64,000 bases of DNA from Chamaesiphon minutus PCC 6605 (GTDB taxonomy: Bacteria > Cyanobacteriota > Cyanobacteriia > Cyanobacteriales > Chamaesiphonaceae). The stretch covers positions 4,352,886-4,416,885 of the forward strand of contig NC_019697.1 in the NCBI RefSeq assembly GCF_000317145.1, in the 5' to 3' direction. The translations under genes and the position numbers were made by a program. The notes beneath the pieces were generated by a model. It did no database searches and was not told the origin of the DNA. It saw nothing but the letters and a program-made list of their open reading frames with translations. Below, in pieces: positions 1 to 64,000 of the stretch (its first letter is position 1; each line of letters begins with the position of its first letter).

Positions 1-802
1 CAGACGGACTGAGGTTAATAGTTCTCGCCTTCTTGGTTTTGGTACTGCCAGTGACTCCCCGCGAGAAAGATTTCCCAATCCAGACCGAATCGAAATCAGA
101 AGATATGTGTTTCCATTTGAGTGCTGAAGCTTCCCCGCCCCTAGTGCCCATCCCCAGCCTGAACGCTACAAAATCGGCATAGTGGGAGTAGTACCGATTA
201 GTCCTGAACCCCTCGATAATCTTCTGTGCTTCATCCCTATTGAATGCGGCTACTGGTTGGACTGGTATCGATTTAAACCGCGTCGCAATCCCCACCCACG
301 GGTTATCTTCAGCTAATTGATATCGTCCCTTTCCCCACTCCCACGCCGATTTGAGTAGCATGATTCGGGCTTTGGCAGTACCAGGGGTTAGAGTATTGGC
401 GCAAACATCCGCAAAACTTACCGCCCGTCGCCTATCGACAGCCGCCGCCTGAATGTTCAGATATTTCTCTAACATCCGCTTGACTGGCTCATAGCGCGAC
501 TTAATCGAGGATTTGGCTAATCCCTCATGTTTGAATTGGTGCTGGGTGAATCGGTCAAATAACTCGACTGTGGTTATCTCACTGGCATTCTTACCGATGG
601 TCAAAGGTCGGTATTTCAGAAGACTGGCATCGTAGAAACCGTGTTTAGCATCGTTCTCGATCCGATCTTTAGTTGTGGATGCGAAAGCTCTCTCAGTCGT
701 TGAGTCATCCACACCCAAAGCCAAGTTTTTTCGTTTGCCCGTCTCTGGACAAGCCCATCGCAGTCGTAGTCTACCTTCAAGGTTCTCGATCGTAACTTTC
801 AT
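1..802 (-). CDS. Tyrosine recombinase (integrase), 3' part cut off by window edge
   Basis: From an ATG at 802 the minus strand stays open to position 1 (267 residues seen, no stop). The N-terminal 75 or so residues look like an arm-type DNA-binding domain, followed by a helical core-binding domain. Near residue 220 the run RLGMGTRGGEASALKW carries the first catalytic arginine of tyrosine recombinases, and STKTKKART soon after fits the beta-hairpin lysine region. The His-X-X-Arg and Tyr motifs would lie outside the window. The gene points away from tRNA-Pro(GGG), whose 3' end is 142 bp upstream of its start. That is the usual arrangement of an integrase next to its tRNA attachment site, so an integrated element probably extends to the left. 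Confidence 0.8.
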   Translation of the reverse strand, partial: MKVTIENLEGRLRLRWACPETGKRKNLALGVDDSTTERAFASTTKDRIENDAKHGFYDASLLKYRPLTIGKNASEITTVELFDRFTQHQFKHEGLAKSSIKSRYEPVKRMLEKYLNIQAAAVDRRRAVSFADVCANTLTPGTAKARIMLLKSAWEWGKGRYQLAEDNPWVGIATRFKSIPVQPVAAFNRDEAQKIIEGFRTNRYYSHYADFVAFRLGMGTRGGEASALKWKHISSDFDSVWIGKSFSRGVTGSTKTKKARTINLSPS

Positions 803-879
803 AGCAGGGTATAAAACAGGGTAAAAGTGTCATGTCTAAACACCCCTAACCACCCTTTGATTGTCAATAAGACAAACGG

Positions 880-921
880 AAAGGGTTTCAACAAAGTCGA
901 TAGACCTTGCCGAAACCCTTT
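880..921. repeat. 10-bp inverted repeat between integrase and tRNA-Pro
   Basis: AAAGGGTTTC (880-889) is the exact reverse complement of GAAACCCTTT (912-921), with 22 bases between. It lies directly downstream of tRNA-Pro on the minus strand. It may be a transcription terminator for the tRNA, although no clear U-run follows, or an integrase-related site near the tRNA 3' end. Confidence 0.5.
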
Positions 922-943
922 TCTAGTGCTGTTTTTCTTTTAA

Positions 944-1017
944 TCGGAACGAGAGGATTTGAACCTCCGACCCCTACTACCCCAAAGTAGTGCGCTACCA
1001 AGCTGCGCTACGTCCCG
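944..1017 (-). tRNA. tRNA-Pro(GGG)
   Basis: The minus strand folds as a complete 74-nt cloverleaf: acceptor CGGGACG/CGTTCCG, D-stem GCGC/GCGC, anticodon stem CTACT/AGTAG with loop TTGGGGT (anticodon GGG, followed by G37 as usual for proline), T-arm GGAGG TTCAAAT CCTCT, discriminator A. CCA is not encoded. The neighbouring recombinase suggests that its 3' end is an integration site. Confidence 0.95.
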
Positions 1018-1085
1018 ACGCAGTTATCAATCATAGCAAGTCTCGATCGATTGTGCAAGTCTAAATTTAGAGGGCAGAGGGTAGC

Positions 1086-2026
1086 TAGTATAGAGCGGCG
1101 GAAATAAACCAAGTATCTAAGAGGTTAGAGGTTTACCCTTGTAAGTCCATTTGAAGGGTTTGGCCATCGTAATGTTAAAGTAGTCCACAAACTCATGGAT
1201 CCGGGCTTTCAAGTGATTTGTACTGGTAAAGCTACCGCGTCGTAACAATTTCCGTACTAGAATCCCAAACCAGATCTCAATCTGATTCATCCAAGAACAA
1301 TGTTTGGGCGTGTAATGAATCACTAGCCGATGGTTTGGGTCGGCTAAAAATTGCGCTCGCGTCTCCATTGACTTCAAAATCCCCGACTGACCTTTAACAC
1401 CCAGCTCCTGTGGAGTTGTCTCTAATCCGGCCACCAGCCTAACCAGCGTCTCGGATTGATGGGTATTGAGACAATCCATGACCAAATGGTATTTTGCGGC
1501 AGTGGGATATTGTGCTAAGGAACGGGTGACATGCTCGGCGAAATCAGCTTCGGTTCGAGTTGCGCCCACACTGGCCAACGCAATTCGACCAGTTGCCACA
1601 TCGAAACTGGCAATTAATGATTGAGTTCCGTGTCGAGTATATTCAAACTCTACACGTTCGCACTGTCCTGGTTTCATCGGAATATTTGGCATAGTTCTCT
1701 CCAGTGCTTGAATCCCAGTCATTTCGTCCAGGCTGAGGGTGACTTCTCCTGTCAGCGCACGTTGGGGTGCTTGTTCGTAGACATTGCTAATTTCTAATGT
1801 CTCAGCAATCTCACCGTGACTTTTCCCTTGGGCTGCCAAGACGATGATTTTGGCTCGGAGTGCGATTTGTTGTGGCGTTTTCTTGCGCTTGAGTAGTTGT
1901 TGTAGTTCGGCTTGTTCTACTTCATTGAGTGTAATTAGGGCAGCGGATAATCTTGGCATCCTCTGTGTTCCTCTCATTTTGATGAGCTGCTTTCAATCAT
2001 AGGTCTATTTACGCCGCTCTGTACTA
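1086..2026 (-). mobile_element. IS630-family element, internally deleted
   Basis: Imperfect terminal inverted repeats of about 25 bp bound the element: the left starts TAGTATAGAGCGGCGGAAAT, the right (reverse-complemented) TAGTACAGAGCGGCGTAAAT. The ends carry TA dinucleotides, as expected from the TA target duplication of this family. The single gene inside is a shortened transposase. At about 940 bp it is shorter than full cyanobacterial IS630 copies. Both ends look intact, so it could still be moved by an intact transposase elsewhere. Confidence 0.85.
1117..1977 (-). pseudogene. IS630-type DDE transposase with in-frame internal deletion
   Basis: This 286-residue frame starts with the usual helix-turn-helix region ([26 protein letters not shown]) and then jumps straight to [23 protein letters not shown]. 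In full-length relatives roughly 90-100 residues, including the second HTH and linker, lie between these two runs. The catalytic core is otherwise present: first Asp in SLDEMTG, second Asp in VMDCLNTH, Glu in NQIEIWFG. The frame is not broken, so the loss is a clean in-frame deletion. Such a protein should lack part of its DNA-binding region and is probably inactive. Full-length size is from memory of the family. Confidence 0.8.
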
Positions 2027-2139
2027 GTAGGATAATTTTGCGTTTAATAATTGGAGATCGGAGGTTGAAGATCGAGCGAATTAGTAGTGGTCGATCGAAT
2101 TTAACTCGATCGACCACTATTTTTAGTTGATAAGATTGA

Positions 2140-2439
2140 TTAGTTGTGCTTGGCGCGGTAAATACTCCGAGAAGTATTATTTAAGCGTTGGTTGAGGCGA
2201 CGTTGCTCGTATTTAGTTAATTTGCCACCGCTGCGAATAGCGCGCAGCCTTGCGGCTTCGATATTATCTACGCGTCGATCGAGGTGGCGGTATTCGCGGG
2301 GTGAAATCGAACCATTGCGGACACCTTTATAAATCCGCTGCTCCTGACGATCGATCCGATTCTGGAGCGGTCCAGCCTGGGCGGCTAGCGGCGCAAAAAT
2401 GACCGCAGTAGCTACAATAATGCCAAATAACTTTTTCAC
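2140..2439 (-). CDS. Small exported basic protein of unknown function
   Basis: This 99-residue protein begins MKKLFGIIVATAVIFAPLAA, a clear signal peptide with probable cleavage after AQA. The mature part is strongly basic and helical, with two similar halves (RIDRQEQRIYKGVRNG and RLNQRLNNTSRSIYRAKHN). Similar small secreted Arg-rich proteins occur in many bacteria without known function. It stands alone between the IS630 remnant and the Hlip gene on the other strand. Periplasmic location is inferred from the signal peptide. Confidence 0.7.
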   Translation of the reverse strand: MKKLFGIIVATAVIFAPLAAQAGPLQNRIDRQEQRIYKGVRNGSISPREYRHLDRRVDNIEAARLRAIRSGGKLTKYEQRRLNQRLNNTSRSIYRAKHN

Positions 2440-2679
2440 AATCGAACTCCATTGATGTGTTGGTCTTCTGGGTACTTAGACAGGCAAGTCTCGATCGAGG
2501 TTCAATCTGGGAGTATTTTTTTTGGCAATCGAGAGTCAAAGCCGCTTTCAAAGCTGACTGGGGGAGGTTTCAAGTGAAGATCTAGATCCCTTCTGTTGGG
2601 AATAATCTCGATCGAATCGCACCAAACAGCCGTAAAATAAATATTGACATACTTTACAAATCGCAATATTCATTGAATC

Positions 2680-2856
2680 ATGGCAAAAGTACAACCGAGC
2701 GTCCAACCCAAACTAGTCATGACTAGATTTGGTTTCAATCGATTTGCAGAGCAATTGAATGGCAGAGCGGCAATGGTTGGCTTTGCAGCTCTAATTATCA
2801 TTGAGTACGTAACTAACCAAAATCCGCTGGCTTGGCTGGGATTGAGCCTTAATTAG
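2680..2856 (+). CDS. High-light-inducible protein (Hlip/Scp, single-helix chlorophyll a/b-binding)
   Basis: A 58-residue reading frame starts at ATG 2680. Its centre has the diagnostic chlorophyll-binding helix motif ExxNGRxAMxGF (here EQLNGRAAMVGFAALI), followed by hydrophobic residues to IEYVT and a short tail ending LAWLGLSLN. Hlips are one-helix thylakoid proteins that bind chlorophyll and carotenoid, associate with photosystem II assembly complexes or pigment-synthesis enzymes, and rise under high light. The length is normal for the family. The upstream 240 bp are non-coding and probably hold its promoter, but I could not pick a convincing light-response box. Confidence 0.88.
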   Translation: MAKVQPSVQPKLVMTRFGFNRFAEQLNGRAAMVGFAALIIIEYVTNQNPLAWLGLSLN

Positions 2857-3035
2857 AAAGCCATTGCGAAATATTATCCTGAGATCTGGGCATATTAAGA
2901 TCGCAACCTCAGTGCATTGACTCATCTCTCGTCAGTGGCGATCTATTACTCAGCCTGAGATTGTAGAATAGGATTACAGACCGTTTGCTGTTTGTGGCTG
3001 CATCATCTTTGAATCCTAGTCTGATTACCTACTAA

Positions 3036-3350
3036 ATGAACGCGATATTTCCCACCGTCTTGAAAAGACTATACCGCAAAGAACCAATATCAAGCTTTAT
3101 CATCATTGTTGGTGCAGTTGATGCTGTCCTCGGTGGCGTAAATGAGCTAGGCACATTAATGATTTTGGGTTTACTTACATCTGGGGTGGCTATCGGCTAC
3201 CGCTGGTGGTGTATCCAGCAGGCCGAAAATAGATCGGGTGTGCCGAATCTACGCCAACGCCAACGTAAATCAAAGCAATTATCTTTACCCCCTAGCTCGC
3301 ATAGATCCCCACTACCCGATCTAGATACTCGTCGCCGTCCACCATTATAA
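3036..3350 (+). CDS. Small membrane protein of unknown function
   Basis: This 104-residue protein has two adjoining hydrophobic segments (about residues 18-34 and 38-56: SSFIIIVGAVDAVLGG and LGTLMILGLLTSGVAIGY), then RWWCIQQAE and a polar, Arg/Ser/Pro-rich tail. I recall similar short two-helix proteins in other cyanobacteria, with no assigned role. The hydrophobic start with a basic flank (KRLYRKEP) suggests a cytoplasmic N-terminus. It stands alone; the next gene downstream starts 106 bp later. Confidence 0.6.
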   Translation: MNAIFPTVLKRLYRKEPISSFIIIVGAVDAVLGGVNELGTLMILGLLTSGVAIGYRWWCIQQAENRSGVPNLRQRQRKSKQLSLPPSSHRSPLPDLDTRRRPPL

Positions 3351-3456
3351 ATGGCTGGAGAGCGGTCGAGTTGAATCGATCGCCACAGAGGCAGTACCAA
3401 AAATCGGCACCAACTTACCTTGACCCTCTAAATTTAGATTAAGGACAACGATCGTC

Positions 3457-3633
3457 GTGAGTAATCATATCTGCTGGACTGCCGAAGCTGAAGCAAAACT
3501 CAAAGAAATTCCCTTTTTCGTGCGACCTGCGGCACGCAATAAAATCGAAAAGTTTGCCCAGGAACAAGGTGCGCTCGAAATTAACATCGAGGTGTACGAG
3601 CATGTCAAGCAACAATTTAAAGCTAAAAAATAA
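3457..3633 (+). CDS. Stand-alone PCP_red-like small protein (protochlorophyllide reductase subunit B C-terminal domain)
   Basis: A 58-residue frame starts at GTG 3457, with AAGGA at 3441 as ribosome binding site. The sequence WTAEAEAKLKEIPFFVRPAA followed by RNKIEKFAQEQG and EVYEHVKQQF matches the C-terminal domain of ChlB, the light-independent protochlorophyllide reductase subunit, which also exists as free small proteins in cyanobacteria. The function of the free form is not established; a role linked to pigment synthesis is only suggested by homology. It lies 116 bp upstream of dapF on the same strand. Confidence 0.75.
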   Translation: MSNHICWTAEAEAKLKEIPFFVRPAARNKIEKFAQEQGALEINIEVYEHVKQQFKAKK

Positions 3634-3749
3634 CTAGCGATCGCTAATCTATCCAGTTAGAGAACGCTCGTCGAAAACTATTCTTAAGTAGCAACAGTTT
3701 ATCTGTTAATCTAGGATCGGAAACGATTGTAAGCAAATCTCACTTCACT

Positions 3750-4598
3750 ATGTCGATCGCATTTAGCAAATATCAAGGCTTGGGTAACGATTTTATCCTG
3801 ATCGATAATCGTCATAGCGATATTCCTGTTATCGAGCCAGCAGCGGCAATTATTTGGTGCGATCGCCATTTTGGCATCGGCGGCGATGGGGTAATTTTTG
3901 TTTTGCCGGGACAAAATGGTGCTGACTATACCATGCGGATTTTTAATTCCGATGGTTCGGAGCCGGAGATGTGCGGCAATGGCATTCGCTGTATGGCTAA
4001 ATTTATTGCCGCTTTAGAAGGCAAGGTCGATACGGCTGTCACTTACAAAATTTATACTCTCGCTGGCATCATTACCCCTAAAGTATTGTTAGATGGGCAA
4101 GTAGAAGTTGATATGGGCGAACCGCGCTTACTATCTGCCGAAATTCCCACGACTTTGAATGCTTCTCAAGAGAAAGTAATCGGTCGATCGATCGAAGTCG
4201 ATGGAAAAACTTGGACGGTTACTTGCGTGAGCATGGGCAATCCACATTGTATGACTTTTGTCGAAGATGCTAGTAGTATTCCCTTAGAAACGATCGGGCC
4301 AAAATTCGAGCATCATCCCGCTTTTCCCCAACGGACTAATACTGAATTCGTCCAAGTCATTCGTCCCGATTATGTCAAAATGCGGGTCTGGGAACGTGGT
4401 GCTGGCATCACTCTTGCCTGCGGTACGGGGGCTTGTGCCACGGTAGTTGCAGGTGTCCTGACTGGCAAGTGCGATCGCCTTTGTACGGTAGAATTACCCG
4501 GTGGTGGTCTCCAAATCGAATGGTCGCAAGCCGATAACCGCGTATATATGACCGGGCCTGCTGAGTTAGTATTTAAAGGAGAGGCCGCAGCAGAATAA
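3750..4598 (+). CDS. dapF: Diaminopimelate epimerase
   Basis: This enzyme interconverts LL- and meso-diaminopimelate, the step before lysine and the source of the peptidoglycan crosslinking residue. The 282-residue length is normal. Both catalytic cysteines of the two-base mechanism are visible: in [12 protein letters not shown] and in [12 protein letters not shown]. The start [15 protein letters not shown] is the family's usual N-terminus. The partner dapL lies 15 kb away on the other strand, so the pathway is not clustered. A miniature-element fragment begins directly at the stop codon. Confidence 0.96.
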
Positions 4599-4646
4599 CC
4601 TCACATTTTGCATCAAAACTTATTTACTAGTGAAGAGTGAATAGTG
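4599..4646. repeat. Degenerate half of a miniature inverted-repeat element behind dapF
   Basis: TCACATTTTGCATCA (4601-4615) matches 13 of 15 bases of the terminal repeat TCACATCTTGCACCA found at 16831, and both are followed about 16-18 bases later by ACTAGTGA. No matching right end is present here. As at 16.8 kb, the repeat abuts a stop codon. It is followed by the GAATAGTG-type short tandem repeats that recur between genes in this genome. Confidence 0.5.
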
Positions 4647-4761
4647 AATAGTGGTTCAATTTTGCTTACATACAGGATAGTTTTGGTACTGAGGAGTAAT
4701 ATTGAGATCGATATTCATTTACTGCGGCAAAATCTGAATAACCCAATTAATCATCGCTAAT

Positions 4762-5499
4762 TTGCTACTGCAACTCGATCGGATCTGCTATACTCCACCA
4801 AATTTCACCCGCCCGCTATTGACAGATATTTCATTTGCATTGGCAGCAGGTGAAATTATTACTGTAACTGGAATTACTGGGGCTGGTAAAAGTACGTTAT
4901 TACGGTTGCTAAATCGCCTCAGCGAGCCAACTAACGGGCAGATTTTGTTAAATGGTGAAAACTATCGATCGCTGGTACCGATGCGATTACGACAGCGCGT
5001 GATGTTGGTAAGTCAAGAACCGAAACTTTTGGGAATGAAAGTAAGAGATACATTAGCTTATCCATTGCAGCTACAATCTATAGCTGCTGACGAAATCAAG
5101 CAGCGAATTATCACGATCGCCGAACAATTTGAAATTCTTAATGATTGGTTCGATCGCACGGAATTACAACTTTCTGTCGGACAAAGACAAATTATTGCAA
5201 TTGCTAGAGGCTTAATTACGCAACCGCAAATCTTATTACTCGACGAACCGATCGCTAATTTAGATTTTACCACTGCCGAAAAAGTACTGACCGCGATCGC
5301 CAACATTACTAAATCCCAGCAAATGGGTACGATAATAGTCAATCATCAGTTGGAATTAGCAGCCCGATTTAGCGATCGATTGCTTTACTTACAAGATGGT
5401 AAATTATTACTCGATAAATTAAGTAGCTCTGTCGATTGGCAAAATCTTCAACAGCAGATTCGCGCGGCAGAAACTGAGTCGATGGCAGAATGGGAGTAG
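4762..5499 (+). CDS. ABC transporter ATP-binding protein (YbbL/FetA-like)
   Basis: This 245-residue ATPase has Walker A GITGAGKST (about residues 38-46), a Q-loop (VSQEPKLLGM), a signature LSVGQRQ with Val in place of the usual Gly, Walker B ILLLDEP and the switch His in VNHQLE. The compact single domain and PstB/FetA-like order suggest a small transporter of the YbbL/FetA type. The YbbM/FetB permease that normally follows is absent: the next 240 bp hold no gene. The start is a TTG (LLLQLDRI); no better start is in frame. Substrate unknown. Confidence 0.82.
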   Translation: MLLQLDRICYTPPNFTRPLLTDISFALAAGEIITVTGITGAGKSTLLRLLNRLSEPTNGQILLNGENYRSLVPMRLRQRVMLVSQEPKLLGMKVRDTLAYPLQLQSIAADEIKQRIITIAEQFEILNDWFDRTELQLSVGQRQIIAIARGLITQPQILLLDEPIANLDFTTAEKVLTAIANITKSQQMGTIIVNHQLELAARFSDRLLYLQDGKLLLDKLSSSVDWQNLQQQIRAAETESMAEWE

Positions 5500-5743
5500 T
5501 TATGTGCCAGAGGATTTTTCCAGATTCGATTAGAGCGATTTCTCGATGGCGTCTATCGAAATGTCCAGTTTCATTGGCCTATCTTTGAATGTAATCATCT
5601 AAACTGTCGTTACTACATTTAAATGTCGATCGATCGTGCTGCTTACTAATGTTATGACGACATTGGCTACTACATCTCACCAGATTAAATTCTCCCGATC
5701 GATAGAAACACGAAAACCCCGCGTATTGCGAGGTTTCGAGAAG

Positions 5744-5815
<72 letters not shown>

Positions 5816-5945
5816 GTAAGTCTAGATTGATATTATACCAAGTTTTGGCTGCATGGCAAGCGATCGACCGGAAATTGGGGTCGATCGCTAATTTCCGGTC
5901 GATCGAGCGTTCTACAGAGTGCAAAATGCCCGACCGTAGGTTAGT

Positions 5946-6833
5946 CTAGATTTCGGCAGCGGCGCGTTCGATGAGGCGTCGGGCTAGCGTCTGAGTTCCG
6001 GTATGGGCATAATAATTGGTGCTCACATCCAGAAATGCACCTAGATAATCGAGCTTATCATCGGTGATGTCTACAAAGTTGCGGAGATTGCCGACGACGG
6101 TTTGTGGCGTCAAACCGCGAGAATTGACAAAGTCGCTCATCCAACCGCTGACGGAGCTAAAGCTCTGGGTAATAAAGCCCAACTGTCCGCCCGTATCGCC
6201 GCCTGGAACTTGGTCTTTGATGCTTTTGAAGGTCTGGTTACCTTCTAGTTCGCGAGGGGACATGCCGCCCATTTTATCCATCACCATGCTGATAAAATCT
6301 GGCCCGAGGGGAATTAAGCCATCGAAACAAATTAATGCCGCCATCCGCATCAGCGACTCACCGCCGTAATCGCCTAAAGCAGCTAAGAAATCGCCCACAC
6401 TATCGCCAGGAATGCCATTAATTTGACAAAAAGCGACGATTTCGGCAACTAGTTTGACACTTAAATCGATCGTTTGGGCGGTTTCTGCTTTGGGGGTAAT
6501 ATTACCCAAAAAGCCCAACAGCGAAACCTTTTCGCCGATTTTATTGGCCAAGGCTGCCGCACCAAGGGCACTAGAGCCGGAATCTACAGTATTGTAGAGC
6601 CACATTGCAGTTTGATAGCCTTCGCCCTTGTCATTGTACAGAGCGACTGCGCGTTCGCCGATCGCTTGAATGTAGTCGGGATCGTCAGTGCCAGTGACGA
6701 CTTTAATGGTGTTATCGAAGCCGACAAGATTCTGCCATTGTCCGGGAATGATAAAATCTAGGGCATTCAATGACATGACGGTTAAACCCCCAGTGGGCAA
6801 CTCATCTACTAGTTCAAAAATTGCTTTGCTCAC
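5946..6833 (-). CDS. Conserved protein of unknown function, soluble, 295 aa
   Basis: I do not recognise a named domain. The protein begins MSKAIFELVDELPTGGLTV, has no signal peptide, and is largely helical with Gly-rich turns (LGAAALANKIGEKVSLLGFLGN; MVMDKMGGMSPREL). The C-terminal third (SGWMSDFVNSRGLTPQTVVGNLRNFVDI) ends AAAEI. Composition and codon use match neighbouring core genes. It lies 35 bp downstream of the 171-residue lipoprotein gene on the same strand, so the two may be co-transcribed. Confidence 0.6.
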   Translation of the reverse strand: MSKAIFELVDELPTGGLTVMSLNALDFIIPGQWQNLVGFDNTIKVVTGTDDPDYIQAIGERAVALYNDKGEGYQTAMWLYNTVDSGSSALGAAALANKIGEKVSLLGFLGNITPKAETAQTIDLSVKLVAEIVAFCQINGIPGDSVGDFLAALGDYGGESLMRMAALICFDGLIPLGPDFISMVMDKMGGMSPRELEGNQTFKSIKDQVPGGDTGGQLGFITQSFSSVSGWMSDFVNSRGLTPQTVVGNLRNFVDITDDKLDYLGAFLDVSTNYYAHTGTQTLARRLIERAAAEI

Positions 6834-6868
6834 AGATGACTCCTACAGATAATACAACTATTAATCTA

Positions 6869-7384
6869 CTACTTGAGTGTGGATAATCCACCTAAGTTAA
6901 ACTTTTGGAGCCACATTTGACGATCTTCAGCCGTAAAGGAAGGATCGCGAGAAGCTACTTTAACTTGGTAACGGTTATTGACTAATACCGAAGTGCTTTT
7001 GAGCTTGGCATCATCTACTAGTGGATAGTTATTCAGTTTGCTGATACTATTTTCATATTTCTTAGCTGCTGCGGGTAAGCTAATTGTGTCGCTGATGGAG
7101 AGTACGGCAACGTTTTTACCATCTTTGTTGAGTTTGGCTTCAGCAAAGCCCTTCTTCTCTTGGGAGAATACCCGCGAGTAGCCACTAGCACCTTGAGGGA
7201 AATATTTATTAAAGTCGCCGCCAGATTCGGCTTTTTTGGCGACTGCGGCGGGTGCGTTGCGACCCGAAGTCTCTTTTTGAGTTGCGGCGTACTTTGAAGG
7301 TTCTTTACTCGAACAGCCTGTAAAGATTAAAACTACTGACAATACGATCGGCATTAATGCCTTACGCCAATTAGAAACAATCAT
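6869..7384 (-). CDS. Lipoprotein of unknown function
   Basis: This 171-residue protein has a type II signal peptide: basic MIVSNWRKAL, a hydrophobic run, then lipobox FTGC with Cys24 as the lipidation site. A low-complexity Ala/Ser/Lys linker follows. The mature domain (about 60-171) includes GASGYSRVFSQEKKGFAEAKL and repeated Lys-rich helices. The layout resembles other small cyanobacterial lipoproteins with no known role. It is upstream of and co-directional with the 295-residue unknown, 35 bp apart. Membrane anchoring is inferred from the lipobox. Confidence 0.65.
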   Translation of the reverse strand: MIVSNWRKALMPIVLSVVLIFTGCSSKEPSKYAATQKETSGRNAPAAVAKKAESGGDFNKYFPQGASGYSRVFSQEKKGFAEAKLNKDGKNVAVLSISDTISLPAAAKKYENSISKLNNYPLVDDAKLKSTSVLVNNRYQVKVASRDPSFTAEDRQMWLQKFNLGGLSTLK

Positions 7385-7627
7385 GGTCCAATTTATTGAT
7401 TTGAACTTCTCTATTGTCGCTTACACCCATGGCGATTGTGGTAGGAAAACCGATCCCTAAAGAGCGGATAGCAGGTAGGGCATCCGGTTAGACGGCGGAA
7501 AATTGTTAACAATTGAGTCAATCTATGACAGATTTCGATCGAACGAATCGTTTTTAAATCGGACAGCTCTAATGATTTTTTGCGTATAATTCGATCGAGG
7601 CTCTCTTTTTTTCTTATTGTCAAACCT

Positions 7628-8419
7628 ATGGATATTTTCCCAGCGATCGATCTTTTGGATGGTAAATGTGTGCGGCTGTATCAGGGCGATTATGACAAGT
7701 CACAGGTATTTAATGACAACCCCGCAGATATGGCTCGCGATTGGATCGAACAAGGGGCTACCAAGCTACATTTGGTAGATTTAGATGGTGCCAAAGCCGG
7801 ACATCCGGTCAATCTGTCGGCGATCGCCAGTATTGTAGAAGTAGTCAAGAATACAACCGATCGGCAAATTCAAATCCAAGTTGGTGGCGGACTGCGCGAT
7901 GGAGCGAGCGTGTCAGAATTATTAAAATTAGGTGTCGATCGGGCTATTCTGGGAACGGTAGCCGTAGAACAACCGCAATTAGTAGCAGATTTATGTCAGC
8001 GATATCCGCGTCAAATTGTTGTTGGTATCGATGCACGCGATGGCAAAGTTGCCACCAAAGGCTGGTTGGAAACTTCGGAAGTATCAGCCACGGAGTTGGC
8101 TAGTCGGATGGCGGCAATGGGTGTGGCAGCGATTATTTATACAGATATTCACCGCGATGGTACGCTCGCAGGACCCAATTTGGAAGCCCTGCGAGAGTTA
8201 GCTGGCGGGGTAGAAATTCCCGTCATCGCTTCGGGGGGAGTCAGTAGCGTGCGGGATTTACTCAACCTGCTGTCGCTATCTACACTCGGCGTTACAGGCG
8301 TAATTGTCGGTCGCGCGCTATATACGGGAGAAGTCAGCCTCACCGAAGCAATTCGCGCTGTGGGTGAGGGTAGATGGCAAGATGTGCCCCCAGATTTGGG
8401 TGCGACTAATTTTGCTTAG
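7628..8419 (+). CDS. hisA: Phosphoribosylformimino-5-aminoimidazole carboxamide ribotide isomerase
   Basis: HisA is the fourth-step isomerase of histidine synthesis. The 263-residue TIM barrel starts [17 protein letters not shown], the family's standard N-terminus, with the first catalytic Asp in AIDLLDGK and the second in [11 protein letters not shown]. Phosphate-binding loops VQVGGGLRD-like (here [10 protein letters not shown]) and IASGGVSS are present. I chose ATG 7628 rather than the open extension to 7580, which would add 16 residues unlike the family. The 3' end overlaps the convergent Hpt gene by 14 bp. hisZ and hisIE lie elsewhere in this window, not clustered. Confidence 0.96.
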
Positions 8420-9401
8420 AGTTTGAGATGACGCGGTGTAGCAGTACCACCAATTCGGTAACTTGTTGGCGACTGAAGTTTTGCAAGATGCCTTGAGCTG
8501 CGCCGCGAACGTCCACAGGAATCGTAATTTGTGCTGCTGCGGTCGGAGCGACAACAGGTGTCGGTGCGACTGGAGCCACGGTGGCGACGGATTGCTGGAG
8601 CTGCGCTGAGGCGGTAATCTCGCTATCGCGACCTGCGGCGAGTAAATCGCCAGCTTGTTTGATCTCGCGAATGACGAGTGGAGCTACAGCATTATAAGTG
8701 TTGTGGGGATTGGCGATCGCTTGAGTGGTGGTTTGGACTAGAGCTTGCCAATTAGCTGCATTTGGCTGGATCGCGCTCAAAGATTGTGCCACACTGACTA
8801 ATTGTTGGCGATTGGCTGGATTGTCGCCTTGCTTGAATAAGGCTAACATTTGCTGAAGGGTCGTCGTCACGGTTGCCACGACATTAACGGGTGGAGCCAT
8901 GACCGCAGTGTTACCGACAGCCATTTCTTTGGGCGCGGCGACCGCTGGTGCTTCTTTAGTATTATCTTGAGTATGAATATTGAGCATCTCTTCAAGATAC
9001 TCTTGCAACTCGACAAAATTAGCAGCCGAGCCAGATAAAATGCTATCGACAACTTCTGGACGCAAGCTCAAGGTAGGCGAGTTGGCTAATTCTTCAACTA
9101 AGGCTTTAAGCGCATCGTAACCTTGGAGAAATAGACTTTCCAGTCGGCGATCGATCGGTACCGGATGATCGCGTAAAATCTTGAAACAATCTTCTAATTT
9201 ATGTGCGGTTGCTTGGATACCACTAAAGCCCAGCATAGCTGCCCCACCTTTAATCGAGTGAGCGGCTCGAAACATTTCGTTGACTCGTTCTGCATCGGAG
9301 ATAACTTCTGCTAAGTCTAATAATCCTTGTTCTACTGTTTCTAGATGTTCCTGTGCTTCTTCAATGAAGTAGTGCACGATCTGCTGCTTGTTATCGTCCA
9401 T
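8406..9401 (-). CDS. Orphan histidine phosphotransfer (Hpt) domain protein
   Basis: Residues 1-110 form an Hpt four-helix bundle with the phospho-accepting histidine in [16 protein letters not shown] (His48). This is the P1 domain seen at the start of CheA-type kinases. No dimerisation, kinase or CheW domain follows. The rest (about 175-331) is an Ala/Val/Pro/Thr-rich linker and a helical tail ending [20 protein letters not shown]. It is therefore either a stand-alone phosphorelay protein or a relic of a CheA-like kinase. No response regulator is adjacent. The last 14 bp overlap the end of hisA on the other strand. Confidence 0.82.
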
Positions 9402-10119
9402 TTTCCTGTTCCTAAACAGATATTTTTATAGCTCAATTCGAGAAAAGCTAAGATCGACCTTTTAAGTGGTCAAATAACAGTCTGAATTGAGTGAGTTAAA
9501 TTTTAGTTGCGATCGCCTCGACCTCTTCTATCGTCAATAAATAGCGACAAATAAGCCATTCGAGCTGTTTTTACGTAGATCTTCAAGACCTAAATGAACG
9601 ATCGGGCAGATAAAATTTTGAATAATGATTTACTACATTTTAGATAGAAGTAACCGTACCGATCTTATTTTACCCACATTACTCGATCGAGATATCAACC
9701 TGCGACTACTAATGTTAGTAAAGCTCGATCGAACTTGCCAAACATCTGAGGTGTGGCCGATACGGTAAGAGAATCGCTTTAATCATATTTTAGGGCCTTA
9801 AAGATCGATAGAAAGATGCCACAAATACGATCGCCAACTCGACACGAATCTGTGGCCATCTGGGTCCGCAATTCTAGGGGACATTGTGCCCACACAGATG
9901 TCGCGATGGCCAGCGGCACGCTACGCGAACGTATCGAGCCATACATGTGGCTAGAATTATAATTCCCACAAATATAGAAAAACGATCGAATGTCGATCTG
10001 AATCGATGTTGGGCTGGTATCGAAGAGGGAGGGTAAAGTATAATGCAAGAAAATAGACTTACGGCTCGCCATCTTTTTTACTTATCCCGCACGGAAATCC
10101 CAATCGCCGCGCTCCTGAC
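9402..10119. other. Gene-poor interval, 718 bp
   Basis: No convincing gene is visible. One minus-strand open frame (9779-10072) has no recognisable domain and biased composition. The interval contains a GC-rich patch near 9905-9940 (GCCAGCGGCACGCTACGCGA) of the type that recurs in cyanobacterial spacers, plus scattered CGATCG sites. It probably contains promoters of the two divergent neighbours. Confidence 0.5.
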
Positions 10120-10650
10120 ATGAACTTTGCTCTTCAATATCCCATTTTCGGCCCAGAGATTCAGTGTCCCCATTGTCGGCAAACGATTCCAGCTCTGACA
10201 CTTACCGATACTTATTTGTGCTCTAGACATGGGGCGTTCGAGGCAAATCCGCATACGGGTGAATTGGTACATCTTCAATCCAGCCGACATTGGTGTCTAT
10301 GGGATGGTGAATGGTATCGCCAACACACTCACCCCGATGGCATCCGATTTGAGATTCATGATGCTTTGGATAAACTCTACACGCAAGGCTTTCGCGCGAC
10401 TAAGGTGATTATCGCCGAACGCTATCGCGAATTGATCGGTAGTTATCTCGTCGGCGAAGCTTCCAGTAGAGATCGACATCATTCCTGGACTGGTGCAACC
10501 GAGCAACCCGTTCTTCCCCGTCTATTCGGTCTCCCCGTCGAGTTTAGCCCCGCCGCCAATACCGAACCCTGCTGGAAAGTAATTAATTTCGACCTCGAAA
10601 AGGAACCAGGCATTCCGATTCAGTACCCGTATTTTCGGATCTCTCCCTGA
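10120..10650 (+). CDS. Conserved cyanobacterial protein (TIGR02652-like), putative zinc ribbon
   Basis: This 176-residue soluble protein has an N-terminal zinc-ribbon-like pair of CxxC/CxxH elements (IQCPHCRQTIP and YLCSRHGAFEANP) and a highly conserved-looking middle: HWCLWDGEWYRQHTHPDGI, then EIHDALDKLYTQGFRATKVI. I recall this as a cyanobacterium-specific family without known function (TIGR02652); the family name should be confirmed. It stands alone, with non-coding DNA on both sides. Confidence 0.65.
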   Translation: MNFALQYPIFGPEIQCPHCRQTIPALTLTDTYLCSRHGAFEANPHTGELVHLQSSRHWCLWDGEWYRQHTHPDGIRFEIHDALDKLYTQGFRATKVIIAERYRELIGSYLVGEASSRDRHHSWTGATEQPVLPRLFGLPVEFSPAANTEPCWKVINFDLEKEPGIPIQYPYFRISP

Positions 10651-10840
10651 GCCAAGGGTTAGGCTTTAGGCTCCAGGTAGAGGGCAAAAAGATCTGGTTT
10701 TTTGGGGTTCAGTTTACTTGGCGATTGAGTTTTAGACTCCAGAACCAGGTTAAGGATTCGGAATTTAGGATCTTAGGATAGCGATTCGAGTTGCCACGAC
10801 TGGGAACGAAGAACACGATCCGCCTCTTTCTACCAAGCTG

Positions 10841-11677
10841 CTACTCTTTAATCCCCGTGTTAGCAACACCTTGAATAAACTGCTTTTGACCGATCGGAAA
10901 TAACACTACGATCGGTAATGTTGCAATGCCAACTGCGGCCATCATCAGTTGCCAGCTATTGGTAAATTGTTCTTGAAATTCAGCCAGAGCCAGTTGGACA
11001 GTACGCAGTTCGGGACGGGTCGTAAAAATTAGCGGCTTGAATAAGTCATTCCACTCGCCGATGAAAGTAAACAAAAATAGCGTTATTAGTGCGGGGCGAG
11101 ATAGCGGCAGCACAATTCGCCACAAAATCTGCAATCGATTGGCACCGTCGAGACTGGCAGCTTGTTCGAGTTCGATCGGAATAGTCGAAAAAAATTGTCG
11201 GAGTAAGTAAATCCCAAAACCACTGGCCGCACTGGGGAGAATTAGGGAACTATATGTGTTGAGCAGGTGTCCCCACTTTAAGAGCAAAAAAATAGGAATG
11301 ACTAAAAGTTGAAACGGAATGACCAACGTAGCTAGTACCAGCAACAGCAGGGCTTGACGACCCCGAAATTTTAAGCGAGCGAGGGCATAACCTGCTAGCG
11401 CAGATGTAAAGATCTGTGCCGCAGTTACAGCTAATGCTGTAAAAGTGGAATTGGCAAAGGCGAGGAGAAAGTTACCCTGACTCCAAGCCGCTTGATAATT
11501 GGCAAATGCTAGTCGTTCGGGAAAGCTAAAACCATTAGCCGTCGCCCCAACTGGAGTCAGCGAGGTGATGACAACCACCGCTAGCGGTGCCATCATCAGA
11601 CTAGCCCCAATGAATAAAAGCAGCCAGTTTAAAACTTGCCACCATCGAAAATAGTCAGAATCGGATAACTTATGCAC
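10841..11677 (-). CDS. Carbohydrate ABC transporter permease (MalG family)
   Basis: This 278-residue inner-membrane protein has six predicted transmembrane helices and the EAA loop that docks to the ATPase (EQAASLDGANRLQILWRIVL, residues about 180-200). The N-terminal LLLFIGASLMMAPLAVVVITS and the middle ARLKFRGRQALLLL are typical of the MalG-like permease of sugar importers. The partner MalF-like permease, binding protein and ATPase are not adjacent, so the transporter is split in this genome. Substrate unknown. It is divergent from ado. Confidence 0.85.
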   Translation of the reverse strand: MHKLSDSDYFRWWQVLNWLLLFIGASLMMAPLAVVVITSLTPVGATANGFSFPERLAFANYQAAWSQGNFLLAFANSTFTALAVTAAQIFTSALAGYALARLKFRGRQALLLLVLATLVIPFQLLVIPIFLLLKWGHLLNTYSSLILPSAASGFGIYLLRQFFSTIPIELEQAASLDGANRLQILWRIVLPLSRPALITLFLFTFIGEWNDLFKPLIFTTRPELRTVQLALAEFQEQFTNSWQLMMAAVGIATLPIVVLFPIGQKQFIQGVANTGIKE

Positions 11678-11844
11678 GGTTTTGGCCTGCGATCGGTTAA
11701 GATAGTAAAGTTTGCAAATAAAAACAAATCTTTAGATTAGCGAGCAAAAGATTACACTAACGTTACATCTTTACACAAAGGAACAGCCACTTAGCGGCTG
11801 CGTAAAATTAAATATTATTCGGACCCATAGGAGAAATCGAACTC

Positions 11845-12540
11845 ATGGTGCAGATGGCAGCCAGTTTGGAACTTAACTTTACCAGTGAAATCTACAAAGA
11901 TGCCTACAGTCGGATCGATGCGATCGTAATCGAAGGCGAACAGGAAGCGCATGAAAACTATATTACACTAAGTGGTTTATTGCCAGATTTCCAGGACGAT
12001 CTAGTCAAGTTATCCAAAATGGAACTGCGCCACAAGAAGGGGTTTGAAGCCTGCGCGCGGAACTTAGCGGTAACTCCAGATCTGGGATTTGCTAAGGAAT
12101 TTTTTGCCCAACTCCACGAAAACTTTCAAGTTGCGGCAGCAGCAGGAAACATCGTCACTTGTCTGTTGATCCAATCCTTAATTATCGAGTGTTTTGCGAT
12201 CGCCGCTTACAACATCTATATTCCAGTTGCGGATGATTTTGCTAAAAAGATTACTGAAGCGGTAGTCAAAGACGAGTACATGCACCTCAATTTTGGCGAA
12301 GTCTGGCTCCATGACAACTTTGAAGCTTCCAAAGCCGAACTACAAACTGCCAACCGTCAAAATCTACCCTTGGTGTGGAAGATGTTAAACAATGTCGCCA
12401 AAGATGCCAAGGTGTTGGGGATGGAAAAGGATGCGCTAGTTGAAGACTTTATGATTGCCTACGGTGAAGCGTTGAGCAATATCGGCTTCAACACTGGCGA
12501 AATTATGCGGATGTCCGCTTACGGCTTGATGGGAGCTTAG
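11845..12540 (+). CDS. ado: Aldehyde deformylating oxygenase (alkane synthesis)
   Basis: This ferritin-like di-iron enzyme converts fatty aldehydes to alkanes plus formate. The 231 residues carry the metal ligands: Glu in [14 protein letters not shown], the ELRH pair in [11 protein letters not shown], Glu in [15 protein letters not shown] and the ExxH pair in [15 protein letters not shown]. The end [11 protein letters not shown] is typical. AGGAG lies at 11828-11832 upstream of ATG 11845. In most cyanobacteria the acyl-ACP reductase gene (aar) follows directly; here the next 350 bp have no gene and the next gene is a convergent WD40 protein. Confidence 0.93.
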
Positions 12541-12897
12541 GTAATAGATAGTGAATAGTGGATAGTTGACTATCGCCGATCTAGAGCGATCGATTCATAT
12601 CAGCTTTAATATTAGTGAAATTATCTGCCTTAATTGGCTTAAATGATTTCACCACTCGCTGCGAAATCGGTAGGGGTTATTCATGAATTACCCCTACCGA
12701 TTTTGCCGTTCGCTTGATGTGATGTAACGCTAGGCGGCGATCGCTAGGATAAAATAGACGTAGGTTGTTTGTTTACAGCATTATTGCTATGTACCAGTAC
12801 GAGCTACCCAGATACCTACCCACAGCCGACGATTAGCAGCTAAATTACGCGCTTTGGGCATCGATCCAGATGAATAAATAGAATTTTCTAGCAATTG
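12541..12897. other. Non-coding interval behind ado
   Basis: No gene is seen in these 357 bp. They start with GAATAGTGGATAGT-type tandem repeats. An inverted repeat follows, GGTAGGGGTTATTCATGAAT with TTACCCCTACC (12670-12702), which can form a hairpin and may end ado transcription. No acyl-ACP reductase remnant was found. Confidence 0.5.
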
Positions 12898-15800
12898 TTA
12901 ATCTTGCGCGCCTAGCGTTTTGAGATCGTTAACTTGGGCTTTAGTCAGTCCTTGGACACCAGTAATATTCATCCCCTCATACGGGCGGTGGGCGCGACGA
13001 GTAGAAAGTAGATTGCCATCATTTAAATCCCAGAGCCGAATCGTTTCATCTTCGCTGGCACTGGCTAAGTACCGCGCGCAGGAACTCACCGCTACCGACC
13101 AGATCCAGCTTTGATGCCCCGTGAGCGTATCCGTGCATAGTCCAGTCTCCATCGACCAAATTTTGATAGTGTAGTCAGAAGCACCGCTGAATAGCCATTT
13201 ACCATCGGGACTATAAGCTAACGACAAAATCCAGCCTTCATGTCCGACGAGCGAATGACATAGTGCTCCCGTATCCACATCCCAAAGCAAGACTTGGCTG
13301 TCCATTCCTCCACTTGCCAGAATCGTACCGCGCGGGTCGAAAGCCACTGAGATCGCGCGATTGGTATGTTGGGAGAGTGTCTGCAATGGCGTCTTATCGT
13401 GCAAATTCCAGATTTTGACCGTCCGATCCTCACTCGCACTCGCAATCAGATCGAGTGTGGGATGATAAGCTAAACCGCCGATGCGATCGGTATGTCCGGT
13501 GCGCACGGACAGACATCGCCACCGTTGGGTATCCCAAACTCTAATACTGCAATCGCTACCGCCGCTGGCTAGATAGTGCCCATTGGGACTATAAGTTAGG
13601 GCGAGAATTCCGCCTTGATGTCCGCGTAAAATTTGGTCGCAGTTCAAAGAGCGAGCATCCCAAATTCTAATCGTGCGATCGTCACCACTACTAGCAAACG
13701 TCCGACCTTGAGGATCGGCAGCGACCGCAGTTACAGACTTACTATGTCCCGCTAATTGCGTCAAACAAGTCCGATCTTCGATCGACCACACCCGGACTAA
13801 AGCATCGCGACTGGCAGTAATCAGCCTTTGGGCATCGGGAGTCCAGGCGATCGATCGAAACCAATTGGTATAGCCATTAAGGGCTTGCAAACATTTCCCA
13901 TCGCTAATCTGCCACAACCGAATCGTCCGATCTTCGCCGCCACTGGCAAGCTGATGACCCTGCGGGTGAAATGCCACCGACCATAACCGATCGTGATGTC
14001 CCTCTAGATGATGTAGGCAGTGACCGTCTGCCGTCCGCCAAATTCGCAACAATCCGCCGACGCCCGCACTTGCAAACCGCGTTCCATCTGGATTAAATGC
14101 CGCCGACCAAATTTCATCCCCATGTTCGGTTAAGACCAGCCGACAAACTTGTAGATCTTCCAACGGCTCATCTGTTGCTGTGGTGGCATCCCAGAGGCGC
14201 AAGGTACCATCGAGACTGCCACTGAGGAGGCTTTCCCCATCGGGACTATAATCGACGGTTGTGACCCAGTTTTCATGGCCGTTGTAGACCCGATCGCATT
14301 TACCGTTGGCAACATCCCAGATCCGGACTGTACCATCGGCACTACCACTGACTAATTGGTGTCCTTGGGGGTGAAAGCAAACACACATCGACCAATGTTG
14401 ATGCCCTGTAAATTGGCGCACGCATTGACCAGTTTGCAGGTCCCAATAATAAATAATATTATTCGTGCTGCCGCTAGCGAGATAGCGACCGTTGGGGCTA
14501 AAACTCAATCCCAAGCTATGAATGCCCTCGCCGAGGGTTCTCACACAGACGCCACCATCTTGCAGATCCCAAATCGCGATCGTCCGATCGTCGCTAGAGC
14601 TGGCTAGATACCTGCCATCGGGACTAAATTTAATCGATCGTACCCAGTTGGTATGTCCCGAACAAGTCAGCAAACATTGGCCGTCGCTGACGCACCAGAG
14701 CCGAATATCGCCATTGCTGTCGCTGGCGGCTAGAGTATCGGCAGTAGGATGATAGGCGATCGCCAGGATGCTACTAAAAGTTTGGGTAAAAGCACAATCG
14801 ACCATCTGGGCATTGGTAAAGTTGACCCCTGCTAAATCGCTACCGACTAAATATGCCTGCCGAACGACCAACTCCGAACAGTCTAGATCGGTCAGATCTA
14901 GCTTGAGATCGATTAAAAAATTGAGGATATTACCCGCCAAATATCCTGGTTGCAACGAATTTCGCGCTTGCCAGTCAGCGAGGATGCGACGCAGATGCTG
15001 ACCGATATGTTGTGGATTGCCGATATTAGTGCGCAGTCGATCGAGTGTAGGTTTGACAATCAGTCGTAATTGTGCCTGTCGCAGATACTCTTTAGCATTA
15101 GCTTGGGCGATCGGATGGGTATCGAGCAACAACGGTTGCTCCCGCTCGATCTCCGTGCAAATACGCTCGACAAATTTACTCGTGACATATTCCATCACCA
15201 TCGGCTGTAACGACCAGTGATGTCTCCCACGATCGATCCCAGATGAATTTGAAATAGTACTCCGCCGCCGGAGCGACTGAAGCACAGTCAGCAAAGATGA
15301 ATTACCCAGGCTACCTTCTGGAGCACTCAGTTCTAAATTGCCTGGAGGTTGGCGATTCCACGCCGGATGTAGTGCTGTCTCCAAATCGGCAATCGGCATC
15401 GGTTCGCGACCGATTGCCAGCCAGTACATCACCTGCTGTTCCTCCGATGTCAAACGTTCCCACTGCTGCTCTAGCAAAATGTGAATATCGGCAAAGCCTA
15501 ACTTATTAGCTCGTAAGTAGGGGAAAATTTCACTCACATCACCATCTGCCACCTCCTGCACCGCTGCCGCAATCAGTTGAAAAGCCAGCGGATTGCCACC
15601 GCAATACCGATCGACCTCCGCCCATTCTATTGGCACCACAGGCTTACAACCACGATCTGCAAAAATTTGTTGTCCGGCGACTGCATCCAATCCTGGTAAC
15701 ATCAGCGTGCGGACTTTGGCATCGACTCCTTCGAGCTGACTGATTTGCGTCGGTTTTTCGCGACTGGTAAGCAACAGACAACTCTGATGATTCATCCGTC

Positions 15801-16635
15801 CGAGCGTACTGAACAGATCGCCATAATCGGCATATCCAGGGCGATATTGTCCTACCCGCGCCCCAGCCTGAAAAATCGATTCGCCATTGTCTAAGACGAT
15901 CAGACAGCGGTGATGCTGGCAAATTTCGAGTAACAATTCAATTTGCCCTGGTACTGTTTTGGGCATTAGTTCCAATTGCAATCGATCGCTCGTTAGCTGT
16001 CGCCCTGTCGCACTGGAACTGGTTTTCAAACGTGGCGATAAAATCAACGTGCGGATTAATTCTGGCAGTAATTCTTTAAGCGGTGGCGCATTGAGTAGAC
16101 TCCGCCACAGAATATAGCTAAATCGATCGGGATCTTCCGGTGCGCCATCTTCGATCGAGTTACGCATGGCAGCTTGCAATTCTTGAACCAATTCGACCGC
16201 GATGGTTGTTTTGCCCATGCCACCCATGCCCAAAATTGCCACCAGCCGACAGCGATCTTTGCCCAGCCAACGGTGTAATCGATCGCGTTCTAATTCTCGT
16301 CCGTAAAATGCCGAGACATCCATCCCTTCTCCCCAATCGATTTGCGAGTAGATTGGCTCGACTACGCTCGGCGGTGGCGCGATCTTGGTAGCAAAAGATT
16401 CGATTATCTGCCGAAAATTAGTTTTAGAGACTTTCTGCTGCGTCGCTGCGGATAACATCCGCCATACTTGCGCGCCGACGCCTTTGATATAGTTAAAGTC
16501 GTACCCAGCGGCTGCGGCCAAATCGCGATAAGATCTACCCGCCCAAGCCGCCCTAAAGACCAATTGTTGAGGTGGATTTAGATATTTTGGAGCTAGAAGT
16601 TCTTTAACAATTGCCTCAGCACGCTCTATTTCCAT
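12898..16635 (-). CDS. STAND ATPase with N-terminal HTH-like domain and 14 WD40 repeats
   Basis: This 1245-residue protein has three parts. Residues 1-80 form a small helical domain (PPQQLVFRAAWAGRSYRDLA, then YIKGVGAQVWRML) of the kind found at the front of many cyanobacterial NB-ARC proteins. An NB-ARC-type NTPase follows from about 110, with P-loop ILGMGGMGKTT and Walker B CLIVLDNGES. A short pentapeptide-like stretch (VRQAYLVGSDLAGVNF) leads into about 14 WD40 units from residue 620 to the end, enough for two seven-bladed propellers. Such STAND proteins act as signal sensors or in conflict and cell-death pathways; this one's role is unknown. A MoxR ATPase lies upstream on the same strand. 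Confidence 0.85.
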   Translation of the reverse strand: MEIERAEAIVKELLAPKYLNPPQQLVFRAAWAGRSYRDLAAAAGYDFNYIKGVGAQVWRMLSAATQQKVSKTNFRQIIESFATKIAPPPSVVEPIYSQIDWGEGMDVSAFYGRELERDRLHRWLGKDRCRLVAILGMGGMGKTTIAVELVQELQAAMRNSIEDGAPEDPDRFSYILWRSLLNAPPLKELLPELIRTLILSPRLKTSSSATGRQLTSDRLQLELMPKTVPGQIELLLEICQHHRCLIVLDNGESIFQAGARVGQYRPGYADYGDLFSTLGRMNHQSCLLLTSREKPTQISQLEGVDAKVRTLMLPGLDAVAGQQIFADRGCKPVVPIEWAEVDRYCGGNPLAFQLIAAAVQEVADGDVSEIFPYLRANKLGFADIHILLEQQWERLTSEEQQVMYWLAIGREPMPIADLETALHPAWNRQPPGNLELSAPEGSLGNSSLLTVLQSLRRRSTISNSSGIDRGRHHWSLQPMVMEYVTSKFVERICTEIEREQPLLLDTHPIAQANAKEYLRQAQLRLIVKPTLDRLRTNIGNPQHIGQHLRRILADWQARNSLQPGYLAGNILNFLIDLKLDLTDLDCSELVVRQAYLVGSDLAGVNFTNAQMVDCAFTQTFSSILAIAYHPTADTLAASDSNGDIRLWCVSDGQCLLTCSGHTNWVRSIKFSPDGRYLASSSDDRTIAIWDLQDGGVCVRTLGEGIHSLGLSFSPNGRYLASGSTNNIIYYWDLQTGQCVRQFTGHQHWSMCVCFHPQGHQLVSGSADGTVRIWDVANGKCDRVYNGHENWVTTVDYSPDGESLLSGSLDGTLRLWDATTATDEPLEDLQVCRLVLTEHGDEIWSAAFNPDGTRFASAGVGGLLRIWRTADGHCLHHLEGHHDRLWSVAFHPQGHQLASGGEDRTIRLWQISDGKCLQALNGYTNWFRSIAWTPDAQRLITASRDALVRVWSIEDRTCLTQLAGHSKSVTAVAADPQGRTFASSGDDRTIRIWDARSLNCDQILRGHQGGILALTYSPNGHYLASGGSDCSIRVWDTQRWRCLSVRTGHTDRIGGLAYHPTLDLIASASEDRTVKIWNLHDKTPLQTLSQHTNRAISVAFDPRGTILASGGMDSQVLLWDVDTGALCHSLVGHEGWILSLAYSPDGKWLFSGASDYTIKIWSMETGLCTDTLTGHQSWIWSVAVSSCARYLASASEDETIRLWDLNDGNLLSTRRAHRPYEGMNITGVQGLTKAQVNDLKTLGAQD

Positions 16636-16824
16636 CGAGATCTTCTCCCAACTAATTCTCAGTTTTTCATACTCATCAAGATAACCGATCTGGCTATGGA
16701 TAGAGATTAGAGATGAGACAAGAGCAGGTTTTTAGTTGTAAAAATACAACAAAAGACACTTTATTTACTTTTATGTATTCGCTAGCGATCGCGCGATCGC
16801 CAGCAGACCACACCGCTTGGCTTA

Positions 16825-16992
16825 GTAACCTCACATCTTGCACCAATATAGATACTAGTGATGTCTGGGGAAAGGGTAAGGGGGAAGGGGTAAAGGATAG
16901 ATGACTTGCTTGAGAATTCCTTTCCCCTTTAACCTTTCCCCTTTACCCCACTTTACTAACGATTTTGGATCTGGTGCAAGATGTGAGTAACC
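16825..16992. mobile_element. MITE-like miniature element with 15-bp perfect TIRs
   Basis: TCACATCTTGCACCA (16831-16845) and its exact reverse complement (16972-16986) enclose 126 bp. Direct repeats GTAACC flank both ends (16825-16830 and 16987-16992), consistent with a 6-bp target duplication. The inside holds no gene but includes purine-rich and complementary pyrimidine-rich tracts (GGGTAAGGGGGAAGGGG and CCCCTTTAACCTTTCCCC) that could fold. The element ends directly at the moxR stop codon. A related half-copy lies behind dapF at 4.6 kb. Confidence 0.7.
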
Positions 16993-17937
16993 TTAGCTCG
17001 GCTTTTGACCGGGACGATCGACAGGTACCGATTGCAAGATTCGCTCGATGACATGCGTACCGCGACCACCGCCATTAGTCATAATCCGGTGTGAGAGTAC
17101 ATATACTGCCAAATCTTTCACGTCATCTGGTAGCGCATACGAACGTCCGTGCAACCATGCCCAAGCCTGAGTCGCACGATAGAGCGCGACCGAGCCGCGC
17201 GGACTGACACCGAGGCTAATTTCACTATCATTGCGCGTTGCCCGCACTAGCTCGACAATATATTTAGCGATCGCGGGGTCTAATTTGACTTGCTGACATT
17301 GGAGTTGAAGATCTTGGAGTTGAGCGGTAGTAATACAGGGTTCGAGATTATTGACTGACGTTCCCGTCGCCAATCCTTGTAACATTTGCATCTCTTCAGC
17401 CGCATCTGGATATCCCAAACTCAAAGAGATCGTGAATCGATCCATCTGGGCTTCTGGCAATGCAAATGTTCCGTGCGACTCGATCGGATTTTGGGTCGCA
17501 ATTACAAAAAAAGGTGCCGCCACCGGACGCGAATGTCCATCCAAAGTCACCTGTCGTTCTTCCATTACTTCTAATAGTGCCGATTGAGTGCGCGGAGTCG
17601 CCCGATTGATCTCATCTGCCAGCAAAATATTCGTAAAAATCGGCCCAGGAATAAATTCAAATTCTCGACTACCCGGATTCCAGATATTCGTCCCCGTGAT
17701 ATCAGATGGCAGCAAATCGGGAGTACATTGAATCCGCCCAAATTTACCATCGATCGATTTAGCTAGAGATTTAGCCAGTAACGTTTTGCCAACTCCAGGT
17801 ACATCTTCTAATAATACGTGTCCCCCAGCCAGCAGAGCTGTCAATACGAGCTGGATCGGTCGATCCTTGCCGACAATCTGTTGGGCAATATTGTTCGTCA
17901 GTCGTTGAATCGGAGAGGTGGAAACGATAGTAGCCAT
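16993..17937 (-). CDS. MoxR-family AAA+ ATPase
   Basis: This 314-residue ATPase has Walker A LEDVPGVGKTLLAKSLA (about residues 42-58), Walker B ILLADEINRATPRTQSALLEVMEE, sensor 1 VIATQNPIESHGTFALPEAQMDRF and the C-terminal lid GVSPRGSVALYRATQAWAWL. MoxR ATPases are chaperone-like machines that usually work with a DUF58 and a vWA partner in maturing other proteins. Neither partner is adjacent here; the downstream gene is the NB-ARC/WD40 protein. The miniature element between the two genes makes co-transcription uncertain. Confidence 0.92.
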   Translation of the reverse strand: MATIVSTSPIQRLTNNIAQQIVGKDRPIQLVLTALLAGGHVLLEDVPGVGKTLLAKSLAKSIDGKFGRIQCTPDLLPSDITGTNIWNPGSREFEFIPGPIFTNILLADEINRATPRTQSALLEVMEERQVTLDGHSRPVAAPFFVIATQNPIESHGTFALPEAQMDRFTISLSLGYPDAAEEMQMLQGLATGTSVNNLEPCITTAQLQDLQLQCQQVKLDPAIAKYIVELVRATRNDSEISLGVSPRGSVALYRATQAWAWLHGRSYALPDDVKDLAVYVLSHRIMTNGGGRGTHVIERILQSVPVDRPGQKPS

Positions 17938-18383
17938 AATTTATTGGGATAGTCGAACGGATGGAGATCTTCATTCGCGGTGGCTGCGCCAATGCACTCA
18001 AGCAATCCAGCTTCGAGGTTGAAGGTATATCTCTAGGTTTCCCAATTCTGAGGGTGAGTGTATCAGTGGTGGTGTGTGAGACAGGGAGATGGGGAGACAG
18101 AGAAAAACTAGAAACGTAGCTCTAAAACCTATTCACTATTCACTATCCACCTCATCTACCCTCTACCCCCTCGAAAATAGCGTCGAGATAGTGCTGCCAC
18201 GCCATATGTGGGGGCTTGAATTTCGATCGAAATTCAGGTTACGATCGAGCTTCATTCATACCCATTTTGGTAAAAATGTACTATAATATTAGTGAGCCTA
18301 CCTAATATTCAAATCGGTTCTTTCAACCTACCCCGACTCCGTGCATCACCAATAATTCCTTCGCCCCTTTTTGGTGTCCTCAA
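17938..18383. other. Non-coding interval, 446 bp
   Basis: Divergent promoter region between moxR and the 151-residue unknown. I see no gene. It contains short tandem repeats (TATTCACTATTCACTATCC) and TATAATATTAG near 18288, which could be a -10 region for the rightward gene. Confidence 0.4.
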
Positions 18384-18839
18384 ATGTTGTTAGCCTCGCC
18401 CAAACCCGCGCCCTCGCCAGTAGTCACCAATCCGCAGAGTCGATTTGTGACTAAATCTGCTGTAGCCATGCACCTGAAGCGATCGCCAGATGAGATTTAC
18501 AAAGTCAATTGTTGGCGATATGTGATACATGTGGTTGGCAAAAAGACGAGTACCTTTGTCAGTTATGCCGATCTACCACCGATCGTCGGTGTAGCCTTAC
18601 CAAATCATCGAGATGTTCGCGCTTGGCGCAAACGCTGGAAAAAATACGACCATATCGCACCGCTGTTTTGGCACAATTTTTATGCTGAAAAATTGCGTCA
18701 AGTGCAGACAATGGCAGAACTGCAAGCCTGGGAAGAAGTACTTAGTTACATCGGCTTTGGATTGCCAGAATCGAGCCGGATCGAACTAGAAGGCATCTGT
18801 GGCGAAATGACTCATTTTTTGTTCGGTAACGTTGCTTAG
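18384..18839 (+). CDS. Conserved protein of unknown function, 151 aa
   Basis: A soluble protein with no recognised domain. After a Pro/Ser-rich start (LLASPKPAPSPVVTNPQSRF) it has a basic, aromatic-rich core (YKVNCWRYVIHVVGKKTSTF; DVRAWRKRWKKYDHIAPLFWHNF) and a helical end (MAELQAWEEVLSYIGFGLPE). The abundance of Lys, Arg and Trp may suggest nucleic-acid or membrane-surface contact, but that is only a guess. Codon use resembles the core genes around it. It stands alone. Confidence 0.6.
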   Translation: MLLASPKPAPSPVVTNPQSRFVTKSAVAMHLKRSPDEIYKVNCWRYVIHVVGKKTSTFVSYADLPPIVGVALPNHRDVRAWRKRWKKYDHIAPLFWHNFYAEKLRQVQTMAELQAWEEVLSYIGFGLPESSRIELEGICGEMTHFLFGNVA

Positions 18840-19064
18840 TCTTCTGTGTCTTGAATCTGGGTATAAGAGACTGGGGGACGGGAACAGGGGGTGACTAGAA
18901 AGCAATAATTGTTCTTTTACTCATCACCCATTACCAATTACTCATCCACCCATCCACCCCTAAGTGGGAACAACCACCATAAAAAATGGGTTTACCGTAC
19001 CTGTACAAATGCTGGGAATTTGAGATGATGTAAGTATCGACAAAAGCACATCAGGAATCAAGCG

Positions 19065-19361
19065 ATGAACTTCAATATTCAATCTCTGCACAACTGGTAT
19101 CGTGGTTTATTACAAAATCCTAAATATCGTTGGTGGGTAGTAGCTGCATCGATCGCTTACTTACTCAGCCCGATCGATTTGATTCCTGACTTTCTACCTT
19201 TTGCTGGATTAGTTGACGATACCCTAATTATTTCTCTATTAGTGTCGGAAGTCGCACAAGTCGCTAAGACAAAACTGCAATCTAAAACTACTCGATCGAC
19301 ACCCAATACTCCAGATGCATCTGGCCAAGTTATAGATGTTCGTGCGGTTGCCGCCGAATAA
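19065..19361 (+). CDS. DUF1232 (YkvA-like) small membrane protein
   Basis: The 98-residue protein has the family hallmark YLLSPIDLIPDFLPFAGLVDD (residues about 32-52) followed by a second hydrophobic helix. DUF1232 proteins are two-helix membrane proteins found across bacteria and plants, with no settled function. The start MNFNIQSLHNWYRGLLQNP is normal, and the C-terminal tail is short and Thr/Ser-rich. A strong hairpin with a T-rich tail follows the stop. Confidence 0.85.
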   Translation: MNFNIQSLHNWYRGLLQNPKYRWWVVAASIAYLLSPIDLIPDFLPFAGLVDDTLIISLLVSEVAQVAKTKLQSKTTRSTPNTPDASGQVIDVRAVAAE

Positions 19362-19395
19362 GTAAAGTTTCCAAAAAAGTGAGTTACCACCTTTT

Positions 19396-19432
19396 ATATC
19401 CCCGACTTATTCAAGAAATCGGGGATATTTAT
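19396..19432 (+). terminator. Terminator behind the DUF1232 gene
   Basis: ATATCCCCGA (19396-19405) pairs with TCGGGGATAT (19419-19428), then TTATTT. The loop CTTATTCAAGAAA is of the widespread cyanobacterial type. Confidence 0.75.
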
Positions 19433-19464
19433 TTGGTTACATATTAGATTTATCTGTGATTTTA

Positions 19465-19495
19465 AAAACCCAATTTATTCAAGAAGTCGGGTTTT
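19465..19495 (-). terminator. Terminator behind dapL
   Basis: AAAACCC (19465-19471) and GGGTTTT (19489-19495) flank a loop containing TTATTCAAGAAG. Read on the minus strand the hairpin follows the dapL stop and ends in a T-run. It resembles the neighbouring hairpin and one at 46.45 kb. Confidence 0.65.
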
Positions 19496-19501
19496 ATGCA
19501 T

Positions 19502-20740
19502 CTACTGAATCTTGAATTTATCTGCGATCCGTTGCATTGCTGTTTCGACATTTGCCCGACTATTAAATGCCGAAATGCGGAAATAACCTTCACCCGCAGC
19601 ACCAAAACCAGAACCAGGAGTACCGACAACAAAGCAATTTGTCAGTAACTTATCGAAGAATTCCCAACTAGATAAACCATTTGGAGTTTTTACCCATACA
19701 TATGGTGCATTAATCCCGCCAAAAACTTGCAATCCCGCAGCGGTTAGTTCTTTGCGAATAATTTGGGCGTTCTCCATGTAAAAGCTAATTAGTTCTTTGA
19801 CTTGAGCTGTGCCTTCGGGTGAATAAACCGCTTCCGCACCGCGTTGAACGATGTAGGAGACACCATTGAATTTAGTTGATTGGCGGCGATTCCATAGTTT
19901 CCATAGCTCGACATCGCTACCATCGGCAGCTTTGGCGGTGAGGGTTTTGGGTACTACTGTCAGCGCGCAACGGGTACCTGTAAAGCCAGCATTTTTGGAA
20001 AAAGACCGAAACTCGATCGCGCAATCCCGCGCCCCGTCGATTTCATAGATCGAATGCGGTAAACTCGGATCGGTGATAAAAGCTTCATAAGCTGCATCGA
20101 AGAAGATAATCGAGCCATTGGCTTTGGCATAATCTACCCACGCTTGCAGATGTGCTTTGGTAGCCGTCGCACCTGTCGGATTGTTGGGGAAACAGAGATA
20201 GATCAGATCGACTTTCTGGCTAGGAATTTGAGCGGTAAAATCATTTTCAGCGGTAATCGGCAGATATACCAAACCACCATACTCGCCCTTATCATTAGCA
20301 TCGCCAGTATTACCCGCCATGACATTGGTATCGACATAAACAGGATATACCGGGTCGGTGACCGCGATCGTGTTATCGTGGCCGAAGATGTCTAGAATGT
20401 TTCCACAGTCGCATTTTGAGCCATCGGAGATGAAGATTTCGTCAGCATCGATCGTACATCCTCGTGCCTGAAAATCATGCTTGGCGATCGCTTCGCGCAA
20501 CCAAGCATAACCTTGTTCGGGTCCATAACCTTTAAATTTCGATCGATCTCCCATATCCTCGATCGCATTTGTCATCGCCGTGCGACAAGCCACTGGCAAT
20601 GGTTCGGTGACATCACCAATTCCCAAGCGGATAATCGGCGCGTCGGGATTGGCTTGAGCGAAAGCATTGACGCGCCGCGCGATTTCGGGGAACAAGTAGC
20701 CAGCTTTGAGTTTGAGGTAGTTATTATTAATAGTTGCCAT
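19502..20740 (-). CDS. dapL: LL-diaminopimelate aminotransferase
   Basis: DapL converts tetrahydrodipicolinate directly to LL-diaminopimelate, the short lysine/peptidoglycan route used by plants and cyanobacteria. The 412 residues have the usual start [21 protein letters not shown], the substrate loop [23 protein letters not shown] near the cofactor, and the PLP-binding lysine in [16 protein letters not shown]. Its product feeds DapF, encoded at 3.75 kb. It stands alone, with a hairpin terminator behind it. Confidence 0.96.
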
Positions 20741-20963
20741 AATTTCTGTCGCGAATCGTCATTCAACAGCTTACCGCAACCAGGCGCGATCCTCGAAGCC
20801 CACGAAATTGGTTCAGAATTCGATCTTACAGAGCGATCGGCACAACATTATAAAGCAAATTGGGGTAAAACTTAGCTGTTGCTAAGCTTTATCCCTGGCG
20901 TTTTTGGCGTAGAGAGCGTTGACTTTTAACACATATCAACCATCTGATTACTTTAAAAATAGT

Positions 20964-21662
20964 CTAATTTTTATTAGAGCTAGCCAATTTCTTTCTCATC
21001 CGAAAAGCTGCTGTACCACCAATAATCGTCCCGATAATAGTGAAAGGCTCAGGAACTGGTGAGGCTGCAATACTATATCCACCACTATTACCGCCAGGAA
21101 TATCACCAAAACTAAATGCTAATGTAGCTGTTGGTACTAACCCATCAGCATTTGAAAAGAAAGATCCCGTACTATCTATAACCCCAAAATCTACTCCACG
21201 AGTAGCCGCATTAAAGGAACCCCTGAATAGTGAGTTATTCGCAACAGTAAGATTTACACCGTTAGTGAAAGTAAAGGCTAGGTTACCACTTGTCAGTCTG
21301 TAATCAAAGGTATTGGGCGCGTTAACAGCATCAAACGCGAAAGTTGCTAAAGCAGAAGGCGTTATAGTATATGCCAAAGGAATAACAGGGAAAGATCCAC
21401 TGAAAGATTCACTTGCATCAGTAACAAACGCCAACGATCCAGGGTTAAATTGGACAGCAAATGTGTCACCAGCAACAGGATTTACCCCTTCAAAGAAATT
21501 TGTCGTCCCGTCTTGAAAAACTAATTGTCCACTATTAAGTACAACTGCTTTAACGGATTCCGCAGGAATAATTGCGGCGAAACCTATAGCTAAACTGCTA
21601 GCTGCGGCAATTTTCAGCGAAGTTGAAATCCCCAGTAAGTTTGTAAACTGTTTTATTTTCAT
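20964..21662 (-). CDS. Exported PEP-CTERM domain protein
   Basis: The 232-residue protein has an N-terminal signal (LKIAAASSLAIGFAAIIPAE) and a C-terminal sorting tail: VPEPFTIIGTIIGGTAAF followed by RMRKKL. This is the cyanobacterial form of PEP-CTERM (PEP motif, hydrophobic helix, basic end) recognised by exosortase/archaeosortase-type enzymes. The body between is Ser/Thr/Asn/Phe-rich beta-type sequence of no known family. It is probably an extracellular or surface protein. No exosortase gene is in the window. The upstream 650 bp are non-coding. Confidence 0.8.
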   Translation of the reverse strand: MKIKQFTNLLGISTSLKIAAASSLAIGFAAIIPAESVKAVVLNSGQLVFQDGTTNFFEGVNPVAGDTFAVQFNPGSLAFVTDASESFSGSFPVIPLAYTITPSALATFAFDAVNAPNTFDYRLTSGNLAFTFTNGVNLTVANNSLFRGSFNAATRGVDFGVIDSTGSFFSNADGLVPTATLAFSFGDIPGGNSGGYSIAASPVPEPFTIIGTIIGGTAAFRMRKKLASSNKN

Positions 21663-22313
21663 TATAAATCTCCTTTTCTTTAGTACAAATTACTCTTTAC
21701 ACCATTGTCTGTATCTATCCAAAATGGATGTTTAAAATGTAAAAGCTTTTCAGAAACAAAGTTCTTGTAATTCGATCGTAGCCCAACTTCTGAGGGGCTT
21801 GTAGATAGTGCCATCTATTTCAGTAAAGTGGCGTAGAAATCAGCTTGAGACTAGAGGAATTTCACAGCTAATTGAAAATATCAATAGTTAAATAATAAAA
21901 AAATTGCAATATCTAAATTTTTCAGCAAAATAGCTTAATTTAGCAGCTTGGATCGCCTTTACTAGAGCAGCAATTTTCTTAAGCAACAGTAAAATCAGTG
22001 AATACGTAGCAACGATCGATAAATATTTATGAATTGGAAGTTACTAATTTAGATACAAGATCGCAAGATCCAATCGTCGATCGGCCTCGATCCCATAGCC
22101 AGCAGAAGATCTAGCAAAACAGACAAATCTTGTATAATATAATACTCAATTGAAATTAGCTAAAAATATAAAAACGTACAAAATCGCCGACACTTCAGTG
22201 AATTTGTAGCTTCAAGATACGAGCGTGTCTTAAGATTTTGACTAGAGATCGAACCGATCTAATTTAGATCGACAATATTAGCAATAATAGTTAAATTTAG
22301 TGAGGATTTAGCC
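21663..22313. other. AT-rich non-coding interval, 651 bp
   Basis: Shared upstream region of the PEP-CTERM gene and aspA, which diverge. I see no gene. It is markedly AT-rich from 21860 to 22180 (for example TTGTATAATATAATAC at 22129-22144, a possible -10 region), and may hold regulatory sites for both genes. Confidence 0.45.
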
Positions 22314-23723
22314 TTGACAAATCTAGATGATTGCCGGATCGAGCGAGATTCGATGGGAGAACGCCAGATCCCAGCATCTGCCTACTATGGGATTCAAACA
22401 TTACGCGCGATCGAGAATTTCCCAATTAGCGGCTTAAAGCCACTGGCGACATATGTCGATGCGTGTGTGTTAATCAAAAAAGCCGCCGCGATTGCTAATG
22501 GTAGCTTGGGTTGTATCGATCCCGCAGTCAGTGAAGCTATTATCACAGCCGCTGACGAAATCTTGCAAGGCAATTTACGCGAGCAATTTGTCGTAGATGT
22601 TTATCAAGCTGGCGCGGGAACTTCCCACCATATGAATGTCAACGAAGTCTTAGCCAACCGCGCGCTGGAACTCTTGGGCGACATTAAGGGCAATTATCAG
22701 CGCGTCAATCCCAACGACCATGTGAATTACGGTCAATCTACAAATGATGTAATCCCTACCGCCATTCGCGTAGGGGGATTGCTCGCCCTGAAGCACACCT
22801 TAAATCCCGCACTAGAGAGCGCGATCGCCGCATTGGACAAAAAAGCGGTAGAATTCCAATCGATCGTCAAATCGGGGCGGACGCACATGCAAGATGCCGT
22901 CCCGGTGCGACTGGGCGATACATTTGGTGCATTCGCGCAGATATTACGCGACCATCACGCCAGAATTGCCAGTGCAGCCAGCGACCTCACGAAATTAGGT
23001 TTGGGTGGTAGTGCTGTCGGTACGGGATTAAATACTCATCCCGAATATCGATCGACTGTAGCGCGGATTTTGGGAGAATTAATCGGTCAACCCCTAACCG
23101 TCGCGCCACATTTGATGGCTGCGATGCAGAGTATGGCACCATTTGTAAATGTGTCTGGCAGCCTGCGCAATCTCGCCGCAGACCTAGTGAAAATCTCCCA
23201 CGACCTGCGATTGATGGATTCTGGCCCCAAGACAGGCTTTAAAGAAATTCAGCTCCCTCCCGTCCAACCTGGCTCGTCAATTATGCCTGGAAAGTACAAT
23301 CCCGTCATGGCAGAAATGATCTCGATGGTTTGTTTTCAGGTGATGGGATTCGATCGATCGATCGAAATGGCTGCCCAAGCTGGACAATTAGAATTAAATG
23401 TGATGATGCCCCTCATTGCCTACGATCTGATTCACAGTATCGAGATCTTAGGGAATGCAATTCACGCATTAACCGACCAATGTATCGTTGGGATAACAGC
23501 CAATCCCGAACGTTGTCGTAACTATGCCGAAGGCAGTTTGGCATTGGTAACCGCACTCAATACGCATATCGGTTATCTCAACGCCGCCAACGTCGCCAAA
23601 GAATCTCTAGCCACAGGTAAATCTCTCCGTCAAATCATCTTAGAGCAAGGATTGATGGAACCAGAGTTATTAGCCCAAGTTCTGGATCTAGAAGGCATGA
23701 GCGAGTTACCCCAATCAGACTAG
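22314..23723 (+). CDS. aspA: Aspartate ammonia-lyase
   Basis: AspA reversibly splits aspartate to fumarate and ammonia. The 469 residues start RIERDSMGERQIPASAYYGI, with the aspartase-type run YGIQTLRAIENFPIS, which distinguishes it from fumarase. The catalytic loop is GSSIMPGKYNPVMAEM; the usual sequence is GSSIMPGKVNP, so Tyr replaces Val next to the catalytic region. NYGQSTNDVIPTA and AGAGTSHHMNVNEV are also typical. The start is TTG 22314 with TGAGGA at 22300 as ribosome binding site. A strong bidirectional terminator separates it from psbA. Confidence 0.9.
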   Translation: MTNLDDCRIERDSMGERQIPASAYYGIQTLRAIENFPISGLKPLATYVDACVLIKKAAAIANGSLGCIDPAVSEAIITAADEILQGNLREQFVVDVYQAGAGTSHHMNVNEVLANRALELLGDIKGNYQRVNPNDHVNYGQSTNDVIPTAIRVGGLLALKHTLNPALESAIAALDKKAVEFQSIVKSGRTHMQDAVPVRLGDTFGAFAQILRDHHARIASAASDLTKLGLGGSAVGTGLNTHPEYRSTVARILGELIGQPLTVAPHLMAAMQSMAPFVNVSGSLRNLAADLVKISHDLRLMDSGPKTGFKEIQLPPVQPGSSIMPGKYNPVMAEMISMVCFQVMGFDRSIEMAAQAGQLELNVMMPLIAYDLIHSIEILGNAIHALTDQCIVGITANPERCRNYAEGSLALVTALNTHIGYLNAANVAKESLATGKSLRQIILEQGLMEPELLAQVLDLEGMSELPQSD

Positions 23724-23794
23724 GTGTTAGGTGTTAGGTGTTAGGTATGTAGTGCCTCATCCCTAAAGCCTAAAGCCTCTTTTACCCCCAACGC

Positions 23795-23832
23795 AAAAAC
23801 CCCCCTGACACCTAAGTATCAGGGGGGTTTTT
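23795..23832. terminator. Bidirectional terminator between aspA and psbA
   Basis: AAAAACCCCCCTGA (23795-23808) pairs perfectly with TCAGGGGGGTTTTT (23819-23832) around a 10-base loop. A- and T-runs on the two sides make it work for both convergent genes. Confidence 0.93.
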
Positions 23833-23854
23833 AATCTCTCAAATCAAACAGGTA

Positions 23855-24994
<1,140 letters not shown>

Positions 24995-24996
24995 TC

Positions 24997-25024
24997 ATAT
25001 TAGAGCATGTGTTGAGGTTTGTAA
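24997..25024 (-). promoter_or_regulatory. psbA promoter
   Basis: On the minus strand TTACAA (25019-25024) and TAATAT (24997-25002) are separated by 16 bp, fitting -35 and -10 elements of a sigma-A promoter. The start codon is 60 bp downstream, leaving an untranslated leader of about 50 nt, as usual for psbA. Confidence 0.65.
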
Positions 25025-25171
25025 AGCGTTTTCACAATTTTATTTTTGATTTCGATCGATATCTGGGAAATACAAGGGGATCGCAGCAGAAAACAAAGCT
25101 CTAGAACTAGCTTGGAGCCTGTTATTCAGTTAGATTATAAGACTCATAAATAAAATTAATCGATCGTCAGA

Positions 25172-25513
25172 TCAACCGGGCGGCCAAGTCATCATACGTT
25201 GACCTAATAAGTGCAGATGTAAGTGAAATACTGTCTGACCGCCATCTTTGCCAGTATTGATAACAATTCGGTAACCTTCTTTCAAACCTTCCTGAGCAGC
25301 TACTCTCGCAACTGTTAACAAAAGATAACCTAAAAGTTCGGTATCCTCAGGGGTCGCATCGGCCATCGACACGATCGGACGTTTGGGGATAATTAGAATA
25401 TGAACGGGTGCTTGCGGATTGACGTCGCGGAAAGCCATTACCAGATCGTCTTCATAGACGATATCTGCCGGAATTTCTTTACGAATGATTTTACTGAAAA
25501 TAGTTTCGGTCAT
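25172..25513 (-). CDS. HIT-family nucleotide hydrolase (HinT-like)
   Basis: The 113-residue protein carries the histidine triad VFHLHLHLLGQRMMTWPPG near its end and the family start TIFSKIIRKEIPADIVYEDD. HinT-type enzymes hydrolyse adenosine phosphoramidates and aminoacyl-adenylates. Length and motif order are typical of the PKCI/HinT branch. It stands alone, 104 bp from ycf66. Confidence 0.92.
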   Translation of the reverse strand: MTETIFSKIIRKEIPADIVYEDDLVMAFRDVNPQAPVHILIIPKRPIVSMADATPEDTELLGYLLLTVARVAAQEGLKEGYRIVINTGKDGGQTVFHLHLHLLGQRMMTWPPG

Positions 25514-25616
25514 AAAAGTCTAGCGGGGAGCGGGGGAAAAAATCTGGTTATGAAGATCGAAATTTAGACCTCAGATCGGTATTGCCGATCGATATTCGAT
25601 CGACTGTTATCTATAA

Positions 25617-26660
25617 TTAGTCTCGATCTGGCTTTCGATCTTCAACTTTGACTGTAGTTTGGGTGGCGTCAGTTGGGGTATTTTTGGCGACGGTTTCTGG
25701 GATGAGTGGCGATGATGGCAGTGGTTCTGGAGTGCTAGGCGCGGGTGTCGGCGGCTTCACTGCGCCGCCGAGGGGTTTGGGCGAAGATGGTTTGAGTTCT
25801 AATTGAATCCAGGCTTCATCCTCAGGCTGCTCTGGAGTTGTTGATTGAAGATTTGCAGCAGGTTCGGATTTGGTTACTGTTGGAGTCGTCGGTTGAATAT
25901 TGGAACCAGAATCAGGTTTGGCGGCTAGAGTTGTTGGTTGAGTATTTACGACAGGCTCGGATTTGGGTGCTGTTGGAGTCGTCGGTTGAATATTGGAACC
26001 AGAATCGGGTTTTGCTGCTGGATTCTGTGAGGTACTTGTAGAGAGATTGCTCGGCGGTGTGGCAACTGACTGTTTAGCAGGGGGTTGAGGCGGCGATACA
26101 ACTGATTGCGGCGGTACTTTGGTTGCTTCAGTGACGACAGGCTGTCGAGCTGGCGGAATTTTTACTTCAGAGAGTGGGATCTGGTTTGGTGCGGGTGGCT
26201 TGCTCTGACGCGATGGAATGGTTGCTGGTGCGGTGGTATTAGCAGCGACGCTCGCTCCAGGAGATTTTGCAGGCGGGACGCTGGGGGGAGTAGATTTGGT
26301 AGAAGTTGCTGTTTTGGCAGGAGGTTTAGCTGCTTTGGGCACCGAAGATCGATTGGCCTCTGGCTCGGCGGTTTTAGCCGTGCTGGTAATTGAAGCTTGC
26401 CGCTCGACGGCTACTAATTGGCGGCGCATTTTGACTATTTGCCATGCAAACCATCCCATCAATACAACACTGGAAGTCTGTCCGACTAAGATGCCCCCTG
26501 TGACTTGATGTGCATACAGCCATAAGAACAGAGCGTAAAAAAGGCCGACTCCACTCCAAATAAAATCATTTTTGCGATGGATTTCCGGCAATAAGAAGGC
26601 TGCGGCGTACAAACCGACGCTACCCGTACCCACCAAGACAGCTAAGATATATGCCAGCAT
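25617..26660 (-). CDS. Ycf66-family membrane protein with long low-complexity tail
   Basis: Residues 1-85 hold three hydrophobic helices (MLAYILAVLVGTGSVGLYAAAF; DFIWSGVGLFYALFLWLYAH; TSSVVLMGWFAWQIVKMRRQ) matching Ycf66. The remaining 260 residues are Pro/Ala/Ser/Thr/Lys-rich and disordered. They include a duplicated block (AAKPDSGSNIQPTTPT followed by KSEP, twice, about 33 residues apart), visible in the DNA as a direct repeat around 25860-26015. Ycf66 is conserved in cyanobacteria and many plastids, with no settled role. The length of the tail is unusual compared with plastid versions. Confidence 0.85.
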   Translation of the reverse strand: MLAYILAVLVGTGSVGLYAAAFLLPEIHRKNDFIWSGVGLFYALFLWLYAHQVTGGILVGQTSSVVLMGWFAWQIVKMRRQLVAVERQASITSTAKTAEPEANRSSVPKAAKPPAKTATSTKSTPPSVPPAKSPGASVAANTTAPATIPSRQSKPPAPNQIPLSEVKIPPARQPVVTEATKVPPQSVVSPPQPPAKQSVATPPSNLSTSTSQNPAAKPDSGSNIQPTTPTAPKSEPVVNTQPTTLAAKPDSGSNIQPTTPTVTKSEPAANLQSTTPEQPEDEAWIQLELKPSSPKPLGGAVKPPTPAPSTPEPLPSSPLIPETVAKNTPTDATQTTVKVEDRKPDRD

Positions 26661-26739
26661 TTTGATATAACACTCCTACAAGCCAACGTCTCTGACTAGA
26701 TTTAGCATCTCATAATCTTGGTGATTATCCAATGAAAGG

Positions 26740-26843
26740 CTTTAGGTATTAGGGATTAGCTGTTAGAGAATAGGGTATTTTTTGCCTTGTCCGTATTCCC
26801 TAAAGCCTAAAGCCTAAAACCTAAAGCCTAAAGCTTAAAACCT
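26740..26843. repeat. Tandem heptamer repeat (CCTAAAG-type)
   Basis: From about 26795 to 26842 the heptamer CCTAAAG/CCTAAAA is repeated about seven times with small changes, after reversed copies (GGCTTTAGGTATTAGGGATT) at 26740. Similar tracts occur at 23735-23780, 35478-35500, 37450-37492 and 49978-49992. These match the short tandemly repeated sequences known from cyanobacterial spacers. Confidence 0.75.
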
Positions 26844-27513
26844 AGACTGTTGCGGCTACAGCTTCGACTCGATCGGGTAATAGCTCGATATTGGTGAAGT
26901 TAAACTCAGTAGTAGTAGGCTGCCCATTTTCTTCAGCTTGAATGATTCGCTGACTGAGAATTTGGTAGTTGCCGACTTTTTGATAGTTGTCTTCAAAGAC
27001 GATCTTACCGCCTTTGACTTCTCCCGTTTGCGGATCGGCATAAACCGAGTCGTAGCGATGAGATAGATAGCCAGCACCAGTATCGTGACTGCTGAAGGTA
27101 TCGATCGTCACGACGATACCGTGAATGTGACGGTGAACGTGACAGACTTCATTATTACGGAGTTTGTACCGATCGCCTTCAGATTTACCACCCATGAGAA
27201 TTTCTACTGCACCTGTAGCGTCGGTTTCGCCATAGGAAAAAGTGTTTTTGCCATGAGTTGATTCAAAAGTGCGGCGCACGCGATGGATGGCAACTTCGTT
27301 GAGCTGTCCGAGAATGGCTTTGCGAGCTTCTTCATCGTCGATCCCCGCGACCTCAGCACTCAGATTTGCTTTGACGGCAACTGTGCCAGTCAAGACTAGA
27401 TCGCCATGCTTAAATTCTACTGTGGCAGTGTAGCCAGGAAAATTCGGCTCCCATGTATAGCGATTTTCGTAAGCTGCCTGAAATAGGTCTCGTGCCGATC
27501 GTGTTTCTGTCAT
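26842..27513 (-). CDS. DUF3386-family protein
   Basis: A 223-residue soluble protein beginning with ARDLFQAAYENRYTWEPNFP and GYTATVEFKHGDLVLTGTV, which I recall as DUF3386, a family shared by cyanobacteria and plant plastids. The middle is rich in His (CHVHRHIHGIVVTIDTFSSH), and the mostly beta-type sequence suggests a barrel-like or lipocalin-like fold. No function is known. The family name is from memory. It is divergent from the 212-residue unknown. Confidence 0.7.
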   Translation of the reverse strand: MTETRSARDLFQAAYENRYTWEPNFPGYTATVEFKHGDLVLTGTVAVKANLSAEVAGIDDEEARKAILGQLNEVAIHRVRRTFESTHGKNTFSYGETDATGAVEILMGGKSEGDRYKLRNNEVCHVHRHIHGIVVTIDTFSSHDTGAGYLSHRYDSVYADPQTGEVKGGKIVFEDNYQKVGNYQILSQRIIQAEENGQPTTTEFNFTNIELLPDRVEAVAATV

Positions 27514-27608
27514 CTTGTCTAAAATTTTGATTGGGTATGTAATCCTAGTTTAAAGATTTTTCGATCGATTTTCGTCTTAGCAGCATTAGATGCTAAATTA
27601 CGGGTAAG

Positions 27609-28247
27609 ATGACTATTTCAGACTCCCACCTCTCGATTGCCGATTTACATCCGGTCGCAACGGCTTTTGCGATCGAATGGCATGTATCGCTCTCGGAACT
27701 ATCTCAACCGCTAGAAGATAAACAAAGACTGGCCGCAGGATTATTATTGCAGCTATCACTAACCATCGATCGCCCGATCGCCAATGTCTGCGTCGAACGA
27801 ATCGATCGGATCGCTCCCACCGGACGGAATCAAGGGCTAATCGATTTTAAATTAATTTGTCGCCCTGTCGATCGACCTCAAGTTCATCTGGGAATTTGCG
27901 TGCTGCCATTTTTAGATCTAGAGCGCGTGGAGGAAGCTTGTACTCGACTTTTGGTGTATAAAGACTTCGGACTCGATCGATTGTGCTTGCTGCGCCAAGA
28001 CAATTTGATGGCCGATATTCAGCAGTTACCAACTTGCTTACCCAAGTTATTGTCTCCACAGATTGGCGGTCGGTTTATTCCGCTCAGACCTAAAGATATC
28101 GTTACGATCCTGACCGTGCTGTCAGTATTTCAGAACAAGCAACAACATCATGTAACGAATGAGATGATTTGTGCTTATTTACGGCAACCAAAATTGTCGG
28201 TCGAAAATGAGCTGATTAGCCGTATCGTTCTCACTGCTGGTTCGTAG
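27609..28247 (+). CDS. Conserved protein of unknown function, 212 aa
   Basis: I do not recognise a named domain. The protein is soluble, with a mixed helix/strand pattern: LEDKQRLAAGLLLQLSLTID, VHLGICVLPFLDLERVEEAC and a C-terminal segment PKDIVTILTVLSVFQNKQQH followed by VTNEMICAYLRQPKLSVENE. That last part could be a winged helix, so DNA binding is conceivable but unproven. Codon use matches core genes. It is followed by short tandem repeats and a miniature inverted-repeat element. Confidence 0.6.
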   Translation: MTISDSHLSIADLHPVATAFAIEWHVSLSELSQPLEDKQRLAAGLLLQLSLTIDRPIANVCVERIDRIAPTGRNQGLIDFKLICRPVDRPQVHLGICVLPFLDLERVEEACTRLLVYKDFGLDRLCLLRQDNLMADIQQLPTCLPKLLSPQIGGRFIPLRPKDIVTILTVLSVFQNKQQHHVTNEMICAYLRQPKLSVENELISRIVLTAGS

Positions 28248-28295
28248 AAGATAGTGGATAGTGGATAGTGGATCGCTGACTTAAGTTGCTACTTA

Positions 28296-28427
28296 ACTAA
28301 CCTCAGTTCGGGTTAAGGATATTGGCTTTGCTCCATTACCGCCGCTGATTGAAATCGGGGCGGACTTCGTAGCAAAAGCCGAGACTTCCAGTCTCCAGGC
28401 ATCTCTTAACCCGAACTGACGTTAACT
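28296..28427. mobile_element. Miniature inverted-repeat element with TCAGTTCGGGTTAAG ends
   Basis: TCAGTTCGGGTTAAG (28303-28317) and its exact reverse complement (28405-28419) face each other, with imperfect extension outward (TAACTAACC left, reverse complement TAGTTAACG right). The 87-bp interior has a second imperfect stem (GGCTTTGCT / AGCAAAAGCC) and no gene. The size of about 130 bp with about 20-bp terminal repeats fits a MITE. Confidence 0.65.
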
Positions 28428-28458
28428 AGTAAATTTATAAAGTATCGATCGCAAAAAT

Positions 28459-28842
28459 ATGGATATTATTACAACTTTACGTCAAGACTATGCCAAATTT
28501 CCGTTCGATCAAAGTTATGAGATTTATGCTGAAGACGTATATTTTAAAGACCCACTGACACAATTTCGTGGATTACCTCGCTATCGGAAAACGATCGAGT
28601 TTATCCAGAAATGGTTCGAGCATCCGCACTTAGAAATGTATGAAATCGATCGAGTCGATCGACTAATTACCACGCGCTGGTTGTTAAGCTGGAATACACC
28701 CCTACCCTGGCATCCAAGGATCGAAATCCCTGGCAAAAGCGAACTAACACTCAATGATGCAGATTTAATTATCAGTCATATCGACTACTGGGATCGATCG
28801 CCCCTAGATGTTTTGAAGCAGCACTTTAAGATTAGTGGATAA
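28459..28842 (+). CDS. DUF2358-family protein
   Basis: A 127-residue soluble protein with the pattern YEIYAEDVYFKDPLTQFRG followed by FIQKWFEHPHLEMYEIDR and TRWLLSWNTPLPWHPRIEI. This matches DUF2358, a small SnoaL/NTF2-like family of cyanobacteria and plastids with unknown function. Full length by comparison with the family as I remember it. It is convergent with argG. Confidence 0.78.
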   Translation: MDIITTLRQDYAKFPFDQSYEIYAEDVYFKDPLTQFRGLPRYRKTIEFIQKWFEHPHLEMYEIDRVDRLITTRWLLSWNTPLPWHPRIEIPGKSELTLNDADLIISHIDYWDRSPLDVLKQHFKISG

Positions 28843-28940
28843 TGGATGGTGAATGGTGGATAAGTGAGAAGGCTGGGAAAGGGGAGCATTTTTTTCTAAA
28901 TCCAAAATCCAAAATCCATCACCCATCCACCCATCCACTC

Positions 28941-30140
28941 CTATCTGTTCCGCTGTGACCAGACTCGTGTCGGTAGACCCCAGACATAGATAAAGCCTTC
29001 AGCCGCTTTGTGGTCGAAGAGATCGTCTTCGCCGTAGGTAGCTAAGTCCATATCGTAGAGACTGTAATCTGACTTCCGTCCGACCATCGTTGCATTGCCC
29101 TTAAATAGCTTAATCCGGATGGTTCCAGAAACTCTGGCTTGGGTTTGCTCGATAAAGGCATCTAAGGCAGCTTTAAGGGGCGAATACCACAGACCGTTGT
29201 AAACAATTTTGCTGTAAGTCTCTTCAATCCCCCGTTTGTATTGGGTGACATCGCCAGTGAGGGTAAGACTCTCTAGCTCTCGGTGTGCTTGGATCAGCAC
29301 GGATAAGGCGGGAACTTCATAGATTTCTCGCGATTTGATACCGACGAGCCGATTTTCTACCATGTCGATGCGGCCAATACCGTGATTGCCGACTAGTTGA
29401 TTCAATTTGGTAATCAGACTTACGGGATTTAGAGCTTCACCATCGATACTAACTGGACTACCCCGATCGAAGCCAATTTCGATGTATTCTGGTTCGTTAG
29501 GCGTATTCTCGATCGCTTTGGTGAGGGCGTAAACTTCTTCTAGGGGTTCTACCCAAGGGTCTTCGAGCGGCCCAGCTTCGATACTACGACCCAATAAATT
29601 AAGATCCACACTGTAGGGTGAAGATTTTTTCACGGGTGATGGAATCCCGCATTTTTCGCCATACGCAATCGTTTGTTCGCGGCTCATCCCCCATTCCCGG
29701 GCCGGGGCTAGCACTTTTAAATTAGGATTGAGAGCGGCGATGGATACGTCAAATCGCACTTGGTCATTACCTTTGCCCGTACAACCGTGAGCCACGGCAT
29801 CGGCACCATATTCTTCAGCGGCTTCAACTAGCAATTTAGCAATCAAGGGACGCGCTAGAGCTGTCGAAAGTGGATAGCGATTTTCGTAGAGAGCATTTGC
29901 CTTGAGTGCGGGAAACGCATAATCGGCGATAAAACGTTCTGTCGCATTGGCAACCAGCGACACGCTCGCACCAGAATTTAAAGCTTTTTGGCGAATCGGT
30001 TCTAATTCATCTCCCTGTCCCAAATCTGCGGCAAGGGTAATTACTTCTTCGACCCCCCACTCTTGTTTGAGATAGGGAATACACACAGATGTGTCTACCC
30101 CACCAGAATAAGCAAGCACAACTTTTTTAGCACGACCCAT
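28941..30140 (-). CDS. argG: Argininosuccinate synthase
   Basis: ArgG joins citrulline and aspartate, using ATP, in arginine synthesis. The 399 residues start with the PP-loop [18 protein letters not shown] and contain [35 protein letters not shown] and the end [18 protein letters not shown]. All are standard. It follows psbO on the same strand, but a very strong hairpin lies between them, so separate transcription is likely. Confidence 0.97.
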
Positions 30141-30175
30141 AGTGTAGTTTCACCTCGATAACGAGTTTTCATTAT

Positions 30176-30238
30176 AGGGGATAGGGGGTAGGGAATAGGG
30201 GGATAGGGGATAGGGGATAGGGGGTAGGGGGTAGGGAA
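30176..30238. repeat. GGGATAGG-type short tandem repeats upstream of argG
   Basis: A run of GGGATAGGGG/GGGTAGGG units covers most of this stretch, and complementary CCCCTATCCCC-type units lie at 30335-30362. Together they could pair across the hairpin at 30257-30290. No coding potential. Confidence 0.65.
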
Positions 30239-30256
30239 AATCAGTCTTTAAAAACA

Positions 30257-30290
30257 ACAGGTGCCGTATCGTTAACGATACGGCACCTGT
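30257..30290 (-). terminator. 34-bp perfect palindrome, terminator of psbO
   Basis: ACAGGTGCCGTATCGTT is followed directly by its exact reverse complement AACGATACGGCACCTGT, with no loop. Read on the minus strand it lies behind psbO and is followed by TGTTTTTA. The perfect dyad could also be a protein-binding site or a cruciform upstream of argG. Confidence 0.8.
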
Positions 30291-30366
30291 GAAGATATCT
30301 AAGTCGATCGAAGATAAAGTCTGGAGCTAGAAACTATCCCCTGTCCCCTATCCCCTATTCCCTAGA

Positions 30367-31206
30367 TTAAGATTTAGCTTCTAAACGAGCGTAGAATAGA
30401 CCGCGAATTTTGACTTCCTTAGGATCTAGAGCACCTAAGTCGGTATCGGAAGGTTGTTCGCTTTCAAAAATCCCGGCGATTTCGCCAGTGGCACTGTTGA
30501 CCTTGGCAACTTCAAAGTTGATTTTACCTTTTCCAGTCTGAGCGCGTTTGGTATTTTTGCGATCGCCTTCACGGCTTTTGGCTTCGGCTTGAAGAGCGTT
30601 GGCGTTGTCGTAACCACTGGCAACACCGCGACCTTTAGGATCGAGGAACACCGAACCGCGATAGGAGGGCACTTTGTACTCGCCTGCGAAATCAGTTGAA
30701 GTATTGATACTTTCGACTCCAGGTTGACTACTTGCAGTTAACTCTTTAACGGTAAACAAGAAAGGTACTAGCTCTCCCCCAGGCATCTTGACTGTGATAG
30801 CTTGGAAGTCAATTCCGTCCTCTTCTTTGAAAGTCAGGGTGCGATCGTCAGACAAAGACACCGTACCTCTAATCTGGTCGAGACTAGAAGTCGCGCGGGT
30901 GACTAGCTTACCAGCTACAAATTCTGCTTCTTGACGTTTGTTTTGAGGTTCTTCTTTAACAAAGTAATTGGTGGGTTGGATGCACATATCCACAAACTGG
31001 TAAGTCTTGGCTGCATCCAGCGGAATGGCTCCTCGGCTAGTGTCGTCGATGACAGGACAATTGTTAGCCAGCCCCGTGCCCCGAATATCTTCATAAGTAA
31101 GTACAGTTGTTGCCGATACGGGCGCATCACTGCAAGCCGTCAACAAGCCAATACAGATGGCTAGGAGAGCGGCGACTAATCCGCGAAATTTCATGATTAA
31201 CCTCAA
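30367..31206 (-). CDS. psbO: Photosystem II manganese-stabilizing protein
   Basis: PsbO is the 33-kDa lumenal subunit that stabilises the Mn4CaO5 cluster. The protein (279 aa, or 275 from the second Met) has a signal peptide with a lipobox-like LLTAC, then the standard TYEDIRGTGLANNCPVIDD with one of the two disulfide cysteines, DMCIQPTNYFVKEEPQNKR with the other, and GRGVASGYDNANALQA. It is unusually far from other psb genes, but psbO is normally monocistronic. A perfect 34-bp palindrome behind it is its probable terminator. Confidence 0.96.
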   Translation of the reverse strand: MRLIMKFRGLVAALLAICIGLLTACSDAPVSATTVLTYEDIRGTGLANNCPVIDDTSRGAIPLDAAKTYQFVDMCIQPTNYFVKEEPQNKRQEAEFVAGKLVTRATSSLDQIRGTVSLSDDRTLTFKEEDGIDFQAITVKMPGGELVPFLFTVKELTASSQPGVESINTSTDFAGEYKVPSYRGSVFLDPKGRGVASGYDNANALQAEAKSREGDRKNTKRAQTGKGKINFEVAKVNSATGEIAGIFESEQPSDTDLGALDPKEVKIRGLFYARLEAKS

Positions 31207-31458
31207 TCTTCGATAATAATTTATGTTATTACAGTCTTTGTCTGTGAGTGAGTAGTCGATCGAAAGTAATCTTCGAGATTGTGTTCGATCGTTACTATGG
31301 ACACAGTAAGATAATTGTCTTGTCGATCGGTATTTTACAACGCGCGTGCCTTCTACATACCATCTATGGGCAAATGAATTGCGAATATTTATTTGCAGGT
31401 GTAGCCTTACAGCTCAAAATATAAATTTATATTAATATTATTTGACAAAATAACTCAA

Positions 31459-31821
31459 ATGAAAACAAATGACGACTCATCTTTACCATCTCAACTGACA
31501 TCAAATGGACTGCCGTCGGCATCCACACTCACCAAACCACCGATCGAGCATCTCGATGAAGTGGTCGATCGCATCCACGAACTGGCGGAGCTACACCAAA
31601 CCGATCCGCTGGCACTACTGCAACTGTTACGTACCTTAGAGCAACTGCATCGCGATATTCAACAAGGTTATTTTCAGTCTGCTCTACCAAATAGCCGTCA
31701 ATCATTGTACGCGCTGTTGCGAGATATTGAGGAAAATGGGGGCTGGCCTTATATTCAAAGGTGGAAACTCCAAGATTTAATTGCTAATTTAGCTGAATTA
31801 GAAAGTAGTACGTCGGATTGA
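31459..31821 (+). CDS. Conserved small helical protein of unknown function
   Basis: After a Ser/Thr/Pro-rich start, this 120-residue protein is nearly all helix: LDEVVDRIHELAELHQTDPL, LLQLLRTLEQLHRDIQQGYF, then SRQSLYALLRDIEENGGWPY and QRWKLQDLIANLAELE. I do not recognise a domain name; the look is that of a small helical adaptor conserved in cyanobacteria. It stands alone, and the AT-rich 250 bp upstream is shared with psbO. Confidence 0.6.
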   Translation: MKTNDDSSLPSQLTSNGLPSASTLTKPPIEHLDEVVDRIHELAELHQTDPLALLQLLRTLEQLHRDIQQGYFQSALPNSRQSLYALLRDIEENGGWPYIQRWKLQDLIANLAELESSTSD

Positions 31822-32034
31822 GACGGTCATTCACCTGCTAACGATTGAGAAATATTGGAATGTTTTAGATTAAGTAATTCGGCTGGACTTTACAAACGAA
31901 CTATCAACCAATTTGTTGAAACTGGTAGAATTTTCATTGTAAATCAAGTACTACTTGAGTCGAGTGGCCTGCTGCCCGAGCGCAGCAATAGAGCATAAAA
32001 TCACAGCCAATCTTCCCCAGCTCTAAGCATAAGT

Positions 32035-32613
32035 ATGATTGCGTTGCTACAGATTGAGATGACATTGAAAAATGAAAATATGCACGACCACCTAAATGAC
32101 CAACCAGACATTCCGATCGATTCTCATCCAGAGCTGCAACAATATCCTCAAACTGCCCGTGAGTACTACAATCGTGGTCGTTCTCGCGATCTGGGCGGCG
32201 ATCGCGAGGGTGCGCTGGCCGATTATAATTGCACGATTCAACTCGATCCTAATTATGCCAAAGCTTATGTCAATCGCGGATTGTTGCGCGATCGATTGGG
32301 TGACAGGCAAGGTGCATTAGCTGATTACGATCGAGCCATCCAGCTCGACGAGCGCAGTACGATTAGTTATTATAATCGCGGTAATGTTCGTTATCGCTTA
32401 GAGGATCTTCATGGTGCTTTAGTCGATTACGATCGGGCGATCGAATTAGATAACACGCGGGCAAAAATTTATTATAATCGTGGGATCGTGCGCGTTTATT
32501 TGGGCGATCGGCAAGGTGGGATCGAAGATCTTCAAACCGCCGCCAACCTTTTTCGCCAGCAAGATCGCGACTGGGATTATCAACGCACGCTCGACAAAAT
32601 TCAGGAACTATAA
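32035..32613 (+). CDS. TPR protein
   Basis: The 192-residue protein has four consecutive TPR-type units, each with the pattern YYNRG..R..LGDREGALADY..AIQLDP..A (from about residue 42 to the end). The first 40 residues are acidic and polar without a signal peptide. TPRs mediate protein-protein contacts; the partner is unknown. The frame opens at ATG 32035, but an ATG at 32059 is also possible. It converges with hisZ. Confidence 0.82.
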   Translation: MIALLQIEMTLKNENMHDHLNDQPDIPIDSHPELQQYPQTAREYYNRGRSRDLGGDREGALADYNCTIQLDPNYAKAYVNRGLLRDRLGDRQGALADYDRAIQLDERSTISYYNRGNVRYRLEDLHGALVDYDRAIELDNTRAKIYYNRGIVRVYLGDRQGGIEDLQTAANLFRQQDRDWDYQRTLDKIQEL

Positions 32614-32669
32614 AATTTGTCGATACGCGTTGGCTGCGGCTGTGTTTGTTTTGTTATAACTGCTTGGAG

Positions 32670-33992
32670 CTACTCCGATCCTAATGCTTCAACTTTAACT
32701 TCCTCATTGCTTACCCAAGCAATCCGAGCGGTACCGCGATCGATCGCGATTTGCCGGATTTGAGCTAAATCGCCGTCATCGAGATACATTTCCACCCGTA
32801 CCAATTCGGGTGTCGATCTCAACTGGCGAGCGTAACTCAGTGCGGCGGCGGTGGCTGTCGGGGTCGCGGCGACTACTAGCCAGTCTGATTTGGCCGTGTA
32901 GTGGGGCATGGCGGGGTTGGTTTGTAAGACTTGCTGTAAATCTTCGATATTCAATGCAAAGCCGATGCCAGGGAAGTTTTGGCCTTGTGGGTGATATAAA
33001 GCCAGCAATTTGTCGTACCGTCCGCCTTTACCGAGAATACAAGCGCGATCTTCGGTGATGCTCACGGCTTCAAAGACGATACCCGTATAGTAATCAAAAG
33101 TTTGGATCGAGCTGAGATCGAGAATTAATGGGATCTGAGCGTTGGTAGTAGTAGCTAATAATTCAACTACCATTTGGAGATGGGCAATTGTCGCTTGACT
33201 GCGAGCATCTAGTTCTAGTTTCGCTAATTGTGTCAGTACTAGTGCGGGATTGCCGCGCAGATCGATCAGGCAAAGGGCTAATTCTTGCTGTTGGGGTGTG
33301 AGGGGTAGCTGCTCTAGCGTAACGCGATCGAGATGTGCCACACACCGTCGAATTTGGGTCTGAAATTCACTAGGAAATTGGGTGAGTAACGCGCGACTCA
33401 AGCCTGCTTCGCCTAAAATTATCTGCCAATTAGGAACTGCTAAAGATGTCAAGCAGTCTATCATCAGGAGGATGGCTTCCACATCGGCACGGATGCCACC
33501 AACGCCTAATAGTTCGATGCCAGCTTGATAAAATTCGTGTTGTCGCCCGTGATGTTCGGGATCGGATTTGAGGAAGACATTGGTGTTGTAGTACAATCGT
33601 TGCGGGTAAATGTCTCCCATCCGTGCTACGGCAGCGCGCGCGATCGAAGCTGTTAATTCTGGGCGCAAACCAAGGGTCCCGCCATCGATGGCCGGAATTT
33701 GAATCACGCTGTCGCGATCGACCGCACCGCCTGCTGTCAAGGTTTCTAATCGCTCTAGGGTGGAAGTAATAATCCGGTGATATCCCCAGCGATGAAATAC
33801 ATCTTGAATTCCTTTTTCTACCCACCGTTTTTGAGCGACATCGAGAGGTAGTAGATCCCTAGCACCGGGCGCGTAAAAGTTTGTCGGCCCAGTTTCTGCT
33901 CTAGAATAGCGTGGTGTGGGCAGCTCGCTGGGTTCGGCGAGAGAATTATTGGGATGGGGATCGGTCATGTGTTTAGGATTAGCAACAGGCAA
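32670..33992 (-). CDS. hisZ: ATP phosphoribosyltransferase regulatory subunit
   Basis: HisZ is a catalytically inactive HisRS-like protein that activates the short form of HisG, the first enzyme of histidine synthesis. Class II synthetase-like motifs are visible: FYAPGARDLLPLDVAQKRWV, LGLRPELTASIARAAVARM, HEFYQAGIELLG and FDYYTGIVFEAVS. The histidine anticodon-binding domain expected in HisRS is not obvious, supporting HisZ at 440 aa. The start may be the ATG 24 bp further in (MTDPHP). Not clustered with hisA or hisIE. Confidence 0.87.
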   Translation of the reverse strand: MPVANPKHMTDPHPNNSLAEPSELPTPRYSRAETGPTNFYAPGARDLLPLDVAQKRWVEKGIQDVFHRWGYHRIITSTLERLETLTAGGAVDRDSVIQIPAIDGGTLGLRPELTASIARAAVARMGDIYPQRLYYNTNVFLKSDPEHHGRQHEFYQAGIELLGVGGIRADVEAILLMIDCLTSLAVPNWQIILGEAGLSRALLTQFPSEFQTQIRRCVAHLDRVTLEQLPLTPQQQELALCLIDLRGNPALVLTQLAKLELDARSQATIAHLQMVVELLATTTNAQIPLILDLSSIQTFDYYTGIVFEAVSITEDRACILGKGGRYDKLLALYHPQGQNFPGIGFALNIEDLQQVLQTNPAMPHYTAKSDWLVVAATPTATAAALSYARQLRSTPELVRVEMYLDDGDLAQIRQIAIDRGTARIAWVSNEEVKVEALGSE

Positions 33993-34280
33993 CTTCCTAA
34001 TTTTAGTGGATAGTGCGTCGCTGCCAGTGTGAGTTGGAGATCGTTATGCAAGTTTCTAGTCTAGATTTACTGGTGCTAGTAGACTCCGGATCTAGGGGAG
34101 CGATGTGTGCTTTACATAAGTACATTCATTCAGTTATCGGTGGTGGGTAAATGTGTGGATTTTGAAGGTCGATCGATAAATTATGACAATATGGGCGTTG
34201 CCGCTAATCATTCGCCGCATCCTCCGTCCCCTCATCTTCCTCTCTCACTGTTTCCCCTTCTCCCTGTCTCCCCATCGATC

Positions 34281-35195
34281 TTACTTTTTGCCAAACAATC
34301 CGCTAAACATCCCTTCGCTGGGTTTCTTAGGGGGATTCTTGCCGCCAGAACCGTTAGTCTTGGGATTGGATAGTCGCTCAAATTCTTGCTTGGCTTGGAT
34401 GACTTGGGGGTCTTTGGGCGCGAGTTGGATAGCTTTGTTAATCGAAATTTTGGCCATTGTCATTTGTTTTTGATGCATGTACACCAATCCCAACAAAGTA
34501 TGTGCGCGGACATTATTAGGTTCGGCACTGATGACTTCTTTAATTTCTGGTACTGCTTTTGCCCAATTTTTATTGATCGTGTAATCCTCAGCTCTACGGA
34601 GCGCACCTTCAATTGGCGATGGTTTGGCCAATTCGGTGGAGGCGGAGTTTGTCTCCTTCGCGGGAGTAGATTTACTACTATTTACCGCTGTTGGGGGGGT
34701 AGATCTTACCGACTGTAACTGTCTGCGTAACAGATACACCATGTTTAGCTCGCTGATTTGATTAATCGTCTGCTCGCTTTGGTTTAATTGAATGTATTGT
34801 TGGCTGACTAGTTGCTGGAGGAGTCGATCGTAAACTTGCTCGAAGTCTGCACCACTTTGGTAAAGTTGTTGGCACAAAGGATCGATAATTTGTACTTGAT
34901 TACCTTCTTCTAAGAGTCTTTTACCAAACAGTTCTAGCATGATGATCTGCTCTTGAAGTTGAGATTGACGAGACAGTTGACCGTATGCATGGGTAATTAG
35001 TCGCGAAAATAGTCTTACCGCCATTTGTCGCTCTGTGTCAGTTTTCCATTGGGCACAGTCGGGATGCAACAATCTGGCTACGGCTTGATAGCGTTCTCTG
35101 ATGTCTACTTCTTGAGCATTTACACTCACGCCTAGAATAGCGTGTCGATCGATAAAGTCATACTGAAATAGTCCGCGATCTAATTGAAAACTCAT
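34281..35195 (-). CDS. J-domain protein with C-terminal TPR region
   Basis: Residues 10-75 form a DnaJ-like J domain with the HPD motif intact (RLLHPDCAQW, His44-Pro-Asp) after ILGVSVNAQEVDIRERYQAV, so it should be able to stimulate a DnaK ATPase. A helical middle (EQIIMLELFGKRLLEEGN) and a Ser/Thr/Lys linker follow. From about 200 there are TPR-like helices (AEDYTINKNWAKAVPEIKE; ARAHTLLGLVYMHQKQM-type), ending in the basic tail GMFSGLFGKK. No zinc-finger or DnaJ C-terminal domain is present. Likely a specialised co-chaperone, client unknown. Confidence 0.78.
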   Translation of the reverse strand: MSFQLDRGLFQYDFIDRHAILGVSVNAQEVDIRERYQAVARLLHPDCAQWKTDTERQMAVRLFSRLITHAYGQLSRQSQLQEQIIMLELFGKRLLEEGNQVQIIDPLCQQLYQSGADFEQVYDRLLQQLVSQQYIQLNQSEQTINQISELNMVYLLRRQLQSVRSTPPTAVNSSKSTPAKETNSASTELAKPSPIEGALRRAEDYTINKNWAKAVPEIKEVISAEPNNVRAHTLLGLVYMHQKQMTMAKISINKAIQLAPKDPQVIQAKQEFERLSNPKTNGSGGKNPPKKPSEGMFSGLFGKK

Positions 35196-35508
35196 ATACT
35201 TTGGTGCGCAGCAACAGGAGTCTTGTGGGGTGGTGTACGCCCAACTCGGAGTTCAGCTCTCAGCAGCAGATCTAGGTTCCCTGGTCGGTAACGCTCTCTA
35301 GCTCGATGACACTGCTACTCATTTGGAGTCCTGGGCTTGCCAGTAACTCAGTGGGGTACATCATATATATATTCCCCATTTCGCAGCTAATATTCACGTT
35401 TGCTCGAAATTTTTTTAAATCATAAGCGGGGAGCGGGGAAGATGGGGAGAGTGGGAGAATAAAGAACGCAGTTCTAAAGCCTAACGCTTAGAGCCTAAAG
35501 CCCACCCT
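35196..35508. other. Non-coding interval, 313 bp
   Basis: No gene seen. It holds short tandem repeats (CTAAAGCCTAACGCTTAGAGCCTAAAG near 35478-35500, abbreviated TAAAGCC units) and a patch ATATATATATTCCCC near 35363. Confidence 0.4.
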
Positions 35509-36363
35509 CTACCCTCTACTCTCTAACCAAGACCAAGGTTCGATCTTGGTAACATAGAGTAATTCTTGACTCAATTCGTCGTGTAATTTGCCATTAGTCG
35601 CGAGAATGCGACCCGATCGAATATCGAAGGGACTGCGATCGTAAGCGGTAATCGTGCCGCCAGCAGCCTCGACAATGGCCACGCCAGCCGCCAAATCCCA
35701 GGGAGACAGTCCCCGTTCCCAATAGCCGTCCAATCGCCCACAGGCGACGTAAGCTAGGTCTATGGATGCTGCGCCAGCACGTCTGACGCCTTGAGTGATA
35801 TGGGTCAGATAACAAAATTCTTGATAGTTATTATCTGGGGTTTCGCGGCGATCGTAAGCAAATCCAGTCACTAGTAAACTTTTGGCTAATTTATCGACAT
35901 TGGAAACGCAGATCGAGCGGTCGTTACAGGTCGCACCGATACCGATTGCACCAGCAAATAGTTCGCGATGAAAAGGGTCGTAGATCGCGCCGACTGTTGG
36001 GACGCCATTTATTAGTAATCCGATCGAAGCTGCCGAAAATGGGTATTGATGCGCGTAATTCGTCGTTCCATCTAATGGATCGATCGCCCATAGGTATTCG
36101 GCATTCAAATCGCCAAATTGACCGGATTCTTCGGCCAAAATCGAATGCTCTGGAAAGTTTTGTCGCAATATCTCTAAGATGACTGCTTCGGCTTGCCGAT
36201 CGGCTTCTGTGACCAAATCGCCAGGACGATCCTTTTCGACGATCGACTCCAATTTACCCCAACAGGCTTGTAATACCTCACCCGCTGCTAATGCTGCTGC
36301 TTTGGCTACTTCTAAATAAGCCGCTACGCGCTCGGTCGATTGTTGGGGAGAGTTCATTTGCAC
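35509..36363 (-). CDS. Inositol monophosphatase family protein
   Basis: The 284-residue Mg-dependent phosphatase has the three metal-binding motifs: AEES (SILAEESGQFG), WAIDPLDGTTNYAHQ and LSPWDLAAGVAIVEAAGG. Cyanobacterial members may act on inositol phosphate, histidinol phosphate or other sugar phosphates; the sequence alone does not settle the substrate. A histidinol-phosphatase role would fit with his genes in the genome but is only a possibility. Confidence 0.88.
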   Translation of the reverse strand: MQMNSPQQSTERVAAYLEVAKAAALAAGEVLQACWGKLESIVEKDRPGDLVTEADRQAEAVILEILRQNFPEHSILAEESGQFGDLNAEYLWAIDPLDGTTNYAHQYPFSAASIGLLINGVPTVGAIYDPFHRELFAGAIGIGATCNDRSICVSNVDKLAKSLLVTGFAYDRRETPDNNYQEFCYLTHITQGVRRAGAASIDLAYVACGRLDGYWERGLSPWDLAAGVAIVEAAGGTITAYDRSPFDIRSGRILATNGKLHDELSQELLYVTKIEPWSWLESRG

Positions 36364-36493
36364 GGATTTATCATCTAATTATGTACAGTCGGTATTGTAC
36401 CTTACCACCGCTGCTACTTGCCCTGGCCAATTCAATGAAAAACTCCCCTAACTGGTCAAGGGAGGGCAATGTCTAATTAAGTTTTTTTGGTAA

Positions 36494-36700
36494 TTAATTC
36501 GCGTTACTATTCACGGGAATATTACCGATTAATTCGTACTGTCTTTTAGTTTCGATGTAAAACTGACGATGGGGCTGTAACTGTTGATAATAAAGTCCGA
36601 TTCCTTGTTGAATGACCAATGCTGGGTCTTGGTTTGTTTGTTTTTGGATTTCGTCTAATTGGCGGGCTGTTTCAGCGTCTACTTGGATTATGAGTTGCAT
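36494..36700 (-). CDS. Small RHH/antitoxin-like protein
   Basis: 68 residues: MQLIIQVDAETARQLDEIQK followed by QDPALVIQQGIGLYYQQLQ. The strand-helix-helix pattern resembles a ribbon-helix-helix DNA-binding antitoxin, with a polar C-terminal tail ending NIPVNSNAN. No toxin gene is next to it, so it may be an orphan antitoxin or a general small regulator. Confidence 0.5.
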   Translation of the reverse strand: MQLIIQVDAETARQLDEIQKQTNQDPALVIQQGIGLYYQQLQPHRQFYIETKRQYELIGNIPVNSNAN

Positions 36701-37073
36701 GTATAAAGCCTCGTTGTATATTTAATAGTATCATTAATATTACCCAATAGGTTTTATTCCTATCTCAGTCGATCGATAGATATTAGTAAATTTAATCTAA
36801 ATATTAATATATTCGATCGAATGGTCAAGAAAAGTAACAAAAAAGACATTTATGGGCAGTTATATTTTGCTTTTAAAATAGTTATTATTAGGGCGATTTT
36901 ATTTAGCACTAGAAGTCATAATGGATCTCAATCGCAGCGCGGTATCGATCGGGAGAACACCATCAGCACTTAGATACTCATTTAGAATGATGACAACTTA
37001 CGATCGATCGATCGCCAGATGACAAGTTTTTCGCTAAAATGCTAGAGCAAGCGATCGCGCACTCACTAACTCG
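36701..37073. other. AT-rich non-coding interval upstream of ftrC
   Basis: No gene is seen in 373 bp. It is AT-rich, especially 36720-36900, and contains several clustered CGATCG sites; it should hold the ftrC promoter. Confidence 0.4.
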
Positions 37074-37448
37074 ATGGTCATGAACCCAGCAGCAGCAAAG
37101 GAAAATAGTGTTATAAATAATGAGCCGAGCGACAAAACACTCGAAGCGATGAGACATTTCTCCGAAACTTACGCCAAAAACACGGATACGTACTTCTGTG
37201 TGGATCTTTCGGTAACCGCCGTCGTCATTAAGGGATTGGCGAAAAACAAGGAAGAACTGGGTTCGCCCCTTTGCCCCTGTCGTCATTACGAAGACAAAGA
37301 AGCTGAAGTCAAAGCTGCATTCTGGAACTGTCCCTGCGTCCCCATGCGCGAACGCAAGGAATGTCATTGTATGTTATTCCTGACGCCAGACAATGATTTT
37401 GCTGGCAATATTCAGGAGATCGCTCTTGAAGAAGTCAAAGCGGTTTAG
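37074..37448 (+). CDS. ftrC: Ferredoxin-thioredoxin reductase catalytic subunit
   Basis: FTR passes electrons from photosynthetic ferredoxin to thioredoxin. The catalytic beta subunit is recognised by its cysteine pattern: SPLCPCRHYEDKEAEVKAAF, then NCPCVPMRERKECHC. These include the 4Fe-4S ligands and the redox-active disulfide. Length (124 aa, with a slightly extended start) is normal. The variable subunit ftrV is not adjacent, as in other cyanobacteria. Confidence 0.95.
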   Translation: MVMNPAAAKENSVINNEPSDKTLEAMRHFSETYAKNTDTYFCVDLSVTAVVIKGLAKNKEELGSPLCPCRHYEDKEAEVKAAFWNCPCVPMRERKECHCMLFLTPDNDFAGNIQEIALEEVKAV

Positions 37449-37651
37449 TAGGGATTAGGCTTTAGGCTTTAGGTTTTAGGCTTTAGGTTTTAGCGTTAAA
37501 CAAGGGACGGAACCACATACCAGTAAACCAATCGCGTTAATCCAAAAATTCTGTTAATCCCGGTGATGCTGAACGTGCGAGCGTCAAAATGGTAAAATAT
37601 ATCATGTGGATTAACGACCACTAGATCTTCACTACTCCGAGTTTCAACCTC

Positions 37652-38302
37652 ATGTCCGTCGATGAATCTGCCAGTCTGCGTCGAGCTATTCCGATCGATC
37701 GGATTAAATACGACGATCGGGGTTTAGTTCCTGCCATCATTCAAGATTACTTGGATGGAACTGTGCTGATGATGGCATGGATGAATAGCGAATCTTTGGC
37801 TAAGACTTTAGACACAGGCGAAACCTGGTTCTGGAGTCGATCGCGCCAAGAATTTTGGCACAAGGGCGCAACCAGCGGACACATTCAACACGTCAAAGAT
37901 ATTCGCTATGATTGCGATAGCGACGCGCTGTTGATTTCGGTCGAGCAAGTCGGCGACATTGCCTGTCATACTGGCGAACGGAGTTGCTTCCATCAAATCG
38001 ATACCAACACAGTCGCACCACCCGCCGATACCCTCTCAGACTTATATCAGACAATTTGCGATCGCCGCGACAATCCCCGCGAGGGTTCCTATACCCAATC
38101 ACTATTTGCAGGCGGGGACAATAAAATTCTTAAAAAAATTGGCGAAGAAGCAGTTGAAGTCGTGATGGCATGTAAAGACGATCGCGCCCCCGAAATTGCA
38201 GGTGAAGCCGCAGATCTGTTCTATCATACCCTCGTCGCTCTCGCCCACCATCGCGTTAGCATCCGCGACGTCTATCGCGAACTCCAAAAACGAAGGAAGT
38301 AA
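37652..38302 (+). CDS. hisIE: Bifunctional phosphoribosyl-AMP cyclohydrolase / phosphoribosyl-ATP pyrophosphatase
   Basis: The 216-residue fusion performs steps two and three of histidine synthesis. Residues 1-115 are the HisI cyclohydrolase ([20 protein letters not shown]; zinc ligands in YDCDSDALL and GERSCFH), and 120-216 are the HisE pyrophosphatase ([40 protein letters not shown]). It acts after HisG/HisZ and before HisA. Spaced 200 bp from both neighbours. Confidence 0.95.
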
Positions 38303-38484
38303 ATGCAGTAGTGGATAGTGGATAGTAGATAGAGAAGATAGCAATCATAATTGAGAAGCTGTACCCTCTTTTTTCTTGCTTTGCGCTCTCTGCGCCTCGA
38401 CGATCGGAATTGCTTAGTCAATAGTGAATAGTGGGTAGTGAACCGAAAGTAGGGTGGGCATTGTCCACCATGTAAAAATACGCC

Positions 38485-39777
38485 ATGTTGACAGAAATTG
38501 CCCAGAAAACTCGACTAGCCGCTCAACAGTTAGCCAGTCTCTCAGCGACAGCTAAAAATGCCGCCATCGAAGCAATTGCCGCATCGTTAGAACACTATGC
38601 CGCTGAAATTGTCGCGGCTAATGCAATCGATTGTCAAGCTGCTGAGGGTGAAATCGCTCCAGCTTTGTACGCCCGATTGAAACTAGATGCCACCAAACTC
38701 AAAGGCGCGATTGTCGGCGTGCGGGATGTGGGCAAATTAGCAGATCCAGTGGGTCGAATTCAGATCCATCGCGAAATCGATGCCGGACTGATTATGCGGC
38801 GGGTAAGCTGTCCTGTCGGTGTTTTAGGCGTAATTTTTGAGGCTCGTCCCGATGCCGTGATTCAGATTGCCAGTTTGGCAATTAAATCGGGTAACGGTGT
38901 CATTTTAAAAGGCGGACGGGAAGCGATCGAGTCTTGTACCGTATTGGTTAGAGCAATTAAAGCGGGATTAGCGCAGTCGGAAGTCGATCCCGATGCGATT
39001 CAACTTTTGACTACCCGCGCCGAAACTAGCGAACTACTCAAATTAGATCGCTATGTCGATCTAATTATTCCGCGTGGTTCTAATGAATTTGTCAAATACG
39101 TTCGAGATAATACCCGCATCCCCGTTTTGGGACACGCGGATGGCATCTGTCATTTATACATCGATCGAGAAGCGGATTTCGAGAAAGCAATCGAGATTGC
39201 CATCGATGCCAAAACCCAGTATCCCGCAGCTTGTAACGCGATCGAAACTCTCCTAATCGATCGCGCGATCGCTGGCGATTTTTTACCGATAATTATCGAT
39301 AAACTCCAGGCTCATGGCGTCGAAATTCGCCTGAGCGAATTTGGACATCAAATCTTGGGAAACGAACTGCATCTAACTGTTGATTTAGCAATTGCTACCG
39401 ATTGGGCAACAGAATATAGCGATCTGATTATCGCTATTCAAATCGTCCCCGATCTCGAAGCCGCGATCGCGCATATTAATACTTATGGTTCGCGACATAC
39501 CGATAGCATTGTGACCGAAAATGCTAATACTGCCAAAGTATTTAGCGATCGAGTCGATGCCGCGAATGTCTTTCACAATTGTTCGACCCGATTTTCTGAC
39601 GGATTTCGCTATGGGTTTGGTGCCGAAGTTGGCATCAGTACTCAAAAAATGCCCCCGCGCGGGCCAGTTGGTTTAGAAGGATTGGTAACTTATAAATATC
39701 AACTCAGCGGCGACGGACATATCGCCGCTACATACACGGGAGAAAATGCCAAACCGTTCACACATCGAGATATCTAA
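38485..39777 (+). CDS. proA: Gamma-glutamyl phosphate reductase
   Basis: ProA reduces gamma-glutamyl phosphate to the semialdehyde in proline synthesis. The 430 residues contain the NADPH/aldehyde-dehydrogenase-like elements [20 protein letters not shown] and [17 protein letters not shown], the active-site Cys in [14 protein letters not shown], and the C-terminal [20 protein letters not shown] with [14 protein letters not shown]. All are standard. A perfect 15-bp-arm hairpin lies behind it. Confidence 0.95.
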
Positions 39778-39901
39778 TTCAGTCCAGACGTCGCATCAGA
39801 AAGTATATTGTTAACTTCGATCGCAATAATCTCGATCGTTGCAAATACGACTAGTGATTTTACCAGTAGCGACTGAAGTCGCTGGATAACTAACCACAAA
39901 A

Positions 39902-39932
39902 ATGGGTCGATCCTAAATTAGGATCGACCCAT
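39902..39932. terminator. Bidirectional terminator between proA and ycf35
   Basis: ATGGGTCGATCCTAA (39902-39916) and TTAGGATCGACCCAT (39918-39932) form 15-bp perfect arms around a single base, placed between two convergent genes. Confidence 0.8.
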
Positions 39933-39961
39933 GGGTTTGGGTACTAACAAAACTTCGCCTA

Positions 39962-40315
39962 TTATTGAAGAACCAGAGTAACATTGGCGTTCTGTAGACC
40001 ACCACGTTGTTGAACTTCAGAGAGAGTTTTGTTAACTGCGTACTTTTGGTTGATCGAGTTGATTAACTCAGTTTGGTTGTGCTTTTTGGCAACGCCCCAA
40101 AGGTCAGCAATTAAGTCGAAAGAACCATCAGCATTGCGAGACCAACCTAGATCGTACTCGCCTTCCAAGATAGCGACGATATCAGCGCGGACGCGTTGAC
40201 CTTGGTAGCCACGTAGGTCTGTTTCGGTCTTAACGTTGATGCCAAGGTCGCGCAAAGAAGTTTTGAGGATTTCTGCGTCGGTGATTTTGGTACGGAGAGT
40301 GCTAAAGTGAGACAT
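39962..40315 (-). CDS. ycf35: Ycf35 (DUF1257) protein
   Basis: The start MSHFSTLRTKITDAEILKTSL at 40315 is the conserved N-terminus of Ycf35; the open frame extends five residues further but without family support. The rest (GYQGQRVRADIVAILEGEYD; SFDLIADLWGVAKKH; QTELINSINQKYAV) is full length at 117 aa. Ycf35 is conserved in cyanobacteria and red-algal plastids, with unknown function. The next gene upstream is ycf46, an AAA+ ATPase, on the same strand, a pairing I recall from other cyanobacteria, so they may work together. Confidence 0.9.
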   Translation of the reverse strand: MSHFSTLRTKITDAEILKTSLRDLGINVKTETDLRGYQGQRVRADIVAILEGEYDLGWSRNADGSFDLIADLWGVAKKHNQTELINSINQKYAVNKTLSEVQQRGGLQNANVTLVLQ

Positions 40316-40464
40316 ATCGGTTTCCTCCAATAAAAGTGAGTTAGGCGAAACGACAACTTGAACTGTTCTGGCAAGCGATCGATCTTGTCATTCGATCGCT
40401 TTCGGTCTCCTTGCTAGTTTCGATAGGCTAATAGTTCCCCATATCGAGCTGACTAGCACCTTGA

Positions 40465-40479
40465 CTCCGCAATGCGGAG
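40465..40479. other. Short hairpin between ycf46 and ycf35
   Basis: CTCCGC-AAT-GCGGAG (40465-40479) is a perfect 6-bp stem with a 3-base loop just behind the ycf46 stop. It has no T-run, so it may attenuate or process a ycf46-ycf35 transcript rather than end it. Confidence 0.5.
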
Positions 40480-40487
40480 CAAGCTTG

Positions 40488-41996
40488 TTAAAACTCCAGT
40501 CGATGATATTCAGCGACTGAGGCAGCGGCGGGACGCGCTCGCTGTCTTGCCCAATCTCGCAAAGCAGTCACCTGCTCTGTCATTGTCCGCGAGAGGGGCA
40601 GAGTAGCTTTAATGGCTGCGATGATGTCCAATTGCGTAAACTCTCGGTTTTGAGCGAAAGCATCATACATTGCCGCGATTAAAGCTTGTTCTATTTCAGC
40701 ACCTGAGAATCCATCGGCAACTTTGGCTAGTTGCGGTAGGTCGAAACGATCGAGGTCTCGGTTGCGCTTACTCAAGTGAATTCTAAATACAGCTTCGCGT
40801 TCGGCCTGAATTGGTAAGTCCACAAAGAAGATTTCATCAAATCGGCCTTTGCGTAAGAACTCACCAGGCAGTCGTTCGACACGATTGGCTGTGGCCATCA
40901 CGAAGATGGGCGATGTTTTTTCCTGCATCCAAGTCAGGAAAGATCCAAAGATCCGGCTGGAAGTACCACCATCGGAGTCACCAGAACCAGCCGTCCCAGC
41001 AAATGCCTTATCGAGTTCGTCGATAAACAAGATCGCGGGAGAAATTGATTCGGCTGTCTTGAGCGCGCCGCGTAGGTTAGCTTCAGAGCGTCCGACAGTC
41101 GAGCCGTCGTAAACTCGACCCATGTCCAATCTCAGCAGCGGTAATCCCCACAGTCTGGATGTAGTCTTGGCAATTAGTGACTTCCCACAACCTGGTATGC
41201 CCAGAATTAGCATCCCTTTGGGTTGGGGTAGTCCGTAAGTTCGCGCCCGTTCGGTGAAAGCACCAGAACGTTGTACCAGCCAGCCTTTAAGTTCCTCCAG
41301 TCCACCTACCGAGTCGATGGTTTCATCTTCTTCGATAAATTCGAGGATACCGTTGCGGCGAATGAGCTGCTTCTTCTCTGACAAAACTATATCAACTTCG
41401 GCTTCGGTAATTTTGCCGCGTTTGACATATGCCTTGCGATAGACTTTTTCAGCTTCATCTTTAGTCAAGCCTAGCGAAGCTTTGAGTAATTTCTCTTTGC
41501 CTTCGTTGGAAAGACGATTTTGCCGGGTACGGTCTAGCTGTTGCGTCAAAACCCTATCTAGTGCAGTCAGATCGGGCAATGCAAAATCGAGAACTACGAC
41601 TTCTTTTTCCAATTCGATCGGAATTTGCTGAACTGGTGACATCAGAATAATCACTTTCTGCGTACCTTGGAATCCAGCAATCGCATCGCGCAGCCAGCGG
41701 GTTACCGCAGCCGAATCTTTAAAAGGATGTAAATCCTTAAAGATAAAGATTGCTGGCTCCTTGTGTCTGGTCGTCCACTCGATCGCTGCTTCAGGCGAGA
41801 TCGTGTTGTGTTGTGTCGTTCTAGCTTGTCCGTACTCCACCATCCCGTGTGTCAATGTCCACACGTAAAGCTTACGGGGTTCGTGCTTCATCTGCGAAAT
41901 CTTGGCAATTTCTTTTTCAGCACGATCTTCCTCTGCTGTGACGAGATAGATGAGTGGGTATTGAGCTTGGATGAGAATGTTTAGCTCTTCTTGCAT
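40488..41996 (-). CDS. ycf46: Ycf46 AAA+ ATPase
   Basis: The 502-residue protein has an N-terminal Ycf46-specific domain (MQEELNILIQAQYPLIYLVT; VIILMSPVQQIPIELEKEV) and an AAA+ module from about 230: Walker A ILGIPGCGKSLIAKT, Walker B ILFIDELDKAFAGT, sensor VMATANRVERLPGEFLRKGR and the lid EIEQALIAAMYDAF. Ycf46 is universal in cyanobacteria; a link to carbon and photosynthesis regulation has been proposed, but its mechanism is not settled. The neighbour downstream is ycf35. Confidence 0.92.
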   Translation of the reverse strand: MQEELNILIQAQYPLIYLVTAEEDRAEKEIAKISQMKHEPRKLYVWTLTHGMVEYGQARTTQHNTISPEAAIEWTTRHKEPAIFIFKDLHPFKDSAAVTRWLRDAIAGFQGTQKVIILMSPVQQIPIELEKEVVVLDFALPDLTALDRVLTQQLDRTRQNRLSNEGKEKLLKASLGLTKDEAEKVYRKAYVKRGKITEAEVDIVLSEKKQLIRRNGILEFIEEDETIDSVGGLEELKGWLVQRSGAFTERARTYGLPQPKGMLILGIPGCGKSLIAKTTSRLWGLPLLRLDMGRVYDGSTVGRSEANLRGALKTAESISPAILFIDELDKAFAGTAGSGDSDGGTSSRIFGSFLTWMQEKTSPIFVMATANRVERLPGEFLRKGRFDEIFFVDLPIQAEREAVFRIHLSKRNRDLDRFDLPQLAKVADGFSGAEIEQALIAAMYDAFAQNREFTQLDIIAAIKATLPLSRTMTEQVTALRDWARQRARPAAASVAEYHRLEF

Positions 41997-42101
41997 GACT
42001 ATCTGTCCTCGAAAGATGGTGACTACACTAGACTAGCTTCGATCTACTTCCAGTACTGTAGTAACAGAAGCATTTATCCAGCCATGAAACATAAGCTACT
42101 T

Positions 42102-42446
42102 CTAAACGACGATCGCGAGATCTTGCTGCGTTTGAGATTGAGGAGATACTCCTACCTCTGCCTTTCGTAGCGACCGCTCCTCAGTCAGGATGCCTGGATC
42201 TTTTCCGAGGGCAACCATTTCCCCGTCTTTAATTACGACCGGATGTTCGCATTCAGGACAGTTATAAACTTGGTGCGTCGAACCATGTAACTCGACCCCA
42301 TCGACCACATCTGAGTGATTGAGATAAAATTCCACAGCTTTTTCTACGATGTTGGACATCGAGTCAGCGTCTACTGCCGATCGAATTTTCAACTGACGGT
42401 GTAGTTGTGGCGGCAGGTACAAAGTGACCTTTTGCTTGTCTTCCAT
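42102..42446 (-). CDS. RHH-type protein with CxxC element
   Basis: The likely start is ATG 42446 (MEDKQKVTLYLPPQLHRQLK), giving 114 aa; the longer open frame adds 29 residues of unlikely sequence. Residues 1-50 resemble a ribbon-helix-helix DNA-binding fold (KVTLYLPPQLHRQLKIRSAV then SMSNIVEKAVEFYL). A single CPEC pair follows in YNCPECEHPVVIKDGEMVAL. It lies 105 bp upstream of ycf46 on the same strand, so a regulatory role for ycf46 is conceivable but unproven. Confidence 0.65.
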   Translation of the reverse strand: MEDKQKVTLYLPPQLHRQLKIRSAVDADSMSNIVEKAVEFYLNHSDVVDGVELHGSTHQVYNCPECEHPVVIKDGEMVALGKDPGILTEERSLRKAEVGVSPQSQTQQDLAIVV

Positions 42447-42568
42447 ACAATTCTCAACTGCTTTACCCGGGTATGTATTCACTTTAATTGTTTCCATTTT
42501 AACTGTCAAGCTGGCAAAACATTTTGACGTCATATCTTAACATTAGTTAACATAGGCCAAATCGATCG

Positions 42569-42988
42569 CTATTTTTGGCGATAAATTAATTCTAAGGGAA
42601 GACCGTCAGGATCTTTGATAAAAGCCACTTCATAGACATTTTCGCCGATAACTTGCTGAGTTGGCGCGAGTAAAATCTGCGGTGCTGGTAGTGAAGCGGT
42701 TTGTAAAGCAGTCTCAAAACTAGCCAGCCAGCTACTCAAATTAGCAGCTAGCTCTGTCAGATCGAAAGATAAATGGTAGTACCCGACATAGTGTTCGTCG
42801 CCAAAGGCATCAGGCGCTGGTTTGGGTTCGGGAATTTGGATCAGTTCGATGCGTCCGCTGAGTCCTTCCATCCAGCAAGCCAGAGTGTAGCCAGTCGTGA
42901 ATCGATCGCTAATTGTAAATCCTAGACATTCATAAAAAGCGATCGATCGATGAATATCTGCTGTGCGAATCGAAATATGGTGCAGCAT
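42569..42988 (-). CDS. VOC-superfamily (glyoxalase I-like) protein
   Basis: The 139-residue protein has the two paired beta-alpha-beta-beta-beta units of the vicinal-oxygen-chelate fold: MLHHISIRTADIHRSIAFYE at the start, and YEVAFIKDPDGLPLELIYRQ at the end, with metal-ligand-like His4 and Glu near the C-terminus. It may act on a small thiol or dioxygenase-type substrate; the exact reaction cannot be told. It stands alone. Confidence 0.82.
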   Translation of the reverse strand: MLHHISIRTADIHRSIAFYECLGFTISDRFTTGYTLACWMEGLSGRIELIQIPEPKPAPDAFGDEHYVGYYHLSFDLTELAANLSSWLASFETALQTASLPAPQILLAPTQQVIGENVYEVAFIKDPDGLPLELIYRQK

Positions 42989-43649
42989 GAATTAGAGGTT
43001 AGGAGTTAGGCTTTAAGCTTCAAGGACATTCACGCTCGGGCAAGACATTTGCCCTTATGTCCCAAACAAAGGTCAAAGAGTAAAATCAGCGATTCCAGTT
43101 CTGAAAGGCTACGCCAACGAACATCAACAGCAGGCGAACAGAGATTCGGATTGCCCCTAGAGACACCAAGCACGCTCGTGTAGACCGAATCACCTGAGTC
43201 TAGACCGTGGCATCAGTCATACAAAGACAGTAGCAAAGGTCGCCAGATCGTTGCCCACCCTTGGGGGTAAGAACAGCGCGATCGGGTAAACCTACCTCTA
43301 CCAGAATAGTTTATCGCCACTAATTGCGGTTGCAACAGCCCAGCATCCAGAAATTAGATCTGAGTTTTAACCCAAGAGTTAGATATACGCGGCCTTAGCT
43401 CAAGACTGTATTTACTGGTTGGAAAACTTACTACCCAAATCTTGGCAAAATCGTCATCTACTCGATCTGATACATATTGCCATTTGACACCGATCGAATC
43501 TTCAAGTTAATATCAAAATATGGGTATATTGCCCAAATCTTATTACTTAACAAAATTTTTACCTATTAACGACTGCGGCTGCTGAAAACCCAGTCAACCT
43601 ATACAAAGAAAATTGCCAAAACCCGAAGTGGGGTTGGCGACAGGTTTTT
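42989..43649. other. 661-bp interval upstream of rtcB with structured segments, possible ncRNA
   Basis: No protein gene is visible. On the plus strand several stems appear: GGACAT (43024-43029) with ATGTCC (43057-43062), enclosing GGGCAA (43038-43043) with TTGCCC (43049-43054), and GATTCGG (43143-43149) with CCGAATC (43185-43191), enclosing CACG-CT-CGTG. The GC-rich structured part ends near 43330, then the DNA becomes AT-rich up to rtcB. I compared it by memory with RNase P RNA, tmRNA and SRP RNA and it is none of these. It may be an unassigned RNA; strand not certain. Confidence 0.35.
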
Positions 43650-45116
43650 ATGCAGCAGCCCAAGAATACTCATAGACTCCTCCGTGCATTAGCTAAGCAA
43701 GGATTGGATGTCAGCTACGGCAACAATATTTATACAGTACGCCTCAACGACCCTCGGGCTGGAGAACAGAGCCAACGACAGGACGCACCAATCGCCGAAG
43801 TTCTGCTACCGCCAGATTTCCCGATCGAAGGTAAAGCCTTTCAACAACTCGCGCGACTGACTATGCTCTCCCATCCTGGCGGGGGTAGTGTCACTCGTGC
43901 CTTTGCGACTCCCGATTTCCATCCCGGCGATACAGGAGTTGCGATCGGTTCGGTAATTCAAACCGAGGGCATAGTAGTCCCCGCAGCCGTTGGCAGCGAC
44001 ATCAACTGCGGTATCCGGCTGCATACGCTCGATCTGAGCCTTGCCGATTTTCTCGCCCAGCGAGATAAATTTGTGGCAAAGATGAAAGGAGATTATCTGC
44101 TCGGTACTCGCGATGTCACCATGACAGCAGCCGCTAGTCGCGGCATGTTTGATGATGGCATCCCTGGCTGGCTGGAGCAGATGGCCAAACAACCGATGGG
44201 AAGTGTGGCTAAATCGGATTTCGCACAACTGTGGCAAGAAATCGATCGCGTCCAATTTCTCGGCTCGATGGCTGGAAATGCCCGCTGGGCACCGAGCGAA
44301 CTCATACCAGCAGCGGGACTAGTGCGCGATGGCGACTTGGGTACGATTGGCGGCGGCAATCACTTCGTAGAAATTCAAGAAGTCATCGAGATCCGCAATC
44401 CGCGCCTTGCCTATAAATCCAACATCAAAGTCGGACAACTTGCGATTGCGATTCACTCCGGTTCGCGAACTGTAGGTAAATATATCGGTGGGATGTGGCG
44501 CGATCGAGCTAAAGCCGCTTGGCTCAAGGGTTGCCCTTTTCCTCAATCCGATCTGTTTTCCCTGTCTACCACCACCAATCCAGATTTAGTCGCCGAATAT
44601 CTCGAAGCCGAAGCCACAGCGGCTAATTATGCGTTTGTCAATCGCCTAATTCTGGCCGAATTAATGCGACTGCGATTACGGGAAGTCTATGGCGATATTG
44701 CCGCGCCACTGGTGTGCGATCTCCCCCACAATCTGACTTTTCCGAATGGTAATGGTTGGATCGTGCGGAAAGGTGCCTGTGCCGCAGCCGCAGGGCAATT
44801 ACTGATGACACCCGGTTCGATGGGTACGCCTTCCTATTTATTATCGGGCTTGGGCAACGATCGCTATCTTAATTCAGCGGCACACGGTGCGGGTCGATCG
44901 ATTTCCCGATTTGAACTTACCCGTGCAGGTGCTAACTACACCGAGTCAGATTTAGGTTTGACGACAGTAGATTGCATCACGCTACGAGCCGAACGCCGCA
45001 TTGAAGAAGCTCCAGCCGCTTACAAGTCGATCGATCGTGTCATCGATGCGCAAGTAGCCGCAGGCACTGTCGAAGTGGTGGCCAAAATGCGCCCGATTCT
45101 CACCTTTAAAGCTTAA
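43650..45116 (+). CDS. rtcB: RtcB family RNA ligase
   Basis: RtcB joins RNA ends with 2',3'-cyclic phosphate or 3'-phosphate to 5'-OH, using GTP and Mn. The 488 residues contain AFATPDFHPGDTGVAIGSVI, the metal Cys in AAVGSDINCGIRLHT, GNHFVEIQEV, AIHSGSRTVGKYIG and the GMP-accepting His region YLNSAAHGAGRSISRFEL. The end VDRVIDAQVAAGTVEVVAKM-type is normal. No archease, RtcA, RtcR or Ro-like gene is adjacent. The 661-bp non-coding region upstream is unusually long and structured. Confidence 0.92.
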   Translation: MQQPKNTHRLLRALAKQGLDVSYGNNIYTVRLNDPRAGEQSQRQDAPIAEVLLPPDFPIEGKAFQQLARLTMLSHPGGGSVTRAFATPDFHPGDTGVAIGSVIQTEGIVVPAAVGSDINCGIRLHTLDLSLADFLAQRDKFVAKMKGDYLLGTRDVTMTAAASRGMFDDGIPGWLEQMAKQPMGSVAKSDFAQLWQEIDRVQFLGSMAGNARWAPSELIPAAGLVRDGDLGTIGGGNHFVEIQEVIEIRNPRLAYKSNIKVGQLAIAIHSGSRTVGKYIGGMWRDRAKAAWLKGCPFPQSDLFSLSTTTNPDLVAEYLEAEATAANYAFVNRLILAELMRLRLREVYGDIAAPLVCDLPHNLTFPNGNGWIVRKGACAAAAGQLLMTPGSMGTPSYLLSGLGNDRYLNSAAHGAGRSISRFELTRAGANYTESDLGLTTVDCITLRAERRIEEAPAAYKSIDRVIDAQVAAGTVEVVAKMRPILTFKA

Positions 45117-45193
45117 ATTAATTGACAATTAAGTTTTGAGATGAGGAGCTAAACCTTTGCTCTGGATTGATTTCAGATCGAGTTTGTGTAAAT

Positions 45194-45229
45194 AAAACAG
45201 CCCCGACTTCTGGTAGTCGGGGCTGTTTT
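45194..45229. terminator. Bidirectional terminator behind rtcB
   Basis: AAAACAGCCCCGACT (45194-45208) pairs perfectly with AGTCGGGGCTGTTTT (45215-45229) around TCTGGT. It lies between two convergent genes, with A- and T-runs on the two sides. Confidence 0.92.
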
Positions 45230-45305
45230 GTTGATTGAATCTGTATAGCTACTAAATCTCAACCAGAGGGTTAATTATATAGTAGGCGAGCCGAGGAAAT
45301 CGAAA

Positions 45306-45878
45306 TTAGCGGCAAGAGCGATATTTGATGTGGTAGACCAAACCGCGATGAGCTAAATCGAAAGAATCTACAGTGGCCGCACCTCTTCCGCGCGCTGTCA
45401 TCGAGGCATTGACGCGCATATTAGTACTGTCGCCACAGGCCGACCAGACATCAGCTACGGTAGCTAAACTATCGCGGACGTTGTAGTTGTTTTCGCCATT
45501 AAAAGTTCGTTGGAATACAGGGCCGCGATTGCCCGCAAAGAAGTATTCTGCCCGCAAAGTACCGCTAGTAGCAGGAGCTACATAGCCGCGATAGTCAGCA
45601 TCGTATAAAGAAATTTGAAACCCTTGGGGGACTCGGATGGGGATGCTAAGGTTACAGCTCTTGCGGCTTTGGCTGGGATCGTTACCCAAAGCACTAAATT
45701 TGTCGAATAAAATACTTAATTCTTGACCGTCAGGGCTGACGCTGACGCTAGCAGACTGGGCAGGGCAACCGCTACCGCCGTAGCTCGCTCCCATAATTTC
45801 AACTTTACTCTGGGCAAATACTGGGGAGATCGGTGCGGCAGCAAATGTTGCAATGAGGAGTGCTTTGAGGAATTTCAT
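45306..45878 (-). CDS. DUF4360-family exported protein
   Basis: From ATG 45878 (MKFLKALLIATFAAAPISPVF, a signal peptide cleaved after AFA/AQ) the protein has 190 residues. The body, starting KVEIMGASYGGSGCPAQSAS and including DGQELSILFDKFSALGND, matches DUF4360, a secreted beta-rich family with paired cysteines (SCNLSIPI; WSACGDST; KYRSCR) known from fungi and some bacteria. Function unknown; probably extracellular. The open frame extends four residues upstream, but the chosen start gives the better signal peptide. Confidence 0.78.
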   Translation of the reverse strand: MKFLKALLIATFAAAPISPVFAQSKVEIMGASYGGSGCPAQSASVSVSPDGQELSILFDKFSALGNDPSQSRKSCNLSIPIRVPQGFQISLYDADYRGYVAPATSGTLRAEYFFAGNRGPVFQRTFNGENNYNVRDSLATVADVWSACGDSTNMRVNASMTARGRGAATVDSFDLAHRGLVYHIKYRSCR

Positions 45879-47239
45879 AATACAGTCCAAAAAAATGAAG
45901 ATAGTGTGTGGTAAATTAAGTAACGTTATGAAAAAAATATAGAGATTTTATCTCTAGTCGATTCATAACTGGCAATAGATTTTGCTCGTAACAAAATCTC
46001 GTCAAAAAGATGAAGATATTAGCCAAAAGGCGTAATCTCCTGCTTTTACGATTAGGTTTAGCGATCGTAAAAGCTTTTCTTTTTACTTGGTATTTGATTA
46101 GATGTAGATCTAGTTTCAGAGGTTCCCACTTTCTAAAAAGAATTTTAGAGCTGGGTCGAACTTAGAGCTAATGGGCGGCAGATACAATAGAGAGGTATCA
46201 ATTCCTGAATCGTTCCTAGCTTTTGTAACAATTGTTGATACTGACAGATATTGAGACCCAATCAAACGAGTTTGACTCAACTCTCTCCGTCGAATCAAGT
46301 GGCTCTAAGGTCTGCGAAGCTGGGGTACCGCGCCAAAGGTCTAAAGTCTTATTCAAGGCCGATCGAGCATTTTATGGGAATCTATCGCTTGTCGCTCGGT
46401 CTTAGCGGCAGTATGGATCGATCGAGTTTTCAAGTGGGGGTTAGAAACCTGACTTTTCCGAAGAAGTCGGGTTGCTTTTAGAGTATAATGGCCGAGGGCG
46501 GTCGCGCGATCGCCCAGTTATATTTAGGACATGAAGGTTGGTTTAAGCTAGTGAAATTAAGCAACCAAAGTTCATAAGTATTCTTATTAGTAATGTTGCT
46601 CTCATTTGCAATTGTTACGAAGGGAAATCGGGGTTTAATTTTTAATGACGTTCGTTATTTATATAGCGAGTGTCATTTTTTTGTCAGCCCACAGACTTCA
46701 GCCGAAAGCTCTGTTGAGGTCAGGTTTAGCAGCGATGGCTGAGACGTTTATTTACTTACGAGCGCGGCAGAAAATTCAAAAAATCGATCCCTTGTCTCGA
46801 TCGACAGAAGTTCGCATCGGTGAGCGATGAGGGTAAGTTTGTCACTCGTTAGTCGATCGGCATGTAGTTGACTCGACAAAGCTAGGTATAGTCGCTCTAG
46901 GTCGATATCTACAGCATCTTTTGACTCTCTCTACACATTCCAGATCGGAAATGGCCTTGTCGAGCGATCTAGAGTGAAGCTGTCAGGGATCTAAACCACA
47001 CATTCAATTCTATCTTCTGTCTTGTTTCGCCTTCTACCTTTTCTTGGCCAGTGGGTTAAATGTCGAACAGTCTAGCACTGTGTGCAGACAAACCCATTCT
47101 CCCCACCATCTGGCATCTACAGCTACAATAGAGACAGCCCCGCCAGCTACTAGCGAATAGAGCGTTGCGGAGGTTTTTCGGTAGAATTTGTTCGAGTCAT
47201 TTGGGCACTATAAGCACAGCCTAAAACTAATAATTAGAT
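45879..47239. other. Gene-poor interval, 1.36 kb
   Basis: No convincing protein gene is found; the open frames here are short, with no domain. Features seen: a terminator-like hairpin AACCTGACTT (46446-46455) with AAGTCGGGTT (46464-46473) followed by GCTTTTA, and an inverted repeat AATGAC...GTCATT with inner TCG/CGA and TAT/ATA pairing (46644-46677). The hairpin implies a rightward transcript ending near 46480, possibly a small RNA. HIP1-type sites are frequent. Confidence 0.45.
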
Positions 47240-48664
47240 ATGTGGTTAGTCGGAATAATTGTCTGTTTTGGATGGATTTTTTCGCTCTGCCTGCATGAAT
47301 TTGGGCACGCGATCGTGGCTTATTGGGGTGGTGATACCTCGGTTAAGAGTAAAGGCTATCTAACCTTCAATCCGCTTAAATATACCGACCCTGGTTACAG
47401 TTTGGTGCTCCCAGTACTATTTTTACTCATGGGTGGTATCGGGTTACCGGGTGGAGCTGTATACATTAACCAACACAAATTAAGAAATCGCTGGTGGCAA
47501 AGTGCTGTCTCTGCGGCAGGGCCGAGTGCTAATATTCTCATCGCGCTATTACTGGCAATCCCGTTAGGAATTTTTAGCGGCGATAATTTACTCAATGTCG
47601 ATCGCCTCAATTGGGAATTATTTTGGGCCAGTAGTCTAGCTTTTCTGGTTTATTTACAAATTTTTGCGGCGATCTTTAATTTGTTACCGATGCCGGGACT
47701 CGATGGCTATGGCATTATCGAACCTTGGTTGCCAGAACATCTTCAAGCTAAATTCAACGGGTATAGGAAGTATAGTACTTTAATAATTATTGGCTTATTT
47801 TGGTTCGTTCCGGCGTTCAATTATTTTATTTTCAATTTTGTCAGTTTGGTTACAAGTATATTAAATGTACCAGAATCTTTAGTTAGTAATGGTGCGGCGG
47901 TATTTCGAGAACCTATTAATAAAGCGATTGCTTTAGCAATTTTAGTCGGACTGGGCTTGGGTCTAAATACTCCCGAAAATAAAGCGATTCAAACAGGCAA
48001 AAAAGCAATCGAACAGCAGCAATATCAAGCAGCCATCCAATCATTCGATCGCGCGATTCAGATTCGACCGGATGGATCTGAAGCTTGGTTGCAAAAAGGT
48101 TATTGTCTATGGCAGCTTGAATTATTCGATCGCGCGATCGGGTGTTATCAAAAAGTTATTACAATTGATGAAAATAATGAGTATGCTTACCTCGGATTGG
48201 GACTAAATTTATTTAATATTGCAAAATATTCCGAAGCCATCTTCTACTTAGAGAAACTAATTAAATTAGATTCCAAACATAGTGATGCCTATTATTATCT
48301 AGGATTAGCTCACCAGCGATCGCAAAATCTAGTATTAGCAGATGAAGCATTGAATAAAGCTCTATCTTTAGCTCCTAAAAGACTAGATATCTTACAGTCC
48401 AAAGCCGCTCTAATGCACGAACTAAGAAATTATCAAGTTGCCATAAATACCTATCAAAAAATAGTTGAGATCGAGCCTAGTAATGCGACCGGACATTACG
48501 ATTTAGCTTGCTGCTATGCTTTACAAGGGCAAAGCGATTTAGCAATTTCTCATCTAAAGTGCGCGCTCAAACTCGAACCAGAGCAGTTTAAAGAGCGCGC
48601 TCGTAAAGATTCCGATTTGGACTTGCTGCGCAAAAACTTGATTTTTAAAAATCTTATTGCTTAA
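47240..48664 (+). CDS. M50-type membrane metalloprotease with C-terminal TPRs
   Basis: The 474-residue protein starts with membrane helices carrying the zinc motif HEFGH (residues 19-23, in LCLHEFGHAIVAYWGG) and the second metal site near residue 155 (LLPMPGLDGYGII), as in site-2 proteases of the rhomboid-like-fold M50 family. Several more hydrophobic segments follow to about 245. From about 255 to the end there are at least five TPR units (QYQAAIQSFDRAIQIRPDGS; EYAYLGLGLNLFNIAKYSEA; SDAYYYLGLAHQRS). The fusion suggests an intramembrane protease that picks partners through its TPR domain in the cytoplasm. Substrate unknown. Confidence 0.85.
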   Translation: MWLVGIIVCFGWIFSLCLHEFGHAIVAYWGGDTSVKSKGYLTFNPLKYTDPGYSLVLPVLFLLMGGIGLPGGAVYINQHKLRNRWWQSAVSAAGPSANILIALLLAIPLGIFSGDNLLNVDRLNWELFWASSLAFLVYLQIFAAIFNLLPMPGLDGYGIIEPWLPEHLQAKFNGYRKYSTLIIIGLFWFVPAFNYFIFNFVSLVTSILNVPESLVSNGAAVFREPINKAIALAILVGLGLGLNTPENKAIQTGKKAIEQQQYQAAIQSFDRAIQIRPDGSEAWLQKGYCLWQLELFDRAIGCYQKVITIDENNEYAYLGLGLNLFNIAKYSEAIFYLEKLIKLDSKHSDAYYYLGLAHQRSQNLVLADEALNKALSLAPKRLDILQSKAALMHELRNYQVAINTYQKIVEIEPSNATGHYDLACCYALQGQSDLAISHLKCALKLEPEQFKERARKDSDLDLLRKNLIFKNLIA

Positions 48665-48843
48665 GTACAGATAGAGCACTCAATGTACAGATATCCTGCG
48701 CAAGTAGCCCGATCTTGGCTCATGCTAGCAACAACTACCCTCTACGCTTTAATACACACAAGGATTTCGCCCGTACTTTGTTTCAATGCTTACTCTCTCT
48801 TCTACCATCTGTAACCCTAATAAAGCGAATTAGTACAACCCTC

Positions 48844-48864
48844 CCCTCAAGGATAGAGGGGAAA
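48844..48864. terminator. Terminator between M50 gene and acyltransferase
   Basis: TCCCCTC (48844-48850) pairs with GAGGGGA (48858-48864) around a 7-base loop, followed by AAGTTTGTTTC. Placed between convergent genes. Confidence 0.65.
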
Positions 48865-48927
48865 GTTTGTTTCTATTTCTAGCTGTAAGTTAATCTCTGG
48901 ATCGATCGACGAGCCGAGAAATTTGGT

Positions 48928-49884
48928 TTAAGATCTCCGATCGGCAATTACTCGATCTAACTCTGCTTGCATTTGTTGCTCGATGAGAGTATAACAAGCA
49001 TCTACATAGTCTCGATCGCTAGCAGCACCACGACCGTAACGATCGAATTCTATGGGTTTACAAATGTGAATATGTACCTGTGTCGGTAGCGGTATATTAG
49101 GCAAAGGGCCAAAAGCTACTCCCCATGGCAGTCCTAAATAGATCGGCAATACTACCGGATCGATCCCAAATAACCATGGCAATCCCCACTCGTGAAGACG
49201 TTCAAAAATCGGATACAGATCTGCCAATACGATCAGACTATCATGCGCGCCGATCGATACCACTGGGACGATTGGCGCGCGTTCGCGCAGGGCAACTTTA
49301 ATGAATCCCTTGCGTCCCGCTAGCTGAATTTGATGTCTTTGACTATGAGGTCGAAATATGTCCTCGGCACCACCAGGATAAACCAGTACGGGTGCCTCTT
49401 TTTGTAAGGCCGCCATCGCCATCTTCGGGTGCGCGACGATCGCGCCAGCTCTTGCTGCTAAATTTGAGATCGGGCCAAAATATTTCCATACGCTTGGGTG
49501 TGCCAAGCCGTAGGCGGGGCGTTCGGTGCCATAACGACAAAACCACTCATACATCAACATGAACATGTCAGGGGCTGCTAAACCTCCATTGTGAGAGCCA
49601 ACCACTAACATCCGTCCCTCCTGGGGCACATTTTCCCAACCAGTGCTCGTGACTCGAAAGTAGCGATCGTGCATCCACTGCCACATGGGCATAAATATTT
49701 CGCAAATCACACGGGGATCGCGATCGTCTAACGACCATCCATCGTATTTATGTGGTTTTGGGGGCGGTAGATGGCTCGGCTGTTGAGAATTGTTTAACAA
49801 TGGTCGCAGATTGAGGGTGAGTATGGTTTTAGGTCGCAATTTGTCGATCGCGGCTAAATTATCCTCATCGATCGTACCAAACAA
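48928..49884 (-). CDS. Lysophospholipid acyltransferase family protein
   Basis: The 318-residue protein carries the acyltransferase block: VVGSHNGGLAAPDMFMLMYE (His then Asp as the catalytic pair, with wider spacing than in PlsC), KMAMAALQKEAPVLVYPGGA and RKGFIKVALRERAPIVPVVS. This pattern is closer to the diacylglycerol/wax-type acyltransferases (HNGG, YPGG-E) than to classic PlsC. Membrane association is likely via the hydrophobic stretch LPWLFGIDPVVLPIYLGL. It probably moves fatty acyl groups onto a lipid acceptor; which one is not clear. Confidence 0.8.
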   Translation of the reverse strand: MFGTIDEDNLAAIDKLRPKTILTLNLRPLLNNSQQPSHLPPPKPHKYDGWSLDDRDPRVICEIFMPMWQWMHDRYFRVTSTGWENVPQEGRMLVVGSHNGGLAAPDMFMLMYEWFCRYGTERPAYGLAHPSVWKYFGPISNLAARAGAIVAHPKMAMAALQKEAPVLVYPGGAEDIFRPHSQRHQIQLAGRKGFIKVALRERAPIVPVVSIGAHDSLIVLADLYPIFERLHEWGLPWLFGIDPVVLPIYLGLPWGVAFGPLPNIPLPTQVHIHICKPIEFDRYGRGAASDRDYVDACYTLIEQQMQAELDRVIADRRS

Positions 49885-50000
49885 AGGCTAGCACTGACAT
49901 ATATTGGTAGATGGGTTTGCGTTGAACGAAGTCGGAGCCTGGAGGGGTATATCGGATTTTTCCTTTTGCCCTTTCCCTTAAAGCCTAAAACCTTGCTTGG

Positions 50001-50085
50001 TGAAACACATGCGGAGGAGCGGCTCGCTCCCGCCTTTGTCTCCCGACCATGGAAGCGAGACAAGACAGACCTCCGCGTGATTTCA
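50001..50085. repeat. 85-bp imperfect palindromic repeat
   Basis: TGAAACACATGCGGAGG (50001-50017) faces CCTCCGCGTGATTTCA (50070-50085), with inner pairs AGCG/CGCT and GTCTC/GAGAC. It has the look of the REP-like palindromes scattered in cyanobacterial spacers. It lies 113 bp upstream of tRNA-Phe. Confidence 0.5.
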
Positions 50086-50197
50086 TCCGCAAAGCCTAAA
50101 GCCTTTTGGCTTCTGGCACTAATTTTATCTAAGTACTTGCATAATCATTTAAAACTTGCTATATTAGTCAAGTTGCGAATTTTTCACACAGCAGCGC

Positions 50198-50270
50198 GCC
50201 GGGATAGCTCAGTTGGTAGAGCAGAGGATTGAAAATCCTCGTGTCCGGAGTTCAAATCTCCGTCCTGGCA
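50198..50270 (+). tRNA. tRNA-Phe(GAA), homing site of the CAST
   Basis: Complete 73-nt cloverleaf: acceptor GCCGGGA/TCCTGGC, D-arm GCTC AGTTGGTA GAGC, anticodon stem GAGGA/TCCTC with loop TTGAAAA (anticodon GAA), T-arm CGGAG TTCAAAT CTCCG, discriminator A. CCA is not encoded. The transposon terminus begins 9 bases after its last base. The D-stem/anticodon stretch 50219-50231 is the match to the delocalized guide. Confidence 0.96.
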
Positions 50271-50278
50271 TTCTTTGC
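50216..50278 (+). other. Presumed CAST target: PAM, protospacer and 60-bp spacing
   Basis: GTA at 50216-50218 fits the GTN PAM of Cas12k systems. It is followed by GAGCAGAGGATTG (50219-50231), identical to the 13 bases following the repeat-like sequence at 50521-50540. From the PAM edge to the proposed terminus TGT at 50279 there are exactly 60 bp, inside the 60-66 bp window established for type V-K insertion. The last five bases, TTTGC (50274-50278), would be the expected target duplication. Confidence 0.8.
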
Positions 50279-50416
50279 TGTAGAGCGAAGGAATAAGTGT
50301 CCGTAGCGAAGGATTAAATATCACAGCGAAAGATTCTATGTCCAAGTCGAATAATTCTATGTCACAATAGCGAAGGATTAAATGTCAATTCGTTCAGGAG
50401 CGAAGAAATAATTGTC
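50279..50416. repeat. CAST terminus with six TnsB-type binding motifs
   Basis: The terminus begins TGTAGAGCG. Six copies of an 18-bp motif, consensus AGCGAAGGATTAAATGTC, start at 50284, 50305, 50325, 50346, 50369 and 50399. The copies at 50305 and 50369 differ at one base; the fourth (GTCGAATAATTCTATGTC) is most diverged. Spacing is about 20-21 bp for the first four (two helical turns), then 23 and 30. Arrays of this kind are the TnsB-binding ends of Tn7-like elements. Confidence 0.85.
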
Positions 50417-50520
50417 AATTAGAAAGCTCTAACAGTCGCTAAATTTCTCATAATTTTAATATCTATAGGCCAAGTCTTGCCATTTTGCAAGCGAAAAAAT
50501 TTGCTTGTCCTTTACACTAT

Positions 50521-50553
50521 GTAAATAGGGGAAGTGAAAGGAGCAGAGGATTG
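50521..50553 (+). other. Delocalized CRISPR repeat plus 13-nt homing spacer against tRNA-Phe
   Basis: GTAAATAGGGGAAGTGAAAG (50521-50540) resembles the 3' half of the array repeat (…GGATATGGGTAAGTTGAAAG) and is a better complement of the tracrRNA anti-repeat than the array repeat itself (AGGGGAAGT, 9 perfect). The next 13 bases GAGCAGAGGATTG are identical to tRNA-Phe 50219-50231; the match stops there. It lies on the plus strand, opposite to the array. Short, stand-alone guides of this kind are known to direct V-K CASTs to tRNA genes. Confidence 0.8.
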
Positions 50554-50690
50554 TTTAAGTGCTGTGGAGCGATCGCTAAAGGAAGCGCAGGCATAGTTTG
50601 TGCATCGTATTTTTTCCTCACGACGCAAAGCAAAATACCGTTTTGATGCTTCTGTAACAGGCATATTTAGCTGTTATGAAGCTTTAATAA

Positions 50691-50798
50691 TTTCAACTTA
50701 CCCGTATCCACAAAGGCGATTGCGACAAAAGCATTTTGGTAGTGCAAAAAGGCTCGATCATCTTTCAACTTACCCATATCCACAAAGGCGATTGCAAC
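50691..50798 (-). CRISPR. Type V-K mini-array: two 36-nt repeats, one 36-nt spacer
   Basis: Read on the minus strand, repeats lie at 50798-50763 and 50726-50691. Each begins GT(T/C)GCAATCGCC and ends GGGTAAGTTGAAA, and they differ at two positions. The spacer between (50762-50727) starts GATGATCGAGCC and does not match anything I could spot in the window. The ending GTTGAAAG is typical of Cas12k repeats. The leader-side repeat is the more intact one; a further spacer may follow the second repeat without a closing repeat. Confidence 0.85.
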
Positions 50799-50984
50799 CC
50801 TGTGGGCTAAAACCTATTATCAAGTTGACTTTCACCAGTAGTTTTGCCAAGGGTATTATGCAGACACTTAGAGAAAATCAATTAGCTTAATTGAAGATTT
50901 AATTATGCTACTAGAGCGTTGAACTGACAAAGGCTCTAGCCTTTTGGCAAAGGTACTGGGATTTTTAGCCCCGCTTCGGTTTGC

Positions 50985-51240
50985 CAAAAATATAGGGGAA
51001 GTCCGATGGTTTCATCGGCGATTCAGACTGCCATGCATCTTCGCCAAATTTGGTCTGATACACAATCTTGCTGTACTACCAGACAAACAAACATTTGCCT
51101 TAAATAGTAGAGAATCGCGAACTCACAGCGCCAAATTGTTCCCACCTTGCGGTAGCGTGAGTAAGCGGGCAGCGTTAGGGACGGAAAGCAATGAAACTGT
51201 CCCATTTCCAAGCAAACTCGCATCATAGTGACGCTAGTCC
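50985..51240 (-). ncRNA. tracrRNA region of the Cas12k system
   Basis: The segment lies between cas12k and the array on the same strand, as in known V-K loci. Near its 3' end the order is: GCAGTCTGAATCGCC (about 51015-51030), a perfect hairpin CCGATG-AAAC-CATCGG (51003-51018) and the anti-repeat ACTTCCCCTATATTT (50988-51002), complementary to the repeat end. The motif CTGAATC-CC followed by a hairpin and anti-repeat is what I remember from published Cas12k tracrRNAs. The 5' end is a guess; further stems lie upstream. Confidence 0.75.
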
Positions 51241-51289
51241 GGTTCGTGCGCTAGCTCTAGCCTACTACAACATCACAAAAACTTCAACC

Positions 51290-53470
51290 CTAAGCAGATT
51301 GATTAGAAAGAGATTGTTTAAATTTGGTTTTATCCTGGTAGACCTCAATCGCCATCTGTTTTGCTTGTTCCTGGGAGCTGCCGTGAATCGGTTGCCGCCC
51401 AATCTTCACTAACATCCCCTCCTTTTCGGCTTGATTAGTAATGTATTCGATCGAGCGCCCGTAACTCCACGAGTGGATCTTCACATTCTGGGCTTTTGCG
51501 AACTTCTTCTCAACACCCTTCCACCCAGAACATTCGCGCTCTGCGAGTGCTGCCATCTCACTTTGTTTACGCCGTCTATAATCCTCCATGTCAGGTAAAA
51601 CAATACATCCCGATTGATACGTCTTGGCAAAATCAACTACAGCATTTGCAATATGTCGATCGATTGTATCGCCTAAATTGGCTTCCCCAAACTGGTTATT
51701 CGCCCCCCGCCGCTGATTCTGAGTCCGACGGCGCATATTTAGTTGACGCTGGAACTGTCGTCTATTAACAAGCCTATCCTGCTTCCCCAGAAGTGCCTTG
51801 CGCCCACGGCATTCCAGAATTTTTCCGGAAGAAGTATCTACAATTGTTGCCGTTACCAATCCACTCGCGCCAAGAGCAATACCAGTAACAATATGAGGTT
51901 GTCCAGTGTAGAGAGATTTGCTTGGCCGCTCGTAGTTATCGTCATAACACTCCATCCGTCTTAGAGTTCCAGATTGACGGCTGTGACGATCCTTACGATT
52001 TTTTGTTGATTCACCCTTCTCTTCTGATTCAGTAATATTCTTTTCTAAGGTTTGAAGTGCTTTAGTGATAGGTTTCTTCTGCATTTCGAGTTTGAGTTCA
52101 GTGCCCTCTTTACTTACATACAGGGTTTCTATTGTGCAGTGTAAGAATAATTGATACCGATTCCACGGAAATTCTGGGTCATAAAACGCCGGAGCGCGCA
52201 AACTATCAGGTTTAGTGCCAGCAGTCCCCCCTTCGCGCTTGGAACGTTTGTTATTAGCTTTTCGGCGACGTACAATTCTATTTTCGTTTTTCTTATAATC
52301 CCGCCAAATCAACGTTGCCGATCGCACCAAAAACAAAGCAGATGTGTTTTCGTCTATATTTTTATCGTAAATCTTACGCTCTTTTAAAGCCTGCCATACA
52401 GCATGAATATGACGGTAATCGCCAGCAACTTCAAAGGCATATTTCTCTTCAAAACTCTTAAAACCGACGCAAACTCGCTTTCGAGACTCAACGGAGTTCG
52501 CTTGTTCGCCCTGAAAATTCTCGTTTTGAAATTCATCAAGCTCGGTAGATCCAGATTTACCTGCTTCTACCTGTAAATCTTTAAGCTGAAATTTTTCAGG
52601 TTCGGCCCAAATTAAATCATCACTACTTTCAAACAGAATCGGATGTGGCATGAATGTTTGCTGCTTGAGTAATGCCGATTCTATTGAATTCCACTCAGTC
52701 TCTCTGACATCAATCGACGCAATTTCACCAAAAATGTCTCTGCCCGCCCACGGACGTCCCTTAGGTAGTCTACTATGCAATTGTTTTTGAATAATTTCAA
52801 TTTCTTTTTGCTTGGTATGACGGCGAGCGTTCAGTTTTTTAACATCCTCTTCAGTTTCATCACTATTAATTTTAAATCTATTTTTAATTAGATATGCAAT
52901 CGCACATTTTTCTACCAAATCATCTGTTTTGCGGTGTTTGTCGTAGAGGATTTTATAGATGCCTCCCTCAATCGCTTTCTGACTTTTTTTCTTCTCACTA
53001 TCATTAGAAATTTGGGTATTCACTTCGCTTAAAACTTCTTTTGCCCGATTGCGTATTACATCCAGATTGCAGCTACCGATCGCTATCAATTCAACATCCG
53101 GTTTCAGAATTTCCACGGAATTAAGAAGTTTAGTTAACTTCTCTTGGCGATCTGCCTGTAGAGCCAACCAGGATTCATACGTGTTATGAGTAACTAACCG
53201 TGCCGAAACACAAGCGCGATCGGGTATGCCTTGAAATTGAGGTTGCTTTTTCAACGACCGCCACAGACACAGAAGATCGTCAGCATCTACAGTGTTCTTA
53301 ATTTGCCAATTAGCAAATTTGGGATGCTCAGCTACCAGCAGATTTAACCGATTAATCAGTGGAGTATGCTGCTGAGTCATCAGTTCCCAGAAGTAGCGTC
53401 TCACTTGCTCCCTGTCCTTAGGCGTTTTTCCCAATGCATCCAGACGAAAAGGAAATGTAATCAAGCTCAT
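51290..53470 (-). CDS. cas12k: Cas12k, RNA-guided target-binding protein of a CAST
   Basis: Cas12k binds the guide and target DNA without cutting and recruits the Tn7-like proteins. The 726-residue protein matches Cas12k at the start (SLITFPFRLDALGKTPKDRE; ELMTQQHTPLINRLNLLVAE), in LHSRLPKGRPWAGRDIF and over the C-terminal RuvC part: GIALGASGLVTATIVD (from residue 530, where active Cas12 proteins have an Asp), SGCIVLPDMEDYRRR (about 620) and GRQPIHGSSQEQAKQMA (about 690-706). The RuvC acidic residues appear lost, as in other Cas12k. It is longer than the 639-residue Scytonema protein, mainly from polar insertions near 300-345 and 405-440. Confidence 0.93.
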   Translation of the reverse strand: MSLITFPFRLDALGKTPKDREQVRRYFWELMTQQHTPLINRLNLLVAEHPKFANWQIKNTVDADDLLCLWRSLKKQPQFQGIPDRACVSARLVTHNTYESWLALQADRQEKLTKLLNSVEILKPDVELIAIGSCNLDVIRNRAKEVLSEVNTQISNDSEKKKSQKAIEGGIYKILYDKHRKTDDLVEKCAIAYLIKNRFKINSDETEEDVKKLNARRHTKQKEIEIIQKQLHSRLPKGRPWAGRDIFGEIASIDVRETEWNSIESALLKQQTFMPHPILFESSDDLIWAEPEKFQLKDLQVEAGKSGSTELDEFQNENFQGEQANSVESRKRVCVGFKSFEEKYAFEVAGDYRHIHAVWQALKERKIYDKNIDENTSALFLVRSATLIWRDYKKNENRIVRRRKANNKRSKREGGTAGTKPDSLRAPAFYDPEFPWNRYQLFLHCTIETLYVSKEGTELKLEMQKKPITKALQTLEKNITESEEKGESTKNRKDRHSRQSGTLRRMECYDDNYERPSKSLYTGQPHIVTGIALGASGLVTATIVDTSSGKILECRGRKALLGKQDRLVNRRQFQRQLNMRRRTQNQRRGANNQFGEANLGDTIDRHIANAVVDFAKTYQSGCIVLPDMEDYRRRKQSEMAALAERECSGWKGVEKKFAKAQNVKIHSWSYGRSIEYITNQAEKEGMLVKIGRQPIHGSSQEQAKQMAIEVYQDKTKFKQSLSNQSA

Positions 53471-53706
53471 AATGCTTACCCCATGATTACTACATGTATT
53501 TATAAAACGATTCTCAAGAGTTACTTATTCTTAGAAGATTTGTTTATTCTTCTAAACTCAGCGATCGTGAATAGTATCCTAGATTATATAGTGCATATTT
53601 ACCATTCAAAGTCAAGTTTTTTCAGTTTTTATTTAAAATGCCAACATTACTCGATGCTGGCAGCTAATAGTCGCAGTGGAAATTGCCAGCTTATAATGAT
53701 ATTAAC

Positions 53707-53721
53707 TTGTCACAGTGACAA
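53707..53721. promoter_or_regulatory. Perfect palindrome between cas12k and the divergent HTH gene
   Basis: TTGTCAC-A-GTGACAA is a perfect 7-bp-arm dyad six bases upstream of the ATG chosen for the HTH gene, within the cas12k upstream region. Position and symmetry suggest an operator, perhaps of the HTH protein itself. A similar TGTCA/TGACA core is also common in CAST end sequences, so a TnsB relic is an alternative. Confidence 0.5.
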
Positions 53722-53726
53722 ATAGA

Positions 53727-54056
53727 ATGACAATGGCTATTGCTCCACACACCCCGGCTCATAGACACTGGAATGCGTTAACAGCTTATCTCCAGCCAAT
53801 AGAAGATGACAGCATGGAACTCAACGAGTTTCTAAAACACTGGGATGTAGCAAGGGAGGAACTGGCTTACATCTGTGACTGTTCGCTGACAACGGTGAAC
53901 CACTGGTTCTCGCAGGGAGAGCATCGTAGATTCCCTTCTCAGAAGCACAAGCAGAAGCTTGCGCTCGCTCACCATATCTGGACGACGATCGAGACTGAGC
54001 CAGAATACCTGCAAACGCTCCGTGAGATGTATATTAAAAAACATCTGAAGCGATAA
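53727..54056 (+). CDS. HTH protein divergent from cas12k, candidate regulator
   Basis: 109 residues from ATG 53727; the longer GTG start at 53715 lies inside the palindrome and is less likely. Residues about 40-75 form a helix-turn-helix: FLKHWDVAREELAYICDCSL followed by TTVNHWFSQGEHRRFPS. In other V-K CASTs a divergent regulator (CvkR, MerR type) represses cas12k. This protein has the same position but a different HTH type, so it would be an analogue rather than a CvkR orthologue. A hairpin terminator follows its stop. Confidence 0.7.
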   Translation: MTMAIAPHTPAHRHWNALTAYLQPIEDDSMELNEFLKHWDVAREELAYICDCSLTTVNHWFSQGEHRRFPSQKHKQKLALAHHIWTTIETEPEYLQTLREMYIKKHLKR

Positions 54057-54062
54057 AAAAGG

Positions 54063-54086
54063 TTGCCAAATGGCAAGTATTTTTTG
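54063..54086 (+). terminator. Terminator behind the HTH regulator
   Basis: TTGCCA-AA-TGGCAA (54063-54076) followed by GTATTTTTTG, 6 bp after the stop codon. Confidence 0.75.
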
Positions 54087-54692
54087 TCGCTGTGAATAGG
54101 TGATGTTTACTGTGGTTAGTGGGGAATCCTGACCTCATTACTCGATCGATAAAGATAGGTTCCGTCCGCTACAGTAAAAAACTAAAGGTTGATAAAAGGG
54201 AGAGAGCGTGTATCAATAACCGGAAAATTCTCAATCTAGCTCTATCAAGGAATTGTTATCTCCAGCTAAATGTCCAAAACTTTTGTCTTGAAGTACGCGA
54301 CAGTATGAACACTTCAGCTCTTCAATCTAGTGTAGGCCATTCGAGCGTGAGATTATTCTCAATCAAAAGTGAATCATAAAGATGACAGATAGTGACATAA
54401 GCGAAAAGAGACTACTCCCTTCCTGCGATAAGATTATTAGTGATAGATCGTTACTGAGTAAGCTTTTGAGCGACTGAATCTCTATAGTCTTATGCCGGAA
54501 AGGGAGTAACTTGCCAAGTGCTGTTTACATCCTCTACTTTAAAAAACCTTACAGTTAATTAATTGGCGATCGCATCTCACCAAAAATCCATTTAAAAAGT
54601 AGATTAAATGAAACCAAATATGTAAGCAAGTAGATTTAATCACTTCTGCCGATTTAAGTCGAACACATTCTTGCGATTTGAATACGTTCTTG
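54087..54692. other. Non-coding CAST interval, 606 bp
   Basis: No gene can be supported. A plus-strand open frame at 54119-54379 has no domain and no ribosome binding site. The stretch is AT-rich and less dense in CGATCG than the core chromosome. Confidence 0.45.
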
Positions 54693-54930
54693 CTAAATCA
54701 TGCGAAACTGTTTCGGTGAAACCCCTGTGAGTCGTCGGAAATGCTTGGCAAAGTGACTGAGATTGGCAAAACCACAGTCATTGGCAATATCGAGCATCGT
54801 GCATTCTTTCTGCTTGAGTAATTGCTTCGCTCGCTCGACTCGCTGCTGAATCAAGTAGGCATATAGAAATGGTCGGCACAGGAAATTGGCACGACCTAAA
54901 ATGGACGGGGAGCGATAGTAAGACTACTTC
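54693..54930 (-). pseudogene. C-terminal fragment of an AraC-family regulator
   Basis: The minus frame ending at 54693 reads YAYLIQQRVERAKQLLKQKE then CTMLDIANDCGFANLSHFAK and HFRRLTGVSPKQFRMI, the second half of an AraC-type double HTH. Only about 79 codons are open; upstream is a stop and no effector domain. It is a remnant, left by an earlier insertion or recombination within the cargo region. Confidence 0.75.
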
Positions 54931-55006
54931 GGTAGCAAATTGCGATGAGCTGTCAAGAATCCTCACGCCTTCAGGCTGATGAGTATTTCAAGAAGACTAT
55001 TCTCAA

Positions 55007-55483
55007 TTGACTCCAGCCTCCTTCAAGCAAGTAATCGAGGCAACACCGACGAAGGCTCTCTCTGAGATAACGATCGGGGAATTATGCTCGATGTCGGATT
55101 ACCCCAATGGGTTGTATTTTATCTTTGGCGGTAATCTCCGACAATTACAGTATGTTGGTAAATGCACATCACGCAGTTTCATCGAGCGGATTCCGGCTCA
55201 TTTCGACCAACGTGAACGGGCTTGGTTTAATACACTACCAAAGAAACTTACGCAGAATAGACAGTCCTACTCGGCTGCACTGGGAGAAGCTTTAGATTTT
55301 GAGATCGTTCTCTTTGGTATCCGCGATCGAGAGGCTGCCTGTGAACTTGAGCGCGTTTTCCGTTATTACTATAAGCCAGTGCTGAACACGCTCAGGCGAT
55401 TCAATAATTTTGATGCGGATGCCACCTTAGATAAGCTGGGTAATTCGGCTCTTTACTCAGTTCAAGAAACTGTATCACTTTAA
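55007..55483 (+). CDS. GIY-YIG nuclease-like protein
   Basis: The 158-residue protein has the GIY-YIG order: YPNGLYFIFGG (the GIY strand as GLY), LQYVGKCTSRSFIERIPAHF (YVG and the catalytic-type Arg), and AACELERVFRYYYKPVLNTL with Glu and Asn in the expected places. The first 30 residues are helical. The start is TTG 55007; an in-frame ATG at 55091 (MSDYPNGLYF) would cut the N-terminus but keep the domain. As CAST cargo it could be a defence nuclease or a relic homing enzyme; function unknown. Confidence 0.75.
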   Translation: MTPASFKQVIEATPTKALSEITIGELCSMSDYPNGLYFIFGGNLRQLQYVGKCTSRSFIERIPAHFDQRERAWFNTLPKKLTQNRQSYSAALGEALDFEIVLFGIRDREAACELERVFRYYYKPVLNTLRRFNNFDADATLDKLGNSALYSVQETVSL

Positions 55484-55617
55484 AGTTGGGCATTTCGATC
55501 GACTCAACCGATCTCGATTCCATTAATTACAATGCTGACTCATGCAGGGGTGACGGTTAGGGTTGAGATTGTAGCGGCATAAAGTCAAATACTCCCTACG
55601 CTACCCGATCGCAGGTA

Positions 55618-56001
55618 CTAAATATTCCATAATCTAGTCACGGGATAAGCATCGAATTGAAGATCGCCGCTAACGATCGTTAGATCGAGATCGATCGATT
55701 GGGCAATGATGATTCTGTCGAATGGATCTCTGTGATGAAGTGGAAGATCTAGATATACTTTAATCGCCGTTATGTCGATCGGTAGAATTGAGATGTCTTG
55801 GGTAACTAAATTCTGTTCGATCGCCTGAAAGTCAGTTTTTAATGTTAGCTTGCCAATATTAATCTTAATCGCTATCTCCCAGAGCGATACAATACTCACA
55901 AATACAGATTCAGCCGATTCGATTTGTTCTTTCGTACTGGGTGGTAGTCGGGAATCGTTGTCTAGAAACCAAATCAGGGTATGAGTGTCTAATAAAAACA
56001 A
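55618..56001 (-). CDS. PIN-domain toxin (VapC-like RNase)
   Basis: The 127-residue PIN domain shows its acidic residues: LLDTHTLIWFLD at the start, SLWEIAIK (Glu), DPFDRIIIAQSI and LTIVSGD. PIN toxins cut RNA, often tRNA. It starts at TTG directly after the TAA of the antitoxin gene upstream, so the two are translationally coupled, typical for toxin-antitoxin pairs. Confidence 0.87.
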   Translation of the reverse strand: MFLLDTHTLIWFLDNDSRLPPSTKEQIESAESVFVSIVSLWEIAIKINIGKLTLKTDFQAIEQNLVTQDISILPIDITAIKVYLDLPLHHRDPFDRIIIAQSIDLDLTIVSGDLQFDAYPVTRLWNI

Positions 56002-56217
56002 TTACATGTACTCCTGGAGATCCTCTAGTGGCGCATCAAAGTCATCGGACATCTCAAACATACCTTGCATGGTTCCTGCTTGACGACGTTTTTGCGTTGG
56101 TATCGGTGGATTGGTTTGAGCATAGTTTGCTGCTAGAAATTCGGCATAATGGAGTACTTCCTGTTGAAGTTTTTCGGGTAGCTTTTCGAGGCTGGCAATT
56201 AAGGTTGGAGATAGCAT
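56002..56217 (-). CDS. DUF2281-type antitoxin
   Basis: From ATG 56217 (MLSPTLIASLEKLPEKLQQE) the 71-residue protein has a helical start (VLHYAEFLAANYAQ) and an acidic, unstructured C-terminus (MSDDFDAPLEDLQEYM) fitting toxin binding. This is the DUF2281 antitoxin pattern usually paired with PIN toxins. The stop abuts the toxin's start. The open frame extends eight residues upstream, with less support. Confidence 0.75.
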   Translation of the reverse strand: MLSPTLIASLEKLPEKLQQEVLHYAEFLAANYAQTNPPIPTQKRRQAGTMQGMFEMSDDFDAPLEDLQEYM

Positions 56218-56301
56218 TTTGAATGTACCTTGGATGAGCAAGAATCGGCAGCAATCGAGATCGACGATCGCCTGAACCCATATATCGATCGCATTCTCCT
56301 A

Positions 56302-57996
56302 TTATACCTGCGACATCAATGCGTTCAATAGGTCTGTCTGTTTGCCTTTGCCAGCTTTGATCGACTCCTCCAATCGATCGCACATCCCCATCAATCGATC
56401 GATCTTTTCCACTATTCGCCGTTGTTCTGCTATTGAAGGCAACATAATTGGCATCTTATTTAAAATTCCATGATTGAGATTTGTCATTGTTGTACCAACA
56501 GAATTTCCTCCCAGATAATCTTTAACTCCTTGTGATTTGAACAGGATAATTATATACGAGCGATTTATATTAGGGATGAATCTTAAAACGAAACTACCTG
56601 TTCCACAAAGCCATCGATTTGAGTGATTAGTTACTATTGCACAACGACCCATCTCACCACGTCTAGCCATTACAATATCCCCATCAAATAGTCTGTAAGA
56701 TTCCATTTGACTGGCTTTTTCATTAGTTACTGTCACGGTTGGATCGTGAACAATTTCCCCATTAATCATGTGTATTGGATTAATTAGAGGTATCCCATTT
56801 TCAACATAATCACTTTTATGAATTGTTAGTCCGAATGGGCCAGTTGCTATTTCAGTAGCCAATTCACCAAAACGAACTAATTCCCATCCATTGGGCAATT
56901 CATAAGGAATTTCTTCTCGATCGATTTCTGGCAAAGGCTTAGATTGTTTAATTTTCCCTTCCTTCACCAACCGTTGCTTTTCAAGCTCGATCGATCTCAA
57001 CAATTCACTCGCGGGTTCATCATTCGGATCTTGCGGTACCAACTTGCCCATAACGGCGAGTTGGAGGATGGTTTTGCGTAGCTCGACGACGTTTTCTTTG
57101 ACAGAATAGAGTTCGCCGAACTGTTGGGTAATGAAACTCCAAGCGGTGCTAAATTCGCTGCTATCCTTGGCTGTCAACAGTCGATCGAGTGCCGCTGTAT
57201 GGACGGTGAGCAGCCGTTGGGATCGATCGATCCGCAATTTCTCTAATTCATCACAACGCGCCATTAGTTGGTCGATTTTGGCAACAATCCGGCGTTGTTC
57301 GGCGAGAGGTGGAAGGGGTAATAAATAATTCCGCAGAAAACCTAGAGAAACAAAACTCTGTACTGCACCTGAAGATTGCGCCTTCATATTTTCTTGTGCC
57401 TGTGCCAGAAAATAGTGCAAGTATCTGTTATCAGGTTTGTCAGCTATGTAAAATTTGAGTAGTGCCACATTCTTAATCGAAAACTCTTCATTACAGTTCA
57501 CTATGACGGGGTTTCCGATGCTTCCAATCATAGCAAAAAGAATATCTCCAATATTGACTTTGGATCGTTCACTTATCTTTATATGATCTTCTTCAGAAAT
57601 AAATTTCACATCTTCAAAACTAAGCATACCTGTATATAGGTTTTTACTCGTAATGAGTGGGTATCCAACATCAACATACTTAGGCGTGTCATGAGTTCCA
57701 TCACGAACATCGAGTGCATCATTTAATCGCGTCCATTCCCACCCATTGGGTAGATCGTAAGGCACTTCTTCGGATTGAATTTTTGGCAACGGTTTGGATT
57801 TTTTGATCTTTCCTTCCTTTACCAGCCGTTGTTTCTCTAACTCGATCGATCTCAATAGCTCACTAGCTGGCTCATCATTCGGATCTTGCGGTACTAACTT
57901 CCCCTGCATCGCTAGAGTTAAAATCAATTCCCGTAACTTCTTAATCCCATCAGGCGCAGCAAAAGCCACATCAAAATGTTGTTCCAAAAGACTCAT
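56302..57996 (-). CDS. hsdS: Type I restriction-modification specificity subunit
   Basis: HsdS sets the DNA target of a type I R-M system through two target-recognition domains. The 564 residues show two TRDs, each followed by the spacer pattern PPLAEQRRIVAKIDQLMARC / IAEQRRIVEKIDRLMGMCDR. The run LVPQDPNDEPASELLRSIEL continues as EKQRLVKEGKIK and occurs twice, in front of both TRDs, nearly identical at the DNA level (about 56950-57050 and 57800-57910). The stop of hsdM overlaps its start by one base at 57996, so the two are one operon. Confidence 0.93.
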   Translation of the reverse strand: MSLLEQHFDVAFAAPDGIKKLRELILTLAMQGKLVPQDPNDEPASELLRSIELEKQRLVKEGKIKKSKPLPKIQSEEVPYDLPNGWEWTRLNDALDVRDGTHDTPKYVDVGYPLITSKNLYTGMLSFEDVKFISEEDHIKISERSKVNIGDILFAMIGSIGNPVIVNCNEEFSIKNVALLKFYIADKPDNRYLHYFLAQAQENMKAQSSGAVQSFVSLGFLRNYLLPLPPLAEQRRIVAKIDQLMARCDELEKLRIDRSQRLLTVHTAALDRLLTAKDSSEFSTAWSFITQQFGELYSVKENVVELRKTILQLAVMGKLVPQDPNDEPASELLRSIELEKQRLVKEGKIKQSKPLPEIDREEIPYELPNGWELVRFGELATEIATGPFGLTIHKSDYVENGIPLINPIHMINGEIVHDPTVTVTNEKASQMESYRLFDGDIVMARRGEMGRCAIVTNHSNRWLCGTGSFVLRFIPNINRSYIIILFKSQGVKDYLGGNSVGTTMTNLNHGILNKMPIMLPSIAEQRRIVEKIDRLMGMCDRLEESIKAGKGKQTDLLNALMSQV

Positions 57997-59444
57997 TAGT
58001 TAGCCCCCAATGCCTGCATTAATTCCTGCTTTAGCGAGTCTTGAGCGTCTTTCATTTGGCGATCGATCTCCAGATATTCCTGCATCAACTCATCAGGATC
58101 GCGATGATTTATGGCGACTTCGTGGGGATTTTTGCAATCGAGATTATAGTTACGCGCCGCGATTTCCTCCGCTGACACCTTCCAGGCATATTCGCTCGGC
58201 TGACGATTTTGCCACCAACTTTTCTCGCGATCGAATTCCTGAATTGTCAGCGGTTTGGAGCGAGAATAAGACTTATAACCTGGGGGATAAGGATGCTCGA
58301 AAAACCAGACATCCGCAGTCGAGCCGCCCTTATCAAAGAACAGAATATTGGTATTAATGCTCGTGTAGGGGCTGAAAACGCCCTTGGGCAACCGGACGAT
58401 CGTATGAAGATTGAAATCTTCCAGCAACTCGCGTTTGAGATTGGTTTTCGTACCCTCGCCAAACAGGAACCCATCGGGCAACACCACCGCAGCGCGTCCC
58501 GTATCCGGCTTGAGTAGGTGCATAATCAACGCCATAAACAAATCGGCAGTTTCGCGGGTTTGGTACTTCTTGGGGAAATTGCTTTCGATCCCATCTTCCT
58601 CCATCCCCCCAAACGGCGGATTGGTGATAATGATATCCACCCGATCCTTCGGGCCATAATCGCGGAGCGGACGGCTCAGGGTATTATCGTGAAGAATATT
58701 GCTCGGCACATCGATCCCATGCAACATCACATTAGTCATCGCCAGCATGTGGGGGAGCGGTTTTTTCTCCACCCCATTCAGCGTTGATTGGAGCGTAACT
58801 CGATCCTCAGCGGTTTTTAAAAACGGTTTGAGATGTTCGATCGTATTTGTCAAAAAGCCCCCCGTACCACAAGCCGGATCGAGTAATTTTTCCCCCAATT
58901 TGGGGTCGATAATATCTACCATAAACTGCGTCACCGCACGGGGCGTATAATATTCCCCCGCATTCCCCGCCGATTGCAGATCCGCGAGAATTTTCTCGTA
59001 AATATCATTAAATAAATGGCGATCCGTCGAAGAATTAAAATCGACATCCTGTTCGATGCAGTTAATCACCTGACGCAACAGCGTCCCCGATTTCATATAG
59101 TTGTAAGCATCCTCAAATACTGCACCTACAACCTTTCCCTGGGGCGACACCCCCGCCGCCGTCGCCAAAGTTTTCAGCACCGGAAACAGATTATTATTGA
59201 CAAAATCAATTAACTCCTCACCCGTAATTCCTTCCGCATCCTTCGCCCAATTCGACCACCGAAATCGACTCGACAACGGCGATTTATATCCAGGCACCGT
59301 GAATTCCCATTCCTGCTCCTTATCATCAAAGATCTTCAGAAACAGCAACCACACAATCTGACTAATGCGTTGAGCGTCACCATCGACACCCACATCCTTC
59401 CGCATGATATCCTGAATGGTTTTAATGAGAGTTCCGATCGCCAT
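57996..59444 (-). CDS. hsdM: Type I restriction-modification DNA methyltransferase
   Basis: The 482-residue N6-adenine methyltransferase has SAM-binding motif LLDPACGTGGFLT, catalytic NPPFGG (IIITNPPFGGMEEDG) and the type I N-terminal domain (QRISQIVWLLFLKIFDDKEQ). It forms the modification core with HsdS. No hsdR is found on either side within the window: downstream are the toxin-antitoxin genes, upstream the ROCO fragments. The system is therefore either methylation-only, or hsdR lies beyond the right edge. Confidence 0.94.
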   Translation of the reverse strand: MAIGTLIKTIQDIMRKDVGVDGDAQRISQIVWLLFLKIFDDKEQEWEFTVPGYKSPLSSRFRWSNWAKDAEGITGEELIDFVNNNLFPVLKTLATAAGVSPQGKVVGAVFEDAYNYMKSGTLLRQVINCIEQDVDFNSSTDRHLFNDIYEKILADLQSAGNAGEYYTPRAVTQFMVDIIDPKLGEKLLDPACGTGGFLTNTIEHLKPFLKTAEDRVTLQSTLNGVEKKPLPHMLAMTNVMLHGIDVPSNILHDNTLSRPLRDYGPKDRVDIIITNPPFGGMEEDGIESNFPKKYQTRETADLFMALIMHLLKPDTGRAAVVLPDGFLFGEGTKTNLKRELLEDFNLHTIVRLPKGVFSPYTSINTNILFFDKGGSTADVWFFEHPYPPGYKSYSRSKPLTIQEFDREKSWWQNRQPSEYAWKVSAEEIAARNYNLDCKNPHEVAINHRDPDELMQEYLEIDRQMKDAQDSLKQELMQALGAN

Positions 59445-59916
59445 AAGTCAACGTTATTCCAAGAGCAACCATTCTAATCGACTTTGTGTGCGATCGATCC
59501 AATCCAACCCATCCCATCCGACCGATGTCGCATGAAAATCCCCTCCTCGGAGGGGTACCCGAAGGAGGGGGTGGGTAAATCCCCGCTACCCACTAATCAT
59601 CCCCCACCATTACACTTGATCGATTTAAAACATTCGGAATTGGTAAGACTTCGGCGTAGATCTACCCATCCCGCCCTGACGGGCACCCCTCCCAAGAGCT
59701 ACCGTGTATACACAACTCCTGAATCGTTGGCGTTTGGGTTTATACCTTTAGTCCGTTGGCATTTCTGGTGGTGAGAGAACCCGGATCTGGGGAGTCTGAC
59801 CCCCAGACCCCCTATTGGGTGGGGGAGTGTCGCTGGATACTTTTCAAACACCCTCTGAGGACTATTGTGGCCTACATTCCGCACTTCACAATAGCAGTAA
59901 ACGATCGCAATTGCCC
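59445..59916. other. Non-coding interval, 472 bp
   Basis: No gene found. GC-rich inverted segments are present: CCCCTCCTCGGAGGGG (59542-59557), and later GGGAGTCTGACCCCCAGACC (about 59797-59816), which can fold. It separates the ROCO 3' part from hsdM. Confidence 0.45.
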
Positions 59917-61026
59917 CTATTTGCCTTCTGCAAAGCCTTTGAAGGTTGCCATGCAAACTTTAACGATCGGTCGATCGATTGCTGCTTCTAGAGCGGCATA
60001 GCCACCTTCTGAAATCGCTTTAGTAATTCGATCTTTGAGGGTGGGATTTTGTTCGATCGATTCGATCGCTGCTTTACCGATTTTCTCTTGTCCGGTGGCA
60101 GTATTTGGATTATACTCGTCCGAGAGTATATCTAATAAGGATTGAATCTCTTTGGCTGCTTCGGCGAGATTTTGGGAGTTATTAATTTGGGTGTTGATTT
60201 TATCGCCCAGTACTTTATCTCCGGCAATATTATCGCCGCTACCGTGGGAGTTTTGATTAATGGTGTTTCCAGACATATTTTCTACCTTGTGAATGTGATA
60301 AGTGGTGTGATTTTGGACGATCGATCCAGGTGTTGGAGGTACTGGAGATCGTCTAGCTGCGGGATTTCCGGCTAAATATTCTTTGTAGACATTCGGATTT
60401 AGCTGTTCGATCTCGGTTAATAATTCACTTTGTTTTCCTTGACGTTCTATATATTCAACTAGAGTGCGAATTCGTTGGTCTTTAGTTTGTCCTTGGGTGA
60501 CAGCGACTTTAAAGTCATTGCATAAATTTAGTAACTCATCGTCGGTGAGAGCTTTCTCTACTAATTGGCGAAGATTCATCGATAGTCGTGGTGGAGGTGG
60601 AACTGATGGCTGAATGGGTTCGATCGTTTCGTCGATTAGTTCTCGAATTTTAACCTGTTCAAAACTGCGATAACATTCGATCGTCAATTTTCCCTTTTCC
60701 AAGCGGTTTTCTAGATCCTTGAGTACATAGCGATGAGGTTCTAGAGGTTCTTGAGCTGTTGTACACTGAAAACAATTGCAAGGAATCAGTTCTTTGTATT
60801 CTAAGCGTTCGTAAGAGTTGTGGATTTTTTGGAATTCGTGGCGAACGATGGCGAGGAAGCTTTTTTTATTGAAGCCGATGGCGCGGATACGGATGTGCTT
60901 TTTATCGTAGTCTTCGATGACTTCAACGCGGGCGGAGCCGTTGGTGAGGATGCATTCGTGACAAGTTAAGAAAATCAGAGATTTGTCAAAAGGGTAATAA
61001 AAAGATGCCAAACTGTTTCTAGTCAA
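59917..61026 (-). pseudogene. 3' part of an interrupted ROCO gene, with EAD-type domain
   Basis: After about 25 residues encoded by the IS end, the frame continues CILTNGSARVEVIEDYDKKH and RIRAIGFNKKSFLAIVRHEF, which is the end of a COR-like domain. NLRQLVEKALTDDELLNLCN and so on (about residues 150-220) resembles an effector-associated domain of the EAD7 type. The C-terminus is a Gly/Asn/Asp-rich segment (GSGDNIAGDKVLGDKINTQ) and a helical tail ending MATFKGFAEGK. It joins in frame to the 5' part at 62437-64000 if the IS and one 9-bp copy are removed. As it stands it has no proper start. Confidence 0.8.
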
Positions 61027-62436
61027 GAGTTTGAGGGAATAGAGGCCTGATGACCAGCCGCCGAAGAAGTAACCGCGACCACGCCAAAAAGAACCACCAA
61101 CCAGGTGTGGAAGATGAGATCATCGCCGCTCAAGTAGAGGCTTTATTGACACCAGCAATTTTCAATCAAAGTCATTACTACCGACAATTAGGGCTGAGAA
61201 ATCGGCTGTTAAATTTACCCTTGATGATGGCAGCAGTGCTGACGCTACTGTGGCGGAATGTGCCAGGAGTCAGAGAACTAAGCCGAATGTTAGGGCGAGA
61301 AGGATTTTTGTGGTGTGAGCCAACACAAGTAAGTCAACAGGCGATTGCACAAAGATTTCTGACCTTTCCATCTGAGTTATTTGAGAGAGTGTTTAAGGAA
61401 TTACTGCCAGAATTTAGAGTGAAGTGGCACCAGAGAAAACAGCGATTGTTGCCACAAAGCATTGAATTTGCTCAAGCAAAATTTGAGCGGATTTGGGCAT
61501 GTGATGGCTCCACATTGGAAGCGATATTCAAGAAATTAGATAGCTTATCTGATGTGCCAATCGGACAACTAGCGGGAAAAATGGGAGTAGTCATAGATTT
61601 GGTGACGAGATTGCCGATTGAAATCTGGTTTAGAGAAAATCCCAAAGCTTCAGATGTTAATTTTGAGAAAGATATCCTGAATTTAGTAACATCGGGCACT
61701 TTATTGCTCTTGGATCGAGGCTTCTATCATTTCCAATTTTGGCAAGAATTAATTAACAGAGATATTCATTTTATTACTCGATTAAAAAAAGGTGCATCGC
61801 TACAGATAGAGCGAGTATTTAGCAATAGTTATAGTATCCGTGACCGAATAGTGCGGATGGGGTCTGGCACCAAAAAGACTCCATATATAACTGTAAGATT
61901 AGTCGAAATTAAAGTGGGTAAAGTCTGGTATTCTTATCTAACTAGTGTACTCGACCCATTGAATCTTCCTCCCTATGTAGTCGCCGATTTGTACGGAAGA
62001 CGGTGGCGAATTGAAGAGGCTTTTAATACTGTTAAACGATTGCTCGGGTTGAGTTATTTATGGACTGGTTCAGTTAATGGAATTAAATTACAGATGTGGG
62101 GGACTTGGCTGTTTTATGCAGTTCTAGTCGATTTAGGTGATGCTGTAGCTGATGAATTATCTCTCCCATTCGACCGCATTTCTTTAGAGATGATTTATCG
62201 AGGTCTTTATCACTTTCATGTAGCTCATCATAAAGGTTTAGCTGCCAATCCAGTCACCTATTTTGCTGCCCCAGAGAATCAAGATTTAGGTATTGTTAAA
62301 ACTGTTCGTAAACCTAATGTTAAGTTAATTATTGCACCTTTTCCTGATTCTATGAGTCGAACAGACAATTTTTTCTTCGACTCATCGCCTCAAGCCTGCT
62401 TGACAAGTGCGATCGCTTCTTAACTTGTCACTAATG
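60953..62436 (+). mobile_element. IS4-family insertion sequence, intact, 9-bp target duplication
   Basis: The 1484-bp element has terminal inverted repeats CATTCGTGACAAGTTAAGAA (left) and the reverse complement of CATTAGTGACAAGTTAAGAA (right), differing at one base. The target duplication GTGAGGATG is present at 60944-60952 and 62437-62445. The copies are identical, so the insertion is probably recent. It splits the ROCO gene. Confidence 0.92.
61050..62423 (+). CDS. IS4-family DDE transposase
   Basis: The 457-residue protein has the IS4 core: first Asp in IWACDGSTLEAIF (about 150), second Asp in LLLLDRGFYHFQFW, and the Y-(2)-R-(3)-E-(6)-K signature in LYGRRWRIEEAFNTVKRLLG. The frame is uninterrupted, and the terminal repeats are intact, so it should be active. 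The last codons run to 13 bp before the IS end. Confidence 0.93.
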   Translation: MTSRRRSNRDHAKKNHQPGVEDEIIAAQVEALLTPAIFNQSHYYRQLGLRNRLLNLPLMMAAVLTLLWRNVPGVRELSRMLGREGFLWCEPTQVSQQAIAQRFLTFPSELFERVFKELLPEFRVKWHQRKQRLLPQSIEFAQAKFERIWACDGSTLEAIFKKLDSLSDVPIGQLAGKMGVVIDLVTRLPIEIWFRENPKASDVNFEKDILNLVTSGTLLLLDRGFYHFQFWQELINRDIHFITRLKKGASLQIERVFSNSYSIRDRIVRMGSGTKKTPYITVRLVEIKVGKVWYSYLTSVLDPLNLPPYVVADLYGRRWRIEEAFNTVKRLLGLSYLWTGSVNGIKLQMWGTWLFYAVLVDLGDAVADELSLPFDRISLEMIYRGLYHFHVAHHKGLAANPVTYFAAPENQDLGIVKTVRKPNVKLIIAPFPDSMSRTDNFFFDSSPQACLTSAIAS

Positions 62437-64000
62437 GTGAGGATGACACCATTTTTCCAGACTAGTTGGCTGTTGTCTGGAGCGGGTAGACATTCGATTT
62501 TGTCGTGCATTTCGATGATGAAGCGGGTGACGATCCCTTTGGGCATGAATTCGTATTCGTATCGCAGTGTCAGATTGTCGGTTTCGTTCCAGGTGTAGGC
62601 TGGTTCGTCGCTGGGAAGCAGAATGGGGGCGATGTAGGTGTCTTTGCCGAGGGGGTAACAGATCTTGAAGTTTTGCATCAATTTGAGCAATTCATCCTGC
62701 ATCTTGGCATATTCAGAATCGCCCCAAATGGTTTCGAGATCTGTGGTGGTAAAGCGACCTTTGTTTTGGATGACGGCGGGGGTGTCAGTGACTTTGTAGA
62801 CGGCGTTGGTTGCCCAGGAGGGCTTAAGAATGACCCGATGTTTGAGGGTAGAATCTTTTTGGAAGTGGAGACAAATGCCCAAGTCATGGAGGTAATGACT
62901 GATATTTAGCCGTTCCTTTTCATCTTTGACTCCATTGCATTTGCCGAGGGTGTGGTATTCCTCGATGCTGATATAGTTTTGATGTTGGGCGTAGTTTTCG
63001 AGGACGTTGCGAATTTTGACCCAGGTTTTGGGGATGGGAAGCTGGATGTGGGGGAGGTTGGCGATGTGGGTTTGGATGAAGTGCTGAATCTCCCTGAGTC
63101 CGCGATTGCTAGAGAAGTTGGTAGGTAGGGATTCTTTGAGTTGGAGAAATTCGCTGCGGAGTTGTCGTTCGTTGAGTTCGCAGTTTCGGTCGCCTTTTTC
63201 ATTTTTGACGATGAAGATCGGGCTATCATTGCTATAGAGTCGGACGACATTCAACCAATAGTAAAAGTTGGGATTTTCGCGGCGATTATCGACGACGAGA
63301 GTGTAGAGAGAACGGGCAGTGAGGAAAAATTGGTGGGTAGCATGATAGATATCTTGACCACCAAAGTCCCAAATATTCACGCGGAAGGGTTTACCATCAG
63401 GTTGAATAAAGTCCCACCGAATCACATCGATACCTTGAGTAGATTCTTCATCCGATGTGAGCGCGTAATCTGGATCTTGGAGCTTTTTGGCAAGGGTAGT
63501 TTTACCCGCGTCACCTTCACCGACGATGATAAATTTCGCTTCGTAGAGTGGTTCCGTAGCCTTGGGACCTTGGGTTTGGAAATAGAAGCTGAGAATGGCT
63601 TGGAGATCTCCAGGATCTTCATAAAATTTTTTATTTGTGCCGAGGATCTCTGGTGGAATCGGCACGGGATTTCCACGTAAGTCTAATTTTTCGAGATTGT
63701 TGAGCGAGCGAAACCACTCAGGAATTACGGCAATTTGATTATTATAAAGTTTTAGGTCAGTCAGACTGGTTAAATTGCCGATCGTCTGGGGTAATTCCGC
63801 GATTTGATTGTTGCTGAGGTCAAGGTCACTCAGACTGGTTAAATTGCCGATCGTCTGGAGCAATTCGGCGATTTGATTGAAACTGAGGTTAAGGTTAGTC
63901 AGACTGGTTAAATTGCCGATCATCTGAGGCAATTCGGCGATTTGATTGAAACTGAGGTCAAGGGAAGTCAGACTGGTTAAGTTGCCGATCGTCTGGGGCA
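62437..64000 (-). pseudogene. 5' part of the interrupted ROCO gene (LRR-Roc-COR), open past window edge
   Basis: Reading from the window edge, leucine-rich repeats of 23 residues (LPQTIGNLTSLTSLDLSFNQ type) are followed by a Roc GTPase: P-loop IIVGEGDAGKTTLAKKL, DxxG motif as DFGGQDIYHATHQFF, and VKNEKGDRN in the place of NKxD. A COR region follows (EYAKMQDELLKLMQNFKICY; YEYEFMPKGIVTRFIIEMH) up to LVWKNGVILT, where the IS4 sits. An internal ATG at 63932 is not the start, since the repeats continue to the right. ROCO proteins with C-terminal EADs are thought to work in bacterial conflict or cell-death signalling. Confidence 0.85.

Follow-up and report, generated by a model that had tools for sequence, protein, structure and literature searches.

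The proximity of a cas12k gene, a short CRISPR array and a tRNA gene in the genome of Chamaesiphon minutus PCC 6605 raises the question of whether the element carrying them is a type V-K CRISPR-associated transposon (CAST) that is still mobile, and of how its homing guide is encoded. The window analysed is a stretch of 64,000 nucleotides of contig NC_019697.1 (positions 4,352,886 to 4,416,885 of the forward strand), in which the element begins at position 50279 and extends past the right edge. With a probability of about 0.88, it is a V-K CAST that homed to tRNA-Phe by means of a delocalised crRNA encoded on the opposite strand, that was grounded by the ISAs1-bounded loss of tnsC and tniQ, and that would not be self-mobile. 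The V-K CAST itself is already known and the unusual feature is the strand of the guide; according to a recent review (PMC11656645), it is unclear how the delocalised crRNA of CASTs originated.

Architecture of the targeting region

50198..50270, + strand: tRNA-Phe (GAA), the attachment site (ARAGORN, Rfam RF00005)
50215..50231, + strand: PAM GGTA (50215-50218) and 13-nt homing protospacer GAGCAGAGGATTG (50219-50231), in tRNA-Phe
50279..50418, no strand: left end (LE), with terminal TGT and four TnsB-like sites, beginning TGTAGAGCG at 50279
50528..50553, + strand: delocalised homing guide, from sequence match, comprising truncated repeat R* GGGGAAGTGAAAG (50528-50540) and spacer
50585..50609, + strand: terminator-like stem and T-rich tail
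50691..50798, - strand: mini CRISPR array from sequence, two 36-nt repeats and one 36-nt spacer
50900..51289, - strand: putative tracrRNA region, approximate bounds
51290..53470, - strand: cas12k, 726 aa, intact frame (NCBIfam V_Cas12k, PDB)

The 726-residue protein matched the NCBIfam model V_Cas12k (NF038191) with 521.5 bits (cut-off 150; E 2.7e-156) and ShCas12k in the PDB at E 3.5e-92. It is Cas12k and not TnpB or another Cas12, two TnpB-type models having remained below their cut-offs (19.3 bits for a cut-off of 100, and 18.5 bits for one of 32). Its identity to Cas12k proteins outside its own clade is about 33% or less. The array repeats (50691-50726 and 50763-50798) are 94% alike at a spacing of 72, and their spacer had no match in the plasmid collection. 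Both the array and the putative tracrRNA region lie on the cas12k strand and would be read towards the LE, as is characteristic of V-K CASTs. Rfam models run over 49800-54500 matched the tRNA alone, with no family for the tracrRNA, although sequence similar to this region occurs in the FACHB-471 and Lyngbya relatives described below. Within it, ACUUCCCC (51002-50995, - strand) could form base pairs with 8 nt of R*, GGGGAAGU; in the FACHB-471 element the best partner of R* differs from this site. The idea that the tracrRNA pairs more favourably with R* than with the array repeats was discarded, as this is so only for the last 14 nt of the repeat, the full repeat being stronger in total.

The guide spacer (50541-50553) is a 13-nt match to tRNA-Phe positions 50219-50231, compared with 16-17 nt in most other loci. 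The GGTA motif lies 60 nt from the LE, in keeping with the anchor protospacer that the relevant section of Ziemann et al. 2023 (PMC9938897) places next to a GTN PAM 46-82 nt from the LE. In the first 162 bases of the LE, the pattern CGAA..A(N5-7)GTC marks four TnsB-like sites, and three were found in the right end under a strict pattern, so that both ends show the TGT/ACA termini with TnsB-site arrays of V-K CASTs. The 46-bp terminus of the LE is 85% identical to that of the right end (C1:4425797-4425842), which lies outside the window, 22.7 kb from the LE, and reaches L004 15843 (window-equivalent 72957; L004 is the stretch that continues past the window). The initial annotation had placed a type V-K CAST beside tRNA-Phe, in the order terminus, guide, array, tracrRNA and cas12k within 50279-53470; the Cas12k model, the ends, the guide match and the tRNA all agree with it, and the same order was recovered.

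The element resembles the cyanobacterial V-K CASTs described in PMC9938897 in the tRNA facing the LE, the R* with a short spacer, the GTN PAM, an array and a tracrRNA that share the strand of cas12k, a divergent gene for a small DNA-binding protein, the presence of cargo and a tnsB adjoining the right end. It is unlike them in that its R* is read away from the LE, tnsC and tniQ have been deleted and the 5-bp duplication is missing. With regard to ShCAST of Scytonema hofmannii, for which Cas12k, TnsB and TnsC structures are in the PDB, Cas12k and TnsB are homologous along most of their length, while Cas12k is 726 aa long against 639-698 for the PDB chains (any tags included), and the TnsC of the nearest complete relative, from Lyngbya, has 383 aa instead of 276.

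Loss of the transposition genes

L004 8700-10985, - strand: truncated hsdR, cargo, past the window edge
L004 11061-12545: ISAs1, between the tnsC stub and the truncated hsdR
L004 about 12642-12538, - strand: tnsC stub, last codons and stop contributed by ISAs1
L004 12669-14987 (window-equivalent 69783-72101), - strand: tnsB, beside the right end

The tnsB gene faces away from the right end, and its product belongs to the V-K branch, being closest to ShTnsB (PDB, E 5.9e-140) as against Tn7 TnsB (8.7e-8); no tnsA was noticed by eye among the ORFs of the element. Instead of the tnsC and tniQ genes of a V-K CAST, tnsB is followed by the tnsC stub, then ISAs1 and then hsdR. About 32-34 codons of tnsC are left, and the alignment score of its stub (43) was reached by 0 of 500 shuffles, over a short alignment and with a narrow margin (shuffle maximum 40). 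At least 13 near-identical copies of ISAs1, including that at the junction, are present in the genome; a 10-bp duplication flanks 5 of 5 other copies inspected and is missing from the junction copy. This looks like an ISAs1-mediated deletion that removed tnsC and tniQ, and their absence is read as a secondary loss, the element being a degraded V-K member by descent.

No type V-K tnsC or tniQ was found elsewhere in the host genome by profile and relative-TnsC searches. The profiles PF05621 and PF06527 detect the TnsC and TniQ of the Lyngbya relative above cut-off; in the host genome, PF06527 matched at two places, each within a locus with a TnsB of 27-31% identity, and PF05621 at six, one of these being a TniB match with an internal stop. 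As PF05621 matches were likewise present in 13 of 14 control genomes, the weaker of them mean little either way. The TnsC of the Lyngbya relative had no match in the host genome, while the same query finds other V-K TnsC proteins at 24-29% identity among the loci.

The annotation had left the transposition half out of view, expecting a second terminus followed by TTTGC, and had considered that a lack of Tn7-like transposition genes nearby would tell against a CAST. In fact, tnsB and the right end are there, tnsC and tniQ are gone, and the terminus is followed by AATGT. Its description of a complete targeting half was too generous, because TnsC is absent, and with it TniQ, the link between Cas12k and TnsC.

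The flanks, TTTGC on the LE side and AATGT on the right, hold no 5-bp target duplication of the kind that V-K CASTs have, which indicates that the insertion has not been left untouched. Given that there has been much rearrangement in the genus, no mechanism is drawn from this absence. The flanks are rearranged in comparison with congeners. In 8 of 8 of these, whose assemblies are fragmented, the left and the right flank fall on separate contigs, which precludes the demonstration of an empty site; in the host genome, coaBC, the tRNA-side neighbour, and the gene adjoining the right-flank gene are 0.73 and 1.26 Mb away, and the 10-kb stretches around them had no match to the element.

The course of events proposed would begin with insertion 60 bp past the GGTA PAM in tRNA-Phe, targeted by Cas12k and a delocalised crRNA (R* and 13-nt spacer) paired to the tracrRNA; this homing crRNA, encoded in the lineage opposite to cas12k, tracrRNA and array, would be transcribed independently. 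Later, an ISAs1 copy would have entered tnsC, and an adjacent deletion up to the start of hsdR would have taken tnsC, tniQ and anything between them. The targeting RNAs, Cas12k, TnsB and both ends would have been kept in an element probably unable to move by itself. It is also a clear example of a CAST immobilised through an IS-bounded tnsC/tniQ deletion.

Relatives of the element

GTDB contigs scanned with a single Cas12k protein gave no relative, and with an alignment of three gave four loci (Cas12k identity over the best segment):

Cyanobacteria bacterium FACHB-471 (L067/L090), 76%
Lyngbya sp. HA4199-MV5 (L068/L087/L091), 65%
Phormidium tanganyikae FI6-MK23 (L092), 74%
Myxacorys californica WJT36-NPBG1 (L093), 64%

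The plasmid collection held only two Cas12k, both distant. The Lyngbya element carries tnsB, tnsC and tniQ in that order and is the nearest relative with the full set, unlike the window element, which lacks the last two; it has no recognisable right end. In the stretches of the FACHB-471 element examined, tnsB is without its end, and neither tnsC, tniQ nor a right end was seen. The Phormidium cas12k is truncated whereas that of the window is intact, and the Myxacorys cas12k lies at a contig end. Right ends were not found in two of these sister elements, which seem incomplete as well, so that the lineage could consist of decaying copies. The dN/dS values of cas12k, tnsB and the HTH gene within the lineage are 0.08-0.23.

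Strand of the homing guide

The initial annotation is silent on the strand of the guide, which is opposite to that of the array and cas12k. Among 36 V-K loci examined, the guide was found on the cas12k strand in 30 and opposite to it in three (window, FACHB-471 and Lyngbya), and was not found in the remaining three, one of which (L078) has a same-strand match, but no GT PAM. Loci on a list of nine duplicates, and loci with fewer than 400 bases past cas12k or in which the end of cas12k was not matched, were left out of this survey, and 16 loci in whose stretch no tRNA faced the element were not counted. When the tRNA region was replaced by a composition-shuffled decoy, with a single shuffle for each locus, 0 matches were obtained in the 36 loci. 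In the relevant section of Ziemann et al. (PMC9938897), R* is described as read toward the left end; in the three opposite-strand loci the unit is read neither in that direction nor on the strand of the array.

These three loci belong to one Cas12k clade (SH-aLRT 100, in a quick tree of 51 rows). Of the 33 guides, the tree as a whole includes 31, 28 same-strand and three opposite, and one change of strand is required on it, counting rows of known strand. The two relatives share the opposite-strand guide with the window element and differ from it in target, tRNA-Cys instead of tRNA-Phe. The PAM contains GT in all three, at 60 (window), 74 and 62 nt from the LE.

Transcription of the array cannot also yield a guide placed opposite to cas12k, tracrRNA and array; such a guide has to be transcribed separately. 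A -10-like hexamer ends 7 nt ahead of R* in all three loci (CACTAT, CACAAT and TACAAT), a weak promoter with no -35, the window hexamer having three of six consensus bases at the shared position. A common -10 position ahead of same-strand guides was not above shuffles, and therefore promoters cannot be claimed for guides in general. The terminator-like stem begins 31 nt past the 13-nt match, on the guide's strand; two such sites were found in the region on both strands, against 1.0 expected, and none was seen by eye in the two relatives.

It may be, although we place this somewhat below an even chance, that the homing crRNA of one deep Cas12k lineage has turned into a free-standing gene of the opposite strand, its promoter start coinciding with the truncated repeat; homing and array targeting would in that case be under separate control, possibly by the HTH-like regulator. 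The opposite-strand unit, together with the different target tRNAs, suggests that the array is not necessarily the source from which a homing guide is read, and makes the lineage a natural comparison for guide origin and homing control.

Alternative explanations

Read-through from tRNA-Phe, with no promoter of the guide's own and expression mainly while the element lies downstream of a tRNA, is a rather unlikely way of transcribing it: the guide does sit on the sense strand of the tRNA, about 270 nt downstream, the FACHB-471 and Lyngbya elements share the layout at tRNA-Cys, and a promoter scan of the + strand ahead of the guide found no site, but the hexamer recurs at the same distance in all three, and such a guide would be of no use to an element newly arrived elsewhere. 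It is hardly probable at all that the + strand match is a functionless captured tRNA fragment, the real guide being absent. Although the match is just 13 nt, R*, the GT-containing PAM and the LE distance recur in three loci at two different tRNAs, the decoys gave nothing, and each of these loci has one guide, with none on the cas12k strand under the survey rule.

As for mobility, it is very improbable that the V-K CAST is complete and mobile, or that it moves with TnsC and TniQ supplied by a second element of the same cell. No damage is seen in tnsB, cas12k, the guide or either end, and TniB and TniQ matches occur in two further Tn7-like loci of the genome; nevertheless, the element's own tnsC is a stub and its tniQ is gone, the TnsB proteins of those loci are distant, one TniB match is interrupted by a stop, and the TniQ of the V-K relative had no match, at E up to 10, in the stretches around the two TniQ places (L013 and L014). 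Retention of Cas12k and guides for a role other than mobility (such as repression at the tRNA, or exclusion of competing elements), with tnsC/tniQ loss tolerated or selected, deserves equally little credence. The intact cas12k under purifying selection in the lineage and the depleted FACHB-471 element would fit it, whereas one relative has the full operon and a third relative's cas12k is truncated; moreover, as the junction ISAs1 is near-identical to the other copies, the time since the deletion may have been too short for any decay of cas12k.

Regulator and cargo

53715..54056, + strand: gene for an HTH-like protein (HTH113), 113 aa, divergent from cas12k
56302..57996, - strand: hsdS (type I restriction specificity), cargo
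57996..59444, - strand: hsdM, cargo
59917..61026, - strand: COR-B and EAD7 protein, apparently the second part of the Roc-COR protein
61050..62423, + strand: IS4-family transposase, apparently separating the two parts of the Roc-COR protein
62382..64000 and past the window edge (L004 5268-8249), - strand: gene for LRR-Roc-COR protein

HTH113 had nothing above cut-off in Pfam, and its predicted fold is poor (mean pLDDT 58). The V-K regulators given in the relevant section of PMC9938897 are CvkR (MerR-type, 139-185 aa, divergent from cas12k) and Arc_1/Arc_2 (53-72 aa); with 113 aa, HTH113 is neither, and on its sequence it is a candidate regulator unlike the three published types. The element offers a divergent Cas12k/TnsB pair together with a candidate fourth regulator type. 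HTH113 adjoins cas12k in three of the four relatives, and among 51 loci a MerR-type query (from L078) matches 12 and the HTH113 query nine, with zero overlap.

Organisation of the element

The element homed to tRNA-Phe is, by descent, a degraded member of the V-K CAST family, and it works, or worked, like one. The genome comprises 6.76 Mb in three contigs, the window being C1:4352886-4416885, and a search of the genome sequence placed the second terminus 22.7 kb away from the first, in the continuing stretch L004 (window-equivalent coordinates are L004 positions plus 57114).

Features of the element (window coordinates unless otherwise indicated)
50198-50270: tRNA-Phe
from 50279: left end (LE), starting with TGTAGAGCGAAGG, with four CGAA..A(N5-7)GTC sites
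50541-50553: guide spacer, a 13-nt copy of tRNA-Phe, directly after the truncated repeat GGGGAAGTGAAAG
CRISPR array: two repeats of 36 nt each
53715-54056: gene of a 113-aa protein (HTH113), upstream of cas12k and divergent from it
L004, beyond the window: hsdR, ISAs1, tnsB and the right end (RE)

The 726-aa protein is Cas12k, the only match to this family in the genome in two genome searches, and TnsB is closest, among solved structures, to that of the Scytonema hofmannii system (ShTnsB). Among the cargo genes are hsdS, hsdM and hsdR of a type I restriction system and a small gene pair on the minus strand (55618-56241) which, judged by eye, we take to resemble a PIN-domain toxin and its antitoxin. 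An apparent LRR-Roc-COR-EAD7 gene, also cargo, is split in two by an IS4-family transposase (L004 2803-8249; window 59917 to beyond 64000). The layout is the same as in the V-K elements of Ziemann et al. (PMC9938897), where the LE is faced by a tRNA, the array and cas12k lie near the LE and tnsB lies near the RE.

Orientation and expression of the homing guide

The strand of the guide was compared in 36 V-K loci that have a tRNA facing the element in the available sequence, up to 3.5 kb, beyond the stop codon of cas12k. To count as a guide, a GAAAG (or TGAAA) motif had to precede a match of 11 bases or more, in which one mismatch was tolerated, and the PAM had to contain GT. This rule detected a guide in 33 of the 36 loci, and in none (0/36) with a shuffled decoy. 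The guide lay on the cas12k strand in 30 of the 33 and on the opposite strand in three, namely the window, Cyanobacteria bacterium FACHB-471 (Cas12k 76% identical, at tRNA-Cys) and Lyngbya sp. HA4199-MV5 (65%, also at tRNA-Cys). The distance from PAM, which is GGTA at the tRNA-Phe copy of the 13-nt match, to LE terminus was counted as 60, 74 and 62 nt, respectively. In a quick Cas12k tree of 51 proteins, these three loci group with a fourth relative, one without a guide assignment, in a single long-stemmed clade with an SH-aLRT support of 100; for the 31 rows whose guide strand is known, a single strand change is enough. By contrast, the homing unit in the V-K description of PMC9938897 reads toward the LE. 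No mention of an opposite-strand unit was found in the consulted passages of two reviews and a survey (PMC11406308, PMC11656645 and PMC10293859) or in literature search listings, though an earlier report may well exist.

In both the window and the Lyngbya locus, the tracrRNA region contains ACUUCCCC, to which the truncated repeat of the flipped guide (GGGGAAGU) is complementary throughout, with a computed energy of -15.3 kcal/mol each; in FACHB-471 the best partner of the truncated repeat is a different stretch of that region (computed, -15.1). For the last 14 nt of the array repeat, pairing with the best partners is weaker (-10.5 in the window, -12.5 in Lyngbya and -10.8 in FACHB-471), but the total for the whole repeat is stronger (-25 to -28).

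As regards transcription, the guide may have a promoter of its own or may be expressed by read-through from the tRNA. A -10-like hexamer ends 7 nt before the truncated repeat in all three loci (CACTAT, CACAAT, TACAAT); the one in the window agrees with the consensus at just three of six positions, and a closer match, TACACT, ends there 9 nt before the repeat. No -35 element was seen ahead of the flipped guide, and a promoter scan gave nothing on the plus strand ahead of that of the window. Past the guide, a terminator-like stem lies on the plus strand at 50585-50603, one of two in the region on both strands, with 1.0 expected.

A candidate regulator

Homologues of HTH113 are found upstream of cas12k in nine of the 51 loci including the window, the others being 67-88% identical, and are spread over three or more separate parts of the Cas12k tree, the gene having apparently been exchanged between Cas12k lineages. 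The gene is listed for the window, FACHB-471 (L067), Phormidium tanganyikae FI6-MK23 (L092), Myxacorys californica WJT36-NPBG1 (L093) and the further loci L041, L043, L046, L048, L061 and L072. A MerR-type query matches 12 of the 51 loci, none of them shared with HTH113. Length and lack of similarity set the protein apart from the three published V-K regulator types (CvkR, Arc_1 and Arc_2), and it is a candidate for a fourth. The name 'HTH-like' is a guess, since it rests on two weak helix-turn-helix-type Pfam matches, both below cut-off; the structure model was too poor for use. The opposite-strand guide, together with the HTH113 regulator, sets this lineage apart as a new form of V-K CAST.

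Loss of tnsC and tniQ

Of the relatives, Lyngbya is the nearest one to have the complete set: tnsB comes first, followed by a TnsC of 383 aa, which matches TniB and AAA, and then by a TniQ of 173 aa. The Lyngbya TnsC (L087 5656-6807) is about 100 aa longer than ShTnsC. This defining TnsC/TniQ part, present in the sister element, has been lost from the window element. There, the tnsB stop codon is followed by a 34-codon frame resembling the start of the Lyngbya TnsC (score 43, against a maximum of 40 in 500 shuffles), which leads into a 1485-bp ISAs1 element that supplies its final codons and stop. Directly at the other side of ISAs1 the hsdR reading frame opens, without a start codon. At least 13 near-identical ISAs1 copies, including that of the element, are present in contig C1 (40 of 53 candidates scored), the product of a recent burst. 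Since a perfect 10-bp duplication flanks all five other copies inspected (L094-L099 stretches) and is missing here, the simplest history is an insertion of ISAs1 into tnsC, followed by a deletion from it into hsdR.

V-K type TnsC or TniQ was not found elsewhere in the genome. The TniB and TniQ models, which detect the Lyngbya TnsC and TniQ above cut-off, match six and two places, respectively; as 13 of 14 control genomes are matched by the TniB model too, its weaker hits carry little weight. The two TniQ places belong to loci with a TnsB of 27-31% identity to that of the element, and the Lyngbya TniQ has no match in those loci. With the Lyngbya TnsC as query, a genome search at an E-value limit of 0.001 gave nothing; as a control, the same query recovers other V-K TnsC proteins, at 24-29% identity, among the collected loci.

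Flanks and completeness

The 5-bp target duplication is absent (TTTGC at the left flank versus AATGT at the right). The two flanks lie on different contigs in all eight congeners, and the former flank neighbours, taken from the order in one congener, are now 0.73 and 1.26 Mb off in this genome, with no match to the element beside either. The genes after tRNA-Phe are not those of the window in any of the six congeners read onward (L124-L129), and they vary between most of these six, two of which have coaBC there, so the region is one of frequent rearrangement.

No element seen in the clade is demonstrably whole. For neither of the two best relatives was a right end found. In FACHB-471, tnsB breaks off at about residue 480 and the stretches examined contain no tnsC or tniQ, and in Phormidium cas12k breaks off at about residue 532. 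Within the clade, dN/dS is 0.08-0.23 for cas12k, tnsB and HTH113 (synonymous change being near saturation against Lyngbya), so the proteins were probably functional during most of their history.

Other Tn7-like loci

Two more Tn7-like loci with TnsB, TniB and TniQ matches were observed in the genome, L013 (C1:1193402-1196214), broken by an internal stop in the TniB match, and L014 (C1:3600397-3603917). A piece of TnsB, 46-48 residues long and 60-63% identical to the TnsB of the element, lies amid broken frames at L017 (C1:2647877-2648020) and is probably the remnant of another V-K element. Each of the two relatives' genomes also holds a further V-K-like tnsB that is more distant, at about 30% identity, and stands next to matches to tnsC and tniQ (L088, G084 C20; L089, G066 C11), so trans-complementation could be asked in both.
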